A stretch of DNA of 64,000 nt from an uncultured Acetobacteraceae bacterium (GTDB lineage Bacteria; Pseudomonadota; Alphaproteobacteria; Acetobacterales; Acetobacteraceae), in NCBI GenBank assembly GCA_903918315.1, contig CAIXEA010000231.1, forward strand, positions 1 to 64,000. Reading direction: 5' to 3'. The notes beneath the pieces were generated by a model. The model saw only the letters and a program-made list of their open reading frames with translations, made no database searches and was not told the DNA's origin. Positions 1 to 64,000 of this stretch are shown in pieces (within the stretch, counting starts at the first letter, position 1; each line of letters begins with the position of its first letter). Position numbers and translations under genes: made by a program.

Positions 1-432
1 CCCGGCTTGTCCGGGCTACCCCTCGCGGCACGATGCGGGCAGCGTTGGCCCGGACGAGCCGGGCCATGACGGTTGGAGCAGGGTGTGAGTGCCGCTTCCC
101 GATGGGGGTCCGGTCGTGCGGCAGGAACCCCATACACCGTGAGCCGCACCGCCCACGGGCGCGGCACCAACCGACGAAACCACTGCCTCAGGCCCGATGC
201 GTGATGGCCCGGCTTGTCCGGTCCGCCCCTCGCGGCACGGTGCGGGCAGCGTTGGCCCGGACGAGCCGGGCCATGACGGTTGGAGCAGGGTGTGAGTGCC
301 GCTTCCCGATGTGGGTCCGGTCGTGCGGCAGGAACCCCATACACCGTGAGCCGCGCCACCAACCGACGCAACCGTCGCCTCAGGCCCCATGCGTCATAGC
401 CCGGCTTGTCCGGGCTACCCCTCGCGGCACGC
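1..432. repeat. Long tandem repeat, about 2.2 copies, no gene
   Basis: Two long units and a fragment follow each other: unit 1 spans 1-207, unit 2 208-399, and a truncated third begins at 400. Each starts with the words cccggcttgtccgg and cctcgcggcacg, and units 1 and 2 also share gcagcgttggcccggacgag and ggaaccccatacaccgtgag. Unit 2 is about 15 bases shorter near its end. The array may continue to the left of the window. No convincing coding potential is seen on either strand in 1-489; open frames here are by-products of the high GC content. Confidence 0.8.
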
Positions 433-489
433 TTGGCACAGCGCTCCGGGAACACCCACCGCCATGCGGCGGTGGTGGCATCCGCGGCC

Positions 490-1068
490 TTATCGCAGCT
501 TCGCCCGCAGTTCCGCCAGCCGCGCCCGGTAGCCGGCGGCGTCACCGTAGTCCACGAAGTCCTTATAGCGGGCATGCGCCCCGCGGATCTGGGTCGCGTG
601 CCGGATCGGGCACCAGTATTGCTCCGTCCGGCCCACAATCTCCCGCGTATAGGCGATCACGCCGTTGCCATAGCCGCAATAGACGCAGTTCAGCTTCTCA
701 ATCAGATTGAGGTAGCTGAGCCGGTGGCGATCGAGCACGACATAGTCCCGCCGCCGCACCCGGCCGATGCCCCAGGCTGTGAAGCAGGTCCACTGGTAGG
801 CCGTCATGCTCAGATCCAGCAAGCCGATCGGCAGGACCATCGCATAGATTACCGGCGCCAGGAGGATGTGCTTCAACTGGGACTGGCGGAGGTAGCGCGC
901 CAGCCCCACCCGAAGCGCGCGCTGGGCGGCCCGCGCCCCGGCGTCGAACACGGCCTTGCCCTTGGCCACTTCGTATTGGAAGGGCGCGCGGTGCGCCGCG
1001 AGCCGCTGCTCGATCTCATCCTCAAGAGCATGAATCTGGGCAAACAGGCGATCGAGTTCCGCGTTCAT
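490..1068 (-). CDS. Conserved hypothetical membrane-associated protein
   Basis: This 192-residue protein starts at the ATG at 1068, which is preceded by GGAGG at good spacing; a TTG seven codons upstream is less likely. The N-terminal third is charged and helical. A hydrophobic stretch near residues 70-100 (around LAPVIYAMVLPIGLLDLS) looks membrane-embedded. The C-terminal half carries a C-x-x-C-G-Y-G-N-G motif followed by W-C-P-I-R-H, which could form a metal-binding cluster. I recognise it only as a conserved alphaproteobacterial hypothetical protein and assign no function. It is divergent from the next gene. Confidence 0.7.
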   Translation of the reverse strand: MNAELDRLFAQIHALEDEIEQRLAAHRAPFQYEVAKGKAVFDAGARAAQRALRVGLARYLRQSQLKHILLAPVIYAMVLPIGLLDLSMTAYQWTCFTAWGIGRVRRRDYVVLDRHRLSYLNLIEKLNCVYCGYGNGVIAYTREIVGRTEQYWCPIRHATQIRGAHARYKDFVDYGDAAGYRARLAELRAKLR

Positions 1069-1229
1069 GACAGCAGCCTCCGGCCGCAAGCGGCGCCTCG
1101 GCCAGCGATCTGGCCGGGCATCCCGATCCGGTGGATCATCGTAGCCGTGACGGCGCTGCCTGGCACGGGCTTCCTGCCGCGCTCCCGATATGACACCGTC
1201 CCGCGATTCTTAAGAATGGAGCAAACGCC

Positions 1230-1517
1230 ATGGCCGTCCGACTCGTCGTCAGCATCACCGCCGAACCTGGCAAGGGATCGGAGCTCGCCGCCGTCTACCG
1301 CGACCGCTGCGCCGACGTGGCGCAGGAGCCCGGCTGCGAGCAATTCGAGATCTTCCAAAGCGCGCTCAATCCCGATCGGCTGGTGCTGCTCGAACGCTGG
1401 ACCGATCAGGCCGCGCTCGATGTGCATGCCGGGGTCAACGCCACCCGCGCCCCGCTGCCCCCGGGCCTGCGCGCCCCCGGCAGCGTGCGGGAGGATTACA
1501 CCTACACCCCCAAATAG
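1230..1517 (+). CDS. Antibiotic biosynthesis monooxygenase (ABM) domain protein
   Basis: A 95-residue protein forming a single ABM/dimeric alpha-beta barrel domain. The pattern of a beta strand (VRLVVSITAEPG), a helix containing C-A-D-V-A-Q-E-P-G-C, then Q-F-E-I-F-Q-S and L-V-L-L-E-R-W-T-D matches small cofactor-free monooxygenases of the YgiN type, which act on quinols or other aromatics. The substrate cannot be told from sequence. The start ATG at 1230 has a GGAG-type ribosome site. A perfect hairpin at 1595-1626 downstream may end its transcript. Confidence 0.8.
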   Translation: MAVRLVVSITAEPGKGSELAAVYRDRCADVAQEPGCEQFEIFQSALNPDRLVLLERWTDQAALDVHAGVNATRAPLPPGLRAPGSVREDYTYTPK

Positions 1518-1590
1518 CCCGCTAAGACGCTCTGCCCCCCGGCTGAGGCGGCGAATAGCGGTTGCACAAGGCCCGGAAAGGCTTTGTACT

Positions 1591-1692
1591 AGATCCTGTC
1601 CGGTGCACAAAGGTGCACCGGACAGGCTGCTAGACGATTGTTTAATCGCGTGATTCACGGCTCCGGTGATTCCACCTCCGCCGATCACGCTC
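1591..1692 (+). repeat. Hairpin-bearing dispersed repeat, copy A
   Basis: The element begins with a perfect 14-bp stem, cctgtccggtgcac, a 4-nt loop aaag, and the complementary arm (1595-1626). A tail of about 65 bases follows, containing cgattgtttaatcgcgtgat and ending near gatcacgctcc. An almost identical copy lies in opposite orientation at 3325-3428, so the two enclose the acyl-CoA ligase gene with hairpins outward. It resembles REP/MITE-like repeats and may also act as a terminator. The remainder of 1518-1735 holds no gene. Confidence 0.85.
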
Positions 1693-1735
1693 CAGGCGCC
1701 AATGCGGGCTCGGCAATGGATGGGTTCAAGGGGGG

Positions 1736-3301
1736 ATGATGCCACAGGTTACACAATTCCTGCGCCGGGCGGTTCAGGTCAACGCGCGCGGAACCGCCAC
1801 GATCTTCGCCGATCGGCGGCAGGATTGGGCCAGCTTTCAGGACCGCGCGGCGCGCCTGGCGGGCGCCTTGGCCGGCCTCGGCTGCAAGCCCGGTGACCGG
1901 ATTGGTATCCTGGCGTTGAACTCCGACCGTTATCTGGAAAGCTTCTTCGGCCTGTCCTGGGGCGGGTTCATCTTCGTGCCCATCAACACCCGCCTGGCCC
2001 CGCCCGAAATGGTGTTCTGGCTGGCGGATTCCGGGTGCTCCGCCCTGCTGGTCGACGACACCTTCACCCCCGTGCTGGCGCAGGTCCTGCCGCATACGCC
2101 GGATCTCCGTACCATCGTGCATATCGGCGACGCCGCAACACCCGCCGGGCAACTGTCCTACGAAGCGCTGATCGATGGCGCCCAACCGGCGACCGATGCC
2201 GGTTGCCGGGGCAACGATGTCGCCGGCATCTTCTACACGGGGGGCACCACGGGCCGCTCCAAGGGGGTGATGCTCAGTCATCGCAACATCGTGGCCAATG
2301 CCCAGAACACGCTGCCCGCGACGCCGATCGGCCGGGACACGGTGTATGTGCATGCGGCGCCGATGTTTCATGTGGCGGATGGCGCGCTGACCTTCCTGGT
2401 CACCGGATTTGGCGGCACCCATGTGTTCCTGCCACGGTTCGACCCAGTGGCGTTCCTGCGCATCGTGGAGGAGCACCGCGTCACCACCACCCTGATCGTG
2501 CCGACGATGGTGAACATGGTGGTGCATCATCCGGAGGTGACCACGCGCGATCTTTCAAGCCTCAGCGGCGTGGTCTACGGCGCCTCCCCCATGCCCGAAG
2601 CCGTGATCCGGCGGGCTTTGGAGGTGATGCCGCAGGTGCGGTTCACCCAGGCCTATGGGCAGACCGAGGCCTCCCCGGTCATGACCCTCATGCCGCCCGA
2701 GTATCACTGCTTCGAAGGCCCGCTGTCCGGCCGCATGAAGTCGGCCGGCCGCGCGGTGCTGGGCTGCGAAATCAGGATCATGGATGAGAACGACAATGAG
2801 GTCCCGCGCGGCACGGTTGGGGAGATCTGTGGCCGCGGCGATCTCGTGACCGTCGGCTACTGGAAACAGCCGGACCTGACCGCGCATACGATGCGCAACG
2901 GATGGCTGCATACCGGCGATGGCGGGACGATGGACGACGAAGGCTTTGTCTACATCGTTGACCGGGTCAAGGACATGATCGTCAGCGGGGGGGAGAATGT
3001 GTATTCCGCCGAGGTCGAGGCGGCTTTGTACGACCATCCCGCCGTCGCGGAATGCGCCGTCATCGGCGTCCCCGATGACAAATGGGGCGAGCGCGTGCAT
3101 GCCGTCGTTCGGCTCAAGGCCGGCATGGCGGCAACCGAGGCGGCGCTGATCGCCACGTGCCACGCCCAGATAGCGGGCTATAAATGTCCGCGCAGCGTCA
3201 CGATCCGGGAGGAACCCTTGCCCCTGTCGGGCGCGGGCAAAATCCTGAAGACCGAGCTGCGCAAACCGTACTGGGACGGGCGGGAGAAGCGGGTGAACTG
3301 A
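1736..3301 (+). CDS. Acyl-CoA synthetase (AMP-forming, FadD-like)
   Basis: This 521-residue member of the ANL adenylating superfamily would activate a carboxylic acid to its CoA thioester through an acyl-AMP. Visible motifs are the P-loop FYTGGTTGRSKG (about residues 166-177), YGQTEA (307-312), LHTGD (Asp395), the hinge VDRVKD, and SGGENVYSAEVE. The C-terminal GAGKILKTELR supplies the catalytic lysine. Length and motifs are complete. The substrate is undetermined; nearby hydratase, lyase and CoA-transferase genes suggest organic acid or fatty acid catabolism. The start is a double ATG after a G-rich run. The gene sits between inverted repeats. Confidence 0.92.
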   Translation: MMPQVTQFLRRAVQVNARGTATIFADRRQDWASFQDRAARLAGALAGLGCKPGDRIGILALNSDRYLESFFGLSWGGFIFVPINTRLAPPEMVFWLADSGCSALLVDDTFTPVLAQVLPHTPDLRTIVHIGDAATPAGQLSYEALIDGAQPATDAGCRGNDVAGIFYTGGTTGRSKGVMLSHRNIVANAQNTLPATPIGRDTVYVHAAPMFHVADGALTFLVTGFGGTHVFLPRFDPVAFLRIVEEHRVTTTLIVPTMVNMVVHHPEVTTRDLSSLSGVVYGASPMPEAVIRRALEVMPQVRFTQAYGQTEASPVMTLMPPEYHCFEGPLSGRMKSAGRAVLGCEIRIMDENDNEVPRGTVGEICGRGDLVTVGYWKQPDLTAHTMRNGWLHTGDGGTMDDEGFVYIVDRVKDMIVSGGENVYSAEVEAALYDHPAVAECAVIGVPDDKWGERVHAVVRLKAGMAATEAALIATCHAQIAGYKCPRSVTIREEPLPLSGAGKILKTELRKPYWDGREKRVN

Positions 3302-3324
3302 TGCTCACCCGCCCGACACAGGTT

Positions 3325-3428
3325 AGAGCGTGATCGGCGGAGGTGGAATCACCAGAGCCGTGAATCACGTGATTAAACAATCGTTTAGAGCCTGTCCGGT
3401 GCACCATTGTGCACCGGACAGGCTGCTA
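3325..3428 (-). repeat. Hairpin-bearing dispersed repeat, copy B
   Basis: This is the inverted counterpart of copy A. The tail comes first on the plus strand, and the perfect 14-bp hairpin (loop catt) is at 3391-3422. It lies between the convergent ends of the acyl-CoA ligase and enoyl-CoA hydratase genes, where it could serve as a bidirectional terminator. Only a few bases differ from copy A over roughly 100. Confidence 0.85.
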
Positions 3429-4199
3429 GCGCCCCGTCCAGACCGGGGCGCGTTTCTCGATGAAGGCCTGGCGGCCCTCGGCGGCATCCTCGGTCAAAGC
3501 CAGGGTCCCGATCTGGGCTTCCATGAACACCGCCGACTGGTCGAAGGTCAGTTGTTCCGTGGTCCGCATCGCATATTTGCCGCGCCGGATGGCGGTCGGG
3601 CTTTTGTCCAGCAGGCGCGATAGCAGCCAATCCAGCTTCGCATCCAATTCGGCATAGGGAACGGCGTAGTTCAGCAGGCCGATTTCCAGCGCCTCCGCGG
3701 CGGTGATGGGTTCGCCGGTCAGGGCCATTTCATACAGCTTCCGAGACGGGATCAGCCGTTGCAACACGGCCATGATCTGCATGGGAAAAATGCCGATCTT
3801 GACTTCGGGCATGCCGAAGCGGGCCTCGGAAGCGGCGATGGCCATGTCGCACATGCCGAGCATGCCCATCCCGCCGGCCATGGCGTGGCCGTTGACCCGG
3901 GCGATCAGCGGCAGGGTCAGGTCCCGCGCCTGCTTCATCAGCCGCACGAAATTCAGCCCCACCTTGGAGTAGTCATATTTGAACGACCCCGAACCCGCCG
4001 CCAGATCGGCTCCCGCGCAGAAGGCCCGGTCGCCGACCCCTGTCAGTACGACCGCGCGCACGCTGGGATCGCCGGCGGCCAGGGTGAAACCGGCGGAGAT
4101 GCCGTCGATCACGGCGTCGTTCATCGCATTGCGCCGCTCGGGCCGGTTGATGCTGATCCACATCACACCGTTGCGGTTTTCGTGCAGAACCTGGTTCAT
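3426..4199 (-). CDS. Enoyl-CoA hydratase/isomerase family protein
   Basis: A 257-residue crotonase-fold protein expected to hydrate or isomerise an enoyl-CoA. Family signatures are RPERRNAMN near the N-terminus, the first oxyanion-hole region GDRAFCAGADLAAG, and the second, HAMAGGMGMLGMCDMAIA. A glutamate follows in ASEARFGMPEVKIGIFP. The start at 4199 overlaps the stop of the upstream lyase gene as ATGA and has a GGGAG ribosome site, so the two are probably translated together. Substrate is unknown; the lyase partner suggests a short branched or dicarboxylic acyl-CoA such as a glutaconyl-CoA derivative. Confidence 0.9.
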   Translation of the reverse strand: MNQVLHENRNGVMWISINRPERRNAMNDAVIDGISAGFTLAAGDPSVRAVVLTGVGDRAFCAGADLAAGSGSFKYDYSKVGLNFVRLMKQARDLTLPLIARVNGHAMAGGMGMLGMCDMAIAASEARFGMPEVKIGIFPMQIMAVLQRLIPSRKLYEMALTGEPITAAEALEIGLLNYAVPYAELDAKLDWLLSRLLDKSPTAIRRGKYAMRTTEQLTFDQSAVFMEAQIGTLALTEDAAEGRQAFIEKRAPVWTGR

Positions 4200-5152
4200 C
4201 CGTGCGCTCCCTGGCGGTATTTGGACAGGCTGCCGCCGTGCATGATCTTGCCCGGCAAGGCGTGGCCGACAATGGTCTCGGCCATGCGGGCGCATTCGAT
4301 CAGAGCGTCCAGGTCGATGCCGGTTTCGATGCCCATCTCCTGCGCCATGAACACCAGGTCCTCGGTGCAGATATTGCCGGCCGCACCCTTGTGGCCGGCG
4401 AAGGGGCAGCCTCCGAGACCGGCGCAGGAGCTGTCGAAGTCGTCGATCCCCATCTGCAACGCCATCAGCGCGTTGGCGAGTCCGGTGCCGCGGGTGTCAT
4501 GCAGATGCAGCGACAGATGCAGATCGGGCCATTGCTCCCGCACCACGCCCAGCACCCGCTGGACTTGCAGGGGGGAGGCCCAGCCAACGGTATCAGCCAG
4601 ACGGACGCGATCGAGCGTCACCTCGAACTCATCGGCGATTTTGAGCAGGGAGCCGACGCAGTCGCGGACGGTTTCCGGGGCGATGGCGCCCTCGAAATTG
4701 CAGCCGAATGCAGTCATGACGATGGCGGAGTCCACGCGGATGCCGCTGTCCTTGAAGAACTGCATCTGGCGCCGCTGCTCACGCAGGGTTTCCTCGTTGT
4801 TCTTGTTGGTGTTGTGCTGGGAGAAGGTGTTCGACGCGCTCATTTGCAGGCCGCCGGTGATATGGAGCGGCGTCGTCACCGCGCGTTCATAGCCACGCAG
4901 GTTCAGGGCGATGCCGGTGTAGTGGACATCGGGGCGCTGGCGGATGGCGGCGGCGACCTCCATGGCATCGGCCATGCCGGGGACGCGGCGGGCATCGACG
5001 AAGGACACGCACTGGACCTCATGCAGCCCGGTTTCGGCGAGGGCCTCGCAGAAGCTGACTTTGTCGGCGGTGCTGATGGGGCCGGCTTCGATTTGGAAGC
5101 CCTCACGGGGGCCTTCTTCGTGGATGGTGATGCGTTGGGGCAGGTCGGTCAT
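4196..5152 (-). CDS. Hydroxymethylglutaryl-CoA lyase family enzyme
   Basis: A 318-residue TIM-barrel lyase of the HMG-CoA lyase branch of the DRE-TIM family. It carries the HMG-CoA lyase signature GLGGCPFAG with the active-site cysteine at about residue 249, the metal-binding HLHDTRG, and the downstream GNICTEDLV. Canonical HMG-CoA lyases have R-D-G-L-Q at the first metal ligand; here it reads R-E-G-F-Q, so the ligand Asp is Glu. This may mark a subfamily with a different hydroxyacyl-CoA substrate. The start ATG at 5152 keeps the normal N-terminal strand. It is first in a two-gene leftward operon. Confidence 0.88.
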   Translation of the reverse strand: MTDLPQRITIHEEGPREGFQIEAGPISTADKVSFCEALAETGLHEVQCVSFVDARRVPGMADAMEVAAAIRQRPDVHYTGIALNLRGYERAVTTPLHITGGLQMSASNTFSQHNTNKNNEETLREQRRQMQFFKDSGIRVDSAIVMTAFGCNFEGAIAPETVRDCVGSLLKIADEFEVTLDRVRLADTVGWASPLQVQRVLGVVREQWPDLHLSLHLHDTRGTGLANALMALQMGIDDFDSSCAGLGGCPFAGHKGAAGNICTEDLVFMAQEMGIETGIDLDALIECARMAETIVGHALPGKIMHGGSLSKYRQGAHG

Positions 5153-5200
5153 GGATGCGCTCTCCGTGGGTCTTTTGACCGGAGTTTGCCCTGGATCACC

Positions 5201-5246
5201 CGGCGGGGGAATGCCTACGCGCCGGCGACCAGGCATTCCCCCGCCG
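5201..5246. promoter_or_regulatory. Large perfect inverted repeat in divergent promoter region
   Basis: The 16-bp arm cggcgggggaatgcct (5201-5216) is followed by a 14-nt spacer and its exact complement at 5231-5246. The core ggaatgcct recurs directly at 5289-5297, close to AT-rich sequence that may hold the carrier promoter (5275-5310). With three copies of one word between divergent genes, this could be an operator controlling both the lyase and transporter transcripts. A cruciform or mobile palindrome is the alternative. Confidence 0.55.
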
Positions 5247-5357
5247 CAATGACCTACGAAATGTGACTTCAAGATTGCAAGAGCAGACGGAATGCCTAAT
5301 TCTTATAGCTAATTGGCCCGTGCTCATCGCCATTCTCTCCACGGATCGGAAACATTC

Positions 5358-6641
5358 ATGCTCGCATCATCTCTGGCTCCCTGGCTGACCCGCCGCGGCA
5401 TTCATTATGGATGGGTGATGGTGGCGCTGACCTTCCTGACCACCATCTGCTCTTCGGCGGCCGTGAGCCTGATCGGCGTCCTGCTCGTGCCAATGACGCA
5501 GGAATTCGGCTGGACCAAGGGCGATGTCTCCGGCGCGATGGGAATGCTGTTCGTCATGTTCGCCTGCACCGCGCCCTTCGCCGGCGCGTTGATCCTCAAA
5601 TATGGGCAGCGACGCATGGTCGTCGTCGCGGCGACGATGGTGATGGTGGCGCTGCTCATCACAACCCAGGCCAGCGCGCGTTGGCATGTGTTGATCAGCC
5701 TTGGGGTGATCCTCGGGATTGCCGCCGGCCTTGGCGCGATGGCGCTGAACGCGACGATCGCCAATCGCTGGTTCGTTCAACGGCGCGGGCTGGCGATGGG
5801 CATTCTGACCGCGTCTTTCGCGGCCGGACAATTATCTTTCATGCCGACGGCGGCCTGGCTGGCAGCCACGTATGGTTGGCGGATGGCGGTCCTGCCCGCG
5901 ATCATCGGCGCGGCGGTCTGCGCGGTGTTGAATGTCCTGTTCGCCCGGGACTGGCCGGCCGATATCGGTCTGGCGCCCTATGGCCAAACCGAGATTCAGC
6001 GGCCGATGTCCGCCTCCGCCAGCAGCGCGGTCAGCCTCAGTTTCGAGGTCCTGCGGGATGCGGTAAAAACCCGGGTCTTCTGGGTCCTCGCCGGCACGTT
6101 CTTCATTTGCGGCCTGTCCACTTCGGGGATCGTCAACACCCATTTCATCCCCTTCTGTGGCGATAACGGGGTGACGGCGGTGATCGCCGCGTCCTATCTG
6201 GCGATGATGGGGGTGTTTAATTTCCTTGGCACCATCTGCTCCGGCTGGCTGTCAGACCGGTTCGACAACCGGGTGCTGCTGGCCTGGTATTATGGGCTGC
6301 GCGGTCTGTCGCTGATGTGGCTGCCGTTCAGCAATTTCGATGTCGTCTCCCTGTCGCTGTTCGCGATCTTCTTTGGCCTGGATTTCGTCGCCACGGTTCC
6401 CCCGACGGTCAAGCTGGCCGCCCAGCACTTCGGTGCGGCCAAGGCGCCGATCGTGGTGGGCTGGGTGTTCGCCTGCCATCAATTGGGCGGCGCGCTGTCG
6501 GCCTATACCAGCGGCCTCGCGCGTGATGCCTGGGCCACCTATTTGCCGGCCTTCTTCGCCATCGGCGCAATCTGCCTGGTGGCAACGATCGCGATTTTCG
6601 CGGTTCGGGATATTCGCGCCGCGGCGGTGAAGGCCGCCTGA
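5358..6641 (+). CDS. MFS transporter (oxalate/formate antiporter-like)
   Basis: A 427-residue inner-membrane carrier with about twelve hydrophobic helices. The opening RRGIHYGWVMVALTFL and the repeated L-G-x-x-x-G-x-G-A-M-A segments resemble the MFS branch that includes monocarboxylate carriers and oxalate/formate antiporters. A cytoplasmic loop near residues 205-235 divides the halves. The ATG at 5358 was preferred to a TTG 45 bases upstream because it directly precedes the first membrane segment. It is followed within 16 bases by a CoA-transferase, suggesting it imports the acid which that enzyme activates. Confidence 0.87.
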   Translation: MLASSLAPWLTRRGIHYGWVMVALTFLTTICSSAAVSLIGVLLVPMTQEFGWTKGDVSGAMGMLFVMFACTAPFAGALILKYGQRRMVVVAATMVMVALLITTQASARWHVLISLGVILGIAAGLGAMALNATIANRWFVQRRGLAMGILTASFAAGQLSFMPTAAWLAATYGWRMAVLPAIIGAAVCAVLNVLFARDWPADIGLAPYGQTEIQRPMSASASSAVSLSFEVLRDAVKTRVFWVLAGTFFICGLSTSGIVNTHFIPFCGDNGVTAVIAASYLAMMGVFNFLGTICSGWLSDRFDNRVLLAWYYGLRGLSLMWLPFSNFDVVSLSLFAIFFGLDFVATVPPTVKLAAQHFGAAKAPIVVGWVFACHQLGGALSAYTSGLARDAWATYLPAFFAIGAICLVATIAIFAVRDIRAAAVKAA

Positions 6642-6657
6642 TCTCACCGCCAGAGCC

Positions 6658-7794
6658 ATGAACGAGACATCGACGATGCTGCAAGGAATCCGCGTTCTCG
6701 AACTGGGGCAGGTGCTGTCCGCGCCCTTCGCCGGCGCCATCATGGGTGATCTCGGCGCGGAGGTACTGAAGATCGAACGGGTGGAAGGCGGCGACGATGC
6801 CCGCCGCATGGGCCCCGATTTCCGCCATGGTGACGCCCTGACCTTCCACATGTTCAACCGCAACAAGCAGTCCATCGCGCTGGATCTGAAAAGCGCCGAG
6901 GGCCTGGCCGCGTTCGAAACCCTGGCCGCCAGCGCCGACATCGTGATCCACAATCTGCGGCCGGGCGTGCCGGAGGCGCTGGGCATCGACGGGCCGGCGC
7001 TGACCGCGCGGCATCCTCACCTTATATACTGCGCGATATCCGCCTTCGGGCATATCGGGCCGATGGCCGATCGGCCGGGCTATGAGCCGTTGATCCAGGC
7101 CTATAGCGGGCTGTCGAGCTGCAATGGGGGGCCGGACGATCCGCCAATGCGCCTGGGGGTCGCGGTCTGCGATCAGGGCACTGGCATGTGGGTCGTTATC
7201 GGCGCCCTGGCCGCGCTGCAGCGGCGCCATACCACGGGGAAAGGCTGCATCGTTACCGCCTCGCTGTTGGAAACGGCCCTGGTCTGGGCGGCGCAGCGCG
7301 GCGATATGTGGATCAACCAGGGGGCGATGCCGCCGAAACACCGCTCCGGCCATCCGGCCCTGGTACCCTACGAAGCCTTCGATGCCGCCGACGGCCCCTT
7401 CATCATCTGCTGCGGCAATGATCGGCTGTTCGCCAAGCTGGCCGCCGCGCTTGGCAAGCCGGACTGGGCCGAGGACCCACGCTTCGCCACCAACCGCGCC
7501 CGGCTGACCAACAAGACCACGCTGACGGTCCTGATGACGGAGATCCTGCGCCTGGTACCGCGCGCCGAGTGGATCGAGCGGCTGGAAGCCGTCGGCGTGC
7601 CAGCCGCACCGATCAATACCCTCCCTGAAGCCCTGGCTGAACCGCAGGCACTGGCGCTGGGGATTTTGCAGGATGTGCCCGGAGAGGATTACCGGCTGAC
7701 CGGCGCAGCGATTTCGTTCGATGGTGTGCGTCCGGCAATCCGGACGGCGGCGCCCCGATTGGGGACTGGGAACGCCGCCGTCCTCTCACGCTGA
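6658..7794 (+). CDS. CaiB/BaiF class III CoA-transferase
   Basis: A 378-residue family III CoA-transferase that would move CoA from a donor thioester to a carboxylic acid. The N-terminal VLELGQVLSAPFAGAIMGDLGAEV region, the NRNKQSIALDLK segment and RPGV motif are typical. The aspartate at about residue 172 (CDQGTGMW) aligns with the catalytic Asp of formyl-CoA transferase. Its position after the carrier and opposite the lyase operon suggests a dicarboxylic or hydroxy acid as acceptor; this is inference. A hairpin overlaps its stop codon. Confidence 0.9.
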   Translation: MNETSTMLQGIRVLELGQVLSAPFAGAIMGDLGAEVLKIERVEGGDDARRMGPDFRHGDALTFHMFNRNKQSIALDLKSAEGLAAFETLAASADIVIHNLRPGVPEALGIDGPALTARHPHLIYCAISAFGHIGPMADRPGYEPLIQAYSGLSSCNGGPDDPPMRLGVAVCDQGTGMWVVIGALAALQRRHTTGKGCIVTASLLETALVWAAQRGDMWINQGAMPPKHRSGHPALVPYEAFDAADGPFIICCGNDRLFAKLAAALGKPDWAEDPRFATNRARLTNKTTLTVLMTEILRLVPRAEWIERLEAVGVPAAPINTLPEALAEPQALALGILQDVPGEDYRLTGAAISFDGVRPAIRTAAPRLGTGNAAVLSR

Positions 7795-7815
7795 AGCGTT
7801 GGGGACCGCTTCAGC
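7790..7815. terminator. Bidirectional hairpin between convergent genes
   Basis: The 9-bp stem gctgaagcg/cgcttcagc with an 8-nt loop spans the convergent stop codons of the CoA-transferase and the RTX protein gene. No clear U-run follows on either strand, so termination strength is uncertain. Confidence 0.5.
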
Positions 7816-10800
7816 TATGGGTTAACAACAGGCCGCTGGCGCCATCGGAGGCCACATGGAAGCCCGCGGTGTTGAACGAACCCGCCATGGTAAAGACTGA
7901 TTTGGCCGCACCCGACGCCACGGTAACCGTCGTGCTGCCGCTTTTGGTGACCGCGGACAGCGTCGCCCCGCCAAACGCCATGTCGGTCAGGTCGATGCGA
8001 TCCGAGGCGACGAAGCCGCGGAGCGTGTCACCATTCAGCCCTGCCGCGGTGTCGCGGAAGGTGTCGTAGCCGCCGCTGAACCCGGTCAGGCTGTCGATGC
8101 CCGCGCCACCGGTCAGCGTTTGATACTGTCCCCCGGCCAGGATACTATCGGCTCCGGCGCTGCCGAACGCACTTAGGAAGCTGAGGCCGTTGAGTTGCAG
8201 ATGTGCCGCCGCATCCAGTTTCACGGTGGCGATCCCGGTGATGTTGGCACCCATCGCCATGTCACCGCCGCTCGTGATCTCCAGCGTGTTGCTGCCGCCC
8301 GTTGCCTTGATGGCATCGCTGATACTGTCGGACGACACCTTGAACGTGTTGGTTCCGCCCGTGCTGGTGATCGTTTCCCCGACGCCGAGTGTCACCACCG
8401 CGTTGCCCGAACCGAGGTTGATGGTGTCGGTGTTCTGCGCCCCGAAGATGGTGATGCCGGCGGCCGGATTATGGCTGGGGTCCGCCGCGACATTGACCGT
8501 CAGCGCCGTGTTTTCGCGTAGAGTCACGGTTTGCGCCGCGGTCCCGGCACCGTCCTGGGCAGTGACGATCTGGATGTTCTTCAACGTGTCGACCACCGCC
8601 AGATTGAACGTACCGCCGCCCGTTAAGGCGAGTGTGTTCACCCCGGCGCCACCATCGATCACGTCGCCGTTGGTCAGCGTGTTGGTGGCCGCGACGATGG
8701 TGTCGTTGCCGGCGCCGCCGATGATCTGGTCCTGATGGGTTGTCAGCGCATAGGGGTTGCCGGGGGTGATCACCGCCGCCGACACGGTGGCGATCGCGGA
8801 GGCGGTTGCCGTGGCAGTGCCATCGGCATCCTTCAGCACCACCGATAGCGTGTCGCTGCCGGCCGCGGCGTAGCTATGCGCGCCGGCGACCGAGATCGCT
8901 CCGTTCACATCGGTGACCGTGCCAACGCTGGTCGTGCCGTCGCCCCAGGTGATCGTCGCCGTCAGATCGGCCGCCGTGTTGCCGAGATAGCTGTCGGAGA
9001 ACGTCGCGACCGTGCCGGAAAAGGCTTTTCCGGCTGTGGCCGAAAGAGCCAGCGCCGCACCGGCGGTGAAGACATCGGCTTCGGTGACCGTCGCGATGCT
9101 GGCGATCGTCGCGCTGCTGCCATCGGCTGTGCGGGTGATGGTGGTGCTGATCGTGTCTGTGCCCTCCGCCGCGTAAGCGTGGCCGCTACCCCCGTTGACC
9201 GCGAAGCCGCCGTTGCCGCCGGTCACCATGCCGGCGGAGGTCGTGCCGTCGCCCCAGACGATGGTGGCGGTGAAGCTCGCCGCCGTGTCGCCGGCGTTGG
9301 CGGAAGTGAAGGTCGCGATGGGCGCGGTCAGCTGGCTGCCCTCCGCCACGCTGACCGAAGCGCCCGCGCCACTGAAGGGGGAGACGACATGCGCCGTTGC
9401 CGTAGCGGTCGCGCTGGCGGTGCCATCAGCGTCGGCCAGTGTGACCGAGACCGCGTCGGTTCCGGCGGAGGCATAGTTATGTGAACCCGCGACCGAGATC
9501 GCCCCGTTCACATCGGTGATGGTTCCGGCGCTGGTGGTGCCATCGCCCCAGGTGATCGTCGCCGTGAGGTCGCTCGCGGTATTGGCGATGAAGCCGTCGG
9601 TGAAGGTCGCGACCGCGCCCGTGAACGCCTGGCCGGCGGTCGCTGCGAGCGTGGTAGCAGCGCCCGGCGTGAAGACGTCGGCCTCGGTGGCGGTCACTCC
9701 ACCGCTGAGCGTGGTCGTCACGCCATCAGTCGTGTTGGTGACGGCTATGGTGGTGGCGTAGCTGCCCTCGGCCGCATAGACATGGCCGGACGTGCCGGCA
9801 ATGCTGAACGCCCCGTTGCCACCGGGCACGGTTCCGGCGCTGGTCGTGCCATCGCCCCAGTTGATCGTGGCGCTGAGTTGGCTGACGGTGTCGGTGAGAT
9901 TGCTGTCGGTGAAGGTCGCGACCGGGCCGCTCGGGGCCGAACCCTCAGCAGCGGAGATCGTGGCGCCGGTGCCGCCATAAACGCGCGGTGCAGCCGCCAC
10001 CGGAACGTTGGAGACAGTGATGTTGCTGCCGGGATAGATGCCGAACCCGAAGCCCGGCGGGGTCGCCAGAATACCATCGCCCGCGATATGGAACGTCGCC
10101 CCCGCATAATTACCCGCCATCGCCAGGGTGATCGGCCCCGTCATCCCCCAGCCCGACCCGTTGATGGTCAGCACGCCGTTGGCCCAGGTCGCACTGGTCG
10201 CGGTGATGCCCGCCAGGTCGATCACGTTCCCGCTGTTGAAGCCCTGGATGACGCTCTTGAAGCTGCTCGCGGCGCCCAGATCCAGTCGCAGGGTCGCGTT
10301 GGATGTATCGGTGAATACAGCGCTCTCGGTGCTGGCGCTGGAACCGCTGAATTCCGCGATGCCGCCGCTGGCAAGCGTGATCGAGCCCGTCCCGGTCACC
10401 GCGCTGGTGATCAGCACCCGGTCGCCGCCGGACACATTGATCGAGCCGTTGGCGATCAGGGTCGACGGATCGATGGTGAGCAGCCCGCCGGCGCCGGAGG
10501 CGTTGATCGTGCCGTTGAGGGTGTCGGTCCAGCCGCCCAGCTGCGTCGTGCCGGCGGTGTGGTTGATCACCGTTTGCGCCCCGAGGATCAGCTCATTGGT
10601 GCCGCCAGTGACCAGCGGGCCGGCTTCGATCGTCTCCCCGGTACCGGAGAGATTGATCGTCCCGCTCTGCAGGGATTGCGAATAAAGCAACCGCAACTGG
10701 TTGAGCGAGCCGGTCATGTTGATCGTGCCGGTGCCATTCAGGCCCACCGCCGTCGGCCCGGTATAGGCGCCGATGATCGCCAGGTAGGTGTTGTAGCCGC

Positions 10801-11719
10801 CGAGATCGATGATGCCGTTGTTGGTGAAGCCGGTCACTTGCGTGGCGACGCCGCCATTGTCCACGATCAGGCCGTTATTGGTGAAGGTGTTGTAAGCACT
10901 GATACCAATGCCGCCGCCGAGCGTCTGCAAGGTTCCGTTGTTGGTGAAGTCAGTGGCCTGCAGGCTGAACCCGGCACCGCCATTGGTGGTGGAGATCAGA
11001 CCATTGTTGAGCAGCGTGCCGACGACGATGTCCGCGCCCGCATTCCACTGGCTGGTCTGGATCGTACCGTTGTTGGTCAGACTGGTGCCGACATCGATCG
11101 CCCAGGCGCTGACCAGGGCGTTGCCGTTGACCATGGTCAGCACCGTATTGCTGCCCAGGGTCAGCGCGCCGAAATCGATCGCCGTGCCGCCACCGCCCGT
11201 CCCCGCATTGCCATCGGTGACCACGACGTTATCGAGCGTCTGGGTGCCGAGGAAATTGATCGATGTCGCGCTGCCACTCAGGTCGAGCGTGCCGGGGCCC
11301 GTCCCGCCCGCGCCGGTCAATGTCAGGCCGTTGGCGATGTTCAGGCTGGCACCGGCCGCCGTCAGGCTCAATGGTCCCTGATAGGTATCGCCGAACAAGG
11401 TGCCGCCGTTCCAGGCGAAGCTGCCGCCGGTCGCGCTGAGCGTCCCGCCAGAGACGCTGCCACCGGCGTTCAGGTCGAACTGGCCCGCGGTCATGGTCAA
11501 CCCGCCTGCCAGAGTCAGGCTACCGGTATCGACAACCGTCGCGCCGGCGGCGTTCACGGTCAGCGACCGTGCTGCGTCCGCGCCGGAGATCGCAACGGTG
11601 TAAACCCCGGCGGCGTCGATGGTGACGCTATCGGCTGCCGCGGGGGCAACCCCGGTGTCCCAATTGACTGCACCGGACCAGTCGCCCGTGGTGCCGCTTT
11701 TCCAGTGGATCGCCGTCAT
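7811..11719 (-). CDS. Large RTX-like secreted repeat protein
   Basis: A 1302-residue, Gly/Ala/Thr/Asn-rich, cysteine-poor protein predicted to be secreted or surface-bound. It lacks a signal peptide; the N-terminus (HWKSGTTGDWSGAVNW) leads into about 550 residues of beta-strand repeats rich in NNG and TNNG. Four PKD-like units of about 85 residues follow, each with W-G-D-G-T-T-S, arranged A-B-A-B. The C-terminal part has calcium-binding nonapeptide-like motifs (GGAGNDTI, GGAGIDSLTG) and ends in ASDGASGLLLTHS, as expected for type I secretion. No T1SS genes are nearby. A CGGAG ribosome site precedes the ATG. It could be an adhesin or biofilm-matrix protein. Confidence 0.82.
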   Translation of the reverse strand: MTAIHWKSGTTGDWSGAVNWDTGVAPAAADSVTIDAAGVYTVAISGADAARSLTVNAAGATVVDTGSLTLAGGLTMTAGQFDLNAGGSVSGGTLSATGGSFAWNGGTLFGDTYQGPLSLTAAGASLNIANGLTLTGAGGTGPGTLDLSGSATSINFLGTQTLDNVVVTDGNAGTGGGGTAIDFGALTLGSNTVLTMVNGNALVSAWAIDVGTSLTNNGTIQTSQWNAGADIVVGTLLNNGLISTTNGGAGFSLQATDFTNNGTLQTLGGGIGISAYNTFTNNGLIVDNGGVATQVTGFTNNGIIDLGGYNTYLAIIGAYTGPTAVGLNGTGTINMTGSLNQLRLLYSQSLQSGTINLSGTGETIEAGPLVTGGTNELILGAQTVINHTAGTTQLGGWTDTLNGTINASGAGGLLTIDPSTLIANGSINVSGGDRVLITSAVTGTGSITLASGGIAEFSGSSASTESAVFTDTSNATLRLDLGAASSFKSVIQGFNSGNVIDLAGITATSATWANGVLTINGSGWGMTGPITLAMAGNYAGATFHIAGDGILATPPGFGFGIYPGSNITVSNVPVAAAPRVYGGTGATISAAEGSAPSGPVATFTDSNLTDTVSQLSATINWGDGTTSAGTVPGGNGAFSIAGTSGHVYAAEGSYATTIAVTNTTDGVTTTLSGGVTATEADVFTPGAATTLAATAGQAFTGAVATFTDGFIANTASDLTATITWGDGTTSAGTITDVNGAISVAGSHNYASAGTDAVSVTLADADGTASATATATAHVVSPFSGAGASVSVAEGSQLTAPIATFTSANAGDTAASFTATIVWGDGTTSAGMVTGGNGGFAVNGGSGHAYAAEGTDTISTTITRTADGSSATIASIATVTEADVFTAGAALALSATAGKAFSGTVATFSDSYLGNTAADLTATITWGDGTTSVGTVTDVNGAISVAGAHSYAAAGSDTLSVVLKDADGTATATASAIATVSAAVITPGNPYALTTHQDQIIGGAGNDTIVAATNTLTNGDVIDGGAGVNTLALTGGGTFNLAVVDTLKNIQIVTAQDGAGTAAQTVTLRENTALTVNVAADPSHNPAAGITIFGAQNTDTINLGSGNAVVTLGVGETITSTGGTNTFKVSSDSISDAIKATGGSNTLEITSGGDMAMGANITGIATVKLDAAAHLQLNGLSFLSAFGSAGADSILAGGQYQTLTGGAGIDSLTGFSGGYDTFRDTAAGLNGDTLRGFVASDRIDLTDMAFGGATLSAVTKSGSTTVTVASGAAKSVFTMAGSFNTAGFHVASDGASGLLLTHS

Positions 11720-11845
11720 TGCCGTGCTCCGTTGAGACTTGTATCAACGTCGCTATGCACCACCGAAACTGAATTGAACCTGAACAGAGTCCGGAAGAAC
11801 CGAAAAAATTCCCTCTATCAATTTTTGTTGACGGGGTTCCCGGCC

Positions 11846-12178
11846 ATGAGACTGCGAAAGTCCCTCCTGTTCGCCTGTTTGGTCATGGTAAGCCTGGGTT
11901 CGGCCACGGTGACTCGCGCCGATCCCTCCCCGGTTTCGTCCGACCGCGCGCGTGCCGCATTGGAGGCCGGTTTGATCCTGCCGTTGGAAACGCTGTTTCG
12001 CTCGGTCGAACGCCACTATGTCGGGCGTATCATCGAAGCGGAGTTGCATGAATCCGCCGGGGTCTGGAGCTACGAATTCGAATTGCTGCCCATGAATGGC
12101 GCGATTTACGAACTGGAACTCGATGCCAGGACCGGCGCTGTACTGCGCAGCAAAGGGCCGGTGCAGGTGAAGCGCTGA
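11846..12178 (+). CDS. PepSY domain protein, periplasmic
   Basis: A 110-residue protein with an N-terminal signal peptide (MRLRKSLLFACLVMVSLGSATVTRA, cleavage likely after TRA) and one PepSY domain. The domain shows LPLETLFRSVE, GRIIEAEL, WSYEFELL and Y-E-L-E-L-D-A-R-T-G. PepSY proteins sit outside the inner membrane and are thought to modulate proteases or sensor kinases. The stop overlaps the response regulator start as TGATG, so it is the first gene of a three-gene operon and may tune the kinase sensor domain. It is divergent from the RTX gene, 126 bases away. Confidence 0.85.
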   Translation: MRLRKSLLFACLVMVSLGSATVTRADPSPVSSDRARAALEAGLILPLETLFRSVERHYVGRIIEAELHESAGVWSYEFELLPMNGAIYELELDARTGAVLRSKGPVQVKR

Positions 12179-12837
12179 TGCGCATTCTGGTCATTGAGGA
12201 TACGATCGCGCTCGCGAAACAACTCCGCGACACCCTGACCGCGGCCGGGCATGCGGTCGATGTTGCCTTGGATGGGGAACAGGGCCTGCATCTGGGTGAG
12301 ACCGAGCCTTATGATGCCGCGATCCTGGACCTGGGCCTGCCGCGCATCGACGGGATGACGGTGCTGCGCCGCTGGCGGGAGGCTGCGCGGACGATGCCGG
12401 TGCTGATCCTGACGGCGCGAGGCAGTTGGGCGGAAAAGGTGGATGGGCTGAACGCCGGGGCGGACGACTACCTCGCCAAACCGTTCGAGATGGCGGAGCT
12501 GGTGGCCCGGCTACAAGCCTTGATCCGCCGGGCACACGGGCACGCGAAACCGCAGATCGTCTGTGGCCCGTTGCGCATCGACGTGGCCGAACAGTCCGTC
12601 TTCGTCCATGCCACTCCGGTGCGGCTGACGGCGTTGGAGTTCGAGCTGCTATCGGTTCTGGCCCACCATCTTGGTCAACCCGTCTCCAAAACGCATTTGA
12701 CCGAACATTTGTATCATCAGGATTTCGACCGTGATTCCAACACGCTGGAGGTCATCGTCTCTCGCCTGCGGCGTAAGCTCGGGGATGGGCTGATCGAAAC
12801 TCTGCGCGGTCAGGGCTATCGGCTGGCCCCCCCTTGA
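12178..12837 (+). CDS. OmpR/PhoP-family response regulator
   Basis: A 219-residue two-domain regulator. The receiver has the acidic pair in VIEDT, the phospho-acceptor Asp51 (ILDLGLPRIDG), the switch Thr in LILTARG, and Lys101 in the Y-L-A-K-P-F motif. The C-terminal winged-helix domain (about residues 125-219) includes LTALEFELL and SRLRRKLG followed by T-L-R-G-Q-G-Y-R-L. It would bind promoter DNA after phosphorylation by the adjacent kinase. It overlaps both neighbours by a few bases. The signal may be cations or membrane stress, by analogy to PhoPQ. Confidence 0.94.
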   Translation: MRILVIEDTIALAKQLRDTLTAAGHAVDVALDGEQGLHLGETEPYDAAILDLGLPRIDGMTVLRRWREAARTMPVLILTARGSWAEKVDGLNAGADDYLAKPFEMAELVARLQALIRRAHGHAKPQIVCGPLRIDVAEQSVFVHATPVRLTALEFELLSVLAHHLGQPVSKTHLTEHLYHQDFDRDSNTLEVIVSRLRRKLGDGLIETLRGQGYRLAPP

Positions 12838-14222
12838 TCAGCGACCGGATCACCTTGCCGCAGTCGTCGTTGACACTGCGCCTTGGCCTGCTGACCAGCG
12901 CCTGGGTGGCGGCGGGGCTTGCCCTTGTCTGGCTTTGGACCGTGGCGATTGTGGCGGACGGGATGGAACGGGTGTTCGATGCCCGTCTGTCCAGCTTGCT
13001 CGACGGGCTGGTCGTGGCGACCGCGCTGAAGGGCGACCAGCCCTATCTGATCCGCCCGGTGTCCGAGCCGCGCTTCGATCAACCGCTGTCCGGGGTTTAT
13101 TATCAGATTGAGGGGCCGGACAAATCGCTCACGATGTCACGTTCGCTCTGGGATCAGCGCCTGCCGGAGGGCGCGTTTGGGCATGACACGGTGTTGTCGT
13201 TCGACATGCCGGGCCCGCGTGGGCAGCAATTGCGGGTGATGGAGCGTGACATCCGCTTTCCCGGCAATCCCGGCCTGGTGCATGTGCTTGTCGCGGTTGC
13301 GCGCGATGAAACCCTCGCTGCGATCGCCCATACGAAACAGATGCTGGGGGCGGGGTTCGCATTGCTCGGCGCCGGGTTGGCCGGGGCGGTCGTGCTTCAG
13401 GTTTCCATCGGCCTGCGGGGGCTGCGGCGCCTGCACGGCGCGATCGCGGACCTACGCGCGGGATTGCGCTTCGGCGTCGACATTCCGGTTCCCACTGAGG
13501 TGCAGCCCCTGGTCGCTGAAATCGATGCCCTCGTTCGCCAAAACCGGGAGACGGTGGAACGCGCGCGCGGCCATGTCGGCAACCTCGCCCATGCGCTTCG
13601 TACCCGGCTATCGGTGATGCGCAACGCCATGACCAGCGGCGATCGCGATTTGGCCGAACAGGAACTGGCGGCGGCCGAGCGCCTGGTCCAACACCATCTG
13701 GCGAGGGCCCGGGCTGGGTCTCTGGCAGGCACCGCCGCTTCGGATGTGACGGTGGTAGGCCTGGCCGGGGAGTTGCGTCATGCTCTGGGGTTGTTGTTCG
13801 CGGAAAGACAAATCGAGATCGATATCCAGGGTGATGTCGCGTTGCGGGCCCGCTGCGATCGCGCCGATCTGGCGGAGATGTTGGGGAATTTGATGGAGAA
13901 TGCGTGCAAATGGGCGCGCAGCCGGATCACCGTCGGGATCGTACGGCTCGGACCTTCCGTCGTTATGACGGTCTCGGACGACGGCAGCGGATTGGCAGCC
14001 GCGGACCTCGCGATCGTGCGCGGCCGTGGCGTCCGGCTCGACGAGACGGTGCCCGGAACCGGCCTGGGCCTGGCGATCACGGCCGAGCTTGTCGCGCTGT
14101 ATGGTGGTCGGCTGGAGTTCGAGGGGCAGGGACCTGCCGGCGGATTGGTCGCGCATCTGGTCCTGCCGGCCGCGGCGGCGCGGAGCGGCCCGGATGGCAG
14201 CCCCGCCCAGAACCCCGTATGA
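12834..14222 (+). CDS. Sensor histidine kinase (PhoQ-like)
   Basis: A membrane kinase of up to 462 residues. There is no ATG before the first membrane helix (about residues 15-40), so the TTG at 12834, which overlaps the regulator stop, is the preferred start; TTGs slightly downstream are possible. A periplasmic sensor of about 120 residues precedes the second helix (about 171-195), then a HAMP-like linker. The phospho-acceptor is near His253 in HALRTRLSVM, with Arg where many kinases have Pro. ATPase boxes are NLMENACKWA, VSDDGSGL and GTGLGLAI. Partners are the PepSY protein and regulator upstream. Confidence 0.9.
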   Translation: MISDRITLPQSSLTLRLGLLTSAWVAAGLALVWLWTVAIVADGMERVFDARLSSLLDGLVVATALKGDQPYLIRPVSEPRFDQPLSGVYYQIEGPDKSLTMSRSLWDQRLPEGAFGHDTVLSFDMPGPRGQQLRVMERDIRFPGNPGLVHVLVAVARDETLAAIAHTKQMLGAGFALLGAGLAGAVVLQVSIGLRGLRRLHGAIADLRAGLRFGVDIPVPTEVQPLVAEIDALVRQNRETVERARGHVGNLAHALRTRLSVMRNAMTSGDRDLAEQELAAAERLVQHHLARARAGSLAGTAASDVTVVGLAGELRHALGLLFAERQIEIDIQGDVALRARCDRADLAEMLGNLMENACKWARSRITVGIVRLGPSVVMTVSDDGSGLAAADLAIVRGRGVRLDETVPGTGLGLAITAELVALYGGRLEFEGQGPAGGLVAHLVLPAAAARSGPDGSPAQNPV

Positions 14223-14250
14223 TCGGGGTCCCCAAACACCAGGAGCCTCC

Positions 14251-15435
14251 ATGCCGGGACCCTTGCACGGCTATCGTATCGTTGATCTGACATCGATGAT
14301 CTCCGGCCCGCTGGCCACGATGATTCTGGCGGATCAGGGCGCCGACGTGATCAAGGTGGAAAACCCTGATGGCGGCGACCACACCCGCGCGGCGAACAAC
14401 CGCCGTAATGGGTTCTCGGCTTCTTTCCTCAACAACAACCGCAACAAGCGGTCACTGGCGCTGGATCTGAAACAGCCGGCGGCGAAAGAGGCGTTGGTGC
14501 GGCTGGTGGCCACGGCCGATGTCTTCGTTCAGAACTTCCGGCCCGGCGTCGCGGATCGCATGGGGTTGGGGGAGGATGCGCTGCGGGCGGTGAAGCCCGA
14601 TCTGATTTACGTGTCGATCAGCGGATTTGGGGAAGTGGGCCCGTTCGCGGGCAAGCCGGTCTATGACCCTTTGGTGCAGGCGATGTCGGGGCTCGCCACC
14701 ATACAGGCGGGTTCGGATCAGGAGCGGCCCAGGCTGGTGCGGACAATCGTGCCGGACAAATTGACAGCGATCTCGGCGGCACAGGCGATCACGGCTGCCT
14801 TGCTGGCGCGGGAGCGAACTGGCCAGGGACAGCATGTCCGACTATCGATGCTGGAAGCGGTGATCGCCTTTCTGTTCGCCTCGGACATGGGTAGCCAGAC
14901 GTTCGTCGGGGATGAATTCCCCCAACAGGACGCCGCGAGCTTCATCGATCTGATTTATGAAACCGCGACCACCTACATCAGTGCTGCGGTGCAGTCGAAC
15001 AAGGAATGGCTGGCTTTGACCCGGGCGCTGGAACGGCCTGACTGGCTGGACGATCCACGCTTCAAAACCCCCGCTTTGCGGCAGCGCCATATCAATGATC
15101 GCTTGACTATGACGCAGGCGGTGCTGCGCACGCGCCCGGCAGCCGAATGGCTGGAGCGTTTGACGCAGGAAGGGGTGCCCTGCGCGCCGGTTCTGACCCG
15201 CGGAGAAATGTTGGTGGACCCGCAAGTCGAGGCGCTCGGCATCGTCGTTGAGACGCAGCACAGCCAGGCGGGCCGTATTCGCGGAGCCCGCGCAGCGGCG
15301 CGGTTTTCCGCCACACCAACAGCGATCCGGCGCGGAGGCCCGGCGTTGGGCGAGCACACGCATTCCATCCTGGAAGAACTCGGGTACAGCCAAACCGATA
15401 TCGCCACTTTCGCGACGGCTGGCGCCATGGACTGA
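14251..15435 (+). CDS. CaiB/BaiF class III CoA-transferase, second copy
   Basis: A 394-residue family III CoA-transferase. It opens with GYRIVDLTSMISGPLATMILADQGADV, followed by NRNKRSLALDLK and FRPGVADRMG. The conserved Asp lies in IVPDKLTAISAAQA, aligning with the catalytic position, before R-E-R-T-G-Q-G-Q-H-V. The start at 14251 has AGGAG ten bases upstream. It is not closely similar to the copy at 6658 and probably has a different substrate. It stands alone, between the kinase gene and a convergent glycosyltransferase. Confidence 0.9.
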   Translation: MPGPLHGYRIVDLTSMISGPLATMILADQGADVIKVENPDGGDHTRAANNRRNGFSASFLNNNRNKRSLALDLKQPAAKEALVRLVATADVFVQNFRPGVADRMGLGEDALRAVKPDLIYVSISGFGEVGPFAGKPVYDPLVQAMSGLATIQAGSDQERPRLVRTIVPDKLTAISAAQAITAALLARERTGQGQHVRLSMLEAVIAFLFASDMGSQTFVGDEFPQQDAASFIDLIYETATTYISAAVQSNKEWLALTRALERPDWLDDPRFKTPALRQRHINDRLTMTQAVLRTRPAAEWLERLTQEGVPCAPVLTRGEMLVDPQVEALGIVVETQHSQAGRIRGARAAARFSATPTAIRRGGPALGEHTHSILEELGYSQTDIATFATAGAMD

Positions 15436-15445
15436 CCGCTGGGCC

Positions 15446-16657
15446 TCAGGTTTGCCTCAGTTTGATCGTCCCCAGGCCGCCTTCATGGCAAAATTGCGAC
15501 ACGGCTAATACAAAACAACCCAAAGCCGTGATGGGTGGCAATAACAGGTTGGAACCCTCTCCAAGATTGCCGGAGAGCATGGGTAGAAGAAACAGCACCG
15601 CGATCGCTGATCGATGCCAGGGCGGCATGTCAGCGGTCTGCCCGGCCCGCAGGAGCCAGGCGATCGCAATTCCGTCGAGCATAAGGTCATAAAACATCAC
15701 AATGGGCACCGCGACCGCGGTTCCTGCGATCAGCACCGCGGCTCGGACCGGCAGACTGGCACCATGCCGCCACACGTAGGCAACAATGCCAGCGACGATC
15801 AACGAGGCGGCTGCTTGAACGGAGAAAGCCAGCATTGGATCGCCGCCTAAAGTCATGATGGCGCCAAAGGGGGTCGTCAAACCGGCCATATCGATCATAT
15901 GCGATGCATAAACCGGCTGGGATTGCGCGGCGGCGTTCAAGAAAGCCTGCCACGTGCTGCATCCAAAGAGCACCAGTGACGCGGCCACGAGCCCAAGAAC
16001 GCTGGTCGCCGCACCCCAAATCGCGCGCCAATGCGAGCCGGCGATCAGTGCGACCGGGATCAGCAACCCGAAGTGGGGCTTGTAACAAAGGGCCCCAAAC
16101 AGAGCCCCGGCCAGAAATGGCGACCGATCGAGGAGCAAGGTCGCACCAGCCATCAGGCCAGCGGTCAGAAAAGCGTTCTGGCCCGTACCCATCGTCCAGA
16201 AGACAGCCGGAAATGCCATGAGGCCGAGTATTCCCGCCCGGGGCAGGATGGTTTTGGCTGCGATCAGGCACGGCACCAAAGTGATGACCTGAAACGCGTA
16301 AAAGGCCACGAGATAGGGAAACGCCCCCAATAGTCCGCACAGCAGGAGGAAGGTTGGGGGATAATAGAAGAAGTTATAGGCGATGCCCGGTTGGGTGGCG
16401 TGTTCTTCCGCGACCCGGTGTGCGACCTGATCATAGGCGCTGGCTGCGTGTCCGGCATCAACCAGAGTGCCCGCCGCATAAAAACTCACGAAATCGGTCG
16501 AGGTCGGGCCAGCCAGTGGGACGATTAAACCATGCGCCCCGGCTGCGAAGAACAGGAACATCGCGCACTCGAATGTGAACAAGCTGCGTGTAAAAATTGC
16601 GACACGTGTCACGGTCCACCAGGTTCCGTCCCGAATTTGCGCTTTTAAGTCAATCAT
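15446..16657 (-). CDS. GT87/DUF2029-type membrane glycosyltransferase
   Basis: A 403-residue polytopic membrane protein with about ten hydrophobic segments. The first external loop has S-T-D-F-V-S-F-Y-A-A-G and the next YNFFYYPPTFLLL, then CYKPHFGLLIP, a pattern typical of the mannosyltransferase-like GT87 (DUF2029) family, which use polyprenyl-phosphate sugars. The sugar and acceptor are unknown. It lies immediately upstream of, and divergent from, the Flp pilin genes, so pilin or surface polysaccharide glycosylation is possible. It ends ten bases from the convergent CoA-transferase. Confidence 0.8.
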   Translation of the reverse strand: MIDLKAQIRDGTWWTVTRVAIFTRSLFTFECAMFLFFAAGAHGLIVPLAGPTSTDFVSFYAAGTLVDAGHAASAYDQVAHRVAEEHATQPGIAYNFFYYPPTFLLLCGLLGAFPYLVAFYAFQVITLVPCLIAAKTILPRAGILGLMAFPAVFWTMGTGQNAFLTAGLMAGATLLLDRSPFLAGALFGALCYKPHFGLLIPVALIAGSHWRAIWGAATSVLGLVAASLVLFGCSTWQAFLNAAAQSQPVYASHMIDMAGLTTPFGAIMTLGGDPMLAFSVQAAASLIVAGIVAYVWRHGASLPVRAAVLIAGTAVAVPIVMFYDLMLDGIAIAWLLRAGQTADMPPWHRSAIAVLFLLPMLSGNLGEGSNLLLPPITALGCFVLAVSQFCHEGGLGTIKLRQT

Positions 16658-16730
16658 TCATCCGTGTTCCTTCTTCTCTGGATGGTATTTCAGGTTATGA
16701 GGGTGTAGCGTCTCACATTTCCGTGAGGGT

Positions 16731-16759
16731 GCTTGTTTCCGAGATACCACTCGTATACC
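16731..16759 (+). promoter_or_regulatory. Possible sigma-70 promoter ahead of the pilus locus
   Basis: TTGTTT at 16731-16736 and TATACC at 16754-16759 are separated by 17 bases in the divergent region upstream of the first Flp pilin. Both hexamers match the consensus only partly. It is the best candidate seen in the 222-base gap 16658-16879. Confidence 0.3.
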
Positions 16760-16879
16760 TGTCGACCATGAGTTCGAGTGAGCATGAATAATTCTCATGC
16801 TGGCTCGAAAAAGAGACAGATCGCGAGGTTTTCGTTCGTGGCATTTGACCGACTGGGTCGTACCGGACAAAGCCGCTCG

Positions 16880-17059
16880 ATGGCGTCGTATTCTGAGAGT
16901 TTCATGGCGCTCATTCATGATGTGCGCGCTATGACAGCCACAGAATACGGTTTCGTCGCAGCGCTTCTGGCTGGTGTGGTTTTCGTTGGTTTCAGGTTTC
17001 TGGGGACGTCGCTTTCGAACGAGTTTACGAGTATCGGCAATATCGGAATTGGCCTCTAG
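16880..17059 (+). CDS. Flp/TadA-type IVb pilin paralogue
   Basis: A 59-residue Flp-type prepilin. It matches the next pilin at the N-terminal leader, the processing region R-A-M-T-A-T-E-Y-G-F, the hydrophobic helix VAALLAGVVFVGFRFLG and the tail S-L-S-N-E-F-T-S-I-G-N. The start at 16880 was chosen because both proteins then have exactly 24 residues up to the E-Y-G; longer starts at 16778 (GTG) and 16784 (ATG) are open. No strong ribosome site is visible. It may be a minor pilin assembled with the major Flp subunit. Confidence 0.75.
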   Translation: MASYSESFMALIHDVRAMTATEYGFVAALLAGVVFVGFRFLGTSLSNEFTSIGNIGIGL

Positions 17060-17194
17060 GTCATTTTCGCTGTCGGTGGGGACATCGATCTGACGGTGAC
17101 GCAATTGGATCGGTGCGTTAGGACGCCGTCAAACAAACTGTCGTTAGCCGGGACAGGCTTTCGATTTGTTCAACTGACCAAAGGGGACATCATC

Positions 17195-17365
17195 ATGTAC
17201 GAATACATCAAGACCTGGGCTTCGTTGAAGACCGACCGCCGCGCTGTGACGGCTCTGGAATATGGCCTGATCGCTGGCATCATCGTGGCCGTTATCGCGC
17301 TCGGCTTCGGCGTGCTCGGCACCAACCTGTCCAACAAGTTCAGCAACATCGGCAACAGCCTCTGA
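17195..17365 (+). CDS. flp: Flp major pilin
   Basis: A 56-residue type IVb prepilin, the likely main subunit of the Flp/Tad pilus. A short charged leader ends before the conserved A-L-E-Y-G-L-I-A-G; the Glu and Tyr are the class hallmarks, and the helix IIVAVIALGFGVLGTNLS follows. Prepilin peptidase CpaA, encoded next, would cleave it. The ATG at 17195 has an AAGGGG ribosome site. A strong hairpin 36 bases after the stop suggests high pilin transcription relative to the assembly genes. Confidence 0.93.
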   Translation: MYEYIKTWASLKTDRRAVTALEYGLIAGIIVAVIALGFGVLGTNLSNKFSNIGNSL

Positions 17366-17400
17366 GTGCTGGCCTGTCCATCCGGACAGGGCTGCAGTAC

Positions 17401-17430
17401 AACACGGCGGCAGGTCTCTGCCGCCGTGTT
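17401..17430 (+). terminator. Strong hairpin after the Flp pilin gene
   Basis: A perfect 13-bp stem, aacacggcggcag and its complement, encloses the loop gtct and is followed by tattgttg. A smaller hairpin, cctgtcc/ggacagg, lies just upstream at 17373-17390. They may partially end transcription or protect the pilin mRNA, setting a pilin-to-machinery ratio. Confidence 0.7.
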
Positions 17431-17474
17431 TATTGTTGTGGTACTATGACTGCCGGTGCGGCCTAAGAACCGGC

Positions 17475-18011
17475 ATGATGCACGGCTGGTCATCGTCCGT
17501 GATGCTTCTGCTGACCCTCGCTGGCGCTGTGCTCCTGATTGGTGCCGCCTTGCATGACGTGGTCGCGCGGACCGTACCCAATTGGGTTTCCATTGCATTG
17601 GCCCTGATTGGGTCATGCCTTCGTATAATCGATCACAATTTTTTCATCGGTTTCGCGGTTGGTCTTGCCGTTTTCGCATGCGCTGCTTTCTGCTGGCGTC
17701 GAGGTTGGCTTGGCGGTGGTGATGTCAAACTATTGGGTGGAACGGCAATAATGATTTCACCGATGGCGGTGTTTTCTTTTCTCACTGCTATGTCAATTTC
17801 TGGAGCGGTCCTCGCTTTAATATATCTGATCGCCGGGTTTTTCGCGCGGTCAGCGGCGCGGGCGGCGGCGAAGAATGGTCGGCATGTGTCTGGAAGGCCA
17901 AGCAATTTCTTGAATCGCGTCTACCGGGTTGAACTCCGACGAATGCGACGGGGTGGACCGCTGCCGTACGCTTGTGCTATTGCAGTTGGGTTCGTGATAG
18001 TCACCATTTAG
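17475..18011 (+). CDS. cpaA: Flp prepilin peptidase CpaA/TadV
   Basis: A 178-residue integral membrane aspartyl protease that would cleave Flp prepilins. The two catalytic aspartates are in A-A-L-H-D-V-V-A-R-T-V-P-N-W and the G-x-G-D motif WLGGGDVKLLGG. Hydrophobic segments cover most of the rest, with a basic cytoplasmic tail. The double ATG at 17475/17478 is preferred to a TTG at 17433 that would add 14 unconserved residues. It opens the assembly part of the pilus locus. Confidence 0.9.
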   Translation: MMHGWSSSVMLLLTLAGAVLLIGAALHDVVARTVPNWVSIALALIGSCLRIIDHNFFIGFAVGLAVFACAAFCWRRGWLGGGDVKLLGGTAIMISPMAVFSFLTAMSISGAVLALIYLIAGFFARSAARAAAKNGRHVSGRPSNFLNRVYRVELRRMRRGGPLPYACAIAVGFVIVTI

Positions 18012-18018
18012 CCTAGGC

Positions 18019-18933
18019 ATGCCAATGTTCCTGCGCGTTGCATTTTTCGTCCTCATGGCGTTAGGACTGGTGGCCTTCGCCACGGTCGCATGGATGACGT
18101 ATCAGGCCCCTCAACCCGTCATGGTTGCCGCACCGGCAGCAGCGCCGGCAGTGGTTGCGCCGGCACCGGAACCGACGCCGCCGCCGGCACCGCCCGTACT
18201 GCCAAAAGTCGTTGTCGCAGCGCGCTCGTTGGCGACCGGGACGTTGTTGAAACCCGATGATATCGACGCCAAGCCGGTTCCTTTCAGTGAAGCAAAAGAT
18301 GCGATCGCCGCTGACACCCCGGATGCCATGCGGTTTTTAGTCGGTTCAATGGTTCGTCGCGCAATGGCTGCCGGCCAGCCCGTCCACGCTGAGGACGTCA
18401 TGAAGCCCGGTGATCACGGGTTTATGGCCGCCGCATTGCAGCCTGGAATGCGCGCTGTAACGATCGGGGTCGACGCTGCCAGCGGCGCGGCTGGACTGGT
18501 TTGGCCCGGCGATCGGGTGGATCTTATTTTGACCCAAACGCTGACCGATCCGGCGCTGCCGATCGGAAACAGGGTCGCGGCGGATACGATTTTGACAAAT
18601 ACCCGCGTCATCGCGATCGATCAGCAACTGATCCAGGGCAGCTCCCCGGCTTCGGGGCCCGGCGGCGGACCGGGCGAGGCGACAGCCAGCACCGTGACGC
18701 TTGAAGTGACGCCGACTCAGGCGCAGCGCGTTTCCGTTGCCATGCGGTTGGGGCGCTTGTCATTGTCGGTTCGTTCTTCGGATGCCGGCCCGCATGGCGA
18801 GGCGTCCGGATCGACCGGATCTGTTTATGCAAGAGATGTCTCATCTGCCCTCGGCGCCGAACCACCCCCGGCACCGACCAAGAGCATCCATATCTTTAAT
18901 GGGGCAGGCGAGGGTAAGGAGTATAAGTATTGA
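18019..18933 (+). CDS. cpaB: Flp pilus assembly protein CpaB/RcpC
   Basis: A 304-residue periplasmic protein anchored by an N-terminal helix (LRVAFFVLMALGLVAFATVAW). An Ala/Pro-rich linker follows (about residues 35-60). A SAF-like domain begins with VVVAARSLATGTLLKPDDI, and the conserved core contains RAVTIGVDAASGAAGLVWPGDRVD. CpaB works with the CpaC secretin and may contact peptidoglycan. It is 7 bases after cpaA and overlaps cpaC by four. Confidence 0.9.
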   Translation: MPMFLRVAFFVLMALGLVAFATVAWMTYQAPQPVMVAAPAAAPAVVAPAPEPTPPPAPPVLPKVVVAARSLATGTLLKPDDIDAKPVPFSEAKDAIAADTPDAMRFLVGSMVRRAMAAGQPVHAEDVMKPGDHGFMAAALQPGMRAVTIGVDAASGAAGLVWPGDRVDLILTQTLTDPALPIGNRVAADTILTNTRVIAIDQQLIQGSSPASGPGGGPGEATASTVTLEVTPTQAQRVSVAMRLGRLSLSVRSSDAGPHGEASGSTGSVYARDVSSALGAEPPPAPTKSIHIFNGAGEGKEYKY

Positions 18934-20327
18934 AATACAACACTCAAAGGGCGTTGTGGGCGGTTAGTCTGATCGCGCTGACCATCGGCTCGACATCGCT
19001 GTCCGCCGCGCCGCCGCCGCAAGACGCAGTGCCGACCCCGACGCCGCCGCAAAAGCGTGTCGATCCGCCTGCTATCTCGCTGTTTCTCGAAGCGGGCGCA
19101 GGGCGTGTGCTATCAGTCGCCGGCGAAACCGCGAATATCTTTGTCGCCGATCCCAAGATCGCAGAAGTAAGGCCAGCGAGTCCCACCAGCCTTTTCGTGT
19201 TTGGCGTATCTCAGGGGCATACGACGGTAGCCGCGCTGGATACTAACGGTCATTTGCTGGCACAGTATCAGGTAACGGTGCAGCCTTCCGCCTTCAACGC
19301 GCATGAAGCCGAAGCATCGATCAATCGTGTGTTGGGTGGCAATCGCGTCCGCGTTCAAGCCCAAGGCAAGGGTCTGATGCTGACGGGGGTCGTTAAGAAC
19401 CCGGCCGACGCAGCCCAGGCTGAGGCCGTGGCCAAGGGGTATTTGGGCGATGGTGGCACGATCGATAATGAAATCACGATCGAGGCACCGCTGCAGGTCA
19501 ATCTGAGCGTCCGGATCGCGCAGATGTCCCGTCAGGTTACGCGGAACATGGGTGTTAATTGGTCTGCCTTGGCGCAGACAGGCAATATCGGTGGGCTACG
19601 GGCGCTCACCCTGCAATTTAACTCTTCGTCTGTCAGTGCGGTGGCGGGGGCGGGATTCCTGGGAGTCATTGATGCGCTGGCGAACGATAACCTCGCTCAG
19701 GTCCTCGCACAGCCCAACCTGACCGTACTCAGCGGTCAAGCTGCGAGCTTCCAGGTCGGCGGTGAGTTCGCGATCCCCTTGGCAGCGGTCAATGGGTCGA
19801 TTTCCATCGGGTACAAGAACTACGGCGTGATGTTATCCTTCGTGCCGACAGTGTTGACCGATGGCCGGATTAACCTGCATGTCAAGCCCGAGGTGAGTGA
19901 ACTCAGCTCTCAGAATTCGGTCAATATCGGCACCGGGTCGGGGACCAGTCTCGTGATCCCATCTCTGACCGTCAGGCGTGCCGAAACGACGGTGGAGCTG
20001 GGGAGTGGGGAAAGCTTCGCGATCGCCGGACTCCTCCAGCAAAATATATCGGATGGAGGGTCAGGCATCCCCGGTCTTCGCGACACACCGGTCCTGGGTA
20101 CCTTGTTTAATGACTCGACCTTCGCCCGCACAGATCTGGAACTGGTGATCGTCACGACCCCTTATGTCGTGCGTCCCGTCGCGCGGCCCGGCGCCCTCCG
20201 GCTTCCGACTGACGGTTATACGCCGGCGCCGGATATTGAACGGTTGCTGTTGATGCGCCAAGTGTCACAGAATAAGCGACCGGTGCCGGTTCAGGTTCCT
20301 GGCAATGCAGGGTTCGTAGTGCAATGA
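18930..20327 (+). CDS. cpaC: Flp pilus outer-membrane secretin CpaC/RcpA
   Basis: A 465-residue secretin forming the outer-membrane pore for the pilus. The start is TTG at 18930 with AGGAG eight bases upstream, overlapping the cpaB stop. A signal peptide ends near LSAAPPP. The N-terminal pilus-secretin domain contains G-R-V-L-S-V-A-G and FVADPKIAEVRP, then a BON-like segment. The secretin core includes VLAQPNLTVLSGQAASFQVGG and VPTVLTDGRINLHVKPEVSEL. Length is normal for the family. Confidence 0.94.
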   Translation: MKYNTQRALWAVSLIALTIGSTSLSAAPPPQDAVPTPTPPQKRVDPPAISLFLEAGAGRVLSVAGETANIFVADPKIAEVRPASPTSLFVFGVSQGHTTVAALDTNGHLLAQYQVTVQPSAFNAHEAEASINRVLGGNRVRVQAQGKGLMLTGVVKNPADAAQAEAVAKGYLGDGGTIDNEITIEAPLQVNLSVRIAQMSRQVTRNMGVNWSALAQTGNIGGLRALTLQFNSSSVSAVAGAGFLGVIDALANDNLAQVLAQPNLTVLSGQAASFQVGGEFAIPLAAVNGSISIGYKNYGVMLSFVPTVLTDGRINLHVKPEVSELSSQNSVNIGTGSGTSLVIPSLTVRRAETTVELGSGESFAIAGLLQQNISDGGSGIPGLRDTPVLGTLFNDSTFARTDLELVIVTTPYVVRPVARPGALRLPTDGYTPAPDIERLLLMRQVSQNKRPVPVQVPGNAGFVVQ

Positions 20328-20614
20328 GGTATCAAATGATCCAAATAATCCGAGGCGGCTTGGGCTTGATGGGTTGTTTGGCCTTGCTTGCCGGCTGCGG
20401 CAGTCGGGACCCCTATGCCCGTGACGACGTCTGGTATCCGACGAATGCCAATGCGGCCAACCTGGCGGCGATGGCGGTGAACCCGAATGATCTGGTCACT
20501 GGCCATGGCGATCCGAAGCAGTCGGGTGCCGCCCACGTCCTGGCTGTGGAACGCATCAAGACCGATAATCCTCGCAAACCGCCGGCAGGTCACTCTACGA
20601 CAAGCGGACTTTGA
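20324..20614 (+). CDS. Short CpaD-like lipoprotein
   Basis: A 96-residue lipoprotein. The signal ends in the lipobox L-L-A-G-C near residue 25. The mature part holds A-N-L-A-A-M-A-V-N-P-N-D-L-V, which resembles the C-terminal core of CpaD (N-L-A-A-M-V-x-x-P-x-D-L-V), the outer-membrane assembly lipoprotein of this system. Typical CpaD is about 200 residues or more, so most of the N-terminal part is missing. It overlaps cpaC as ATGA and precedes cpaE by 14 bases, the normal cpaD position. Confidence 0.72.
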   Translation: MRYQMIQIIRGGLGLMGCLALLAGCGSRDPYARDDVWYPTNANAANLAAMAVNPNDLVTGHGDPKQSGAAHVLAVERIKTDNPRKPPAGHSTTSGL

Positions 20615-20628
20615 GGAAGTGACGTAAC

Positions 20629-21903
20629 ATGCCTGACGCAACCACATCGCCGGTAGGGTCGAAGAATGAGAATGGCGGCCCGGGGAGGCGCCATGATCGG
20701 CCAGCCCTGATTGGGTTCGTCGTAGACGCGAAATCTGAGGAGGTGATCCAGGATGGTCTTATCGACCTGACCTCGGATCAGGTTGACATTCGACGCGGCG
20801 GCATCCGGGCGGCGATCGCTGCGATGCAAAAGCAGGCGACTCCGAAGGTCATGATTGTCGACGTCAGCGGCGAAGAGCAACCGTTGTCGGCCCTTGGCGA
20901 TTTGGCCAATGTTGTGGAACCTGATGTCTGCGTACTCGTGGTTGGTGATATCGATCACGTGGACTTCTACCGCGAAGTCACCCGCAATATGGGCGCTTCG
21001 GAGTATCTGGCGAAACCGCTTACGCGTGATTCAGTCGCCCGCCATTTTGGCCATTTTATGGGAGGGGCCGGCCGTGCGACCCCCGGTGCGCCGAAAGGCG
21101 GCCGGGCGGTCTCAATCACCGGCGTCCGTGGTGGTGTCGGCGCAACGACGATCGCGGTTAACCTCGCCTGGAATTTTGGCGTCTGGATGCGCCGGCATAC
21201 CGTGCTCCTTGACCCGGATATCCATCTCGGTGCCGCCGCGTTTCTCCTGAATATTCAACCCAGTGTCGGTTTGAGGATGGCGCTGGAGGCGCCGGATCGT
21301 ATCGACGCACTCTTGGCCGAACGTGCCGCGCAACCAGCCGCGGAGCGGTTGCACGTTCTGGCCAGTGAAGAAAAGATGTCTGTCGCAGCCAACCATGCTC
21401 AAGGTGCTGCCGCGAGTCTGGCAGAGGCTCTGAGGCGGCGGTATAACTTCATCGTAGCCGATGTCCCGTTCGCACCCGTGGCACTTTATCATGATCTGCT
21501 GGATTTGGTCGATCAACGCGTGTTGGTCATGGAGCCAACCTTGGCGGCGGTTCGTGATACGGTTCGACTCCTTGCGTTGCCGAAAGGGGCAGCGCAGGAT
21601 CAGCGTCCGATTGTTGTCCTGAACCGCGTAGGGCTTCCCGGTGGCCTGGCTCGTCGGCAGGTTGAAGATGCGCTGAAGATGAAAGTCGATGTCGCGATTC
21701 CCGATCTGCCACGTCAGGTTGGTCAGGCGGCCACGATGGGTGAACCTGCTATGGGCAAAAGTGTCGCATTCCGATCGGGCATCCGTGAGCTCACCGCCTT
21801 GGTGGCTGGCGTCCAAATGATCGAAGCTGGGTCTGATCCTAAGGATCGTGCCGCGGCGACCGGGAAACGGCAGCGTATCCGTCTTCGTCGTTCGGCCGCC
21901 TGA
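20629..21903 (+). CDS. cpaE: Pilus localisation ATPase CpaE/TadZ
   Basis: A 424-residue two-domain protein. The N-terminal part (about residues 25-145) is an atypical receiver-like domain without a clear phospho-acceptor site. The C-terminal MinD/ParA-like ATPase begins at VSITGVRGGVGATTIAVNLAW, a deviant Walker A in which the usual lysines are missing, and contains VLLDPDIHLGAA. TadZ/CpaE directs the pilus machine to the pole. GAGGAAG precedes the ATG. Confidence 0.9.
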   Translation: MPDATTSPVGSKNENGGPGRRHDRPALIGFVVDAKSEEVIQDGLIDLTSDQVDIRRGGIRAAIAAMQKQATPKVMIVDVSGEEQPLSALGDLANVVEPDVCVLVVGDIDHVDFYREVTRNMGASEYLAKPLTRDSVARHFGHFMGGAGRATPGAPKGGRAVSITGVRGGVGATTIAVNLAWNFGVWMRRHTVLLDPDIHLGAAAFLLNIQPSVGLRMALEAPDRIDALLAERAAQPAAERLHVLASEEKMSVAANHAQGAAASLAEALRRRYNFIVADVPFAPVALYHDLLDLVDQRVLVMEPTLAAVRDTVRLLALPKGAAQDQRPIVVLNRVGLPGGLARRQVEDALKMKVDVAIPDLPRQVGQAATMGEPAMGKSVAFRSGIRELTALVAGVQMIEAGSDPKDRAAATGKRQRIRLRRSAA

Positions 21904-21905
21904 CA

Positions 21906-23285
21906 ATGTTGCCCCCGCCAACCTTCGGGCGGCGTTCACAACCACTGGTGAATGGCGCGCCCTCTCAATCGATCGCCCCTGAGCCGACCATGGGGCAGTC
22001 CCCATTGCTCGCGGCACTGCCGGAGTCATCGATAACGGATTTACGTAACGCCTGTATGTCGCGCCTGGATCCCAACGCGGTCGCGTTCATGTCGTCTGAG
22101 CGCCTTTCACAGGATCTTGAGCGACTGATATCGGAAACGGCAACAGAGCGCCGAATTCAGATCAACGCGAGGGAACAGCGCGCGCTCGCCGCCGAACTGG
22201 TTCATGATATTCTCGGGCTTGGTCCCCTGGAGCCTCTGCTTGAAGACGACGGCATCAATGACATTATGGTCAACGGGCCCGAAAAAACCTTCGTCGAAAA
22301 AGGCGGAAAGGTGGTACTGTCGGGAATAAAATTCCGCGACGTCACGCATTTGTCCACGATATGCCAGCGTATCGCATCATCCGTCGGTCGGCGCATCGAC
22401 GAGTCAAGTCCGATGGTGGATGCGCGACTCAAAGACGGTTCACGCGTTAACATAGTGTTTCCGCCGTTGGCTTTGGATGGGCCTTATATGTCCATCCGAA
22501 AATTCAGCAAGAAATCAATCGACTTCGCGAAACTCATAGAATTCAAAGCCTTGACCGTGCCGGTTGCGCGAATCCTGGAACTCGCATCTCGTGCGCGGCT
22601 TAATGTGATTATTTCGGGCGGCACCGGGTCCGGTAAAACCACCATGATGAACGCGCTGTCACGCATGATTGAGGTGACAGAACGGGTCGTGACCGTCGAG
22701 GACGCCGCGGAACTTCAATTTCAACAGCCTCATGTCGTCCGGCTGGAAACTCGCCCGGCCAGTCTGGAAGGGCGTGGTGAAATCAATCAGCGTGATCTGG
22801 TTCGCAACGCGTTGCGTATGCGTCCGGACCGGATCATAATCGGTGAGGTCCGTGGTGCCGAGGCCTTTGATATGCTCCAGGCCATGAATACGGGCCATGA
22901 TGGCAGTATGTCGACGATCCATGCCAATACCACCCGCGATGCTTTGACGCGTATCGAGAATATGGTGCAAATGGGCAACATGGGTTTGCCCTCTCGTGCC
23001 ATACGGACCCAGATCGTCGGGTCTGTTGATCTGATTATTCAGGTCGAACGCCATCGTGACGGCGGGCGCCGGGTGACGCAGGTGACAGAAGTCTGTGGGA
23101 TGGAAGGCGATATCATCGCCATGAACGACATTTTCCAATTTGAAGTGTTGGGTGAAGGCCCAGACGGCAGGTTGTTCGGTAAATATAAAGTGAGCCGGGT
23201 TGCCCCCAGTTTTCAGCGTCGGTTGGCGTATTTCGGTGTTGACCGCGCTTGGCGGGCGGCCCTGGATGAGGCGGAGAACGGGTAA
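21906..23285 (+). CDS. cpaF: Pilus assembly ATPase CpaF/TadA
   Basis: A 459-residue secretion ATPase that powers Flp pilus extension. It has the N-terminal [16 protein letters not shown] motif, Walker [11 protein letters not shown] (about residues 238-247), the Asp box [11 protein letters not shown], and Walker [15 protein letters not shown] with the downstream His box [13 protein letters not shown]. The first 45 residues are a variable linker. It follows cpaE by two bases and overlaps tadB as TAATG. Confidence 0.96.
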
Positions 23286-24253
23286 TGGCGCACGCCCATC
23301 TTCAGTATCTTCTGCTGGTTGGCGCCGGACTCTGTTTGCTTGGTCTGATCGCGAGTGGTCTTTTGGTCACCCATTCGCAGAAAATGGAAGAAAAGCGCCA
23401 GGCACGCGTGGCGTCCATCATCGCACCGCATTTTCGGCGCGCGCAGGTCGAAGTGTCGGCGTTTACCATCGCGCGCGACCCACGTGATCAGTCGTTTCTG
23501 GGGTTCCTGGGGTGGGTGTTCGGCCTCAATTTGAATAAGACCGAGCTCTATCCCACCAAATGGTGGATCATCCTGATCGGGACACTCGGGGTCACGAAGA
23601 TCGGACAGATCATTACAGCTGATTTTTTGGATATCTATGGCCTGATCGCCATGCCGTTCGCGTGGGCGCTGTTGAGCCGCAATTTTTTTGGGTATTTCGA
23701 AAACCGGCGCCAACAGCAACTCTTGGGTGAGTTCCCGGATGCCCTCGAGATGATCGTGCGCGCTATCCGCGTTGGCATTCCGGTGGCGGAAGCAATGCGC
23801 GCGGTCTCCCGTGAAGCGCCGCCAGCCACAGCAGCAGAATTTTTACGGCTCACTGAGCAGATTTCCGTTGGGATGACCTGGGAGGAAGCCCTCAATGAGA
23901 TGGCGCGGCGGACTGGCCTCGCGGAGTATCGATTCTTCTCAACGACTCTGATCTTACAGGCCCAAACCGGCGGCACATTGAGCGATACGCTTGAAGGGCT
24001 AGCGGATGTTATCCGCAGGCGCGCGGCACTGAAGTCCAAGGGTAAGGCTATGACCTCGGAAGCACGCGCGTCTTCGGGTATCCTGGCATGCCTTCCCTTC
24101 GTGACCGCGCTTGCCCTGTGGTTCATCAATCCCGAATATATCGGAATATTGTTCACAGACCCATCAGGTAAGCAGTTGTTAGGACTGGCCTTCCTCATGC
24201 TGGGTTTTGGCATGCTTATGATCCGCAAAATCATCAAGAGTGTTCTTCCATGA
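23285..24253 (+). CDS. tadB: Inner-membrane pilus platform protein TadB
   Basis: A 322-residue platform protein of the GspF/TadB family. An N-terminal helix is followed by a soluble region, a helical hairpin near residues 95-140, and the T2SSF domain with FPDALEMIVRAIRVGIPVAEAM, then two C-terminal helices. It would link the CpaF motor to the growing pilus. Start and stop overlap cpaF and tadC, indicating strict co-translation. Confidence 0.94.
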   Translation: MAHAHLQYLLLVGAGLCLLGLIASGLLVTHSQKMEEKRQARVASIIAPHFRRAQVEVSAFTIARDPRDQSFLGFLGWVFGLNLNKTELYPTKWWIILIGTLGVTKIGQIITADFLDIYGLIAMPFAWALLSRNFFGYFENRRQQQLLGEFPDALEMIVRAIRVGIPVAEAMRAVSREAPPATAAEFLRLTEQISVGMTWEEALNEMARRTGLAEYRFFSTTLILQAQTGGTLSDTLEGLADVIRRRAALKSKGKAMTSEARASSGILACLPFVTALALWFINPEYIGILFTDPSGKQLLGLAFLMLGFGMLMIRKIIKSVLP

Positions 24254-25194
24254 CCGGTTTTCTGCTGGCAATGGCCGGCTTCCTCCTGCTCATGCTGATG
24301 TTGTCCGGTGCCTTGTTGCTGCAGGACGTCAAGAAGGCCGATATTTTGGCCGCCCGCATCCGGGTGATCCATGGTGAGGCGCCTGCGGACGACTCGGTAC
24401 GAAATCAAGGTGAAATGGTGCGGAGTATGGCGACCCGTGTCGTCTCTGGCATCGGCACCAGCCTTTTGCGCAGTGGTTTGATCCCGGTTGCAACCAAGGC
24501 CGAGTTGGAAGTCATGTTGGCAACGGCTGGCCTGCGGGGGCCACAGGGCCTGAATGTCTTTTTAGGGAGCAAAATCCTTTCGCCGGTCTGTTTCGTTCTG
24601 CTTGGATGGGTCATAGCCTCACGGGTCGACATGCTGTCAGGCCTGAATATCGTGACATTGCCGATTATGGGTGTGATCGGGCTTATTTTTCCTGATTGGA
24701 TTATTGGCAGTCGGCGCAAGAAATATCTTGTCCGGCTGGAAGAAGGCTTACCCGATGCGCTGGACATGATGGTGATTTGCACCCAGTCCGGCTTGGGTCT
24801 CGGGCCTTCGGTCGTGCGCGTCGCGGACGAACTGCGTCACTCCTATCGCGAACTCGCGTTGGAGTTTGCCTTGACGGCCAATGAGCTGCAGATCTCGACC
24901 GACAGCAGGGGCGCATTGATCAACCTGGGCATGCGATCAGGCCTGGAAAGCTTTAAGCGATTTGCCGGGACGATGGTGCAGACCATTCAATATGGAACGC
25001 CTGTCACCGATGCGTTCCGCGTACTCTCCATCGAATTGCGCGCGGAAATGCTCGTTAAATTTGAAGAAAGGGCGGCCCGGCTACCGGTGATGCTAACCAT
25101 GCCAATGATCGTCTTCATCTTGCCTTGCGTGTTCATCATCGCCGGTGGACCGGCCATGATTCAGGTTTCGCGCTCGTTCGCATCAGGGCATTGA
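24250..25194 (+). CDS. tadC: Inner-membrane pilus platform protein TadC
   Basis: A 314-residue homologue of TadB that pairs with it. It has an N-terminal helix, two more around residues 110-150, and the T2SSF domain with LPDALDMMVICTQSGLGLGPSVVRVADEL split by loops, ending in TMPMIVFILPCVFIIAGGPA. It overlaps tadB as ATGA. The gap of about 110 bases to the TPR gene shows no other gene. Confidence 0.94.
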   Translation: MTGFLLAMAGFLLLMLMLSGALLLQDVKKADILAARIRVIHGEAPADDSVRNQGEMVRSMATRVVSGIGTSLLRSGLIPVATKAELEVMLATAGLRGPQGLNVFLGSKILSPVCFVLLGWVIASRVDMLSGLNIVTLPIMGVIGLIFPDWIIGSRRKKYLVRLEEGLPDALDMMVICTQSGLGLGPSVVRVADELRHSYRELALEFALTANELQISTDSRGALINLGMRSGLESFKRFAGTMVQTIQYGTPVTDAFRVLSIELRAEMLVKFEERAARLPVMLTMPMIVFILPCVFIIAGGPAMIQVSRSFASGH

Positions 25195-25303
25195 AGGTGG
25201 GGCGCACTGGGCTCAGACAGGCCCGGCTCACCGAAGCCGGCGATCCTGGCTAGACTCAGCGCCAACTGCCGTCTGATCTGCATTCAACATAAGGGGTACG
25301 GAA

Positions 25304-26437
25304 ATGCCAGGGTCTCTTGCGCGGTATGCCGTATTGTTGCTGCTTGCCATGGCTGGGTGTTCCGATGGGGGGGCCAACCGCGCCCGGAATTACCCCAGCA
25401 TCAAGGTTGCTGAAGAAGCATTACGGGGTGGCTCCGCGCAGATTGCATTGCAGGTCGCGCAAGGGGTCTTAACGCATGAGCCGAATAATGTAGATGCTCT
25501 CCTGACCCAGGGCGACGCACAAACATCCCTGGGCCTGTTGGAGGAAGCGAGCACCTCCTACCAGAAGGCGCTGAAACTCCAACCGGGCTCGGTGCATGGC
25601 AAGACCGGTTTGGGGCGGATACGGCTTATCAGTAATCCGACCGAGGCAATCGGACTGTTTGAGGACGTGCTGCGGGTTGAACCCCAAAATGTCGTCGTGA
25701 TGAACAATTTGGGCATCGCGAACGACCTGCTGGGACAACACCAGGAAGCTCAGGCCGTTTACCGAAAAATTGGGGTAATAAAGCCCGATATGGTTGCCGC
25801 ACGCATCAATCTCGCGTTGTCGCTCGCGATGACGGGGCAATCGGGTGAGGCGCTGCGGCTCATCGAACCCTACGTCAACGACGCTGATGCGACCCCAAAA
25901 ATTCGGCACGATTACGCTGCGATCCTGGCAATGGGTGGTAAAGAGTCCCAGGCTGAGGAGGTGCTTCGCCGGGATTTGTCGTCGGAGGAGGTGCGTGTCG
26001 CGATGCAAGCCTATCGCGATCAAAGGCAAGGTGGATTTCCGAGTGCCTCACAGGCGATGGGTCCAGTGGTCGCTGAGCCCGCTCTTCCTCGTGTCGAACG
26101 TCCTGCCTCGGAACCGCCGGCTCAAATGACCCCCGTCGCACTGCCTGCCGCGTCAGAGGCAGCGCCCCATGCCGCAACTGGGGGAGCTGGCAAAAATTCT
26201 GTTGAACTGGGCGTTTTTCTGTCGAGTGATGCTGCTCAAACGAAATGGAAATCACTGCTGAAGAAGCTTCCGGATGCGCTTTCCGGTCACAATTTCCGGA
26301 TCTCACAAACGGAGCAGGATGGGAAAGCCGCCTGGCGTCTTCTCACCGATGGGTTTCCTGATCAGCAGGCGGTGCGGTCATTCTGCGAAAAACTGCATAC
26401 CATCAAGGCGACCTGCCATTTGGCGCGGGGTGGCTGA
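25304..26437 (+). CDS. tadD: TPR lipoprotein TadD with C-terminal SPOR domain
   Basis: A 377-residue lipoprotein. The signal peptide ends with L-A-M-A-G-C near residue 19. TPR helices follow over about residues 40-240, with repeats such as A-L-L-T-Q-G-D-A, VVVMNNLGIANDLLGQ and AARINLALSLAMTGQ. A Pro/Ala linker leads to a SPOR-like domain over the last 80 residues (VELGVFLSSDAA to CHLARGG). SPOR domains bind denuded septal peptidoglycan. Ordinary TadD has only TPRs, so this fusion may anchor pilus assembly at division sites or new poles. Confidence 0.85.
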   Translation: MPGSLARYAVLLLLAMAGCSDGGANRARNYPSIKVAEEALRGGSAQIALQVAQGVLTHEPNNVDALLTQGDAQTSLGLLEEASTSYQKALKLQPGSVHGKTGLGRIRLISNPTEAIGLFEDVLRVEPQNVVVMNNLGIANDLLGQHQEAQAVYRKIGVIKPDMVAARINLALSLAMTGQSGEALRLIEPYVNDADATPKIRHDYAAILAMGGKESQAEEVLRRDLSSEEVRVAMQAYRDQRQGGFPSASQAMGPVVAEPALPRVERPASEPPAQMTPVALPAASEAAPHAATGGAGKNSVELGVFLSSDAAQTKWKSLLKKLPDALSGHNFRISQTEQDGKAAWRLLTDGFPDQQAVRSFCEKLHTIKATCHLARGG

Positions 26438-26443
26438 CCGCGG

Positions 26444-27289
26444 TCATATCGGAACCGAGCCGCCCATGGTCGTACGGTGCATCAGTCGCCGTAAAGGCAT
26501 GTCATAGTCCTGGATCGCACGATGTTGGACCATGCAGTTGTCCCACATCAATACATCACCGACCCGCCATTGATGCCGGTAAATAAAGGCTGGCTTCACG
26601 ATATGATCTGACAGGGCGGCGATCAGAATATCGGCTTCCGCCGGCTCCAGTCCTTCGATGGATGTGCAATCATCGCGCATCACATAGAGGCATTTTCGTC
26701 CCGTGTGCGGGTGGGTTCGGACAATCGGATGCCGTACGGGGGGATTGCGATCGATTTCTGACTGTTTCGGTGGAAATGCCCGTTTGCGACCCTTGAAGTC
26801 GAACACCGCTGTTCGATTTTCGATGTGCGACCGAAGGCTCTCTGGCAAGGCATCCCAGGCCGCGGCGGCACTGGCAAATTCGGTATCACCAAGGCTTAAT
26901 CCTGAAAGATCTGGCACCTCAAGCGCGTACAGCATCGTGCCCCGAGGCGGGCGGGCGGTGTAGCACATGTCGCTGTGCCAGTTCTCGCCCGCTCGTTTGA
27001 TGCCGATCGGTGCGCCATTTTCTGTGATATTCGATACGACAACGATTTCGGGGCTGCCGGTCACGCTCCAGCGTTCGCTGAAAATATTGTATTCGATTTC
27101 GCCAAACCGGCGGGTGAAGGCAACCTGCTGAGGCGGGGTGATCTGTTGATCGCGGAAGAAGATGACACCGTGCTGATTATACGCATCGTCAATCGCCGCG
27201 AAGGTCGTATCGTCCATGGGGGACGCCAAATCGACCCCACGGATCTCCGCGCCCAAAACGGCACCGGTCGGAATGATTTCCATTGCCAC
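26444..27289 (-). CDS. TauD/TfdA-family Fe(II)/2-oxoglutarate dioxygenase
   Basis: A 281-residue non-haem iron oxygenase. The iron triad is His105 and Asp107 in NWHSDMCY and His256 in [11 protein letters not shown]; Arg272 in L-R-R-L-M-H-R-T would bind 2-oxoglutarate. The preferred start is GTG at 27289, with GGAGG eight bases upstream; an in-frame ATG lies two codons later. It follows the GMC oxidoreductase by 19 bases on the same strand, so both may degrade one substrate. The substrate is not evident. Confidence 0.92.
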
Positions 27290-27308
27290 GGTCGTGTCCT
27301 CCCCAGGT

Positions 27309-28922
27309 TTATGCGGCGTTGGCCAGAGGCGCCCGCCCCCGGATCATGTCGGAGGCCTTTTCCGCGATCATGATCGTTGGCGCATTGGTGTTCCCAGATG
27401 CGACCGTCGGCATGATGGAGGCATCAACCACCCGAATACCGTCCAGGCCGTGGACCCGGAGTTCCGCATCCACCACCGCCATCGCGTCCGGCCCCATCTT
27501 GCAGGTGCTGGTCTGGTGGAAGGTTGTACCACCCGTGCGGCGGGCATAATCCAGCAGTTCGTCGTCCGATTGCACCTGCGGTCCAGGCAAATACTCAGAT
27601 TCGATGAAGCGGCGCAGATGATCTGTCTCCAGGAATGTCCGGCACAGACGTAGGCTGTCGATGATCGTGCGCTGGTCATTGTCCGCCGACAGGTAATTGG
27701 GAAACATCGCCGGCGTATCCCGAGGATCCGCGCTGCGCAGCTTTAATTCCCCCCGGCTATCCGGGCGCAGTTGGTAGCCGATAAGCGTGAAGCCGGAAAA
27801 ATCGTGGAGCCCTTTGGCGGGATTGTCGGCACTGAAGGGAGAGAGGGTAAATTTCACGTCCGGCGTCGCGTATTCCGGCCGGGTGCGGGCGAACAGCGCA
27901 ACCGGGCCAACCCCCATGGTCAGGGGGCCTCGCCGGCGGAAGATGTAGTCCATCCCAACAGCGAGCTTGCGCAATGGATTTAACATCGTATCGTTCAACG
28001 TGATCGCCTGGTTGCAGCGCAATTTTACCGCACCCGAATAGTGGTCCTGAAGGCTTTGCCCCACGCCGGGCAGGGCATGCACCACCGGAATTCCATGCTC
28101 CCGCAGATGTTCGGCCGGACCGACGCCCGACAGCAGCAGGATATGGGGAGAGCCGATGGCGCCGCCGCACAGGATCACCTCCCGCCGGGCCCGGATAACC
28201 TTCTTCTGGCCGTTCTCTTCGAACGCGACCCCGACGGCGCGCTTGCCTTCGAAGACCACTCGCTCCGTCAAGGCGCGCGTGATGACCCGCAGGTTGGGGC
28301 GCTTCATCGCCGGCTTCAGATAGCCGACAGCGGTGGACCATCGCTTGCCGTTTTTGGTCGTGGTTTGCTGGTAGCCAACCCCTTCCTGGTCTTTGCCGTT
28401 GAAATCGTTGTTGCGGGGATAGCCGAGCTGCACCGCCGCCTCAACAAACGCGTCGCAGATGGGATGCGTATAGCGCACATCCGAGACCGCCAGCGGCCCA
28501 TCGGACCCATGCCAATCGTCGCTGCCGCGTTCCTGGCTTTCCGATCGCCGGAAATAGGGCAGCACGTCGGTGGACGACCAGCCGGGGTTCCCAAGTTGCC
28601 GCCAGTGATCGAAATCCTCATGCTGGCGGCGGATGTAGATCATGCCGTTGATCGACGACGATCCGCCCAGGACCTTGCCGCGCGGCCAATACATTTGGCG
28701 ACCGGTGCTGTCCGGTTCGGTATTGAACATCCAATTCACTTTGGGGTCCGCGAAGGTCTTGCCGAAGCCCAGCGGGACATGGATCCAGAAGTGGTTGTCG
28801 TTGCCACCCGCTTCCAGCAGCGCGACGGTGGTGGTTGGGTCCTCGGTCAGGCGCGCGGCCATCACGCAGCCCGCTGATCCTGCGCCGACGACGACGAAAT
28901 CGGCTTCCAAGGTCTCGGCCAT
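27309..28922 (-). CDS. GMC-family FAD oxidoreductase (choline dehydrogenase-like)
   Basis: A 537-residue flavoenzyme that oxidises an alcohol. The FAD-binding V-V-G-A-G-S-A-G is near residues 11-18. GMC signature 1 is [19 protein letters not shown], and signature 2 is [17 protein letters not shown]. Active-site His is in [10 protein letters not shown] and the partner position in [10 protein letters not shown]. It resembles choline dehydrogenase and polyethylene-glycol or alkanol dehydrogenases; the actual alcohol is unknown. It is first in an operon with the TauD-type oxygenase and divergent from the kinase operon. Confidence 0.92.
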
Positions 28923-29005
28923 GGTGTTTCTTCCCCCGCTTTGCTCTTGGCTGTAGTCTGCGCGGCGGATGCGCCAACCTCAAGGGGCGCGGCAGCGGAA
29001 GCGGC

Positions 29006-30013
29006 ATGACCATCGAAATCCCACCACCCGAGATCCTCGCGGCGCTGCGCCGGATGCACCTGCTGACCGGCGCGTCCGCCCGCGGTGAGCGTCTGACGGG
29101 CGGCGTATCGTCCGACATCTGGCGCATCGATCTGCCCGCCGGGTCGGTGTGTATCAAACGCGCCTTGGCGAAGCTGAAGGTAGCGGCCGACTGGCGAGCG
29201 CCGGTGGAGCGCAACGTGTATGAGGCGCGGTGGATGCAACGGGCCGCCGCTGCCGTGCCGGGCGCCGCACCGACCTTGCTCGGCCAGGACAGCCAGTCCG
29301 GTGCATTGGCGATGGCCTTTCTGCCACCCGACGACCATCCGCTGTGGAAGGCGCAGTTGCGGGACGGCCAGGCGGACCCGGATTTCGCCGCTGCTGTCGC
29401 CACCACGCTGGTGCGCATCCATGCCGCTACCGCCTGCGCCCCGTCGGTAGCAGCCGATTTTCCCACCGATGCCATTTTCTTCGACATCAGGCTGGAGCCC
29501 TATTTGCTCGCAACCGCCCGCGCCCATCCGGCGCTGGCCCCGCGGCTGCACACGCTGGTGGCCACCACGCAGGCCAACAAGCGGGCCCTGGTGCATGGCG
29601 ATGTCAGCCCCAAGAACATCCTGCGAGGGCCCGTCGGTCCGGTGTTTCTGGACGCCGAATGCGCCTGGTGGGGGGATCCGGCCTTCGATCTCGCCTTTTG
29701 CCTCAATCACCTGCTGCTCAAATGCCTGTGGACCCCCGCCGCGACGGATGGCTTCTTCGCTTGTTTCGACGCCATGGCCGAAGCTTACCGAAGCCAAATT
29801 ACCTGGGAGGCGCCGGCAGACACCGAACGCCGGGCCGCGCATCTGCTGCCAGGCCTGTTCCTGGCCAGGGTGGATGGAAAATCCCCTGCCGAGTACATCA
29901 CCGATCCCGCCGACAAGGACCGGGTGCGCCGCGTGGCCACGGCCCTTCTCTCCACCCCACCCGACAGGCTTGACGCCATCCGTCAGGCCTGGACCCAGGA
30001 GCTACGCCCATGA
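29006..30013 (+). CDS. APH-fold small-molecule phosphotransferase
   Basis: A 335-residue kinase of the aminoglycoside-phosphotransferase/choline-kinase fold. It has the nucleotide-binding L-T-G-G-V-S-S-D-I-W and the Lys in VCIKRAL, the catalytic loop VHGDVSPKNIL, and the metal-binding LDAECAWWGDPAFDLAF. Genes of this fold phosphorylate sugars, amino alcohols or antibiotics; resistance is unlikely here. It overlaps the enolase-like gene by ATGA, so it probably supplies a phosphorylated substrate to that enzyme. A GGAAG ribosome site supports the ATG at 29006. Confidence 0.85.
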   Translation: MTIEIPPPEILAALRRMHLLTGASARGERLTGGVSSDIWRIDLPAGSVCIKRALAKLKVAADWRAPVERNVYEARWMQRAAAAVPGAAPTLLGQDSQSGALAMAFLPPDDHPLWKAQLRDGQADPDFAAAVATTLVRIHAATACAPSVAADFPTDAIFFDIRLEPYLLATARAHPALAPRLHTLVATTQANKRALVHGDVSPKNILRGPVGPVFLDAECAWWGDPAFDLAFCLNHLLLKCLWTPAATDGFFACFDAMAEAYRSQITWEAPADTERRAAHLLPGLFLARVDGKSPAEYITDPADKDRVRRVATALLSTPPDRLDAIRQAWTQELRP

Positions 30014-31296
30014 CCGATACCACCATCGCCTTCGTGCACGGGCGCCGCGTCTGGGATAGCCGTGGCCGCCCGACGGTGGAGGCCGATGTCATGCTTGAAA
30101 GCGGCGCTGTCGGCCGTGCCATCGCCCCCGCCGGTGCCTCCACCGGCTCGGGGGAGGCGGTGGATCTTCGCGACGGGGGGGCGGCTTTCGGCGGCTATGA
30201 CGTCACCGATGCCGTCGCCAACGTGAACAGTGAGATCGCTCGCGCCGTCATCGGCCTCGATGCCACCGACCAGGCGGCGCTGGACCGGGTGCTGATCGAC
30301 CTCGACGGCACGCCGAACAAATCCCGGCTCGGCGCCAATGCGGTGCTGTCGGTCTCGATGGCGGCGTTGCACGCGGCCGCGGCGGCGGCGCGCCAGCCGC
30401 TGTACCGCTATCTCGGCGGCGATGACGCCACCTTGATCCCTCTGCCGCAAATCCAGATTTTCGGCGGGGGCGCCCATGCCGGGCGCCGGGTGGACATCCA
30501 GGATTTCATGGTCATGTGCCCGGCCGCCGCCAATTTCGCCGAAGCCCTGGACTGGACCGCCGAAGTCTACCGCCATGCCGGCCTGCTGATGAAGGAAGCC
30601 GGCACCTTGCAAGGCGTCGCCGATGAGGGCGGCTGGTGGCCGGCCTTCGCCACCAATGAACAGGCCCTCGACACCCTCGTCCGCGCCATCGAACGCGCCG
30701 GCTTCCGCCCCGGGGAGCAAGTGGGCATCGCGCTCGACATCGCGTCCTCCGAATTCGGTCAGAACGGCCGCTACAAGCTGGCGCTGGAGGATCGAGAACT
30801 CGACACCGAAGCCATGATCAAACTGCTCACCGGTTGGATCGCGCGCTACCCGATCCTCTCGATCGAGGACCCCCTGGCGGAAGACGATGCCAAAGGATTC
30901 CGCGCCTTCACCGCCGCCGTCGGCGACCGGGTCCAGATCGTCGGTGACGATTTCCTGGTCAGCGACGCCGCCCGGGTCCGCCAGGCGTCCGCCGTCGGCA
31001 GTGCCAATTGCGTGCTGCTGAAGCCCAACCAGCGCGGCACCATCACTGAAACCCTCGACGCCTGGAACGCCGCCAAGGACTGCGGCTACGCGGCGATCGT
31101 CTCAGCCCGATCGGGGGAGACGGAGGATACAACCATCGTCCACCTGGCCGTCGGCTGGGGCGCCGGGCAGTTGAAAGTCGGAAGTTTCACACGCAGTGAG
31201 CGCATGGCGAAGTGGAACGAAACCTTGCGGGTTGAAGAGGCGCTGGGCGGACGCGCCCGCTACGCCGGCGGTGCTGTTCTGGGGCGCAGCCGATGA
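30010..31296 (+). CDS. Enolase paralogue with altered active site
   Basis: A 428-residue full-length enolase homologue. The metal ligands Asp243, Glu286 and Asp313 are present, as are Ser44, His156, Glu206, Lys338 and Lys389 of the enolase active site. However, the canonical Glu in Q-E-F-M is Asp165, and the His of S-H-R-S-G-E-T-E-D is Ala366. Such changes make ordinary 2-phosphoglycerate turnover doubtful. It is sandwiched, with ATGA overlaps, between a kinase and a 2-hydroxyacid dehydrogenase, suggesting dehydration of another phosphorylated acid. Calling it glycolytic eno would be unsafe. Confidence 0.88.
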   Translation: MTDTTIAFVHGRRVWDSRGRPTVEADVMLESGAVGRAIAPAGASTGSGEAVDLRDGGAAFGGYDVTDAVANVNSEIARAVIGLDATDQAALDRVLIDLDGTPNKSRLGANAVLSVSMAALHAAAAAARQPLYRYLGGDDATLIPLPQIQIFGGGAHAGRRVDIQDFMVMCPAAANFAEALDWTAEVYRHAGLLMKEAGTLQGVADEGGWWPAFATNEQALDTLVRAIERAGFRPGEQVGIALDIASSEFGQNGRYKLALEDRELDTEAMIKLLTGWIARYPILSIEDPLAEDDAKGFRAFTAAVGDRVQIVGDDFLVSDAARVRQASAVGSANCVLLKPNQRGTITETLDAWNAAKDCGYAAIVSARSGETEDTTIVHLAVGWGAGQLKVGSFTRSERMAKWNETLRVEEALGGRARYAGGAVLGRSR

Positions 31297-32228
31297 CCCG
31301 TGTCGTATTCCATTATGCCGCGGGGCCAGACCTCGAGGCAAGGCTGAAGGGCGTTCCCGGCCTGACGATCACGGTTTGCCCGGAAGACGACGACGCCCGA
31401 CTGATGCGCCTTTTGCCGGACTGCGATGTGCTCTGGCATGTGCTCAAACCCTGCACCGCCGCCATGATCGCCGCCGCGCCCCGCCTCAAGCTGATCCAGA
31501 AGATCGGCGTCGGCGTCAACACCATCGACCTGGCCGCCGCGCGGGCGCATGCGATCCCGGTCTGCAATCTGCCCGGCACCAATGCGCGGGCCGTGGCGGA
31601 ACTGGCGCTATCGATGATGCTGGCGGTCATGCGCCGCCTGCCCCGCTTCGACGCCGGGATGCGGCATGGCATCTGGAGCGACCCCGTTTTGCAGGATGGC
31701 ATTGGCGAACTGGGGGGACGCACGGTCGGACTCGTCGGCTATGGCGCCATTCCGCGTTTGCTCGCACCGGTCCTGGCGGCGATGGGATGCCATATCCTTT
31801 ATCATGCGCGTCATCCGGTCGCTGATGCCCTGGGTGAATACCGCTCGCTGGAGCAGCTGCTGACCGAGTCCGACGTCGTCAGTCTGCATATCCCGCAGAC
31901 CGAGCAGACCACACGCCTGATCGACGCCACCGCGCTCGGCCGCATGAAGCCCGGCGCGATCCTGATCAACACCGCGCGGGGCGGTCTCGTGGATCAGGAT
32001 GCGCTTGCCCAGGCTTTGCGGTCCGGTCATCTGGGTGGGGCCGGCCTTGATGTGTTTGCGGCCGAACCGCCGGATTTCAACGACCCGCTGTTTCAATTGC
32101 CCCATGTGGTGCTGGCGCCGCATATCGCCTGGCTCACGACCGGCACCTTCGACCGCAGCTTCGCGATCGCGGCGGAGAATGCCCGCCGGATCATGGCGCA
32201 TGAGGCGCTGTTGCATCTGGTGGCGTAG
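31293..32228 (+). CDS. D-isomer-specific 2-hydroxyacid dehydrogenase
   Basis: A 311-residue NAD(P)-dependent dehydrogenase of the phosphoglycerate/hydroxypyruvate reductase type. The Rossmann motif is GLVGYGAIPRLLAP (G-x-G-x-x-P). Catalytic Arg is in NTARGGLVDQDAL, Glu in GLDVFAAEPP and His in LAPHIAW. The substrate loop contains K-I-G-V-G-V-N-T-I-D. It completes a three-gene overlapping operon, where it may reduce or oxidise the 2-oxo/2-hydroxy acid linked to the enolase-like step. Confidence 0.9.
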   Translation: MTRVVFHYAAGPDLEARLKGVPGLTITVCPEDDDARLMRLLPDCDVLWHVLKPCTAAMIAAAPRLKLIQKIGVGVNTIDLAAARAHAIPVCNLPGTNARAVAELALSMMLAVMRRLPRFDAGMRHGIWSDPVLQDGIGELGGRTVGLVGYGAIPRLLAPVLAAMGCHILYHARHPVADALGEYRSLEQLLTESDVVSLHIPQTEQTTRLIDATALGRMKPGAILINTARGGLVDQDALAQALRSGHLGGAGLDVFAAEPPDFNDPLFQLPHVVLAPHIAWLTTGTFDRSFAIAAENARRIMAHEALLHLVA

Positions 32229-32364
32229 CGCGAACCTCGCGCTGACGTGATCGATTCCCCTGATCTGCTTAACTGTTTGTTAATCATGCAGACCATAGTC
32301 TTGCCGCATGGCCGCCACAGATGGGGGCATATCCTGTCTGCGTCCAACACCGCGGGATACGACC

Positions 32365-32559
32365 ATGACCGACACCGAATACAATCGGAAACTCGACGAA
32401 CTCGACCGCCTGCTGAACGACCCCGCGGTGCCTATGCAGCCGTCTCGCATCTGGGCGTTGATGGATGAAATCGCGGACCGGGGTGGCATGTCCGCTATGG
32501 GGGAGCCCGCTCGCGGCGCACCCACGGTCGCCACGCGTGGCGCCGGTTGGTTTGGATGA
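32365..32559 (+). CDS. Small conserved hypothetical protein
   Basis: A 64-residue acidic protein beginning MTDTEYNRKLDELDRLLNDP and continuing V-P-M-Q-P-S-R-I-W-A-L-M-D-E-I-A; the rest is low-complexity. The helical N-terminal half with the L-N-D-P-x-V-P-M pattern recurs, as I recall, in short alphaproteobacterial proteins of unknown role. The start is the ATG at 32365; an upstream in-frame ATG at 32308 gives an unconserved extension. It converges with tlyA, with no gap. Confidence 0.6.
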   Translation: MTDTEYNRKLDELDRLLNDPAVPMQPSRIWALMDEIADRGGMSAMGEPARGAPTVATRGAGWFG

Positions 32560-33294
32560 TCAGGCCCGCTCCGCGCCGATGAGGAATTCCTTATTGCCCT
32601 CCGGGCCGGTGATCGGGCTTTCCTTGATGCCGCGGACCTGCCAGCCGGGGAGCCCGGACCACCAGTCCTGGATCCGCGCGCAAACCGCGGCATGAATGGC
32701 CGGGTCGCGTACCACGCCTTTGGCGCCGACATCGGCCGGGGACGCTTCGAACTGCGGTTTGATCAGGGTGATGGCCCAGGCGCCGGGCCGGCACAGCGCG
32801 AGTGGTGCCGGCAGCACGGTCGCCAGGCCGATGAAGCTGGCATCGCAGACCAGCGCCTCGATCGGATCCGCGATGAGCGCGGGGGTCAGATGGCGCGCAT
32901 TGGTCTTCTCATAGACCACCACCCGGGGATCGGTGCGCAGCTTCCAGGCGATCTGGCCGTGCCCGACGTCCACGGCGTGAACCTTCGTCGCACCATGGCT
33001 CAGCAGCACGTCGGTAAATCCACCGGTCGAGGCGCCGATATCCAGGCACACCCGCCCCTGGGCTGAAAAGCCAAAATGCCGGAGACCGTGGTCCAGTTTC
33101 AAACCGCCGCGGCTGACCCAGGGATGGTCCTGGCCTTTGACCGTCAGTGGCACGTCCTCGGCCATCGGGGTGCCGGGTTTCTCGACCCGCCGATCACCGG
33201 AGTAGATTTTACCGGCGATGATGAGGGCTTGGGCGCGGGCCAGGGATTCCACCAGGCCGCGATCCACCAGGAGCTTGTCGACGCGTTGTTTCAT
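32560..33294 (-). CDS. tlyA: TlyA-family 2'-O-ribose rRNA methyltransferase
   Basis: A 244-residue protein with an N-terminal S4 RNA-binding domain (RVDKLLVDRGLVESLARAQ, about residues 4-60) and an FtsJ-like methyltransferase domain. The SAM site is CLDIGASTGGFTDVLL; VDVGHGQIAW and L-I-K-P-Q-F-E provide further conserved residues. TlyA methylates 16S and/or 23S rRNA riboses; older names call it haemolysin A. It is the last gene of a leftward group, 71 bases from xseB. Confidence 0.93.
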   Translation of the reverse strand: MKQRVDKLLVDRGLVESLARAQALIIAGKIYSGDRRVEKPGTPMAEDVPLTVKGQDHPWVSRGGLKLDHGLRHFGFSAQGRVCLDIGASTGGFTDVLLSHGATKVHAVDVGHGQIAWKLRTDPRVVVYEKTNARHLTPALIADPIEALVCDASFIGLATVLPAPLALCRPGAWAITLIKPQFEASPADVGAKGVVRDPAIHAAVCARIQDWWSGLPGWQVRGIKESPITGPEGNKEFLIGAERA

Positions 33295-33301
33295 CGTGCC
33301 C

Positions 33302-33360
33302 GCGGCGCGTTGGGTTTCGTCACGGCCTGCGGCGCGTTAGGTTTCGTCATGGCCTGCGGC
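33302..33360 (+). repeat. 27-bp tandem duplication between xseB and tlyA
   Basis: The unit gcggcgcgttgggtttcgtc plus acggcct (33302-33328) is repeated at 33329-33355 with two changes, and a few bases of a third copy follow. It fills most of the 71-base gap between xseB and tlyA. Confidence 0.75.
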
Positions 33361-33365
33361 GGGTG

Positions 33366-33605
33366 CTATTCCAGCGGCCGGGTCGACAGGGAGCCGTCGG
33401 CATTCTGCACGATGGCCGCAACGCGGGTCTCGGCTTCCGTCAGCTTGGTCTCGCAATGCCGGCGCAGGGCGGCGCCGCGCTCATAGGCGTTGATGGCGTC
33501 CTCGAGCTTCTGCTGGCCGGTCTCCAGGCCGCGTACAATCTGTTCGAGTTCGGCCAGGGCCTCCTCGAACGACAGGCTGCTTACGTCCCGTTTGGTATCT
33601 GACAT
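33366..33605 (-). CDS. xseB: Exodeoxyribonuclease VII small subunit
   Basis: A 79-residue helical protein with the family core LSFEEALAELEQIVRGLETG, then K-L-E-D-A-I-N-A-Y-E-R-G and L-R-R-H-C-E-T-K-L-T-E-A-E. It associates with XseA to form exonuclease VII, which degrades single-stranded DNA to oligonucleotides. XseA is not in this window. The ATG at 33605 is 9 bases after the upstream hydrolase gene, so the two share a transcript. Confidence 0.93.
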   Translation of the reverse strand: MSDTKRDVSSLSFEEALAELEQIVRGLETGQQKLEDAINAYERGAALRRHCETKLTEAETRVAAIVQNADGSLSTRPLE

Positions 33606-33614
33606 GGTGTATCC

Positions 33615-34547
33615 TCAGGCCCGCATCAGGCTGCGCACATGCGCGGCGGCGGAGGCCGCGAGCGCGTTCAGGTCGTAGCCGCCTTCCAGCAGCGACGCCA
33701 CCCGGCCACCACAGTGACGATCCGCGACGGCCACGAGGCGATCGGTGAGCCAGGCGTAGTCTTCGGTTTCGACCCGCAGCTGGGCCAGGGGATCATCGCG
33801 ATGGGCATCGAAACCGGCGGAGATGATCAGCAGTTCCGGCGCGAACGCGTCCAAAGCGGGGATGATGATATCCCCCCAGGCGGCGCGGAAGGCGGCGCTG
33901 CCGTCGCCAGCGCGCAGCGGGGTGTTGACGATGTTATGGGCGACCCCGTGTTCCGAGGCGCTGCCGGTGCCGGGGTAGCAGGGGTGCTGGTGCGATGAGG
34001 CGTAGAACAGCCCCGGATCGGACTCGAACACCGCCTGGGTGCCGTTGCCGTGATGCACGTCGAAATCCACCACCGCCACGCGTTGCAGACCCCAGCGGAT
34101 GCGGGCATGCATGGCGGCAACGGCGGCGTTGCTGAAGAAGCAGAACCCCATCGGGCGTTCCGGTTCGGCATGGTGTCCGGGCGGGCGCACGGCGGCGAAG
34201 GCGGTGCGCGCCCACCCCTCCATCACCGCGTCGACGGCCATGACCGCCCCGCCGGCAGCGCGTAAGGCCGCCTCGGCGCTGCCTTCGCCCATCGAGGTAT
34301 CCCCATCCAGCGGCACCAGCTCACCGATATTCGGGCGGATGGCGATGATGCCTTCGACGTAGTGCAGCGGATGCACCCGGGTGAGTTGCTCGATCGTCGC
34401 CTCCGGCGCCTGTTCGCGCAGCAGTGGGGCGAATTCCTCCGCCTCCAGCGCGCTCAGCACGACGCGCAGGCGATCCGGGCATTCCGGGTGATAAGGCCCC
34501 ATGTCGTGATCGAGGCACGCGGTATGGGTGATGAGGGCAGTGGTCAC
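33615..34547 (-). CDS. Histone-deacetylase-like zinc amidohydrolase
   Basis: A 310-residue arginase/deacetylase-fold enzyme. It has RPPGHHAEPERPMGFCFFSN with the catalytic His pair, the zinc ligands Asp and His in VDFDVHHGNGTQAVF, and the third Asp in SAGFDAHRDDPLA; EGGYD closes the site. Bacterial members deacetylate polyamines or acetylated small molecules. A GTG start at 34547 follows AAGGA at good spacing. It lies between tusA and xseB in one direction; the HDAC-xseB pairing is common in alphaproteobacteria. Confidence 0.92.
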   Translation of the reverse strand: MTTALITHTACLDHDMGPYHPECPDRLRVVLSALEAEEFAPLLREQAPEATIEQLTRVHPLHYVEGIIAIRPNIGELVPLDGDTSMGEGSAEAALRAAGGAVMAVDAVMEGWARTAFAAVRPPGHHAEPERPMGFCFFSNAAVAAMHARIRWGLQRVAVVDFDVHHGNGTQAVFESDPGLFYASSHQHPCYPGTGSASEHGVAHNIVNTPLRAGDGSAAFRAAWGDIIIPALDAFAPELLIISAGFDAHRDDPLAQLRVETEDYAWLTDRLVAVADRHCGGRVASLLEGGYDLNALAASAAAHVRSLMRA

Positions 34548-34570
34548 TGGCTCAGTCCTTCGGATCGCGC

Positions 34571-34870
34571 TTACGCGTTCGTCTCATCGCGCGCTTTCGC
34601 ACTTCTTTCTCCGCGCGCTTGGGCGCCCTGCTCTCCGCGCGCTTGCGCGCGACATCGAATGACGAAGCTGAATACGCCGGCTTCCTCACTACAGGCCAGC
34701 AGGTCATGGCCTGTTTCCCGGCAATATGCCTGAAAATCCGCCACGGCGGCGCGATCGGTGGCCAGCACGCGCAGGCGCTCACCCGGTGCCATCGACCGGA
34801 GGCTGCGATTGGCCCGCAGCACCGGCAAGGGGCAGGCCATTCCTTTGACGTCCAACAAGGTCTCACTCAT
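34571..34870 (-). CDS. TusA-family sulfur carrier with extended basic tail
   Basis: A 99-residue protein. The TusA/SirA fold covers residues 1-72, with the sulfur-carrying cysteine in KGMACPLPVL and a later TDRAAVADFQAYC. TusA-like proteins relay sulfur to tRNA thiolation, molybdenum cofactor or other targets. A typical member ends near residue 75-80; this one adds a tail with repeated A-Q-A-R-G-E and A-K-A-R-D-E units. The preferred ATG at 34870 has AGGA upstream; an ATG three codons earlier is possible. Confidence 0.85.
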   Translation of the reverse strand: MSETLLDVKGMACPLPVLRANRSLRSMAPGERLRVLATDRAAVADFQAYCRETGHDLLACSEEAGVFSFVIRCRAQARGEQGAQARGERSAKARDETNA

Positions 34871-35341
34871 GGCGCGCATCCTGATCGGGCGGAGCCCGTT
34901 GGGCAAGGTGGGGCGTGCCGGGTTCCCATGCGCGGCCGCACTGGCCGTCTTGGACGGCGGTCTCACGTTGCATGGGGTTCTTGCGTCGGCGGACGGGCCT
35001 GATCTGGATGCGCACCCGCGACCCTCGGTCGACTCGCAGCCGCGACCCTCGGTCGACGCCCGGGGCCGCATCCAAACCATGCGCCGGACCCGATCGCCCG
35101 CTCGCTCACGGTGTATGGGGTTCTTGTGGCGCGGAAACGTGGGCAGCCCGCCATGGCCGACCGGGGTGCGGGGGAGGGGCGGTTGGGATGGGGTTGGTTG
35201 CTGGTGCGCATGGCTGGCAGCTAAGGCAATGACCGCCCCGCGCCAACCGGAATGTCGGTCGGGGCGGGCGCCGGCGGATATTGCCAGGCGTGCCGCTTTG
35301 GCCCGAGACTCCCGGGCTCCATCAAACGCGAGGCAACGGTC
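34871..35341. other. Gene-less 470-base region with repeat words
   Basis: No credible gene is seen on either strand. It contains a duplicated 17-base word, cgcgaccctcggtcgac, at 35017-35033 and 35041-35057. It also holds two copies, at about 34970 and 35108, of a word around atggggttcttg; the second, with ctcacggtgtatggggtt, is the reverse complement of the aaccccatacaccgtgag word in the tandem repeat at the left end of the window. The region separates the tusA operon from the divergent VOC gene and must hold their promoters, none of which is clear. Confidence 0.65.
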
Positions 35342-36262
35342 ATGCTCCCCACCCCCGCCTTCCATCATCTGCATCTGAACGCGGTCGATCCCGACGCGGC
35401 CATCGGTTTCTATACCCGGCAGTTCCCCAGCACCCAGGCCGGGCGCTGGGGCGGGCACAAGGCGCTGCTGTCGCCGAACAGCGTCATGATCCTGTTCAAC
35501 CAGGTCGATACCCCGCCGGCGATGTCCCCGCCCAGCGCGATCTGGCATTTCGGCTGGCATGTGACCGATGTGCGCGGCGCCATCGCCCGCTTCCAGGCCA
35601 CGCCGGAGGTGACGCTGCGGCCGCTCTACACCACCGCAGCCGGGGGCTCGGTGCTGATCAACAGCGATGGCTGGCCCGCCCCGAAAGGCGCCGCGCCGGG
35701 CCTTACCCGCGCCCAGATCGCCCAGGCCATCGCTGAGAACCGCCAGCCCGCCGGTGGTGGCGGCTTCGCCTATATGGACGGGCCGGAGGGCGCGTTGGTC
35801 GAATATGTCGGCGATTACCCCGCGGAGCGGTTCGACCACGTGCATCTCTGGCAGGAGGATCCCTTCGCCGCCCTGGACTGGTACCAGACGCATCTGAACG
35901 CCCCGGTCCGTCCGGGCTTCACCATGCCCACCGAGGCCGAACGCGCGGCTGGCCGCGGTGCCGAACGGTCCTGGCCGTCCTTGACGCGGGAAGGCATGTT
36001 CCGGGCCCCCCGCGCCGGGGTGGTGTTCGGCGACATCGTCCTGACCTGGTACGCCAACCAGTGGGAGCAGCCGCTGGTCCCGTCCCGCGGTCAGCTACAG
36101 GACCATATCGCCTTCGCGGTCCCCGATCTGGATGCCTGGATCACCAAGCTCCGCGGTGAGGGGGTGACGTTCCTGGAGGATGTTTACCGCCTCGGCGACA
36201 CAAGGGCGATCATGATCGAGGGGCCGAGCAAAGAGGCTTTGGAGCTGGTGGAGGTGCGGTAA
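35342..36262 (+). CDS. Two-domain VOC (glyoxalase/dioxygenase-fold) protein
   Basis: A 306-residue protein with two vicinal-oxygen-chelate modules. The first (about residues 5-165) starts FHHLHLNAVDPDAAIGFY and contains W-H-F-G-W-H and G-P-E-G-A-L-V-E-Y. The second starts FDHVHLWQEDPFAALDWY and ends with MIEGPSKEALELVE. His and Glu positions suit a metal site, as in glyoxalase I or extradiol dioxygenases; the exact reaction is unknown. GAGG precedes the ATG at 35342. Confidence 0.85.
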   Translation: MLPTPAFHHLHLNAVDPDAAIGFYTRQFPSTQAGRWGGHKALLSPNSVMILFNQVDTPPAMSPPSAIWHFGWHVTDVRGAIARFQATPEVTLRPLYTTAAGGSVLINSDGWPAPKGAAPGLTRAQIAQAIAENRQPAGGGGFAYMDGPEGALVEYVGDYPAERFDHVHLWQEDPFAALDWYQTHLNAPVRPGFTMPTEAERAAGRGAERSWPSLTREGMFRAPRAGVVFGDIVLTWYANQWEQPLVPSRGQLQDHIAFAVPDLDAWITKLRGEGVTFLEDVYRLGDTRAIMIEGPSKEALELVEVR

Positions 36263-36269
36263 CACCCGT

Positions 36270-39200
36270 TTACCGTCCTGGCAGGCACTGCGTCCGCACC
36301 CCCGCCATCCCGGCCGCGAGGGAGACGATGTGGTCGTGATGGGTGAACAGAATCACCTGCGTCCCGTGGCCGAGCGCCACCAGCAGCCGCAGCGCCGCGG
36401 CGGCCCGCAGATCATCAAAATGGACCAGGAGATCGTCAGCGATGAAGGGCAGGGGTTCGGCCCGCTCGATATGCGCCTGGATCGAGGCGACCCGCAGGGC
36501 CAGATAGAGCTGGTCGCGGGCCCCTTCGCTGAGCCCTTCGACCGGGCAGTCGCCGCCCTCTCGCGGCACCGCACGAAGCGCCGCATGGCCATCGTCGTCT
36601 TCAGCCAGGATGAGGCGCACATAGCGCCCCTCGGTCAGTTGCTGGAAGCAGGCCCCGGCGGCGCGCAGCAGCGGGCCTTGCTGCTCCACCCGGAAGCGGT
36701 CGATGCCTGCTTTCAGCAGGGTCCGGGCGATATGGACCCTGGCATAGCGCTCGGCCGCCGCTTTGGCCTCCGCCAGCGCGGTTTCGGCGTCCTGCGCGGC
36801 GGAGGCCGCATCGCGGCCGTCACTGAGGCTGGCGAGCAGACTCTCCGCCTTGCCGCGCGCGTCGATCACCGCCTCCCGCCGGCTCTCGCATTCCGCCCGC
36901 CGCCCTTCGATCGCCTTCAGCCGATCGGCTGCGGCGGTTGGATCGGTGCCGGCCACCTCTGCCCTGAGCGCGGCTTCCGTCAGGCCATCCCCCTGGTCGT
37001 GCAGGTGCTGCGCGCTCTCCGCGGCCTGGACGGTCGCGGTATCGCGTTGCGCGGCCTGGTCGAGCGCGCGCCGCAGCGCGGCGTCATCCGCCGCCCCGGC
37101 CGACGCGCGCAGGGCCGCCAGCTCTGTTTCGGCCTCCGCGCCGAGCCGGGTTGCTTCGGCCAAGGCGGCCTGATGCGTGGCGATGCTTTTGCGCGCCGCC
37201 TCGGCCTCCTGCTCAATGGCCAGGGCCGTCCGTAACCGCCGTGCCATGCGTGCGGCCGTCACGAGGGCGGGTTCGCCGCCATCGGCCTCCTCCAACCGGG
37301 TCAGAATGGCCTGGGTGTCGGCGGCGAAGCGTTCGCTGGTTGCCACCATATCGGCGATCCGGTGGTCGTCCGAGCGCCAGGCCGGTGCGGTCGCGGCGAT
37401 GCGGGCCCAGGCCTGCAAGGCGATGGCGGCGGCCTCGGTGGTCATGCTGGCCGGTGCGCCGATGCCGCTGATCGCCGCCGCCCATGGCTGGTCCCATGCG
37501 GCGAGGGCATCGGCGGCGATGCGCGCTGTGTCCCGCGCTGCCTTGCGTTGCGCGGCGCAGCGGTCGAGCGTTTCGGCGCAGGTGCGATAGGCGGCCTCTG
37601 CCGCCTCGGCGGCGGCGCAGGCGGTGTCGGCGCGGCGCACGAGGGTGGCGAGGGTGTCGTCAGGTTCGGGCACGGGATCCAGCAGGGCGCGGATGGCCGC
37701 GCTGGCCCGGGCGTGCCGTTCGGACACGTCCTCTTCGTCCTGCCGCGCCGCTTTCTCCCGCGCCGCGAGCGTCAGGATCGCGTCACGCTGGCGGCGCCAA
37801 TCGGCCATGGACGCGGGCGTGTCGGGCACCAGGCCTGCCGGCGCCCATAAAGCGTGCCACGCGTCCAGCGCCGTAGCGTGGTTCGATTCGGCGGCGGCCA
37901 GGGTCGCGTCATCCGTCTGACGCTGGCGGAGCAGCATGTCCTGGCGCCCGCGTGCGCTCTCAAAATCCGCCACCCGCTGCGCATCGTCAGCCCGCGCGTC
38001 CGCCAGGCCATCCGCGGCGGCGCTGAGGGGTTCGTAGCGGGCATGCAAAGCGGCGGCCTCGGCCTCGGTCGCCGCGCGTATCATGGTCCAGACCGCATCG
38101 CGGCTGGCGCGCGCCTGCGTCACCGCATCCCGTGTCGGCACCGTCTGCCCCTGCGACAGACGGCGCAGGTCGTCCGCCGTGACCGCCATCGCCGCCGTGG
38201 ACTCGGCCACCGCGGTCCGGGCGGCGCGCAGGCTTGTTTCAGCGGCCAGCAGCCGCGCGGCCGCAGCCTCGATCGCCGGCAGGAGGGGAACCGGACAGGC
38301 CGCCAGCGCCGCCAGCCCCTGCCCCCATAGCGGCAAGGCCGCCAGCGCGATGGCGGTTTCAGCTTCTGCCTGGCTCAGGGCCCGGCGCGCCCGTGCCAGG
38401 GCGGTGTCGAGCTGACCCTCCCCCCGCACGTCCTCGATGGTCCGGCGCAGCAAACCGGGGGAGGCCGGTTCGATGCGCGCGGCCAGCGCGGCCGCCGCCT
38501 GATCATGCTGGCGCTGCGCCACGGCGTATCCTTCATCCGCCGAAGCCGCCCGTTCGGCCAGAGTCGCGCGTTGCGTGATCAGGCGTTGCACCGCCTGGCG
38601 CGCCTGATCCGGTGGCACGGCATCGCGCGCTGCCTCCGGCCCCAGCGCGCTGCCGAGGTCTGTCAGCGCCGCCATGACGCTCGCCTGGTGCGCGGCGACG
38701 GCCTGGCGCACGGCTGGCAGATCCTGTTCGGCGTGCGCCACCACCTGCATCCGGCTGGCCAGGGCGTCGATGGCATCGCGCATCGCCAGCACCGCGGGAT
38801 CGCGCTGCAAGCCCGCCAAGGTCGCGGCGGCGGCCGCGACGGCCGCCGACTCCCGCGCCGCGTCTCGGGCGGCGTCATGGTGGATTGAAAGGGCACGCGC
38901 GAACCGGGCGGGTGCGTCCGGCGGTAAAGCGGGCACATCCGCCAAGGTGGCCAGCGCCGCGCGGGTGTCGTCGAGCCGGTTGAGCAGCGGCATCACCCGC
39001 CGCCCGCGCTGCAGGCGGTCTGCTTCGGCGGCCAGGGCCGTGGTTTCGGCCTGGATCGCTTCCAGCTCCGCCACCGCCTGATCACGCGCGTCCATCGCGT
39101 CATGCCACGCACGCGGCGGCACCGTGCGCAGGTGGACCTGACTCTGAGCCGCCTTCCAGGCGCTGGTGGCTTCGGCCAGGCGGCGTTTGCCGCGGCCGTC

Positions 39201-39716
39201 GCCGGACAGGGATTTGGCCTCCTCGTCCAGACGTTCCAGCGCGGCGCGGAGATTGAGAAGGCCGGCGCCGGCGAGCAGGCTTGCCCCGGCCTCCCCGCCG
39301 CTGCGCAACAGGTCCTGGCCGCCTTTGCGCAGGCGGGTGCCATTCAGGCCGAAGCTGCCCTCGAACAGCGTCCGGTCCGCGCCGCCGAGAAAGCGGCGGA
39401 TCGCTTCCTCCGGCAACGCCTGCTGTTCGGCGTCGCTGAGTGTTTCGCCGCGGCCTTTGCGGCGGAAGAAATGGCCGCTGGCACCGTCCTGCGCGGTGAG
39501 CGTCATGCCGATCCGCAACTGTGGCGCGCCGTGCAGGAAGTCGAAGTCGGTCTTGTGGCTGAACCCGAACAACCCGTCGGCGATCGCCGCCAGCGCCGTT
39601 GATTTCCCGGCCTCATTGGCGCCATGCACAATATGCAGCGCGGCATCGTCGGGGAAATCGAGCGTGACATCCGACAGATGCCCGTAGCGCAGCAGCTGGA
39701 GCTGGCGGAGCTTCAT
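36270..39716 (-). CDS. YhaN-type SMC/Rad50-like AAA ATPase
   Basis: A 1148-residue ABC/SMC-like ATPase. Walker A is H-G-A-N-E-A-G-K-S-T (about residues 31-40), after MKLRQLQLLRYGHLSDVTLDF. A very long Ala/Arg/Glu-rich coiled-coil region separates it from the C-terminal half-site, with GLSEGARDQLYLALR (ABC signature-like) and P-F-I-A-D-D-L-L-V-H-F-D (Walker B). Family members pair with a SbcD-like nuclease in DNA repair. The start overlaps the nuclease stop by ATGA. Confidence 0.92.
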   Translation of the reverse strand: MKLRQLQLLRYGHLSDVTLDFPDDAALHIVHGANEAGKSTALAAIADGLFGFSHKTDFDFLHGAPQLRIGMTLTAQDGASGHFFRRKGRGETLSDAEQQALPEEAIRRFLGGADRTLFEGSFGLNGTRLRKGGQDLLRSGGEAGASLLAGAGLLNLRAALERLDEEAKSLSGDGRGKRRLAEATSAWKAAQSQVHLRTVPPRAWHDAMDARDQAVAELEAIQAETTALAAEADRLQRGRRVMPLLNRLDDTRAALATLADVPALPPDAPARFARALSIHHDAARDAARESAAVAAAAATLAGLQRDPAVLAMRDAIDALASRMQVVAHAEQDLPAVRQAVAAHQASVMAALTDLGSALGPEAARDAVPPDQARQAVQRLITQRATLAERAASADEGYAVAQRQHDQAAAALAARIEPASPGLLRRTIEDVRGEGQLDTALARARRALSQAEAETAIALAALPLWGQGLAALAACPVPLLPAIEAAAARLLAAETSLRAARTAVAESTAAMAVTADDLRRLSQGQTVPTRDAVTQARASRDAVWTMIRAATEAEAAALHARYEPLSAAADGLADARADDAQRVADFESARGRQDMLLRQRQTDDATLAAAESNHATALDAWHALWAPAGLVPDTPASMADWRRQRDAILTLAAREKAARQDEEDVSERHARASAAIRALLDPVPEPDDTLATLVRRADTACAAAEAAEAAYRTCAETLDRCAAQRKAARDTARIAADALAAWDQPWAAAISGIGAPASMTTEAAAIALQAWARIAATAPAWRSDDHRIADMVATSERFAADTQAILTRLEEADGGEPALVTAARMARRLRTALAIEQEAEAARKSIATHQAALAEATRLGAEAETELAALRASAGAADDAALRRALDQAAQRDTATVQAAESAQHLHDQGDGLTEAALRAEVAGTDPTAAADRLKAIEGRRAECESRREAVIDARGKAESLLASLSDGRDAASAAQDAETALAEAKAAAERYARVHIARTLLKAGIDRFRVEQQGPLLRAAGACFQQLTEGRYVRLILAEDDDGHAALRAVPREGGDCPVEGLSEGARDQLYLALRVASIQAHIERAEPLPFIADDLLVHFDDLRAAAALRLLVALGHGTQVILFTHHDHIVSLAAGMAGVRTQCLPGR

Positions 39717-40936
39717 TGCGGCCCGGCCTTGGCCAGCGCGGCGGCGGCGATCTGCCAGGTATCGGCCGCGAGGGACCGCAAGGCCGCGGCATCAGCGGGC
39801 AGGTCCAGGTCGCCCTGGGCCGGTGACGGCACTTTCCGGCGCAACGCGGCGATCTCCCGCAGCAACGCCTCCATCAGGGGTTGATCGTCCAGACCCGCGA
39901 GGAAGGCGTCGCGCAGCGGGGTCAGCAGGTCTTCATCCACCATCGCCGGCGGGCGGGTGCGTACTCGCACCGATTCGATCCAGAGTTCGCCGCCGGCCGC
40001 GTTGCCGGCATCGCGGCACTCGGCGGCCAGTTTCTCGGTGTCATCCGCCAGGGCCGCGTGCAAGGCCGTCGTTCCGGTCAGGGTCAGGCGGGCCAGCAGC
40101 GGGCGGCCCTCGGCCCCCGCCACGGCGTCCTGTACGGCGGTCGCGATGGCACCGGTCAGGGCGGGGACGCTGAGACCGGTCGCATCCACGTCCAGCGCGG
40201 CCCAGCGCAGCACATCGACGGGGCGGTGCTCGACGGCGGTGATCTGGCGGTCTTCAACGGTCACCAGGGTAAAACCCTTGGTGCCGGTTTCCTTGGCGTG
40301 GCGGCCTTGCAAATTGCCGGGGAAGACGATCCAGGGTTGCTCCGCCAGCACGCGCCGGGCGTGGATATGGCCCAGCGCCCAGTAGTCGTAGCCTTTGAGC
40401 ATGAGGTCCTCGACCCGGCAGGGGGCGTAAACCTCATGCTCCCCCGGTGCGTCGCCGGAGGTATGCAGGACGCCGATATTCAGCATCCCCGGTTCGGGGG
40501 CGGGATAGTCGCGGGAAAGGTCCTCCGGCACGGCCCTATTGGGAAACGAATGCCCGTGCAAAGCCACGCCATGCGCCTCCAGGCGGAATGTCTGGCAGGT
40601 GCGGGACGAGAACTCATGCACCGTGTCCGGCAGGGTCAGGCCGCGGGTGATAACCGATATCGCGTCGTGATTGCCGCGCAGCAGGTAACAGGGCCGGGCG
40701 AGGCGGCGCATTTCGGCCGCGAAGAACAGGCCGGTCGAGAAATCCTTCCAGTCACCGTCATACAGGTCGCCGGCGATGATGACGAAGGCCACATCCTCCG
40801 CCAGCGCGGCATCGATCAGGGCGGAGAAAGCGCGGCGGGTGCAGTGGCGGATGATTTCGGCGGGCACATCGGCGCGGGATTGCAAGCCTGCCAAGGGGCT
40901 GTCGAGGTGGATGTCAGCGGCGTGGATGAATTTCAT
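39713..40936 (-). CDS. YhaO/SbcD-like DNA repair exonuclease
   Basis: A 407-residue calcineurin-fold nuclease. Metal-binding motifs are H-A-A-D-I-H-L-D (residues 5-12), AGDLYDGDW, L-R-G-N-H-D-A, VLHTSG and ALGHIHARR. It would act with the YhaN-like ATPase as an SbcCD/Mre11-Rad50-type complex on DNA ends or hairpins. The C-terminal third is a less conserved capping region. The two genes form an overlapping operon. Confidence 0.92.
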   Translation of the reverse strand: MKFIHAADIHLDSPLAGLQSRADVPAEIIRHCTRRAFSALIDAALAEDVAFVIIAGDLYDGDWKDFSTGLFFAAEMRRLARPCYLLRGNHDAISVITRGLTLPDTVHEFSSRTCQTFRLEAHGVALHGHSFPNRAVPEDLSRDYPAPEPGMLNIGVLHTSGDAPGEHEVYAPCRVEDLMLKGYDYWALGHIHARRVLAEQPWIVFPGNLQGRHAKETGTKGFTLVTVEDRQITAVEHRPVDVLRWAALDVDATGLSVPALTGAIATAVQDAVAGAEGRPLLARLTLTGTTALHAALADDTEKLAAECRDAGNAAGGELWIESVRVRTRPPAMVDEDLLTPLRDAFLAGLDDQPLMEALLREIAALRRKVPSPAQGDLDLPADAAALRSLAADTWQIAAAALAKAGPQ

Positions 40937-40969
40937 GGCACGGACAGTACAGGCCGCCGGCGCGCCGTG

Positions 40970-42331
40970 TCACCCCGCCGCAAGTCGGCTGAAGCTGACC
41001 ACCCCCGCCACCGCCGCCGCGCCCGCCGCGATCGTCAGCGCCACGATCGGCCCCGTCTCCGGCGCCATCGCGAAGATCAGCGCCACCAGCGCCGCCCCGG
41101 TGGTTTGGCCGAACAGGCGCGCGGTGGCTTGCATCCCGCTCGCCCCGCCCGCCCGGGATGGCGGCGCGGACCCGATGATCGCCCGGTTGTTGGGGGTGTT
41201 GAAGAAGCCAAAGCCGATCCCGGAGAGGGTCATGCGCCAGGCGATGTCGAAGAGCGTGGGATGGTCGGGCAGGAAGCCCATCAGCCCCGTGCCGAGCGCC
41301 ATCAGAGTCATGCCGCAGCCGCCCAGCAGCCCCGCCGGATATTTGTCCGCCAGCCGCCCCGCCAGCACCGCGATGACCGCCACGCTCAAGGGCCAGGGCG
41401 TCATCAAGAGCCCGGTCGTCACCTGTTCCAGCCCCAGCGTGTGCTGGAACAGGAACGGCAATGCCACCACCGCCATGCCCTGCGAAATGAACGAGCATAC
41501 CGACGTCGCCACCGCCAGCGCGAACATGGGCAGGCGCATCAGGTCCACCGGCAGCAGCGGCGCGGTGCGGCTGAGCTGGTGCGCCACCAGCCAGGCGCCG
41601 ATACCCAGCCCGCTGATGACCTCCAATCCCACCAGGATGGGGGCGTCGCCGTGCCCCATCTCCGATATGCCAATCAGCAGCAGGCCGAAGGCCGCCGCCT
41701 GCAACAGCGCGCTGCTGACATCGAACCGGGCGCGGGAGCGGGGGGTGTCCGGCAGGTGGTTCAGCGAGATGATGCAGGCCAGGATGCCCAGCGGCACGTT
41801 GACCGCGAACAGCCAGGGCCAATGTGCCACCGACAGAATGGCGGAGGCGACCGACGGCCCCACCGCCGAAGCCACCGAGCCGATGGTCGCGTTCAGCCCC
41901 ACCCCGCGGCCCAGCCAGGCGCGGGGATAGATGAAGCGGACCAAAGCGCCGTTGACGCTCATGATCCCCGCCGCGCCGACGCCCTGGACGATGCGGGCGG
42001 CGATCAGGGTGGGCAGGGATGAGCTCAGGGCGCAGAACAAGGATGCGATGGTGAACAGCACCAGCCCGCTTTGGTAGACCTTGCGATAGCCGTGGATTTC
42101 TCCCAGGGAGGCCAAGGGCAGCAGCGACACCGTCACGGCGAGTTGGAACGCGTTGACCACCCAGATGGAGCCGGCGGCGGTGGTGTGCACGTCGCGGGCG
42201 ATGGTGGGCAGCGCCACATTGGCGATGGCGCCATTGAGAACCGCGAGGATCAGGCCCAGCGCGATGGTCAAAATCGCCCAGTACCGCTGTGGCAATGGCA
42301 CGCCGTCCGGGGTCGGCAGCGTGGCCGACAT
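40970..42331 (-). CDS. MFS efflux transporter (DHA2/EmrB-like)
   Basis: A 453-residue carrier with about fourteen hydrophobic segments. Typical features of the drug:H+ antiporter-2 family are LAVLNGAIANVALPTIARD in helix 1, the N-A-F-Q-L-A stretch, G-E-I-H-G-Y-R-K in loop 2-3, and R-I-V-Q-G-V-G-A-A-G in helix 4. It probably exports a drug or metabolite. The start at 42331 overlaps the methyltransferase stop by one base (TGATG); an upstream extension lies inside that gene. Confidence 0.88.
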   Translation of the reverse strand: MSATLPTPDGVPLPQRYWAILTIALGLILAVLNGAIANVALPTIARDVHTTAAGSIWVVNAFQLAVTVSLLPLASLGEIHGYRKVYQSGLVLFTIASLFCALSSSLPTLIAARIVQGVGAAGIMSVNGALVRFIYPRAWLGRGVGLNATIGSVASAVGPSVASAILSVAHWPWLFAVNVPLGILACIISLNHLPDTPRSRARFDVSSALLQAAAFGLLLIGISEMGHGDAPILVGLEVISGLGIGAWLVAHQLSRTAPLLPVDLMRLPMFALAVATSVCSFISQGMAVVALPFLFQHTLGLEQVTTGLLMTPWPLSVAVIAVLAGRLADKYPAGLLGGCGMTLMALGTGLMGFLPDHPTLFDIAWRMTLSGIGFGFFNTPNNRAIIGSAPPSRAGGASGMQATARLFGQTTGAALVALIFAMAPETGPIVALTIAAGAAAVAGVVSFSRLAAG

Positions 42332-43113
42332 CAGCTCGGCTTGCGGGCGATATAGACCCACTCGTCGCGCAGCAGGCCGTAGCGGACCTCATCGTCTGGC
42401 GGCATGCGGAAGGTTTCCACCGCGAACCCGGCCTCGGTCAGGCGTTCGGCGAAATCCAACCCGTAGTAGCGGAGGTGGTCGTGGGCGGAGAAATGCGCCC
42501 AGCGCTCGGCCTTGCTGGTGATTGCTGGGTTTTCGTAGGTGGTCTGGCGGGTGGCGTTGATGGGGACCGAGAACAGGCCGATCCCGCCGGGTTTCAGGAG
42601 GCGAAACAGCTCCCGCATCGCTTTGCGGTCGTCGGGGATATGTTCGAGGACGTGGTTCGCCATCACCACATCGTAGCTGGCGTCGGGCAGCGGCACCTGG
42701 GTGATGTCCACGCCGGGATGCGTCACCCCGGCCTGCATCAGATCAGCGGTTTCGTACAGCGGATTGCCCGCCATGCGGCGCATGATCACCTTCTCGGGCG
42801 CGAAGTGCAGGATGCGCTTGCCGGCGAGCTTGTCGCCGCCACCCTCGATGACCCAGAGGTGTTGGAGGCGATGCCGTTCCCGCGACCCGCAGCTCAGGCA
42901 GCGGGCATCCCAGCGGCCGGGGTGGCCGACGCTGATGAAGACGCCGTGGTAGCCGCAGATAGGGCAGGTGCGATCCAGCCGGCCGGCGCGGAACTGGCGG
43001 CGGTCGTTCAACCAGGCAGCGGCGAGGCGGCGCAGGCGGGTGAGGCGCCCCAATCCGCCGGTGTTGGGTTCGCCCGTGCTGGTTTCGCCCGTGTTGGTTG
43101 GGTGCTGGTTCAT
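42331..43113 (-). CDS. SAM-dependent methyltransferase with N-terminal zinc ribbon
   Basis: A 260-residue protein. Residues 49-80 hold a four-cysteine zinc ribbon (C-P-I-C-G-Y and C-L-S-C-G-S-R-E-R-H-R). The class I methyltransferase follows, with VVMANHVLEHIPDDRKAMRE and LFRLLKPGGIGLFSVP. It resembles methyltransferases associated with surface polysaccharide or small-molecule modification; the target is not known. The start ATG at 43113 precedes a stretch of repeated N-T-G-E and S-T-G-E. It shares a transcript with the efflux carrier. Confidence 0.85.
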   Translation of the reverse strand: MNQHPTNTGETSTGEPNTGGLGRLTRLRRLAAAWLNDRRQFRAGRLDRTCPICGYHGVFISVGHPGRWDARCLSCGSRERHRLQHLWVIEGGGDKLAGKRILHFAPEKVIMRRMAGNPLYETADLMQAGVTHPGVDITQVPLPDASYDVVMANHVLEHIPDDRKAMRELFRLLKPGGIGLFSVPINATRQTTYENPAITSKAERWAHFSAHDHLRYYGLDFAERLTEAGFAVETFRMPPDDEVRYGLLRDEWVYIARKPS

Positions 43114-43192
43114 GGTGTTTTGCTGCGCCGCGGCATGGTTGGCTCGTATCAGCCTGGATCAGTGCCCGCAAGCGGTGTGGATGGGTGCGGCC

Positions 43193-44386
43193 TTACCCCA
43201 AAATCTCCATCGCCGCCCGGGCCAGCGCCTGCACGCCGAAGCCGATGCTGCGCTCATCCGGCTGATAGGCCGAGTTGTGCAGCCGATCACGCCGCCCGGG
43301 TTGGGAGGAGCCGACGCGGAGCTGGAAGCCGGGCACGAGGTTGGCCATCAGCGCGAAATCCTCGCCGCCGAGATTGGCCTCGCCCTCGGTGATCGCGTCA
43401 TCGCCGAACTGCGCCCGGATCGCGGCCACGGCGGGCAGGACGACCTTGTCGTCGTTGCGCAGGATGGGCATGCCGCGGCGGTAATCGACCTCGCATTGCA
43501 CGCGCATGCCCTCCGCGACGCCGGCGGCCAGACGCTTGATCGCGGCCTCCGCGATGTCGCGGGCGCGGGCGTTCAGGGTGCGGACGGTGCCTTTGATGGA
43601 GCAGGTGTCGGGGATGATGTTGTACGTCGTGCCGCCGGTGATGGCGCCGACGGTGACGACGACGGGGTGCATGGCCGAAACCTCCCGCGAGACCACCATC
43701 TGCAGCTGCGTCACCAGATGCGCCGCCGCCACGATCGGATCGACCGTGGTATGCGGATAGGCCGCGTGCCCCGACTTGCCGCGCACCACGATGTCGAACC
43801 GGTCGGAGGCCGCGAGCGTCGGCCCGCGCACGAAGCCGAACTGGCCCGCCGGCATTTCCGGCTGGTTGTGCAGGGTCAGCGCCATGTCGATGCTTGGGTT
43901 GTCCATCACCCCGGCATCGATCATGGCCTGCATTCCGCCGAGGCCTTCTTCCGCTGGTTGGAACACCAGCTTCACCGTGCCCGCCAGTTGCGGCGCGAGT
44001 TGCCGCAGCACCGCGGCGACGCCGAGCAAGGTTGTGGTGTGGATGTCATGCCCGCAGGCATGCATCTTCCCCTCATGCTCGCTCGCGAAGGCCAGCCCGG
44101 TCTTCTCCAGAATCGGCAGCGCGTCCATGTCGGCACGAATGGCGAGGACCGGGCCGGGCCGTCCGCCCTCGATCAGGCCGACGACGCCGGTCTTGCCGAT
44201 ACCGGTCTGGTGCGGAATGCCGAGCCGGGTGAGTTCGGCGGCGACGATGCCGGCGGTGCGCACTTCCTCGAACCCGAGTTCCGGATGTGCGTGGATGTCG
44301 CGGCGGATTTCGATGAGGCCGGCTTCGATCTGCTCGGTGAGGCCGCGGATGATGGGGCCGGGGTCGTTGCTGCGGGCGGGGTCCAT
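43193..44386 (-). CDS. M20-family amidohydrolase (hippurate hydrolase-like)
   Basis: A 397-residue zinc hydrolase of the M20D group, which removes acyl groups from amino acids or related amides. Metal ligands and catalytic residues are in MHACGHDIHTT, QPAEEGLGG and L-T-L-H-N-Q-P, and E-A-N-L-G-G-E-D-F-A near the end. The RRDIHAHPELGFEE opening is typical. The preferred ATG at 44386 has AGGA upstream. The substrate is unspecified. It follows the selenoprotein gene by 78 bases on the same strand. Confidence 0.93.
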   Translation of the reverse strand: MDPARSNDPGPIIRGLTEQIEAGLIEIRRDIHAHPELGFEEVRTAGIVAAELTRLGIPHQTGIGKTGVVGLIEGGRPGPVLAIRADMDALPILEKTGLAFASEHEGKMHACGHDIHTTTLLGVAAVLRQLAPQLAGTVKLVFQPAEEGLGGMQAMIDAGVMDNPSIDMALTLHNQPEMPAGQFGFVRGPTLAASDRFDIVVRGKSGHAAYPHTTVDPIVAAAHLVTQLQMVVSREVSAMHPVVVTVGAITGGTTYNIIPDTCSIKGTVRTLNARARDIAEAAIKRLAAGVAEGMRVQCEVDYRRGMPILRNDDKVVLPAVAAIRAQFGDDAITEGEANLGGEDFALMANLVPGFQLRVGSSQPGRRDRLHNSAYQPDERSIGFGVQALARAAMEILG

Positions 44387-44464
44387 GGTGGGATGTTCCT
44401 GATGCGTTTGGCGCATCATGGGAAGCTGGGGCAGGTGGGGCAAGATGCGGGACAATTGCGCGGA

Positions 44465-44686
44465 TCAACTGGCGATCATGGCCGGCACCTCCGCCTTGGT
44501 CGGGAAGCGCCCGGTGGCTTTCTTGGAGTACCCTAACCGCCCATCCACGGTGATCTCAAACACCCCGCCGCCCGATTGCCGCAGGCTGACGGTGGCGGCT
44601 GGTTGCGCTTCCAACAGCTGGTCGCGGGCCACACGGGCGCGCGGCTCATAGCCTCACATGCCGCAATATTCGATTTCGATCCGCAT
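44465..44686 (-). CDS. SelW/SelT/SelH-family (Rdx) selenoprotein, TGA read as selenocysteine
   Basis: A 73-residue thioredoxin-like redox protein, readable only if codon 11 (TGA, 44654-44656) is selenocysteine. It begins MRIEIEYCGM, then U-G-Y-E-P-R-A; this is the C-x-x-U redox motif of SelW. The rest fits the Rdx family: R-D-Q-L-L, G-G-V-F-E-I-T-V-D-G, and Y-S-K-K-A-T-G-R-F-P. The frame stays open on both sides of the TGA. GAGGAG is eight bases before this ATG; an overlapping ATG in another frame has poor spacing. A hairpin follows the TGA. The normal stop is also TGA, at 44465. Standard gene calling would miss or truncate it. Confidence 0.85.
44616..44656 (-). promoter_or_regulatory. Candidate bacterial SECIS element
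   Basis: Directly after the in-frame TGA the minus-strand RNA can fold into an imperfect hairpin. The lower stem is GGCU with AGCU (one G-U), then a small internal loop, then CGCG with CGCG, one C-C mismatch, GCC with GGC, and an apical loop CGUGU. The loop starts 18 nt after the UGA with G in its second position, which fits the published bacterial SECIS pattern of a G in the first two loop bases. The fold was drawn by hand and its energy was not calculated. Confidence 0.6.
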
Positions 44687-44790
44687 CGCATGATCTCCTC
44701 ACGAAGGCTTGTCATCGAAAAGAGCTTGGCAGCCGCGCCCGGCTTGGGCAAGGAACGGTGTACCATCTGCTTCCTGGGATATCCTGGCTC

Positions 44791-46215
44791 ATGACCGCAT
44801 CGCGCATCGTCCCCGTGATCCTCTCTGGCGGCTCGGGCACCCGGCTGTGGCCGGTCTCGCGGGAGAGTTTTCCGAAGCAACTCTGGCCGCTGGTGTCGGA
44901 CCGGACCATGATCCAGGAAACCGCCTTGCGCGCCGCCGGACCGGATTTCGCGCCGCCGATCGTGGTGTGCAATCAGGAGCATCGGTTTCTGATCGCGGAG
45001 CAACTGCGCCAGGCGGGGATCGAGGGTGCGCAGATCATGCTCGAACCCGCCGGCCGCAACAGCGCCCCGGCCATCGCCGCCGCGGCCGTGCTGGTGGCGG
45101 AAACCGACCCCGACGCGGTGCTCTGGATGATGGCGGCGGATGCCTCCATCGCCGATGTGCCGGCGTTGCTGACCGCGCTGGGCCATGCCGCCACCGCCGC
45201 CCGCGCCGGGCGCTTCGTCACCTTCGGCATGCAGCCGACGGGGCCGGAGACGGGATACGGCTACATCGAACAGGGCGCTGAACTGGCGGACGCGCCGGGC
45301 GTGTTCGCGGTTGCTCGTTTCGTCGAGAAGCCCGATGCGGTCACCGCCGCGCGGCTGATCGCGGACGGCAAGCATCTTTGGAACTCCGGCATGTTCGTGT
45401 TCACGGCGCGCACGCTGCTGGAAGAGCTGGATGCCCATGCCCCCGACGTGCTGCCGAGCGTGCGCCAGTCTGTGGCGGAACGCAGCGGCGACCTGGATTT
45501 CATTCGCCTGGGTGTGGACGCGTTCAAGGCGACGCCGTCGATCAGCCTCGACTACGCGGTCGCCGAACGGACGTCGCGCGCCGCCGTGGTGCCGGCCGCC
45601 ATCGGCTGGTCCGATGTCGGCAGCTGGAGCGCGCTGTGGGAACTCGGCGCCAAGGATGCGGCCGGCAACGTCACCCAGGGCGATGTCGTGCTGGAAGAGG
45701 CCGAGAACTGCTACGTCCGCACCGATGGCAAGGTGACCGCCGTGGTGGGCCTGAAAGACCTGGTGCTGGTGGTGACCGAGGACGCGGTGCTGGCAATGGA
45801 CCGATCCAAAGCGCAGGACGTGAAGAAGATCGTCGATCGCCTGAAAGCCGCCAAACGGCCGGAGGCCACGGCGCATAACCGCGGCCATCGCCCCTGGGGC
45901 TTCTATGAAAGCCTGATCCAGGGCGACCGCTTCCAGGTCAAGCGCATCGTGGTGCATCCCGGCCGCCAGCTGTCGCTGCAAAGCCATTACCACCGGGCCG
46001 AACATTGGGTGGTCGTGAACGGCACCGCCCGCGTGACCCGCGACAAAGACGTCATGATCCTGCGAGAGAATGAGAGCGTCTACCTGCCGCTCGGCTGCGT
46101 GCACCGGCTGGAAAATCCGGGTAGAATTCCGTTGACCCTGATCGAGGTTCAGTCCGGCGCCTATCTTGGAGAAGACGATATCGTCCGGCTGGAAGACACC
46201 TACGGCCGGGCCTGA
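44791..46215 (+). CDS. manC: Mannose-1-phosphate guanylyltransferase / mannose-6-phosphate isomerase
   Basis: A 474-residue bifunctional enzyme making GDP-mannose for surface polysaccharide. The nucleotidyltransferase motif is VILSGGSGTRLWPVSR and FPKQLWPL near the N-terminus, with VARFVEKPD and WNSGMFVF further on. The C-terminal cupin isomerase domain (about residues 360-474) contains GRQLSLQSHYHRAEHWVVV. The ATG at 44791 is preferred to a GTG 33 bases upstream. The start is 104 bases from the divergent selenoprotein gene. Confidence 0.94.
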   Translation: MTASRIVPVILSGGSGTRLWPVSRESFPKQLWPLVSDRTMIQETALRAAGPDFAPPIVVCNQEHRFLIAEQLRQAGIEGAQIMLEPAGRNSAPAIAAAAVLVAETDPDAVLWMMAADASIADVPALLTALGHAATAARAGRFVTFGMQPTGPETGYGYIEQGAELADAPGVFAVARFVEKPDAVTAARLIADGKHLWNSGMFVFTARTLLEELDAHAPDVLPSVRQSVAERSGDLDFIRLGVDAFKATPSISLDYAVAERTSRAAVVPAAIGWSDVGSWSALWELGAKDAAGNVTQGDVVLEEAENCYVRTDGKVTAVVGLKDLVLVVTEDAVLAMDRSKAQDVKKIVDRLKAAKRPEATAHNRGHRPWGFYESLIQGDRFQVKRIVVHPGRQLSLQSHYHRAEHWVVVNGTARVTRDKDVMILRENESVYLPLGCVHRLENPGRIPLTLIEVQSGAYLGEDDIVRLEDTYGRA

Positions 46216-46227
46216 ACAGGCGGGGCC

Positions 46228-47715
46228 ATGCCAGCGCGCGAGCAGACCGAGACGATCGCGTTCCTCCGTGAGCTGGCTGGCGGGCCGCCGATCGAGACGC
46301 ATATCTCGCTGGTTTTTCTTGGCACGGACACGGTCTGGAAGCTGAAAAAAGCGGTCCGGCTGTCCTTTCTGGATTTCTCGGCGCCCGACGCGCGGCGGCA
46401 TTTCTGTGAGCGCGAGTTGGCGCTGAATGCTCCCGCCGCGCCCGGTCTTTACCGGGACGTCGTGCCCATCGTCCGGCTGGCGGATGGTCGCCTTGCCTTT
46501 GGCCCCAGGGACGATGCTCCGGTTCTGGACTGGGTGCTGCGCATGGCCCGGGTGCCCGCGGGCGACTTCCTGGAAGCACGGGCCGCGCGGGGTCAGATCG
46601 ATGGCCCGTTGCAGGACGCGGTGGCGGACGCGGTCGCGGCCTATCACGCCAGGCTGCTGCCTTTGCCAGATGCGATCCCGGCCATGCGGAACGTGCTGGC
46701 GGGCAATGTTCAGGCCGCGCTCAGCGCCGGCTTGCCACCTGATGCCGTGCTCGCCTGGGATGAGGCGATGCGGGATGGTCTGGACCGTATCGCTTCCTGG
46801 CTGGCGCGGCGGGCCCATGAGGGCTTCATGCGGCGGGCGCATGGCGATCTGCATCTGGGCAATCTCTGCCTGTGGCAGGACAAACCCGTGCCCTTCGACG
46901 CGCTCGAATTCGATGAGGCATTGGCGACCATCGATCTCGGCTATGATCTGGCCTTTCTCCTGATGGATCTCGACCAGCGGGTCTGCCGCGCGGCCGCGAA
47001 CCGGGTGCTGAACCGCTATGTCGCGCGCACCGGCGATGCGGCCCTGGTGCGGGGCCTGCCGGTGTTCCTGTCGCTGCGGGCAATGGTGCGTGCCCATGTC
47101 GCGGCGCGCAGTGGGCAGGCGCCAGAGGCTCAGGCCTATCTTGACGCGGCGCAGGCCTATCTTCGGCCTGAGGCTCCGGTCATTGTCGCCATCGGTGGCT
47201 TACCTGGTTCGGGGAAGTCCACCGTGGCACGGGCCGTGGCGCCTGACATTGGCCGGACGCCGGGGGCGCTGATCCTGCGCAGTGATGAAATCCGCAAGCG
47301 CCAGTTTGGCGTCGCGCCGGAAGAACGGCTGCCTAAGATTGCCTATACGCCCGAAGCCAGCCGCCTGGTGTTCGAAACCCTCGCCGATTCGGTCCGCATC
47401 GCCGCCTCGTCAGGGCAAGCCGTGATCGCCGATGCGACCTTCATGAGCGCCGCCCATCGAAGCATGATCGCGCAGGCGGCGAAGCGCGCCGGGGTCGTAT
47501 GGCACGGGTTTTGGCTGGATGCGCCGCTGTCCGTGCTGGAACAGCGCGTGGCGGCGCGGCGGGGCGATGCCTCCGATGCCGATATCGCCGTGCTGCGGGC
47601 GGCGGCCGGGAACGATCCCGGCGCGGGAGACTGGACGCGGGTCGATGCCACTGACACTGTCAGCGCGGCGGCGCAGATACGAAAAGCGATCACGGCTGCC
47701 CGTGAGTTGTGCTAG
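46228..47715 (+). CDS. APH-like kinase fused to P-loop kinase
   Basis: A 495-residue fusion. The N-terminal domain (about residues 1-310) is aminoglycoside-phosphotransferase-like, with catalytic loop RRAHGDLHLGNLCL and metal-binding ALEFDEALATIDLGYDLAFL. The C-terminal domain (about 325-495) is an AAA/P-loop kinase with Walker A A-I-G-G-L-P-G-S-G-K-S-T and a later R-S-D-E-I-R-K-R-Q-F-G. This architecture matches conserved proteins of unknown role (COG2187 with COG0645). It follows manC by 12 bases, but a link to GDP-mannose is only inferred. Confidence 0.85.
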   Translation: MPAREQTETIAFLRELAGGPPIETHISLVFLGTDTVWKLKKAVRLSFLDFSAPDARRHFCERELALNAPAAPGLYRDVVPIVRLADGRLAFGPRDDAPVLDWVLRMARVPAGDFLEARAARGQIDGPLQDAVADAVAAYHARLLPLPDAIPAMRNVLAGNVQAALSAGLPPDAVLAWDEAMRDGLDRIASWLARRAHEGFMRRAHGDLHLGNLCLWQDKPVPFDALEFDEALATIDLGYDLAFLLMDLDQRVCRAAANRVLNRYVARTGDAALVRGLPVFLSLRAMVRAHVAARSGQAPEAQAYLDAAQAYLRPEAPVIVAIGGLPGSGKSTVARAVAPDIGRTPGALILRSDEIRKRQFGVAPEERLPKIAYTPEASRLVFETLADSVRIAASSGQAVIADATFMSAAHRSMIAQAAKRAGVVWHGFWLDAPLSVLEQRVAARRGDASDADIAVLRAAAGNDPGAGDWTRVDATDTVSAAAQIRKAITAARELC

Positions 47716-47768
47716 AAATGCATTCCAGACCCGCGCTATAAGAAGACCGTCCCAGAAAGGAGCCGACA

Positions 47769-48635
47769 ATGCCAATCCGGAAGCTACTGCTGCCTCTGAC
47801 CGGCACCGCCGCGGGAGAAGCCGCGCTGACCACCTCTCTTATGATCGCGCGCCGGTTCAACGCGCATGTCACCGCGCTGCATGTGCGGGTCGACAGCCGC
47901 GACGTCGCGCCTTTGGCCGGCGAAGGCCTCTCGGGTGCGATGATCGAAGAGATGATGTCCGCGACCGAAAAGGAAAGCGGCGATCGGGCGCATGCCGTCC
48001 GTTCGATGTTCGAACGCTTCGTCGCCCGGCAGGAGGTTGTTGTGTCCGAGGCCCATCCCGGCGCGGAACAGGCGACGGCCAGCTTCGCCGCGGTGACGGG
48101 CCGGGAAGAAGATATCGTCGCCCAACAGGCGCGCCTGGCGGATCTGACGGTGGTCCCGCACCCCGACGCCGGGGAGGATGTGTCGTCCTCCGACGCGCTG
48201 CATGCGGTGCTGTTCGACTCCGGGCGGCCGGTGCTGATCTCGCCGCAAATCGCGCCGACATCGATCGGGACCCGCGTCTGTCTGGCCTGGAACGGCACCG
48301 CGGAATCCGCCGCCTCCGCCCTGGCCGCGATGCCCTGGATGCAGCAGGCCGATGCGGTGCGCATCCTGTCCGCTGAAGGCTACCAGCGCCGTGGCCCGGC
48401 CGCACCGGATCTGGCCGCCTATCTGGCGCTGCACGGCATCCAGGCCGATATCGTGTCGTTCAAATCCGTGGGCAACTCCGTCGGCGCCGGGCTCCTGGCG
48501 GCCGCGAAGGAGTTCAACTGCGATCTGCTGTCGATGGGGGCCTATTCGCACTCCCGTCTGCGCCAGCTCATTCTCGGCGGCGTCACACGGCATGTGCTCG
48601 AATATGCGAACATCCCCGTGATGATGACCCGGTAA
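47769..48635 (+). CDS. Universal stress protein (UspA family)
   Basis: A 288-residue UspA-type protein of tandem-domain length. The N-terminal half starts IRKLLLPLTGTAAGEAALTT and continues with F-N-A-H-V-T-A-L-H-V. The C-terminal half has CLAWNGTAESAASALAAM and ends with the nucleotide-binding-like MGAYSHSRLRQLILGGVTRHVLEYANIPVM. Such proteins bind ATP and respond to stress; the exact function is unknown. AAAGGAG precedes the ATG. Confidence 0.92.
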   Translation: MPIRKLLLPLTGTAAGEAALTTSLMIARRFNAHVTALHVRVDSRDVAPLAGEGLSGAMIEEMMSATEKESGDRAHAVRSMFERFVARQEVVVSEAHPGAEQATASFAAVTGREEDIVAQQARLADLTVVPHPDAGEDVSSSDALHAVLFDSGRPVLISPQIAPTSIGTRVCLAWNGTAESAASALAAMPWMQQADAVRILSAEGYQRRGPAAPDLAAYLALHGIQADIVSFKSVGNSVGAGLLAAAKEFNCDLLSMGAYSHSRLRQLILGGVTRHVLEYANIPVMMTR

Positions 48636-48636
48636 A

Positions 48637-48691
48637 GCTTGATCGCGGGATTCAGACCTTCGGTGGTTCCACCTACGGTCATCCCGCTCTA
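48637..48691 (+). repeat. Degenerate tail-only copy C of the hairpin repeat
   Basis: The stretch cttgatcgcgggattcagac to catcccgctcta aligns with the tail of copy A (tttaatcgcgtgattcacgg to gatcacgctcca) with scattered changes, but the 14-bp hairpin is missing. It lies between the convergent stops of the universal stress gene and aroC. Confidence 0.6.
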
Positions 48692-48717
48692 AATCCGTCC
48701 GACGCGCTTGCCTGGAT

Positions 48718-49821
48718 TCAGTTGCGCGGCAGGCGCGTCGTCACCGGTGCATCCGGATTTTGGGCCCGGTGCCGGAGCAGGTGGTCCGCCAGCACGCAGG
48801 CCAGCATCGCCTCCCCGACCGGCACCGCGCGAATGCCGACGCATGGGTCGTGGCGGCCCTTGGTACTCACATCGATCTCCTGCCCGGCACGATCCACCGA
48901 CTGGCGCGGCGTCAGGATCGAACTCGTCGGCTTGACCGCGAAGCGCGCCACAATCGGTTGCCCGGTCGAAATCCCGCCCAGAATGCCGCCGGCATGGTTC
49001 GACCCGAAGGCCACCAGCCCGTCGTCCATCCGCATCTGGTCTGCGTTGTCCTCCCCGGTCAGGCAGGCGGCATCGAAACCGTCGCCGATTTCGACGCCTT
49101 TGACCGCGTTGATGGACATCAGCGCGCCCGCGATGTCGGCGTCGAGCTTGCCATAGATGGGCGCGCCCAGGCCGGGGGGCACGCCGTCGACCACAACCTC
49201 GATCACCGCGCCGACGGAGGAGCCGGCTTTGCGGATCGCGGCCAGATAGACCTCCCACTCCGCCGCCATGACGGGGTCGGGGCAGAAGAAGGGGTTGTCG
49301 TCCCGGGCGTTCCAGTCCCAGCGGGCGCGGTCGATCTTATGCGGCCCGATCTGCACCAGGGCGCCGCGAATGCGGATGCCGGCGCCGAGGATCTGCCGCG
49401 CGACCCCCCCCGCGGCGACGCGCATCGCGGTTTCCCGCGCCGACGAACGCCCGCCGCCGCGATAGTCCCGCACCCCGTATTTCAGATCATAGGTCAGGTC
49501 TGCGTGGCCCGGCCGGTACTGCGCCGCGATGGTCGAGTAGTCACGGGACCGCTGATCGACGTTGTCGATATGCAGTGCGATCGGGGTGCCGGTGGTCACA
49601 CCCTCAAACACGCCGGACAGGATGCGGACCTGATCCGGCTCCTGCCGCTGGGTGGTGAATTTCGACTGGCCGGGGCGGCGGCGATCCAGCCAGGGCTGGA
49701 TATCGGCCTCCGTCAGCGCCAGCCGCGGCGGGCAGCCATCGACCACGCAGCCAATGGCCGGGCCATGGCTTTCACCCCAGGTGGTGACGCGGAACAGGTG
49801 CCCGAAGGTGTTGTGGCTCAT
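48718..49821 (-). CDS. aroC: Chorismate synthase
   Basis: A 367-residue enzyme converting EPSP to chorismate with reduced FMN, the final step of the shikimate pathway. Signatures are [19 protein letters not shown], the [11 protein letters not shown] segment, and [33 protein letters not shown] is in the C-terminal half. The ATG at 49821 overlaps the fabI stop (ATGA), so fabI and aroC are co-translated. Confidence 0.97.
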
Positions 49822-50663
49822 TCGTGTCCCACGGTCGCGATGTCGGGGGCGTCGGGGTGTTTCATGCCCACGGTGTGGTAGCCGCAATCGACGTGATGGA
49901 TCTCACCGGTGACGCCGCTGGACAGGTCGGACAGCAGATAAAGCCCGGCGCCACCCACTTCCTCGATCGTGACATTGCGGCGCATGGGGGCGTTCAGCTG
50001 GTTCCAGCGCAGGATATAGCGGAAGTCGCCAATCCCCGACGCGGCCAGGGTCTTGATCGGCCCCGCGCTGATGCCGTTCACCCGAATGCCGCTATCGCCC
50101 ATATCGGCGGCGAGGTAGCGGACCGACGCCTCCAGCGCCGCTTTTGCCACGCCCATGACGTTGTAGTGCGGCACCACCCGTTCGGCGCCGAGGTACGACA
50201 GTGTCAGCAGGCTGCCGCCCGGGCGCATCATCGGCACCGCGCGCTGGCAAACGGCGGAAAAGGAATAGCAGGAGATATCCATCGCCTGCAGGAAGGCCGC
50301 CCGCGGCGTGTCCAGATACCGGCCCCGCAGATAGGCCTTATCCGCGTAACCGATGGCATGGACCAGGAAATCGAGCCCGTCCCAGCGTGCGCGGAGCGAT
50401 TCGAAGGCCCCGTCGATGCTGGCATCGTTGGAAACATCGCAGGGGAAGACGACGTCGGAGCCCACCGATTCCGCGAGCGGGCGCACCCGCCGCTCCAATG
50501 CGTCACCCTGGTAGGTGAAGGCGAGTTCGGCGCCTTGGGCGGCGCAGGCAGCGGCGATCCCCCATCCCAGGGAGCGATCGTTCGCGACCCCCATGATGAG
50601 GCCCCGCTTGCCCTTCATCAGCGTGCCCTGAATCGGGAGAGGCCCTGGGGCGCTTTCGGCCAT
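49818..50663 (-). CDS. fabI: Enoyl-[acyl-carrier-protein] reductase (NADH)
   Basis: A 281-residue short-chain dehydrogenase that performs the last reduction in type II fatty acid elongation. It has the FabI-specific [13 protein letters not shown], the V-H-A-I-G-Y segment and the active-site [24 protein letters not shown], giving Tyr-x6-Lys. [14 protein letters not shown] follows. It is the target of triclosan in many bacteria. It is transcribed away from pdxH. Confidence 0.96.
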
Positions 50664-50816
50664 GATTTACCTCAATGCTGTGAAGTCGGTGGTAACGTCA
50701 TTTGGACAGCGTGGTGACACAGTGGCACCCGTTGCGGCAAGAGGGCGCTTCACCTTCTGGCCGCGGATCGCCACAGTGGCGCCGAACCGTACGGCCTCCC
50801 AGGAACCTGCCTCATC

Positions 50817-51404
50817 ATGATCGACCATCTGACCGACCCTTTCGCGTTGTTTCAGGCCTGGATGGCCGAGGCGGAGGTGAGCGAGCCCCGCGATCCCAAT
50901 GCCATGACCGTCGTGACGGCGACGCCGGATGGCAGGCCGTCCGCCCGCACCATACTGTTGAAGGGCACCGATTCGCGCGGTTTTGTCTTCTATACCAATA
51001 AGCAAAGCCGTAAGGCCGGTGAGCTGGCGGCGAACAGCCACATCGCTTTGCTGTTTCACTGGAAGTCGCTGGGGCGCCAGATCCGCATCGAAGGCACCGT
51101 CGAGCATGTGACGGATGCCGAGGCGGACGCCTATTACGCCAGCAGACCGCGCGTGTCCCGCCTGGGCGCGCTGGCATCGGACCAGTCGCGGCCGTTGGCG
51201 AGTCGCGCCGAACTGGAACAACGGCTTGCGGCGCTGGAGGCACGCTATCCCGGTGATGTCATTCCGCGCCCGCCGCATTGGTCGGGTTATCGCGTGCTGC
51301 CCGATTATTTCGAGTTCTGGCAGGACATGCCGTTCCGGCTGCATGACCGCTCCACCTTCACCAAGGTCGGCGATGGGTGGGAAACCGGGAAGTTGTTCCC
51401 GTAA
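50817..51404 (+). CDS. pdxH: Pyridoxamine 5'-phosphate oxidase
   Basis: A 195-residue FMN enzyme that oxidises pyridoxine- or pyridoxamine-5'-phosphate to PLP. Family features are EPRDPNAMTVVTATPDGRPS, RTILLKGTDSRGFVFYTN, and FHWKSLGRQIRIEG. The C-terminal RPPHWSGYRVLPDYFEFWQ and P-F-R-L-H-D-R complete the PLP and FMN sites. AGGA precedes the ATG at 50817. The gene stands alone, close to the alr cofactor need. Confidence 0.96.
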   Translation: MIDHLTDPFALFQAWMAEAEVSEPRDPNAMTVVTATPDGRPSARTILLKGTDSRGFVFYTNKQSRKAGELAANSHIALLFHWKSLGRQIRIEGTVEHVTDAEADAYYASRPRVSRLGALASDQSRPLASRAELEQRLAALEARYPGDVIPRPPHWSGYRVLPDYFEFWQDMPFRLHDRSTFTKVGDGWETGKLFP

Positions 51405-51421
51405 ACCGCGCCTGTCATCGG

Positions 51422-52207
51422 TCAGCGGGCGAAGAACATCTCCGTCAGCACATAATCGAAGGCCAGGATCAGGATGGACGCCACGACCACCGCATTGGTC
51501 GTGGCGGCGCCAACGCCCTGGGCGCCGCCTTTGCTGTTGTAGCCTTGGTAACAGCCCATCAGCGCGATCAGGAACCCGAATACCCCCGCTTTGACGAGGC
51601 CGGACACGACGTCGTCCGTTTGCACGAAATTGACCGTGTTGGTGAGGTAGGTGCTGACGTTGAACCCCAATTTGAGGGTGGAGACGATGAAACCGCCCAT
51701 CACCCCCAGGATGTCGGCGATCAGCACCAGCAACGGCAAGGCCACGATGCCGGCCAGCAGGCGCGGCGCCACCAGATACTTCATCGGGTGCGTCGACAGC
51801 GTGGACAGCGCGTCGATCTGGTCGGTCACGCGCATGGTGCCCAGCTCCGCCGCCATGGCCGCGCCGACGCGGCCGGCGACCATCAGACCGGCGAGGACCG
51901 GGCCGAGTTCACGGGTCACCGACAGCACCACCAGATTGGCCACCGCCCCCTGTGCCGAAAAGCGGGAGAAGCCGGTATAGGACTGCAAGGCCAGCACCAT
52001 GCCGGTGAAGACCGCCGTCATCGCCACCACCGGCAGGCTGAAGAACCCGATTTCCAGCAGCGCCCGGCCGAACAGGCGGCCGAAGAACGGCGGACGCACG
52101 ATGTGCGACAGTCCCTCGATACCGAAGACGGCCACCGCGCCAGCCCCGCGGCACGCGCCAAGCACGCCGCGCCCGATGGCGGCCAGGAAATCGAGCATGG
52201 TGTTCAC
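51422..52207 (-). CDS. MlaE-family ABC permease
   Basis: A 261-residue inner-membrane permease of the MlaE/YrbE group, which moves phospholipids or other lipids between membranes. It has the conserved F-T-G-M-V-L-A-L-Q hydrophobic segment, RVGAAMAAELGTMRVTDQIDAL (EQ-like loop), and SRxxxAP-like V-A-P-R-L-L-A-G. Five membrane segments are likely. The GTG at 52207 overlaps the alr stop as GTGA; an ATG at 52198 is the alternative. The ATPase and substrate-binding partners are not adjacent. Confidence 0.87.
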   Translation of the reverse strand: MNTMLDFLAAIGRGVLGACRGAGAVAVFGIEGLSHIVRPPFFGRLFGRALLEIGFFSLPVVAMTAVFTGMVLALQSYTGFSRFSAQGAVANLVVLSVTRELGPVLAGLMVAGRVGAAMAAELGTMRVTDQIDALSTLSTHPMKYLVAPRLLAGIVALPLLVLIADILGVMGGFIVSTLKLGFNVSTYLTNTVNFVQTDDVVSGLVKAGVFGFLIALMGCYQGYNSKGGAQGVGAATTNAVVVASILILAFDYVLTEMFFAR

Positions 52208-53286
52208 GCCGCCTGATAGACCCGTGGCAGCCGCAAAGCGAGAGAGGTCAGGACCTCATACCCGTTGGTTCCCGCCGCCACCGCGACATCGTCGGGTGTT
52301 TGGCTGGAGCCGAGCAACTCCAGCCACGTGCCGGGCACGATGGCGGGATGACCGGTGACATCGAAGGTGGTGAGATCCATGGACACACGCCCTACCAGCG
52401 GGACCGGGGCGCCGTCAAAGAAAGCCTGCGTCCGGCCGGACAAAGCCCGCTGCCAGCCATCGGCGTAGCCCACGCCCACCGTGGCGATGCGGCTGGGGCG
52501 GGTGGCGCGCCAAGTGGCGTTATAGCCAACCGTGGCGCCGACCGGGATCTCGCGCACCGCCAGCACGCGGCCCATCAGGCGCACGACCGGGCGCATGGGG
52601 TTCGGCTGGCCTGGGATGGGGTTGATCCCGTACAGCGCCGCACCGGGGCGGGCGAGGTCGGAGCCGAAATCCGCCCCCAGGAACATGCCGGACGAATTGG
52701 CGAAGCTGCGCGGCGCGGCGGGGAGGGTGGCACAGGCGGCGTCGAAGCGGGCCCGCTGGTGCTGGTTCATCGGATCATCGGCCGCCTCGGCGGAGACCAG
52801 ATGGGTCATGATGAAGCGCAGATCGATGCCGGCGAGCCGGGTATGCTCCTGTTGCAGGACCGCCAGCTCCCGCGCGTCGAGGCCGAGCCGGGCCATGCCG
52901 GTGTCGATGTGCAGAATGGCCGCCCCTCCGCCTTGTCCCCAGGCGTGGATTTCCGCCAGAGAACCCAGCACGGGCGTCAGGCGGTGGGCGCGATAGGTGG
53001 CTTCGCTCCCCAGGATCAACCCGCCCAGAACCCCCAGCATCGCGTCTGGGATCAGGTCCCTGATCGCGAGTGCTTCGTCCAGCACGGCCACGAAGAAGTG
53101 CCGGCATCCCGCGGCATAAAGCGCGGCGGCCACCGGCCCCGCACCCAGCCCGTAGCCATCGCCCTTGACCACGCCCGCGACCGGGCCGGATGGGTGGCGG
53201 GCGCATAACAGGCGCCAGTTCGCGACGATCGCGCCGAGATCGATGTGCAGCACGCCGCCTGCCGCGTCAGCCGGCATAGTCCTCAT
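52204..53286 (-). CDS. alr: Alanine racemase
   Basis: A 360-residue PLP enzyme making D-alanine for peptidoglycan. The PLP lysine is Lys41 in V-V-K-G-D-G-Y-G-L-G. ILHIDTGMARLGL and GYNATWRATRPSRIATVGVGYADGW contain other conserved positions, and G-R-V-S-M-D-L-T-T-F-D is near the end. The ATG at 53286 overlaps dnaB by 20 bases; an ATG three codons later is possible. Its place after dnaB is typical for alphaproteobacteria. Confidence 0.94.
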   Translation of the reverse strand: MRTMPADAAGGVLHIDLGAIVANWRLLCARHPSGPVAGVVKGDGYGLGAGPVAAALYAAGCRHFFVAVLDEALAIRDLIPDAMLGVLGGLILGSEATYRAHRLTPVLGSLAEIHAWGQGGGAAILHIDTGMARLGLDARELAVLQQEHTRLAGIDLRFIMTHLVSAEAADDPMNQHQRARFDAACATLPAAPRSFANSSGMFLGADFGSDLARPGAALYGINPIPGQPNPMRPVVRLMGRVLAVREIPVGATVGYNATWRATRPSRIATVGVGYADGWQRALSGRTQAFFDGAPVPLVGRVSMDLTTFDVTGHPAIVPGTWLELLGSSQTPDDVAVAAGTNGYEVLTSLALRLPRVYQAA

Positions 53287-54763
53287 GCACCTGGTCGAGG
53301 TCGCCGAAGCGGGTGAATTCGCCTTCGAAATACAGCGGCACCGTGCCGGTGGGGCCGTGGCGGTTCTTGGCCAGGATCAGCTCGGCCTTGTTGTGCACCT
53401 GTTCCATGTCCTGCTGCCATTTGCTCAGGCTGGTCTGGAACTTGTCCTCCGAGTCGAAGGACATCTGCTTCGGCGCCCGCTGGGCCAGATAGTACTCGTC
53501 GCGGTAGATGAACATCACCGCGTCGGCGTCCTGCTCAATCGTGCCGGATTCACGCAAATCAGAGAGCTGCGGCCGCTTGTCCTCCCGGCTTTCCACCGCG
53601 CGCGACAGCTGCGACAGCGCGATCACCGGCACTGCCAGTTCTTTCGCCAGGGCCTTCAGCCCCTGGGTGATCTGGCTGATTTCCAGCACCCGGTTTTCCG
53701 GCCGCGTGCCCGCCGCCGGGCGCATCAGCTGGAGGTAATCGACCACCACCAGCGCCAGGCCCTTGGTGCGTTTCAACCGCCGGCAGCGCGTGCGCAGAGC
53801 CGACATCGTAATCGCCGGCGTATCGTCGATCTGGATGGGCAGGGCGGCCAGTTCGCGCGACACCTGCACGAATTTGTCGAAATCCTTCTGACCGATATCG
53901 CCGCGGCGGATGCGGTCGCCGGAAACCCGGGCCTCTTCGCTCAACAGACGGGTCGCGAGCTGTTCGCAGCTCATTTCCAGGGAGAACACGGCGATCTGCG
54001 CTTTCGGGATGCCGTTTGGGTCGCTCGCCCGCGCTTCGGCCAGCAAGGCCTTGGCGCCGCCGAAGGCGATCTTGGTCGCGAGCGCGGTCTTGCCCATGCC
54101 GGGGCGGCCGGCCAGGATCAGCAGGTCGGACGGATGCAGGCCGCCAGTCTTGGCGTCCATGTCGCGCAGGCCCGTCGTCAGGCCGGATACATGCCCGGCA
54201 CGGCGGAAGGCCCGTTCCGCCCCTTGGATCGCATCCGTCAGCGCGCGTTCGAAATTGATGAAGCCGCCGTTGTTGCCACCCTCGGTCGCGAGCTGGAACA
54301 GAGATTGCTCCGCCGCCTCGATCTGTTTGGCGCCATCGAGTTCGGCATCCGCGCCGAAGGCGTTGTTGACGACCGTCTCCCCCACGTCGATCAACTGGCG
54401 GCGCAGCCAGGCGTCATGGATCGCGCGGCCGTATTCGCCGGCATTGATGATGCCGACCATCGCGGTGAGCAGCTGGGCGAGGTAGCGGGTGCCGCCGACT
54501 TCTTCGAGTACCCCGGAATGTTCGTATTCGGCCTTCAGCGTGACGGCGTCGGCGAGTTGCCCCGCCTCAATCCGTCGCGCGATCGACTGAAAGATCCGCC
54601 CATGAATCGGATCGGCGAAATGCTCGGGCGCCAGAAATTCCGAAACCCGCTCGTAAGCACGGTTATTGGCCAGCAGGGCGCCGAGCAGCGCCTGCTCCGC
54701 CTGCAGGTTGGAAGGGGGGAGGCGCTGCGAAAGGCCGAGGAGGGGAGAATCGATGCTGTTCAC
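53267..54763 (-). CDS. dnaB: Replicative DNA helicase
   Basis: A 498-residue hexameric helicase that opens the replication fork. The N-terminal domain begins with P-S-N-L-Q-A-E-Q-A-L-L-G. The RecA-like domain has Walker A LAGRPGMGKTALAT (about residues 207-220), and the Walker B region LALVVVDYLQLM. D-L-R-E-S-G-T-I-E-Q-D-A-D follows. A GTG start at 54763 fits the normal N-terminus. A perfect DnaA-box word lies just upstream. It follows the CFA gene and precedes alr. Confidence 0.96.
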   Translation of the reverse strand: MNSIDSPLLGLSQRLPPSNLQAEQALLGALLANNRAYERVSEFLAPEHFADPIHGRIFQSIARRIEAGQLADAVTLKAEYEHSGVLEEVGGTRYLAQLLTAMVGIINAGEYGRAIHDAWLRRQLIDVGETVVNNAFGADAELDGAKQIEAAEQSLFQLATEGGNNGGFINFERALTDAIQGAERAFRRAGHVSGLTTGLRDMDAKTGGLHPSDLLILAGRPGMGKTALATKIAFGGAKALLAEARASDPNGIPKAQIAVFSLEMSCEQLATRLLSEEARVSGDRIRRGDIGQKDFDKFVQVSRELAALPIQIDDTPAITMSALRTRCRRLKRTKGLALVVVDYLQLMRPAAGTRPENRVLEISQITQGLKALAKELAVPVIALSQLSRAVESREDKRPQLSDLRESGTIEQDADAVMFIYRDEYYLAQRAPKQMSFDSEDKFQTSLSKWQQDMEQVHNKAELILAKNRHGPTGTVPLYFEGEFTRFGDLDQVHEDYAG

Positions 54764-54795
54764 GGTCTTCGCTGTTTATTCCCTGGCGCGGCAAC

Positions 54796-54824
54796 ATAAT
54801 AGCGGGATTACCCTGTGGATAACG
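54796..54824 (-). promoter_or_regulatory. Candidate dnaB promoter with DnaA box
   Basis: TGTGGATAA at 54814-54822 is a perfect match to the DnaA box (TTATCCACA on the other strand). On the minus strand TATTAT (54801-54796) can serve as a -10 for dnaB, with the DnaA box overlapping the expected -35 position. The -35 hexamer itself is poor, so activation or control by DnaA is conceivable. Confidence 0.45.
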
Positions 54825-54842
54825 GGGACAACGGGGGTGCTT

Positions 54843-56054
54843 TCACGGAACCCAACGTTGTTCCGCCATGATGGCCGATCCAACCGTATGCGGATCAGCG
54901 CGATTCGCGGCTGTGATGTAGTCGCGGGTGAGCGGCACGGCCATGGGTTCGTGTGCCATCTGGATCTGGAACACCATCTGATGCTCGCGCCGGAAACTGA
55001 GTTCGGACCCCGCCAGGTAGAATTCGAACATCCGGCAGAAGCGTTCATCATAGAGGGCCGCGATCGCGTCGCGGTTGGCGGCGAAGCGCCAGCGCCAATG
55101 ACGCAGCGTCTCGGCGTAGTGCAGCCGCAGGATCTCGATGTCGGTCACCAGCAATCCGCTTTTTTCCAATGGTGGCAGGACCTCCGACAGGGCAGGGCAG
55201 TAGCCGCCAGGGAAGATATATTTTCTGATCCAGGGGTTCGTGCTCCCGGCCCCATGGCCGCGGCCGATGGCATGCAGCAGCGGCACCCCGTCCGCCGTCA
55301 GGCACTGAGCGATCTGACTGAAGAATCGGCGGAAGTGGTTGACCCCGACATGCTCGAACATGCCGACGGATACGATGCGGTCGAATTTTTGGTTCAGAGA
55401 CCGGTAATCCACCAGTTCGAACCGGACCCGGTCCGTGAGACCTTCTTGGGCGGCACGGGCGCCGTGGTCCCGCGCGAGCGTGAGTGCCAGGCCACCCCAG
55501 CCGCAGCCGATATCCAGCACATGCAGGCCAGGGCGGGTGAGGCAAAGCTTCGCGGCGATGTGGCGCTTCTTGGCAGCCTGGGCCTCTTCCAGCGTCTCAT
55601 CGCCACGAGGAAAGTATGCGCAGGAATATTGACGGTCGCGATCGAGAAACAGCGAATAAAGCCGGCCATTCAGATCGTAATGATGGGCGACATTGGCACG
55701 CGATCGCCGCGCCGGATTGTATTGGTCGAGGCGGCGCGTGAGGAGGTGGAGACTGTCAGACAGCCAAAGCAACGGATGGCCAGACAGATTGCCTGCCATA
55801 TTGCTGACGCCGACGTCGAGAACATCGAAAATGCCACAGCCATCCGGCACCAGGGTGCCGTTCATATAGGCTTCCCCCAGCGCGAGGGATGGATCGATCG
55901 TCAGGTGGCGCACTGTCGCCCAATCCGTCAGGGCGAAGGCGGCTGCCGGACCAGCAGCACCGGAATAATTTGAATATCGGCCATCCGGCCAACGAACGGT
56001 CAGCCGGCCGTTTCGGACAAACCGTCTGAGAATGGTATCGAGGGCAACGCGCAT
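54843..56054 (-). CDS. cfa: Cyclopropane-fatty-acyl-phospholipid synthase with internal deletion
   Basis: A 403-residue homologue of CFA synthase, which uses SAM to methylenate unsaturated acyl chains in membrane phospholipids. The family core is visible: AHHYDLNG, Y-S-C-A-Y-F, the SAM site VLDIGCGWGGLALTLA, VSVGMFEHVG and K-Y-I-F-P-G-G-Y. After D-H-G-A-R (to residue 200) the sequence jumps to A-A-Q-E-G-L-T-D-R-V. The usual V-T-G-V-T-L-S-x-E-Q stretch, about 20 residues that carry part of the SAM pocket, is missing in frame. Activity is therefore doubtful. It separates rplI from dnaB. Confidence 0.88.
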   Translation of the reverse strand: MRVALDTILRRFVRNGRLTVRWPDGRYSNYSGAAGPAAAFALTDWATVRHLTIDPSLALGEAYMNGTLVPDGCGIFDVLDVGVSNMAGNLSGHPLLWLSDSLHLLTRRLDQYNPARRSRANVAHHYDLNGRLYSLFLDRDRQYSCAYFPRGDETLEEAQAAKKRHIAAKLCLTRPGLHVLDIGCGWGGLALTLARDHGARAAQEGLTDRVRFELVDYRSLNQKFDRIVSVGMFEHVGVNHFRRFFSQIAQCLTADGVPLLHAIGRGHGAGSTNPWIRKYIFPGGYCPALSEVLPPLEKSGLLVTDIEILRLHYAETLRHWRWRFAANRDAIAALYDERFCRMFEFYLAGSELSFRREHQMVFQIQMAHEPMAVPLTRDYITAANRADPHTVGSAIMAEQRWVP

Positions 56055-56135
56055 GGCACCGAACCCGCATCCACAGCAGAAGGATGCGCAACGATGACGC
56101 TGGTGTTAACGGTTTGTCAAAGATTTATGACAACG

Positions 56136-56159
56136 CGGCCCGGAGCATGCTCCGGGCCG
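56136..56159. terminator. Perfect 24-bp palindrome after the ribosomal operon
   Basis: The sequence cggcccggagca followed by its exact reverse complement forms a very stable hairpin 10 bases after the rplI stop on the minus strand. A modest U-containing stretch follows. It probably ends the rpsF-rpsR-rplI transcript before the CFA gene. Confidence 0.7.
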
Positions 56160-56168
56160 GCTTCGTCA

Positions 56169-56738
56169 TCAGGAAGCGTCTGCGTCTTCCGGGTTCTCGA
56201 GGGCAAGCGCCGCATCCAGCGCTGCCTCTTCCTCTTCCGCCGCCGCACCGACGCTTTCGCCGCGCGCCTGGCGCTCGGCTTCTTCGGTGCTGCGGGCGAC
56301 GTTCACCGTCACCATGATCGACACTTCCGGGTGCAACGCGACGCGGACCTTGGACAGGCCAAGGGTCTTGATCGGGTTTTCCTGGATCACCTGCTGGCGG
56401 GCAATGGTCAGTCCGGCGGCGGTGGCGGCATCAGAGATGTCGCGCGGTGAGACGGAGCCATAGAGGCTGCCGGACTCACCCGCCTGACGGATGATGATCA
56501 CCGACATATTGCCCATGCGTTCGGCGAGGCGTTCGGCCTCTTCCTTGCGCTTGAGGTTCAGGGCGACGAGCTGCGCCTTCTGTTCCTCAAACCGGGCGAG
56601 GTTGGCCTTGCTGGCGCGCAGAGCCTTCTTCTGCGGCAGCAGGAAATTACGAGCGTAACCGGGCTTCACCTTAACGATGTCACCCATCTGCCCCAGCTTT
56701 TCGACGCGCTGGAGCAGCACCAGTTCAACGGCGGCCAT
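56169..56738 (-). CDS. rplI: 50S ribosomal protein L9
   Basis: A 189-residue ribosomal protein. The N-terminal domain ([21 protein letters not shown], then [11 protein letters not shown]) binds 23S rRNA; a helical linker leads to the C-terminal domain with [10 protein letters not shown]. About 40 residues longer than E. coli L9, it ends with an acidic, Ala-rich tail ([18 protein letters not shown]), as often seen in alphaproteobacteria. It is last in the S6-S18-L9 operon, 11 bases from rpsR. Confidence 0.97.
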
Positions 56739-56749
56739 GATGCGGCTCC

Positions 56750-57025
56750 TTAAGCGACGATGTAGGGAAGCAGAGCCAGAAAGCGGGCGCGCTTGATGGC
56801 GGTCGCCAGCTCACGCTGCTTCTTGGCGGACACCGCGGTGATGCGGCTCGGGACGATCTTGCCGCGCTCGCTCAGGAAGCGGGACAGCAGGCGCACGTCC
56901 TTATAGTCGATCTTCGGCGCATTCGGGCCGGAGAAGGGGCAGGACTTGCGGCGGCGGTAGAACGGCCGGCGAGCGCCAACGGCGGAGCGGCGGGCAGCGG
57001 GATTCGGTTCAGCGGTATCGGACAT
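56750..57025 (-). CDS. rpsR: 30S ribosomal protein S18
   Basis: A 91-residue protein of the small-subunit platform, which pairs with S6. The conserved core is [17 protein letters not shown], then [14 protein letters not shown] and [12 protein letters not shown]. An N-terminal basic arm contains R-R-K-S-C-P-F. It begins five bases after rpsF. Confidence 0.98.
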
Positions 57026-57030
57026 GATTC

Positions 57031-57498
57031 TTACTCCTCAACGCCGCCACGGAAGTCTTCACGACCGAAGTCGTCGCGGGCGCGGAATTCTTCGCGATCG
57101 TCGAAGCCACGGCGGCGGCCGCTTTCAAAGCGTCCGGCGGGCTTGGGCCCACGGAAGCCACGCTCACGCTCATCGGACTTGCGCGACAGCACGGCGGACG
57201 GGGCTTCATCGACTTCTTCGATGCGCACGGTCATGAAACGCAGGATGTCTTCGTTCAGACCGAGCTTACGCTCCATCTCATTGACGAAGGCCGGCTTCGC
57301 GTCGAGCGCGAGCAGCATATAGTGGCCCTTGCGGTTCTTCTTGATGCGGTAAGCGAGGCCGCGCAGGCCCCAATATTCGCGCTTTTTAACCGAACCGCCT
57401 TCGGCTTCGAGTTCAACACCGATTTCGTCGGCGACCGTCTCGACCTGTTGCTGCGTGACGTCATTGCGCGCAATGAGCACGGTTTCATATAGCGGCAT
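57031..57498 (-). CDS. rpsF: 30S ribosomal protein S6
   Basis: A 155-residue S6. The fold is given by [39 protein letters not shown] and the helix [12 protein letters not shown]. The last 50 residues form a charged, Arg/Phe-rich tail (R-G-F-R-G-P, F-D-D-R-E-E-F). It is the first gene of the operon. The 239-base leader (57499-57737) holds two palindromes, ggcctgatcaggcc at 57531-57544 and catcccgggatg at 57546-57557, which could be part of an S6:S18 autoregulatory structure; this is unproven. Confidence 0.96.
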
Positions 57499-57737
57499 GT
57501 GTGATCCCCCTCTGGCTTGTCTCCGCCCTCGGCCTGATCAGGCCGCATCCCGGGATGGGATGTGGGCATAGCCGGACGCGATGCCGTCGCTCCCGGCAGG
57601 GAAGGGCGGGCTTTGAGCATGGTTCGACCGGGGATGCAAGCGGGTTTCTCCGCCCAACGCTGGACGCCGAACGCATCCCGGGCTTACGCTCGCGGCTGGA
57701 GTGTCCGTCCATCGCCACAACCCCAAGGGAGGGCGTC

Positions 57738-59288
57738 ATGTTGCAAACCCAAACCGCCGCGCGTCAGGATCCCGCTTTCGACGCCTTGACCTCTGCCATC
57801 CTGGACCGCGACCAGCCACGCACCGCCGAACTCTTTTTCAATATGGTGACGAAGGAGGGACGTTCGGTCCCGGACGCGGTCAGCGTGCTGATGTCGGCCG
57901 AGGCGCCCTTCGTACAGGTGCCCAATCATATCAATGTCAAAGATGGCCAGATCGTGCTGGTCAACAATGACCATACCATCCTGGGACTGCGGACCTCCTC
58001 CGCCCTGATGCCTTATCTGCCGAAGGATTACCGGCTGCTGCCGATGCTGCAGAGCGTCTGGTACGTGCCGGCGGGCCTGGATATCTGGAACCAGCTCCTG
58101 GGCAAGTATCCCGGCCGTTATGCCACCATGAAAGGCATGAACGTGCCGCCGCCGGATTACGGCCCGGTGGTGTGGAACCAGGATCAGCAGCCGATCCGGG
58201 CGGGGAACACGCTGGAGGAGCGGCTGCATAATCATATGGTGGCGGCGATGGCGGGCGATGTGCCGCGATCCTACGGCATGTTCCTCGATCTGGCGGCGGA
58301 CCCGGATGCACGCGCGGCCCTGCGGGAGCAGATGATGTTCCTCGGTCTGATCGATGTGCAGGAGACGATCGCCGGCCGCAAGGCGCGCAACACCGGCCAC
58401 AAGGCGCTGCGCGCCCGGGCGATCTGCGACCTCGCTGACTATGTCGGCTGGGACAAGGCGCATGGCGTGTTCTACACCGGCGTGCCGGACATGGCGGTCG
58501 GGCCTCTGTACTTCTCCGCCTACGACGCGGTCTGCGTGCTGCTGTCGGAGGCGTTCGACGATGGCGGCAAGAGCCTGCGCGAAACCAACACGAAGATGCT
58601 GACGCCGCGGCAGTCCGAAGCCTTCGTCGATCTGCTGATGAACGGCGATACCAACAGTGTCTGGGCCGAGCTGACCGCGCATCTGCGCGACGGTGTTTCC
58701 ATTCGCAGCCTTGGCGACACGATTCAAATCGGCGGGGCGGAGCTGATTTTGCGCAACACCGTACCGCGCAAATTCACCGATGGGCAGCACGGGTTCGATT
58801 ACTGCAACACCGCCAATTACTGGATCCGCACCAGCCAGGGTCCATACCAGCACCGCATCCTGTATCTGATGGCCAACTTCGTGAACGACGCGGCGCGGGC
58901 CAATGGCTACCAGACCTCGGTCATCGAGCAGGAAATCGCCGGCTTCAACGCGGGCAATCGCACCGCCGATCGGATGCTGCGCGATCTGGACGATGCGATC
59001 ATGAGCTTCGATATCGCCCGCACGACGGCAACGGCGGACGCGTATCTGCGCTCGGGCGCGGATCGGACGGATTATCTGACCACCGTGGCGATCACCGCCT
59101 GCAAGTTCCAGGACGATCCGCACAACCAGAAGATCACCCACTCCACCTTCGAAGAATACGAACACAACAGCACGCACATGAAAGATCGGCTGCTTTTGGC
59201 AACGGTCCGGCAATTGGCCGGCTGGCCGAAGATGCCGGGGGAGCGTGATTGCTACGCCCGCTTCATGTCCGATTGGATCAGGCACTGA
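57738..59288 (+). CDS. Unrecognised 516-residue cytosolic protein
   Basis: A mostly helical protein of 516 residues without signal or membrane segments; I do not recognise the family. The start at 57738 has a strong AAGGGAGGG ribosome site. It is rich in His and Asn in places: R-L-H-N-H-M-V-A-A-M, T-G-H-K-A-L-R-A-R-A, and near the end H-S-T-F-E-E-Y-E-H-N-S-T-H-M, which might bind metal. Another notable stretch is FVQVPNHINVKDGQIVLVNNDH. It is divergent from rpsF and convergent with bcp. Confidence 0.85.
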   Translation: MLQTQTAARQDPAFDALTSAILDRDQPRTAELFFNMVTKEGRSVPDAVSVLMSAEAPFVQVPNHINVKDGQIVLVNNDHTILGLRTSSALMPYLPKDYRLLPMLQSVWYVPAGLDIWNQLLGKYPGRYATMKGMNVPPPDYGPVVWNQDQQPIRAGNTLEERLHNHMVAAMAGDVPRSYGMFLDLAADPDARAALREQMMFLGLIDVQETIAGRKARNTGHKALRARAICDLADYVGWDKAHGVFYTGVPDMAVGPLYFSAYDAVCVLLSEAFDDGGKSLRETNTKMLTPRQSEAFVDLLMNGDTNSVWAELTAHLRDGVSIRSLGDTIQIGGAELILRNTVPRKFTDGQHGFDYCNTANYWIRTSQGPYQHRILYLMANFVNDAARANGYQTSVIEQEIAGFNAGNRTADRMLRDLDDAIMSFDIARTTATADAYLRSGADRTDYLTTVAITACKFQDDPHNQKITHSTFEEYEHNSTHMKDRLLLATVRQLAGWPKMPGERDCYARFMSDWIRH

Positions 59289-59292
59289 GACC

Positions 59293-59325
59293 CGCGCCCC
59301 CGTCCCGGGTGGGGAAGGGGGCGCG
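59293..59325. terminator. Hairpin between convergent genes
   Basis: The arms cgcgccccc (59293-59301) and gggggcgcg (59317-59325) form a 9-bp GC stem with a 15-nt loop between the 516-residue gene and bcp. It could end transcription from both sides. Confidence 0.55.
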
Positions 59326-59330
59326 TCCTA

Positions 59331-59798
59331 TCACCCCAGCGCCTGTGCGGCGGCCAGCACAGCGGCGGCATGGCCCGGGACGCTGACCTTGCGCCAGATT
59401 TTCGCGATCCGCCCGTCCTTGCCAACGAGGAAAGTGGATCGCTCCATACCCATGTATTTCCGGCCGTACATCGATTTTTCGACCCAGGTGCCATAGGCTT
59501 CGGCGACGGTCTTGTCCTCATCGGATGCCAGCGGGAAGGTCAGGGCGAATTTCTCCGCGAATTTCTCGATCGGCTTCATCTTGTCGGGTGACACCCCGAT
59601 CACGTCCAGGCCGATATGGCCGAGCTGCGGCAGCGCTTCCTGGAACGCGCAGGCCTCCTTGGTGCAGCCGGGTGTATCGGCCTTGGGGTAGAAATACAGC
59701 ACGAACGGCTTGCCGCTCAGTCCGGTGAGGCTGACGGTGCGCCCGCCCGTGGCTGGCATCTCAAAATTCGGGGCCAGATCGCCCTCTGCTACGCTCAT
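59331..59798 (-). CDS. bcp: Thioredoxin-dependent peroxiredoxin (Bcp/PrxQ)
   Basis: A 155-residue atypical 2-Cys peroxiredoxin that reduces hydroperoxides. The peroxidatic Cys45 and resolving Cys50 are in YPKADTPGCTKEACAF. V-I-G-V-S-P-D, ERSTFLVGKDGRIAKIWRKV are also typical. It overlaps glnE by ATGA, so the two are co-translated. Confidence 0.96.
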   Translation of the reverse strand: MSVAEGDLAPNFEMPATGGRTVSLTGLSGKPFVLYFYPKADTPGCTKEACAFQEALPQLGHIGLDVIGVSPDKMKPIEKFAEKFALTFPLASDEDKTVAEAYGTWVEKSMYGRKYMGMERSTFLVGKDGRIAKIWRKVSVPGHAAAVLAAAQALG

Positions 59799-62767
59799 GA
59801 TCCCATCTCTCCGATATGGCGGACGAAAGCGGCCCGCGTCTGGTGTGCCAGGTCATCAAGGTTGGCGCGCAAGCCCTCCACGTCAACCGCTGTCAGGCCC
59901 AAAGCCGCGGCCGCTTCCAGCAACGGCCGGGCGGAGGCTTCGGGCAAGGACGGTCCGACGGCGCGCCCGACCAGGATCCGCAACAGGCCCTGCACCGTGC
60001 GCCAGACCTGGTCCGCGTGGATCAGCAAAGCGGCATCTTCGGGTGGGAGCAGGCCGGCATCGGTCAGCCGGGCGAGCGCGACGCGCAGGGTTGGGTGGCA
60101 GACCGACGGGTGCGTCCGGGCGTGGATCAGTTGCAAAGCCTGGCCGATAAACTCCACCTCGATTTGCCCGCCGGGGCGCAGTTTGACGTCCCAGGGGCCT
60201 TCCGGCGGCAGGTCGCGCAGCATGCGTCCGCGCATCGCGGCGGTATCGGCGCGGATCGTCGCGGCGTCGCCGGCTGATTGGATGGCCTCGATGATCGCGG
60301 CCTCGACCTTGGTTTTCAGTTTGGCCGGCCCGGCGACGACGCGTGCGCGGCTGAGCGCCAGACGCTCCCAGGTCCAGGCATCTTCGGCATGATAGCGGCG
60401 GAAGCTTGATAATGAGACGGCCACCGGGCCTTTGTTCCCCGATGGGCGCAGCCGCATGTCCACTTCATAGAGACGGCCCTCGACCCCGGGCGCGGTGACC
60501 GCGCCGACGAAGGCGTGGGCGGCGCGGACGAACCACTGGCTGACTGGCAAGCTGCGGACGCCCCGGCTTTCGGTCACGCCGTCCGGATGGTCGTAGATCA
60601 ACATCAGGTCGAGGTCGGAGCCGGCCATCATCTCCCGCCCGCCCATCTTGCCCAATGCGACCACGACCATGGCGCCACCGCGCACGGTTCCGTAGCGGGC
60701 CGCGTAATCCGCCAGCACGGGTGCCAGCAGTGCATCCAGTGCCGCCTGTGCCATGTCCGATCTGCGTGACCCGGCCATGTCGGCGTCGATCCGCCCTTCC
60801 ATCTGGGCGACGGAGACGGCGAAGTCCTCGGCCTTGACGGCGCGGCGGGTGATCTCGATCGCATCTTCCAACTGGCGGGCATCGCGCAGCCGGGCTTTGA
60901 GCTGTTTCGGCGGGGCCTCGCCTTCGTCGGGCCAGAGCAGGCCTTCGAGCGACGCGGGGTGCAGGGCCAGGTGTTCCGCGAGCTTCGGCGCGGCGCCCAG
61001 CACCGCCGCCACCCGGTCCAGCAGCAGCGGATTGCGTTGAAACAGCGACAGCAGTTGCACCCCGGTCGGCTGCGCGGCGATGAAGCGGTCGAAGCGATTG
61101 AAGGTCTCATCGGGGTGCGGCTGCGCGGCGAGGCTGGCCAGAATGGCGGGGAGCATGGTGCCCATCAGCTCGCGGGCGCGGAGGGAGCGGAAGGCCCGGA
61201 CATGCCCGGCGAGCCAGCCACGGACGGTCGTGACCACCCTCGCCGGTTGCGCGAATCCCAGCTTTTGCAAGGCTTCGAGCGTGTCGTCCGGGGCGGCCCC
61301 ATCCCCAGCGAAATCGAACGCGACACTGGCCACGACCCCACCCGGCAGATCGGGGAGTTGTTCGAACACATCGATGTAATGCGTCCGCACCCGGCCCAGC
61401 TGGCGCAGCAGCGCCTTGGCGAATGCGGTCCGGTCCGGATAGCCCATGAACAGGGCGATCCGCGTGATATCCTCGGGGTTCTTGGGGATATCGTGGGTTT
61501 GCCTGTCGGCCACCATCTGCAACCGATGTTCCACCTGCCGGAGAAAGCGGTAGGCGCCGGCGAGCTCGGTGGCGGCGCGGGCGGGGATCAGACCGGCCCG
61601 GCTCAGCAGGCGCAGCGCGGTCAGCGTCTGCTGCGTGCGAAAGCCTGGCTCGCGCCCGCCCCAGACGAGCTGGAGCGTCTGGGCCATGAATTCGATCTCA
61701 CGGATGCCCCCCTCGCCGAGTTTGACGTTATGGCCGGCTATACGCGCCACCGGGTCGCGGGTGCCGATGAGTGCGGTGCCCTTGTGCTGGTCGATGCGCC
61801 GTTTCATGGCGTGGATGTCGGCGACGGCCGCGAAATCCAGGCCGCGGCGCCAGATGAAGGGGCGGATTGCCTCCAGGAAGCGGTGGCCGACGCCGAGATC
61901 ACCGGCCACCGGCCGGGCTTTGATCATCGCCGCCCGTTCCCAGTTCTGGCCCAGGCTTTCGTAGTACGTGATCGCCGCTTCGATCGACATCGCCGGCGGT
62001 GTGGAAGCCGGGTCGGGCCGTAACCGCAGATCGGTGCGGAAAACATAGCCGCCCGCGTCGCGCGCTTCCATCAAGGTCACAAGGTCGCGAGCCAGGCGGA
62101 CCATGAAGCGGCCCATGGCGTCGCCCGCCGTTCTCTCGGTATAAGGTCCTGTTGCTGGATCGTAGAGCAGCACGAGGTCGACATCGGACGAGTAGTTCAA
62201 TTCACGGGCACCCAGCTTGCCCATGCCCAACACCGTGAACCCGCTGTCCAAAGCGGGCTTGGAAGGGTCTGGCAGGCGCAGCTCCCCGGCATCGTGCGCC
62301 GAACGGAGCAGATGCGCGACAGCGAGCGACAGGGTGGCTTCAGCAAGGGCCGAGAGTGTGGCGGTCACCTTATCCAGACGCCACAACCCGCCGATATCGG
62401 CCATCGCGACCGCGAGCGCGATCACCCGCTTGGCCTTTCGCAGCGCGGCGGCGATGACCTCCCTCCTGGCCTGGGGCGGTTGCGCCGCCAAAGCGGTCAG
62501 GGCTTCGCGCGTCGTCACATCGGGGCCATGGTCCATGACCCGGCGGACCGTCGCTGGTTCCTTCAACGCCAGATCAGCCAGATACGGGCTGTTGCCGCCC
62601 AGGCATCGGAGCGCCGCGCCCGCCCCGGGATGCACGGTCAGGCGCCGTTCGGCCCGGCCAAGGTCGGCGAAGCGTTCGATCAGCCGCGCCGCTGCCTCCG
62701 CGTCGAACGGGGCGGGCCAGGGGGGGCGTGGCGCGAGGGGCTTTGGATGATGGATGGCTTTGACCAT
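59795..62767 (-). CDS. glnE: Glutamine synthetase adenylyltransferase/deadenylase
   Basis: A 990-residue bifunctional regulator of glutamine synthetase in nitrogen control. It has two nucleotidyltransferase domains: the first with LNYSSDVDLVLLYDP (deadenylylation), the second with M-A-G-S-D-L-D-L-M-L-I-Y-D (adenylylation). Other conserved stretches are LGEGGIREIEF and LRPGGQIEVEFI. Length is normal. The proposed start at 62767 is only 17 bases from the divergent AsmA-like gene. Confidence 0.96.
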   Translation of the reverse strand: MVKAIHHPKPLAPRPPWPAPFDAEAAARLIERFADLGRAERRLTVHPGAGAALRCLGGNSPYLADLALKEPATVRRVMDHGPDVTTREALTALAAQPPQARREVIAAALRKAKRVIALAVAMADIGGLWRLDKVTATLSALAEATLSLAVAHLLRSAHDAGELRLPDPSKPALDSGFTVLGMGKLGARELNYSSDVDLVLLYDPATGPYTERTAGDAMGRFMVRLARDLVTLMEARDAGGYVFRTDLRLRPDPASTPPAMSIEAAITYYESLGQNWERAAMIKARPVAGDLGVGHRFLEAIRPFIWRRGLDFAAVADIHAMKRRIDQHKGTALIGTRDPVARIAGHNVKLGEGGIREIEFMAQTLQLVWGGREPGFRTQQTLTALRLLSRAGLIPARAATELAGAYRFLRQVEHRLQMVADRQTHDIPKNPEDITRIALFMGYPDRTAFAKALLRQLGRVRTHYIDVFEQLPDLPGGVVASVAFDFAGDGAAPDDTLEALQKLGFAQPARVVTTVRGWLAGHVRAFRSLRARELMGTMLPAILASLAAQPHPDETFNRFDRFIAAQPTGVQLLSLFQRNPLLLDRVAAVLGAAPKLAEHLALHPASLEGLLWPDEGEAPPKQLKARLRDARQLEDAIEITRRAVKAEDFAVSVAQMEGRIDADMAGSRRSDMAQAALDALLAPVLADYAARYGTVRGGAMVVVALGKMGGREMMAGSDLDLMLIYDHPDGVTESRGVRSLPVSQWFVRAAHAFVGAVTAPGVEGRLYEVDMRLRPSGNKGPVAVSLSSFRRYHAEDAWTWERLALSRARVVAGPAKLKTKVEAAIIEAIQSAGDAATIRADTAAMRGRMLRDLPPEGPWDVKLRPGGQIEVEFIGQALQLIHARTHPSVCHPTLRVALARLTDAGLLPPEDAALLIHADQVWRTVQGLLRILVGRAVGPSLPEASARPLLEAAAALGLTAVDVEGLRANLDDLAHQTRAAFVRHIGEMGS

Positions 62768-62784
62768 GATCGCGCAGGCTGGTC

Positions 62785-64000
62785 GTGAGGCGCCGCCTGG
62801 GTCAAGCGACGATTCTGTCCGCCATCGTCTCGCATCGCATTCTGAGTGTGATGTTCGGCTTTGGCGTGCTGTGCCTGCTGCTTCTGACCGGGCTGGTCTG
62901 GCGTCTGGCGCAGGGGCCGGTGGCGCTTGATTTTCTCACCACGCGGATTGAAGCCGCGCTCAATTCCGCGGGATCCCCGACCAGGATTTCCATCGGCGGC
63001 ATCGCCTTGGCCTGGGAAGGCTTTCATGACGGTCTGGACCGCCCGGTCGATCTGCGGCTGCGCGATGTTCAGCTGGTCGACGAAACCGGCCGCAAACGGT
63101 TGACGGTGCCGAAAGCGGCGATCGTCCTGTCCCCCCGGGGCCTGCTGCTGGGGCGTCTGTTGCCGAGCGTCATCGAAATGGAGGGCGTGCGCCTGACGCT
63201 GCTGCGCGGGCCTGACGGCAGCCTGAGCGTCGATATGGGCAGCCTGTCGGAAGCCATGGACGCGCCGCCGGCGGACGGTGAATCCCCCGGCGAAATGGTG
63301 GCCGAACTCCTGCGGCCGCTGAGCGACGATACCTCCGGCCAGGGTCAAGGGCTGAGCCTGCTGCGGCATGTCCGCTTGGATGATATCGGCATCGTGGTGC
63401 GGGATGCCCAGCTCGGGGCGACCTGGACGGTCGCGCATCTGAACGTCGATCTGGTTCGGCAGAAGTCCGGCGAGATCGCCGTAACCGGGGGCGCGGACCT
63501 GGCGCTTGGGGATCAGACGGCGCATGTGACGCTGTCGGTGGCAGCCCCCCGATCCAAGGCCAATCTGGTGGCGCATGTCGCGGTGGCCCCGTTCGTGCCC
63601 GCGGCCCTGGCCCGCGCAGCGCCGGGATTGGCCGCGTTGGCGGCGTTGGACGCGCCGCTGTCGGCCCAGGCGGACATCAGTGTTTCGTCGTCTCTGGCGC
63701 CTTTGGACGGGGCGTTGAGCCTCAATATCGGCCCCGGCACGGCGCATACCGGTGAAGGGACGGCGGTGCTCCGCGCCGCGGAGGTGCATTTGCGCAGTAC
63801 GGCTGATCAGGCGCTGTCCGGAACGGCCGGCCTCATTTTGCCGGGGGAGGAGGGACGGCCGGATACGACGGTTACCGCCTCCGGCTCGGCGCAACGGGGG
63901 CCGAGGCTGACGGCGGCGGTGTCACTGGGGTTGGATCGGGTGACGCTGGCCGATTTGCCGCGGTTCTGGCCGAAAGGGGTGGCGCGGGGGGCGCGGGCCT
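62785..64000 (+). CDS. AsmA/YhdP-like membrane-anchored protein, partial
   Basis: The reading frame from the GTG at 62785 stays open to the right edge, giving at least 405 residues. An N-terminal helix (MFGFGVLCLLLLTGLVWRLA) is followed by a periplasmic, beta-rich region with V-D-L-R-L-R-D-V-Q-L-V-D and R-L-L-P-S-V-I-E-M-E-G-V-R-L, patterns of the AsmA/DUF3971/YhdP group implicated in lipid transport to the outer membrane. The ATG at 62848 is an alternative start. The C-terminus lies outside the window. Confidence 0.72.
   Translation, partial: MRRRLGQATILSAIVSHRILSVMFGFGVLCLLLLTGLVWRLAQGPVALDFLTTRIEAALNSAGSPTRISIGGIALAWEGFHDGLDRPVDLRLRDVQLVDETGRKRLTVPKAAIVLSPRGLLLGRLLPSVIEMEGVRLTLLRGPDGSLSVDMGSLSEAMDAPPADGESPGEMVAELLRPLSDDTSGQGQGLSLLRHVRLDDIGIVVRDAQLGATWTVAHLNVDLVRQKSGEIAVTGGADLALGDQTAHVTLSVAAPRSKANLVAHVAVAPFVPAALARAAPGLAALAALDAPLSAQADISVSSSLAPLDGALSLNIGPGTAHTGEGTAVLRAAEVHLRSTADQALSGTAGLILPGEEGRPDTTVTASGSAQRGPRLTAAVSLGLDRVTLADLPRFWPKGVARGARA

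What the first reader, a model, noticed from the sequence alone, without database searches (positions are those of the whole stretch)
44465..44686. Hidden SelW-like selenoprotein gene with in-frame TGA
Seen: a GAGGAG-led frame encodes an Rdx-family protein whose C-x-x-U position is TGA, and family motifs continue on both sides (I-E-Y-C-G-M before, F-E-I-T-V-D-G and S-K-K-A-T-G-R-F-P after). A second stop in the right place gives the normal family length. Known: SelW-type proteins carry C-x-x-U or C-x-x-C. Inference: the TGA encodes selenocysteine, so the organism should possess selA, selB, selC and selD. It heads a leftward gene run with an M20 amidohydrolase.
Basis: partly seen in the sequence, partly recalled or inferred. 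Interest (0 to 1): 0.85.

Follow-up and report, generated by a model that had tools for sequence, protein, structure and literature searches.

The report
SelW-like selenoprotein gene with in-frame UGA
A small redox-protein gene that seems to be cut by a stop codon is very probably a real selenoprotein gene, because the same stop codon is kept in every copy examined in its genus and the genome carries the genes that read it as selenocysteine; it is a new member of a well-known family.

Summary
Observation confirmed, interpretation supported. On the minus strand, 44465-44686 encodes a 73-residue Rdx/SelW protein whose C-x-x-U position (residue 11, 44654-44656) is TGA. Pfam Rdx matches across it at 68 bits; the modelled fold is that of solved SelW-related proteins. 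The genome, of the same genus as Rhodopila globiformis, has tRNA-Sec beside selA, selD, and two selB genes. Of 33 genomes of the genus 19 have the gene, all 19 with exactly one TGA; sequence beyond it is under purifying selection. TGA-bearing SelW, UGSC or FdhN genes occur in 26 of 29 genomes with tRNA-Sec or SelB and 0 of 4 without. 75 of 80 named relatives have TGA. SelW-like is among the commonest prokaryotic selenoprotein families in print: a new member of a known kind. Weak point: no SECIS hairpin could be shown convincingly, though the same count succeeds on the genus's UGSC genes. Most novel lead: a second SelB, 41% identical to the first, that co-occurs with one UGSC gene cluster.

The parts
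44465..44686 (-). selW-like gene, 73 residues, C-G-M-U motif; both stops are TGA (first inferred Sec, last a stop)
44654..44656 (-). in-frame TGA, residue 11, inferred selenocysteine codon
44695..44700 (-). GAGGAG, likely ribosome-binding site, 8 bases before the ATG
   Evidence: sequence; inference
44624..44642 (-). candidate SECIS apical hairpin (44636-44642 with 44624-44630, one C-C mismatch, loop CGTGT); not proven, and the minimum-energy fold of the window sequence prefers another stem
   Evidence: weak
43193..44386 (-). M20-family peptidase/amidohydrolase downstream on the same strand (longest ORF starts TTG at 44455; ATG at 44384-44386 taken here)
44791..46215 (+). mannose-1-phosphate guanylyltransferase / mannose-6-phosphate isomerase type gene (NTP_transferase plus MannoseP_isomer), divergent neighbour also present in 25 of 80 named selW loci

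Best explanation
It is a SelW-like selenoprotein gene. During translation SelB, carrying Sec-tRNA-Sec made by SelA from SelD's selenophosphate, reads the UGA at codon 11 as selenocysteine, helped by an RNA element just downstream; the product is a 73-residue thioredoxin-like protein with a C-x-x-U redox site, most likely a thiol/selenol oxidoreductase. Shown: the frame, the family, a confident fold model, the conservation of the TGA and of the sequence beyond it, and the presence of the four sel genes. Inferred: actual Sec insertion, the SECIS and the redox function (established knowledge of the Sec pathway and of the SelW family).
For: Frame and motif; Rdx 68 bits over cut-off 22.6, TIGR02174 56 over 34.2; tRNA-Sec, SelA, SelB, SelD; both SelBs have the GTPase, SelB barrel and C-terminal winged-helix domains; 19 of 19 genus members have exactly one TGA, at the aligned residue, with family length; 15 of these 19 also end with TGA, so TGA is an ordinary stop as well; dN/dS beyond the TGA 0.14 against the nearest relative L026, median 0.22 over 170 pairs, of which 64 have dS under 1; in 299 genomes of the family 74 have an Rdx match: 33 with TGA, 40 without a stop, 1 a fragment without the site, and 29 of 30 stop-free loci read have C-x-x-C; 75 of 80 named relatives have TGA, 4 TGC, 1 lacks the site (part of these are the same assemblies as the 19); TGA-bearing SelW, UGSC or FdhN in 26 of 29 genomes with tRNA-Sec (E <= 1e-9) or SelB (E <= 1e-80) and 0 of 4 without, Fisher p 0.0009; model pLDDT 95.1, best PDB match 2fa8, TM 0.91 by query length.
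Against: No convincing SECIS: the window stretch folds no better than dinucleotide shuffles (z 0.11); over 19 members the mean z against synonymous shuffles is -0.45, with 4 of 19 below -1; one candidate stem has no covariation beyond shuffles (score reached by 473 of 500), the other a weak one (32 of 500), while the count on UGSC genes is clear (0 of 500). The scan over 75 relatives beats 60 of 60 synonymous permutations, but that null removes relatedness. SelW alone against machinery gives only p 0.024. Of the 19 SelW genomes 2 lack a tRNA-Sec hit and 3 a SelB hit (none lacks both), and one of the four negative genomes is 68% complete. The relatedness of the genomes is not corrected for. NF041051 is missed, 79.7 against 88 bits. 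No protein evidence.
Confidence: 0.95

Rival explanations
1. A decayed gene or a sequencing error: TGA replaces a Cys codon by mutation or miscall.
For: Stop-free C-x-x-C members exist in the same family of bacteria; the window is from a draft assembly of 241 contigs.
Against: TGA at the same codon in 19 of 19 genus members and 75 of 80 named relatives, purifying selection beyond it, full Sec machinery.
Confidence: 0.01
2. TGA is read as Trp or another ordinary residue (changed code or near-cognate read-through) rather than Sec.
For: Conservation of the frame alone would look the same.
Against: TGA also ends this gene and 15 of the 19 genus copies in all; the site is Cys in stop-free homologues; tRNA-Sec or SelB accompany every TGA-bearing SelW, UGSC or FdhN gene found in the genus.
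Confidence: 0.02
3. The gene is real, but this copy or the sel genes are contamination in the assembly.
For: Estimated contamination 1.38%; selA and selC lie on a 9,961-base contig, selD on one of 6,758.
Against: tRNA-Sec in 27 of 33 and SelB in 25 of 33 genus members; selW lies on an 85-kb contig beside a guanylyltransferase-type gene, as in relatives.
Confidence: 0.02

Closest known systems
SelW-like bacterial selenoproteins (Sargasso Sea, GOS and genome surveys; Pfam PF10262 Rdx, NCBIfam TIGR02174)
   Same: Rdx profile, C-x-x-U motif near the N terminus; the GOS survey lists SelW-like, motif CxxU, with 427 Sec and 56 Cys members (PMC2398784, passages)
   Different: An Acetobacteraceae member; no difference of kind found
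Rhodopila globiformis DSM 161 SelW (L185)
   Same: Same TGA position, 66% identity
   Different: In a cultured species, so testable; no guanylyltransferase match in its fetched stretch
Agrobacterium Atu0228, PDB 2fa8
   Same: Fold: TM 0.91, 39% identity in the structural alignment
   Different: Longer chain, 105 residues
C-x-x-C Rdx proteins of other Acetobacteraceae genomes (L068-L097)
   Same: Family and site
   Different: Cys instead of Sec in 29 of 30 loci (one not read by my pattern); identity 37-40% for the five best printed

Membership tests
SelW-like / Rdx selenoprotein | Match to the Rdx profile over its cut-off | tested here: met
   68 against 22.6 bits; TIGR02174 56 against 34.2
SelW-like / Rdx selenoprotein | C-x-x-U motif with TGA at U | tested here: met
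SelW-like / Rdx selenoprotein | Fold of solved SelW-related proteins | tested here: met
   model pLDDT 95.1; 23 PDB chains at E <= 0.001 from eight entries (2fa8, 2obk, 2oka, 3dex, 2ojl, 2p0g, 2ljk, 2npb), the same eight that lead the sequence search
SelW-like / Rdx selenoprotein | Sec machinery in the genome | tested here: met
SelW-like / Rdx selenoprotein | Bacterial SECIS hairpin after the UGA | tested here: inconclusive
   negative; weak; suggestive
SelW-like / Rdx selenoprotein | Selenium in the protein; redox activity | not testable with these tools
   needs bench work
NF041051 SelTWH_Campy equivalog | Score over 88 bits | tested here: not met
   79.7 bits
UGSC family (two further TGA genes of this genome) | Score over 125 bits and U-G-S-C motif | tested here: inconclusive
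   G000:C8 copy 135.6 bits, over, and G000:C124 copy 93.3 bits (100.9 for the translated frame), under; both show UGSC

The most novel reading that the evidence does not exclude
In this genus a second selenocysteine elongation factor (SelB type B', 41% identical to the other and with the same domains) may belong to a transferable module with one UGSC selenoprotein (UGSC-2) and a thioredoxin-reductase-like flavoprotein, so that one tRNA-Sec and one SelA serve two SelBs, possibly with divided client preferences. B' occurs in 6 of 33 genomes (four by the tree, G023 and G025 by BLAST), and all six have UGSC-2, which is otherwise found only in G026; in G000 and G025 both genes lie on one contig. 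Against it: the p of 6e-6 ignores relatedness, a divergent G028 SelB that groups with B' has no UGSC-2, the UGSC-2 hairpin loop resembles that of other UGSC genes, and SelW occurs in genomes that show only type A or only type B.
Probability: 0.3. Interest if true: 0.55.

Novelty: new member of a known kind. Interest (0 to 1): 0.3.

Why it matters
A gene finder that treats TGA only as a stop will miss or split this gene; it is one of at least three TGA-bearing genes in this genome (SelW and two UGSC). A 2006 survey wrote that FdhA was the only selenoprotein of the alphaproteobacterial Sec-decoders it covered (PMC1794560, passages); in this genus SelW (19 of 33 genomes) and UGSC (25 of 33) carry the TGA more often than FdhN (6 of 33). 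A cultured member, R. globiformis, carries the gene, so it can be tested.

Tried and rejected
SECIS. The RNAalifold consensus ran into bases upstream of the TGA and had no pair with changes on both sides. Stem columns 24-30/35-41 of A1 were no better than shuffles (score reached by 473 of 500). Stem 27-33/39-45 was weak: covariation score reached by 32 of 500 shuffles, cells with changes on both sides by 48 of 500, other measures by 116 or more of 500; adding two outer pairs changed little. Rfam found nothing in the window at gathering thresholds.

Further TGA genes. A first all-frame BLAST scan was swamped by antisense frames and dropped; a scan with a codon-composition filter showed a UGSC gene and an FdhN gene among many false frames. 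The idea that FdhA is always Cys in the genus (TIGR01591, no stop in any listed match, 31 of 33 genomes matching) was wrong as a general claim: TIGR01553 shows TGA in 6 of 7 matching genomes, the seventh (G020) being stop-free and without tRNA-Sec or SelB hits, and G003 has an FdhA-like frame with TGA (not counted among the 26).

SelB. The idea that each SelB type serves its own selenoprotein failed for SelW: G006, G012, G013, G022 show only type A, and G002, G007, G014, G017, G026 only type B (at E <= 1e-80), and all nine have SelW. In the first SelB tree three rows were wrong frames; it was rebuilt.

Papers. Passages only were seen of PMC1794560, PMC2398784, PMC13188914, PMC5029168, PMC8124441, PMC4342817 and PMC1780047; all others only in search listings. 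'selenoprotein' with 'Acetobacteraceae' gave two unrelated papers by title, 'Rhodopila' with 'selenocysteine' none. For two SelBs, one search gave none and six, of which I looked into two; passages of PMC4342817 speak of one bacterial SelB duplication (two with CysN), so a second bacterial SelB as such may not be new.

Full report
Observation. The stretch 44465-44686 on the minus strand is an Rdx frame interrupted by one TGA at residue 11 and closed by a second TGA. A GAGGAG lies 8 bases before the ATG. Pfam Rdx covers residues 2-71 at 68 bits. NCBIfam TIGR02174 gives 56 bits over its cut-off of 34.2; the equivalog NF041051 is missed, 79.7 against 88. It is the only Rdx match in the 5.04-Mb genome at E <= 0.001.

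The organism. Genus-mate G002 is very probably Rhodopila globiformis DSM 161: its selW contig has the same length, 127,631 bases, as the named record. Most of the closest named relatives are Acetobacteraceae.

The machinery. The genome has a tRNA-Sec with anticodon tca at C97:3663-3754, directly behind selA on the same strand (C97:3824-4912). SelD (297 bits) is the C-terminal part of a frame whose N-terminal part is a pyridine nucleotide-disulphide oxidoreductase; by my reading its active site has Cys. Two full-length SelB genes lie on C16 and C124; they are 41% identical and both have the GTPase, SelB barrel and winged-helix domains.

Conservation. Of 33 genus members 19 have SelW, each with exactly one TGA at the aligned codon. 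Of these 19, 17 have a tRNA-Sec hit and 16 a SelB hit; none lacks both. Four genomes have neither tRNA-Sec (E <= 1e-9) nor SelB (E <= 1e-80): G019, G020, G024, G027. None of the four has a TGA-bearing SelW, UGSC or FdhN gene, against 26 of the other 29 (Fisher p 0.0009; for SelW alone 0.024). G019 is only 68% complete, and relatedness is not corrected for. Beyond the TGA the nearest pair has dN 0.042 and dS 0.293. In 299 genomes of the family 74 have an Rdx match: 40 stop-free, 33 with TGA and one fragment lacking the site. Of 30 stop-free loci fetched, 29 show C-x-x-C; one was not read by the pattern. Of the best 80 named relatives (84 found) 75 have TGA, 4 TGC, and one lacks the site. Several of these are the same assemblies as genus members.

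Structure. AlphaFold2 on an alignment of 20 sequences gives pLDDT 95.1 (the tools write C for U). Foldseek finds 23 PDB chains at E <= 0.001 from eight entries, the same eight that lead the sequence search, among them mouse SelW 2npb.

The SECIS question. Bacterial SECIS hairpins lie just after the UGA (PMC1794560, passage). In the window the 42-base stretch folds no better than shuffles (z 0.11), and over 19 genus members the mean z against synonymous shuffles is -0.45. One candidate stem does not covary beyond shuffles; the other does so weakly, its score being reached by 32 of 500. As a positive control, 24 UGSC sequences form a 7-bp stem with a 5-base loop in 96.9% of cells, with changes on both sides at two pairs; 0 of 500 shuffles reach the covariation score or the cells paired, though 75 of 500 reach the number of such pairs. 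A helix scan over 75 SelW relatives exceeds 60 of 60 column-wise synonymous permutations, but that null removes relatedness and composition differences. So the SelW element remains open; the coding constraint and high G+C may hide it.

Surroundings. A guanylyltransferase-type gene (Pfam NTP_transferase and MannoseP_isomer) faces selW here and is matched in 25 of 80 named loci; M20 is matched in 6 of 80. Many of these loci are short or from other phyla, so both are lower bounds.

Other TGA genes. The genome has two UGSC-family matches with one TGA each (C8, 135.6 bits, over the cut-off of 125; C124, 93.3 bits, under it). In the genus 25 of 33 genomes have a TGA-bearing UGSC match. FdhN (TIGR01553, E <= 1e-200) has TGA in six genomes and is stop-free in G020, which lacks tRNA-Sec and SelB hits.

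Two SelBs. Eight of 33 genomes have two SelB matches at E <= 1e-80. The tree separates types A, B and B', with G003 and G008 apart; some deep forks are open. B' (G000, G021, G029, G031 by the tree; G023, a fragment, and G025 by BLAST) coincides with UGSC-2, found in those six and G026. A divergent copy in G028 groups with B' (98/97) on a long branch and has no UGSC-2; it was not counted in the test. UGSC-2 lies beside a thioredoxin-reductase-like frame in 4 of 7 loci by my reading (L126, L295, L296, L299; Pfam tested on L126 only) and beside related 320-390-residue frames, cut short in L299, in 5 of 7 (L293, L295, L296, L298, L299), one of which (L296) has no Pfam match. In G025 UGSC-2 and SelB B' are 1.7 kb apart between matches, in G000 about 8 kb. 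This is a lead, not a result.

Comparison with what is known. SelW-like was the most numerous prokaryotic selenoprotein family in the GOS table (427 Sec, 56 Cys; PMC2398784, passages) and is named in later surveys (PMC5029168, PMC13188914, passages). The gene is therefore an ordinary member of a known family, in a lineage for which my two searches found no earlier description.

Verdict. Observation confirmed; interpretation supported at 0.95; new member of a known kind; interest 0.3.

Noticed in passing
G000:C16 (L011:1465-3390 minus) and G000:C124 (L012:1501-3390 plus): Two SelB genes, 41% identical, both with complete domain sets, with one tRNA-Sec over cut-off and one SelA match in the genome; 8 of 33 genus members have two SelB matches.
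   Followed up: partly
L126:154-696 minus (G000:C124) and G000:C8:14316-14741: Two UGSC-family genes with in-frame TGA; the first is about 8 kb from the second SelB and next to a pyridine nucleotide-disulphide oxidoreductase frame.
   Followed up: partly
UGSC genes of the genus, positions 15-33 counted from the T of the TGA (alignment A4): A clear SECIS-like 7-bp hairpin with compensatory changes, unlike SelW.
   Followed up: yes
L289 (G020:C105) against L284-L288, L290, L291: FdhN is stop-free in a genome without tRNA-Sec and SelB hits and TGA-bearing in six others, a natural Sec/Cys contrast.
   Followed up: partly
L192, L227, L236, L246, L250, L253: TGA-bearing SelW relatives in records titled Filomicrobium, Poribacteria, Planctomycetota, Rossellomorea, Planomicrobium and Bacillus.
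   Followed up: no
G008:C128 and G003:C60 (L141, L142): A distinct SelB type with the tRNA-Sec on the same contig and strand, about 120 bases behind the SelB match in G008; both stand apart from the other SelBs in the tree.
   Followed up: no
G000:C65 (L019:298-2523): SelD is fused behind a pyridine nucleotide-disulphide oxidoreductase domain.
   Followed up: no
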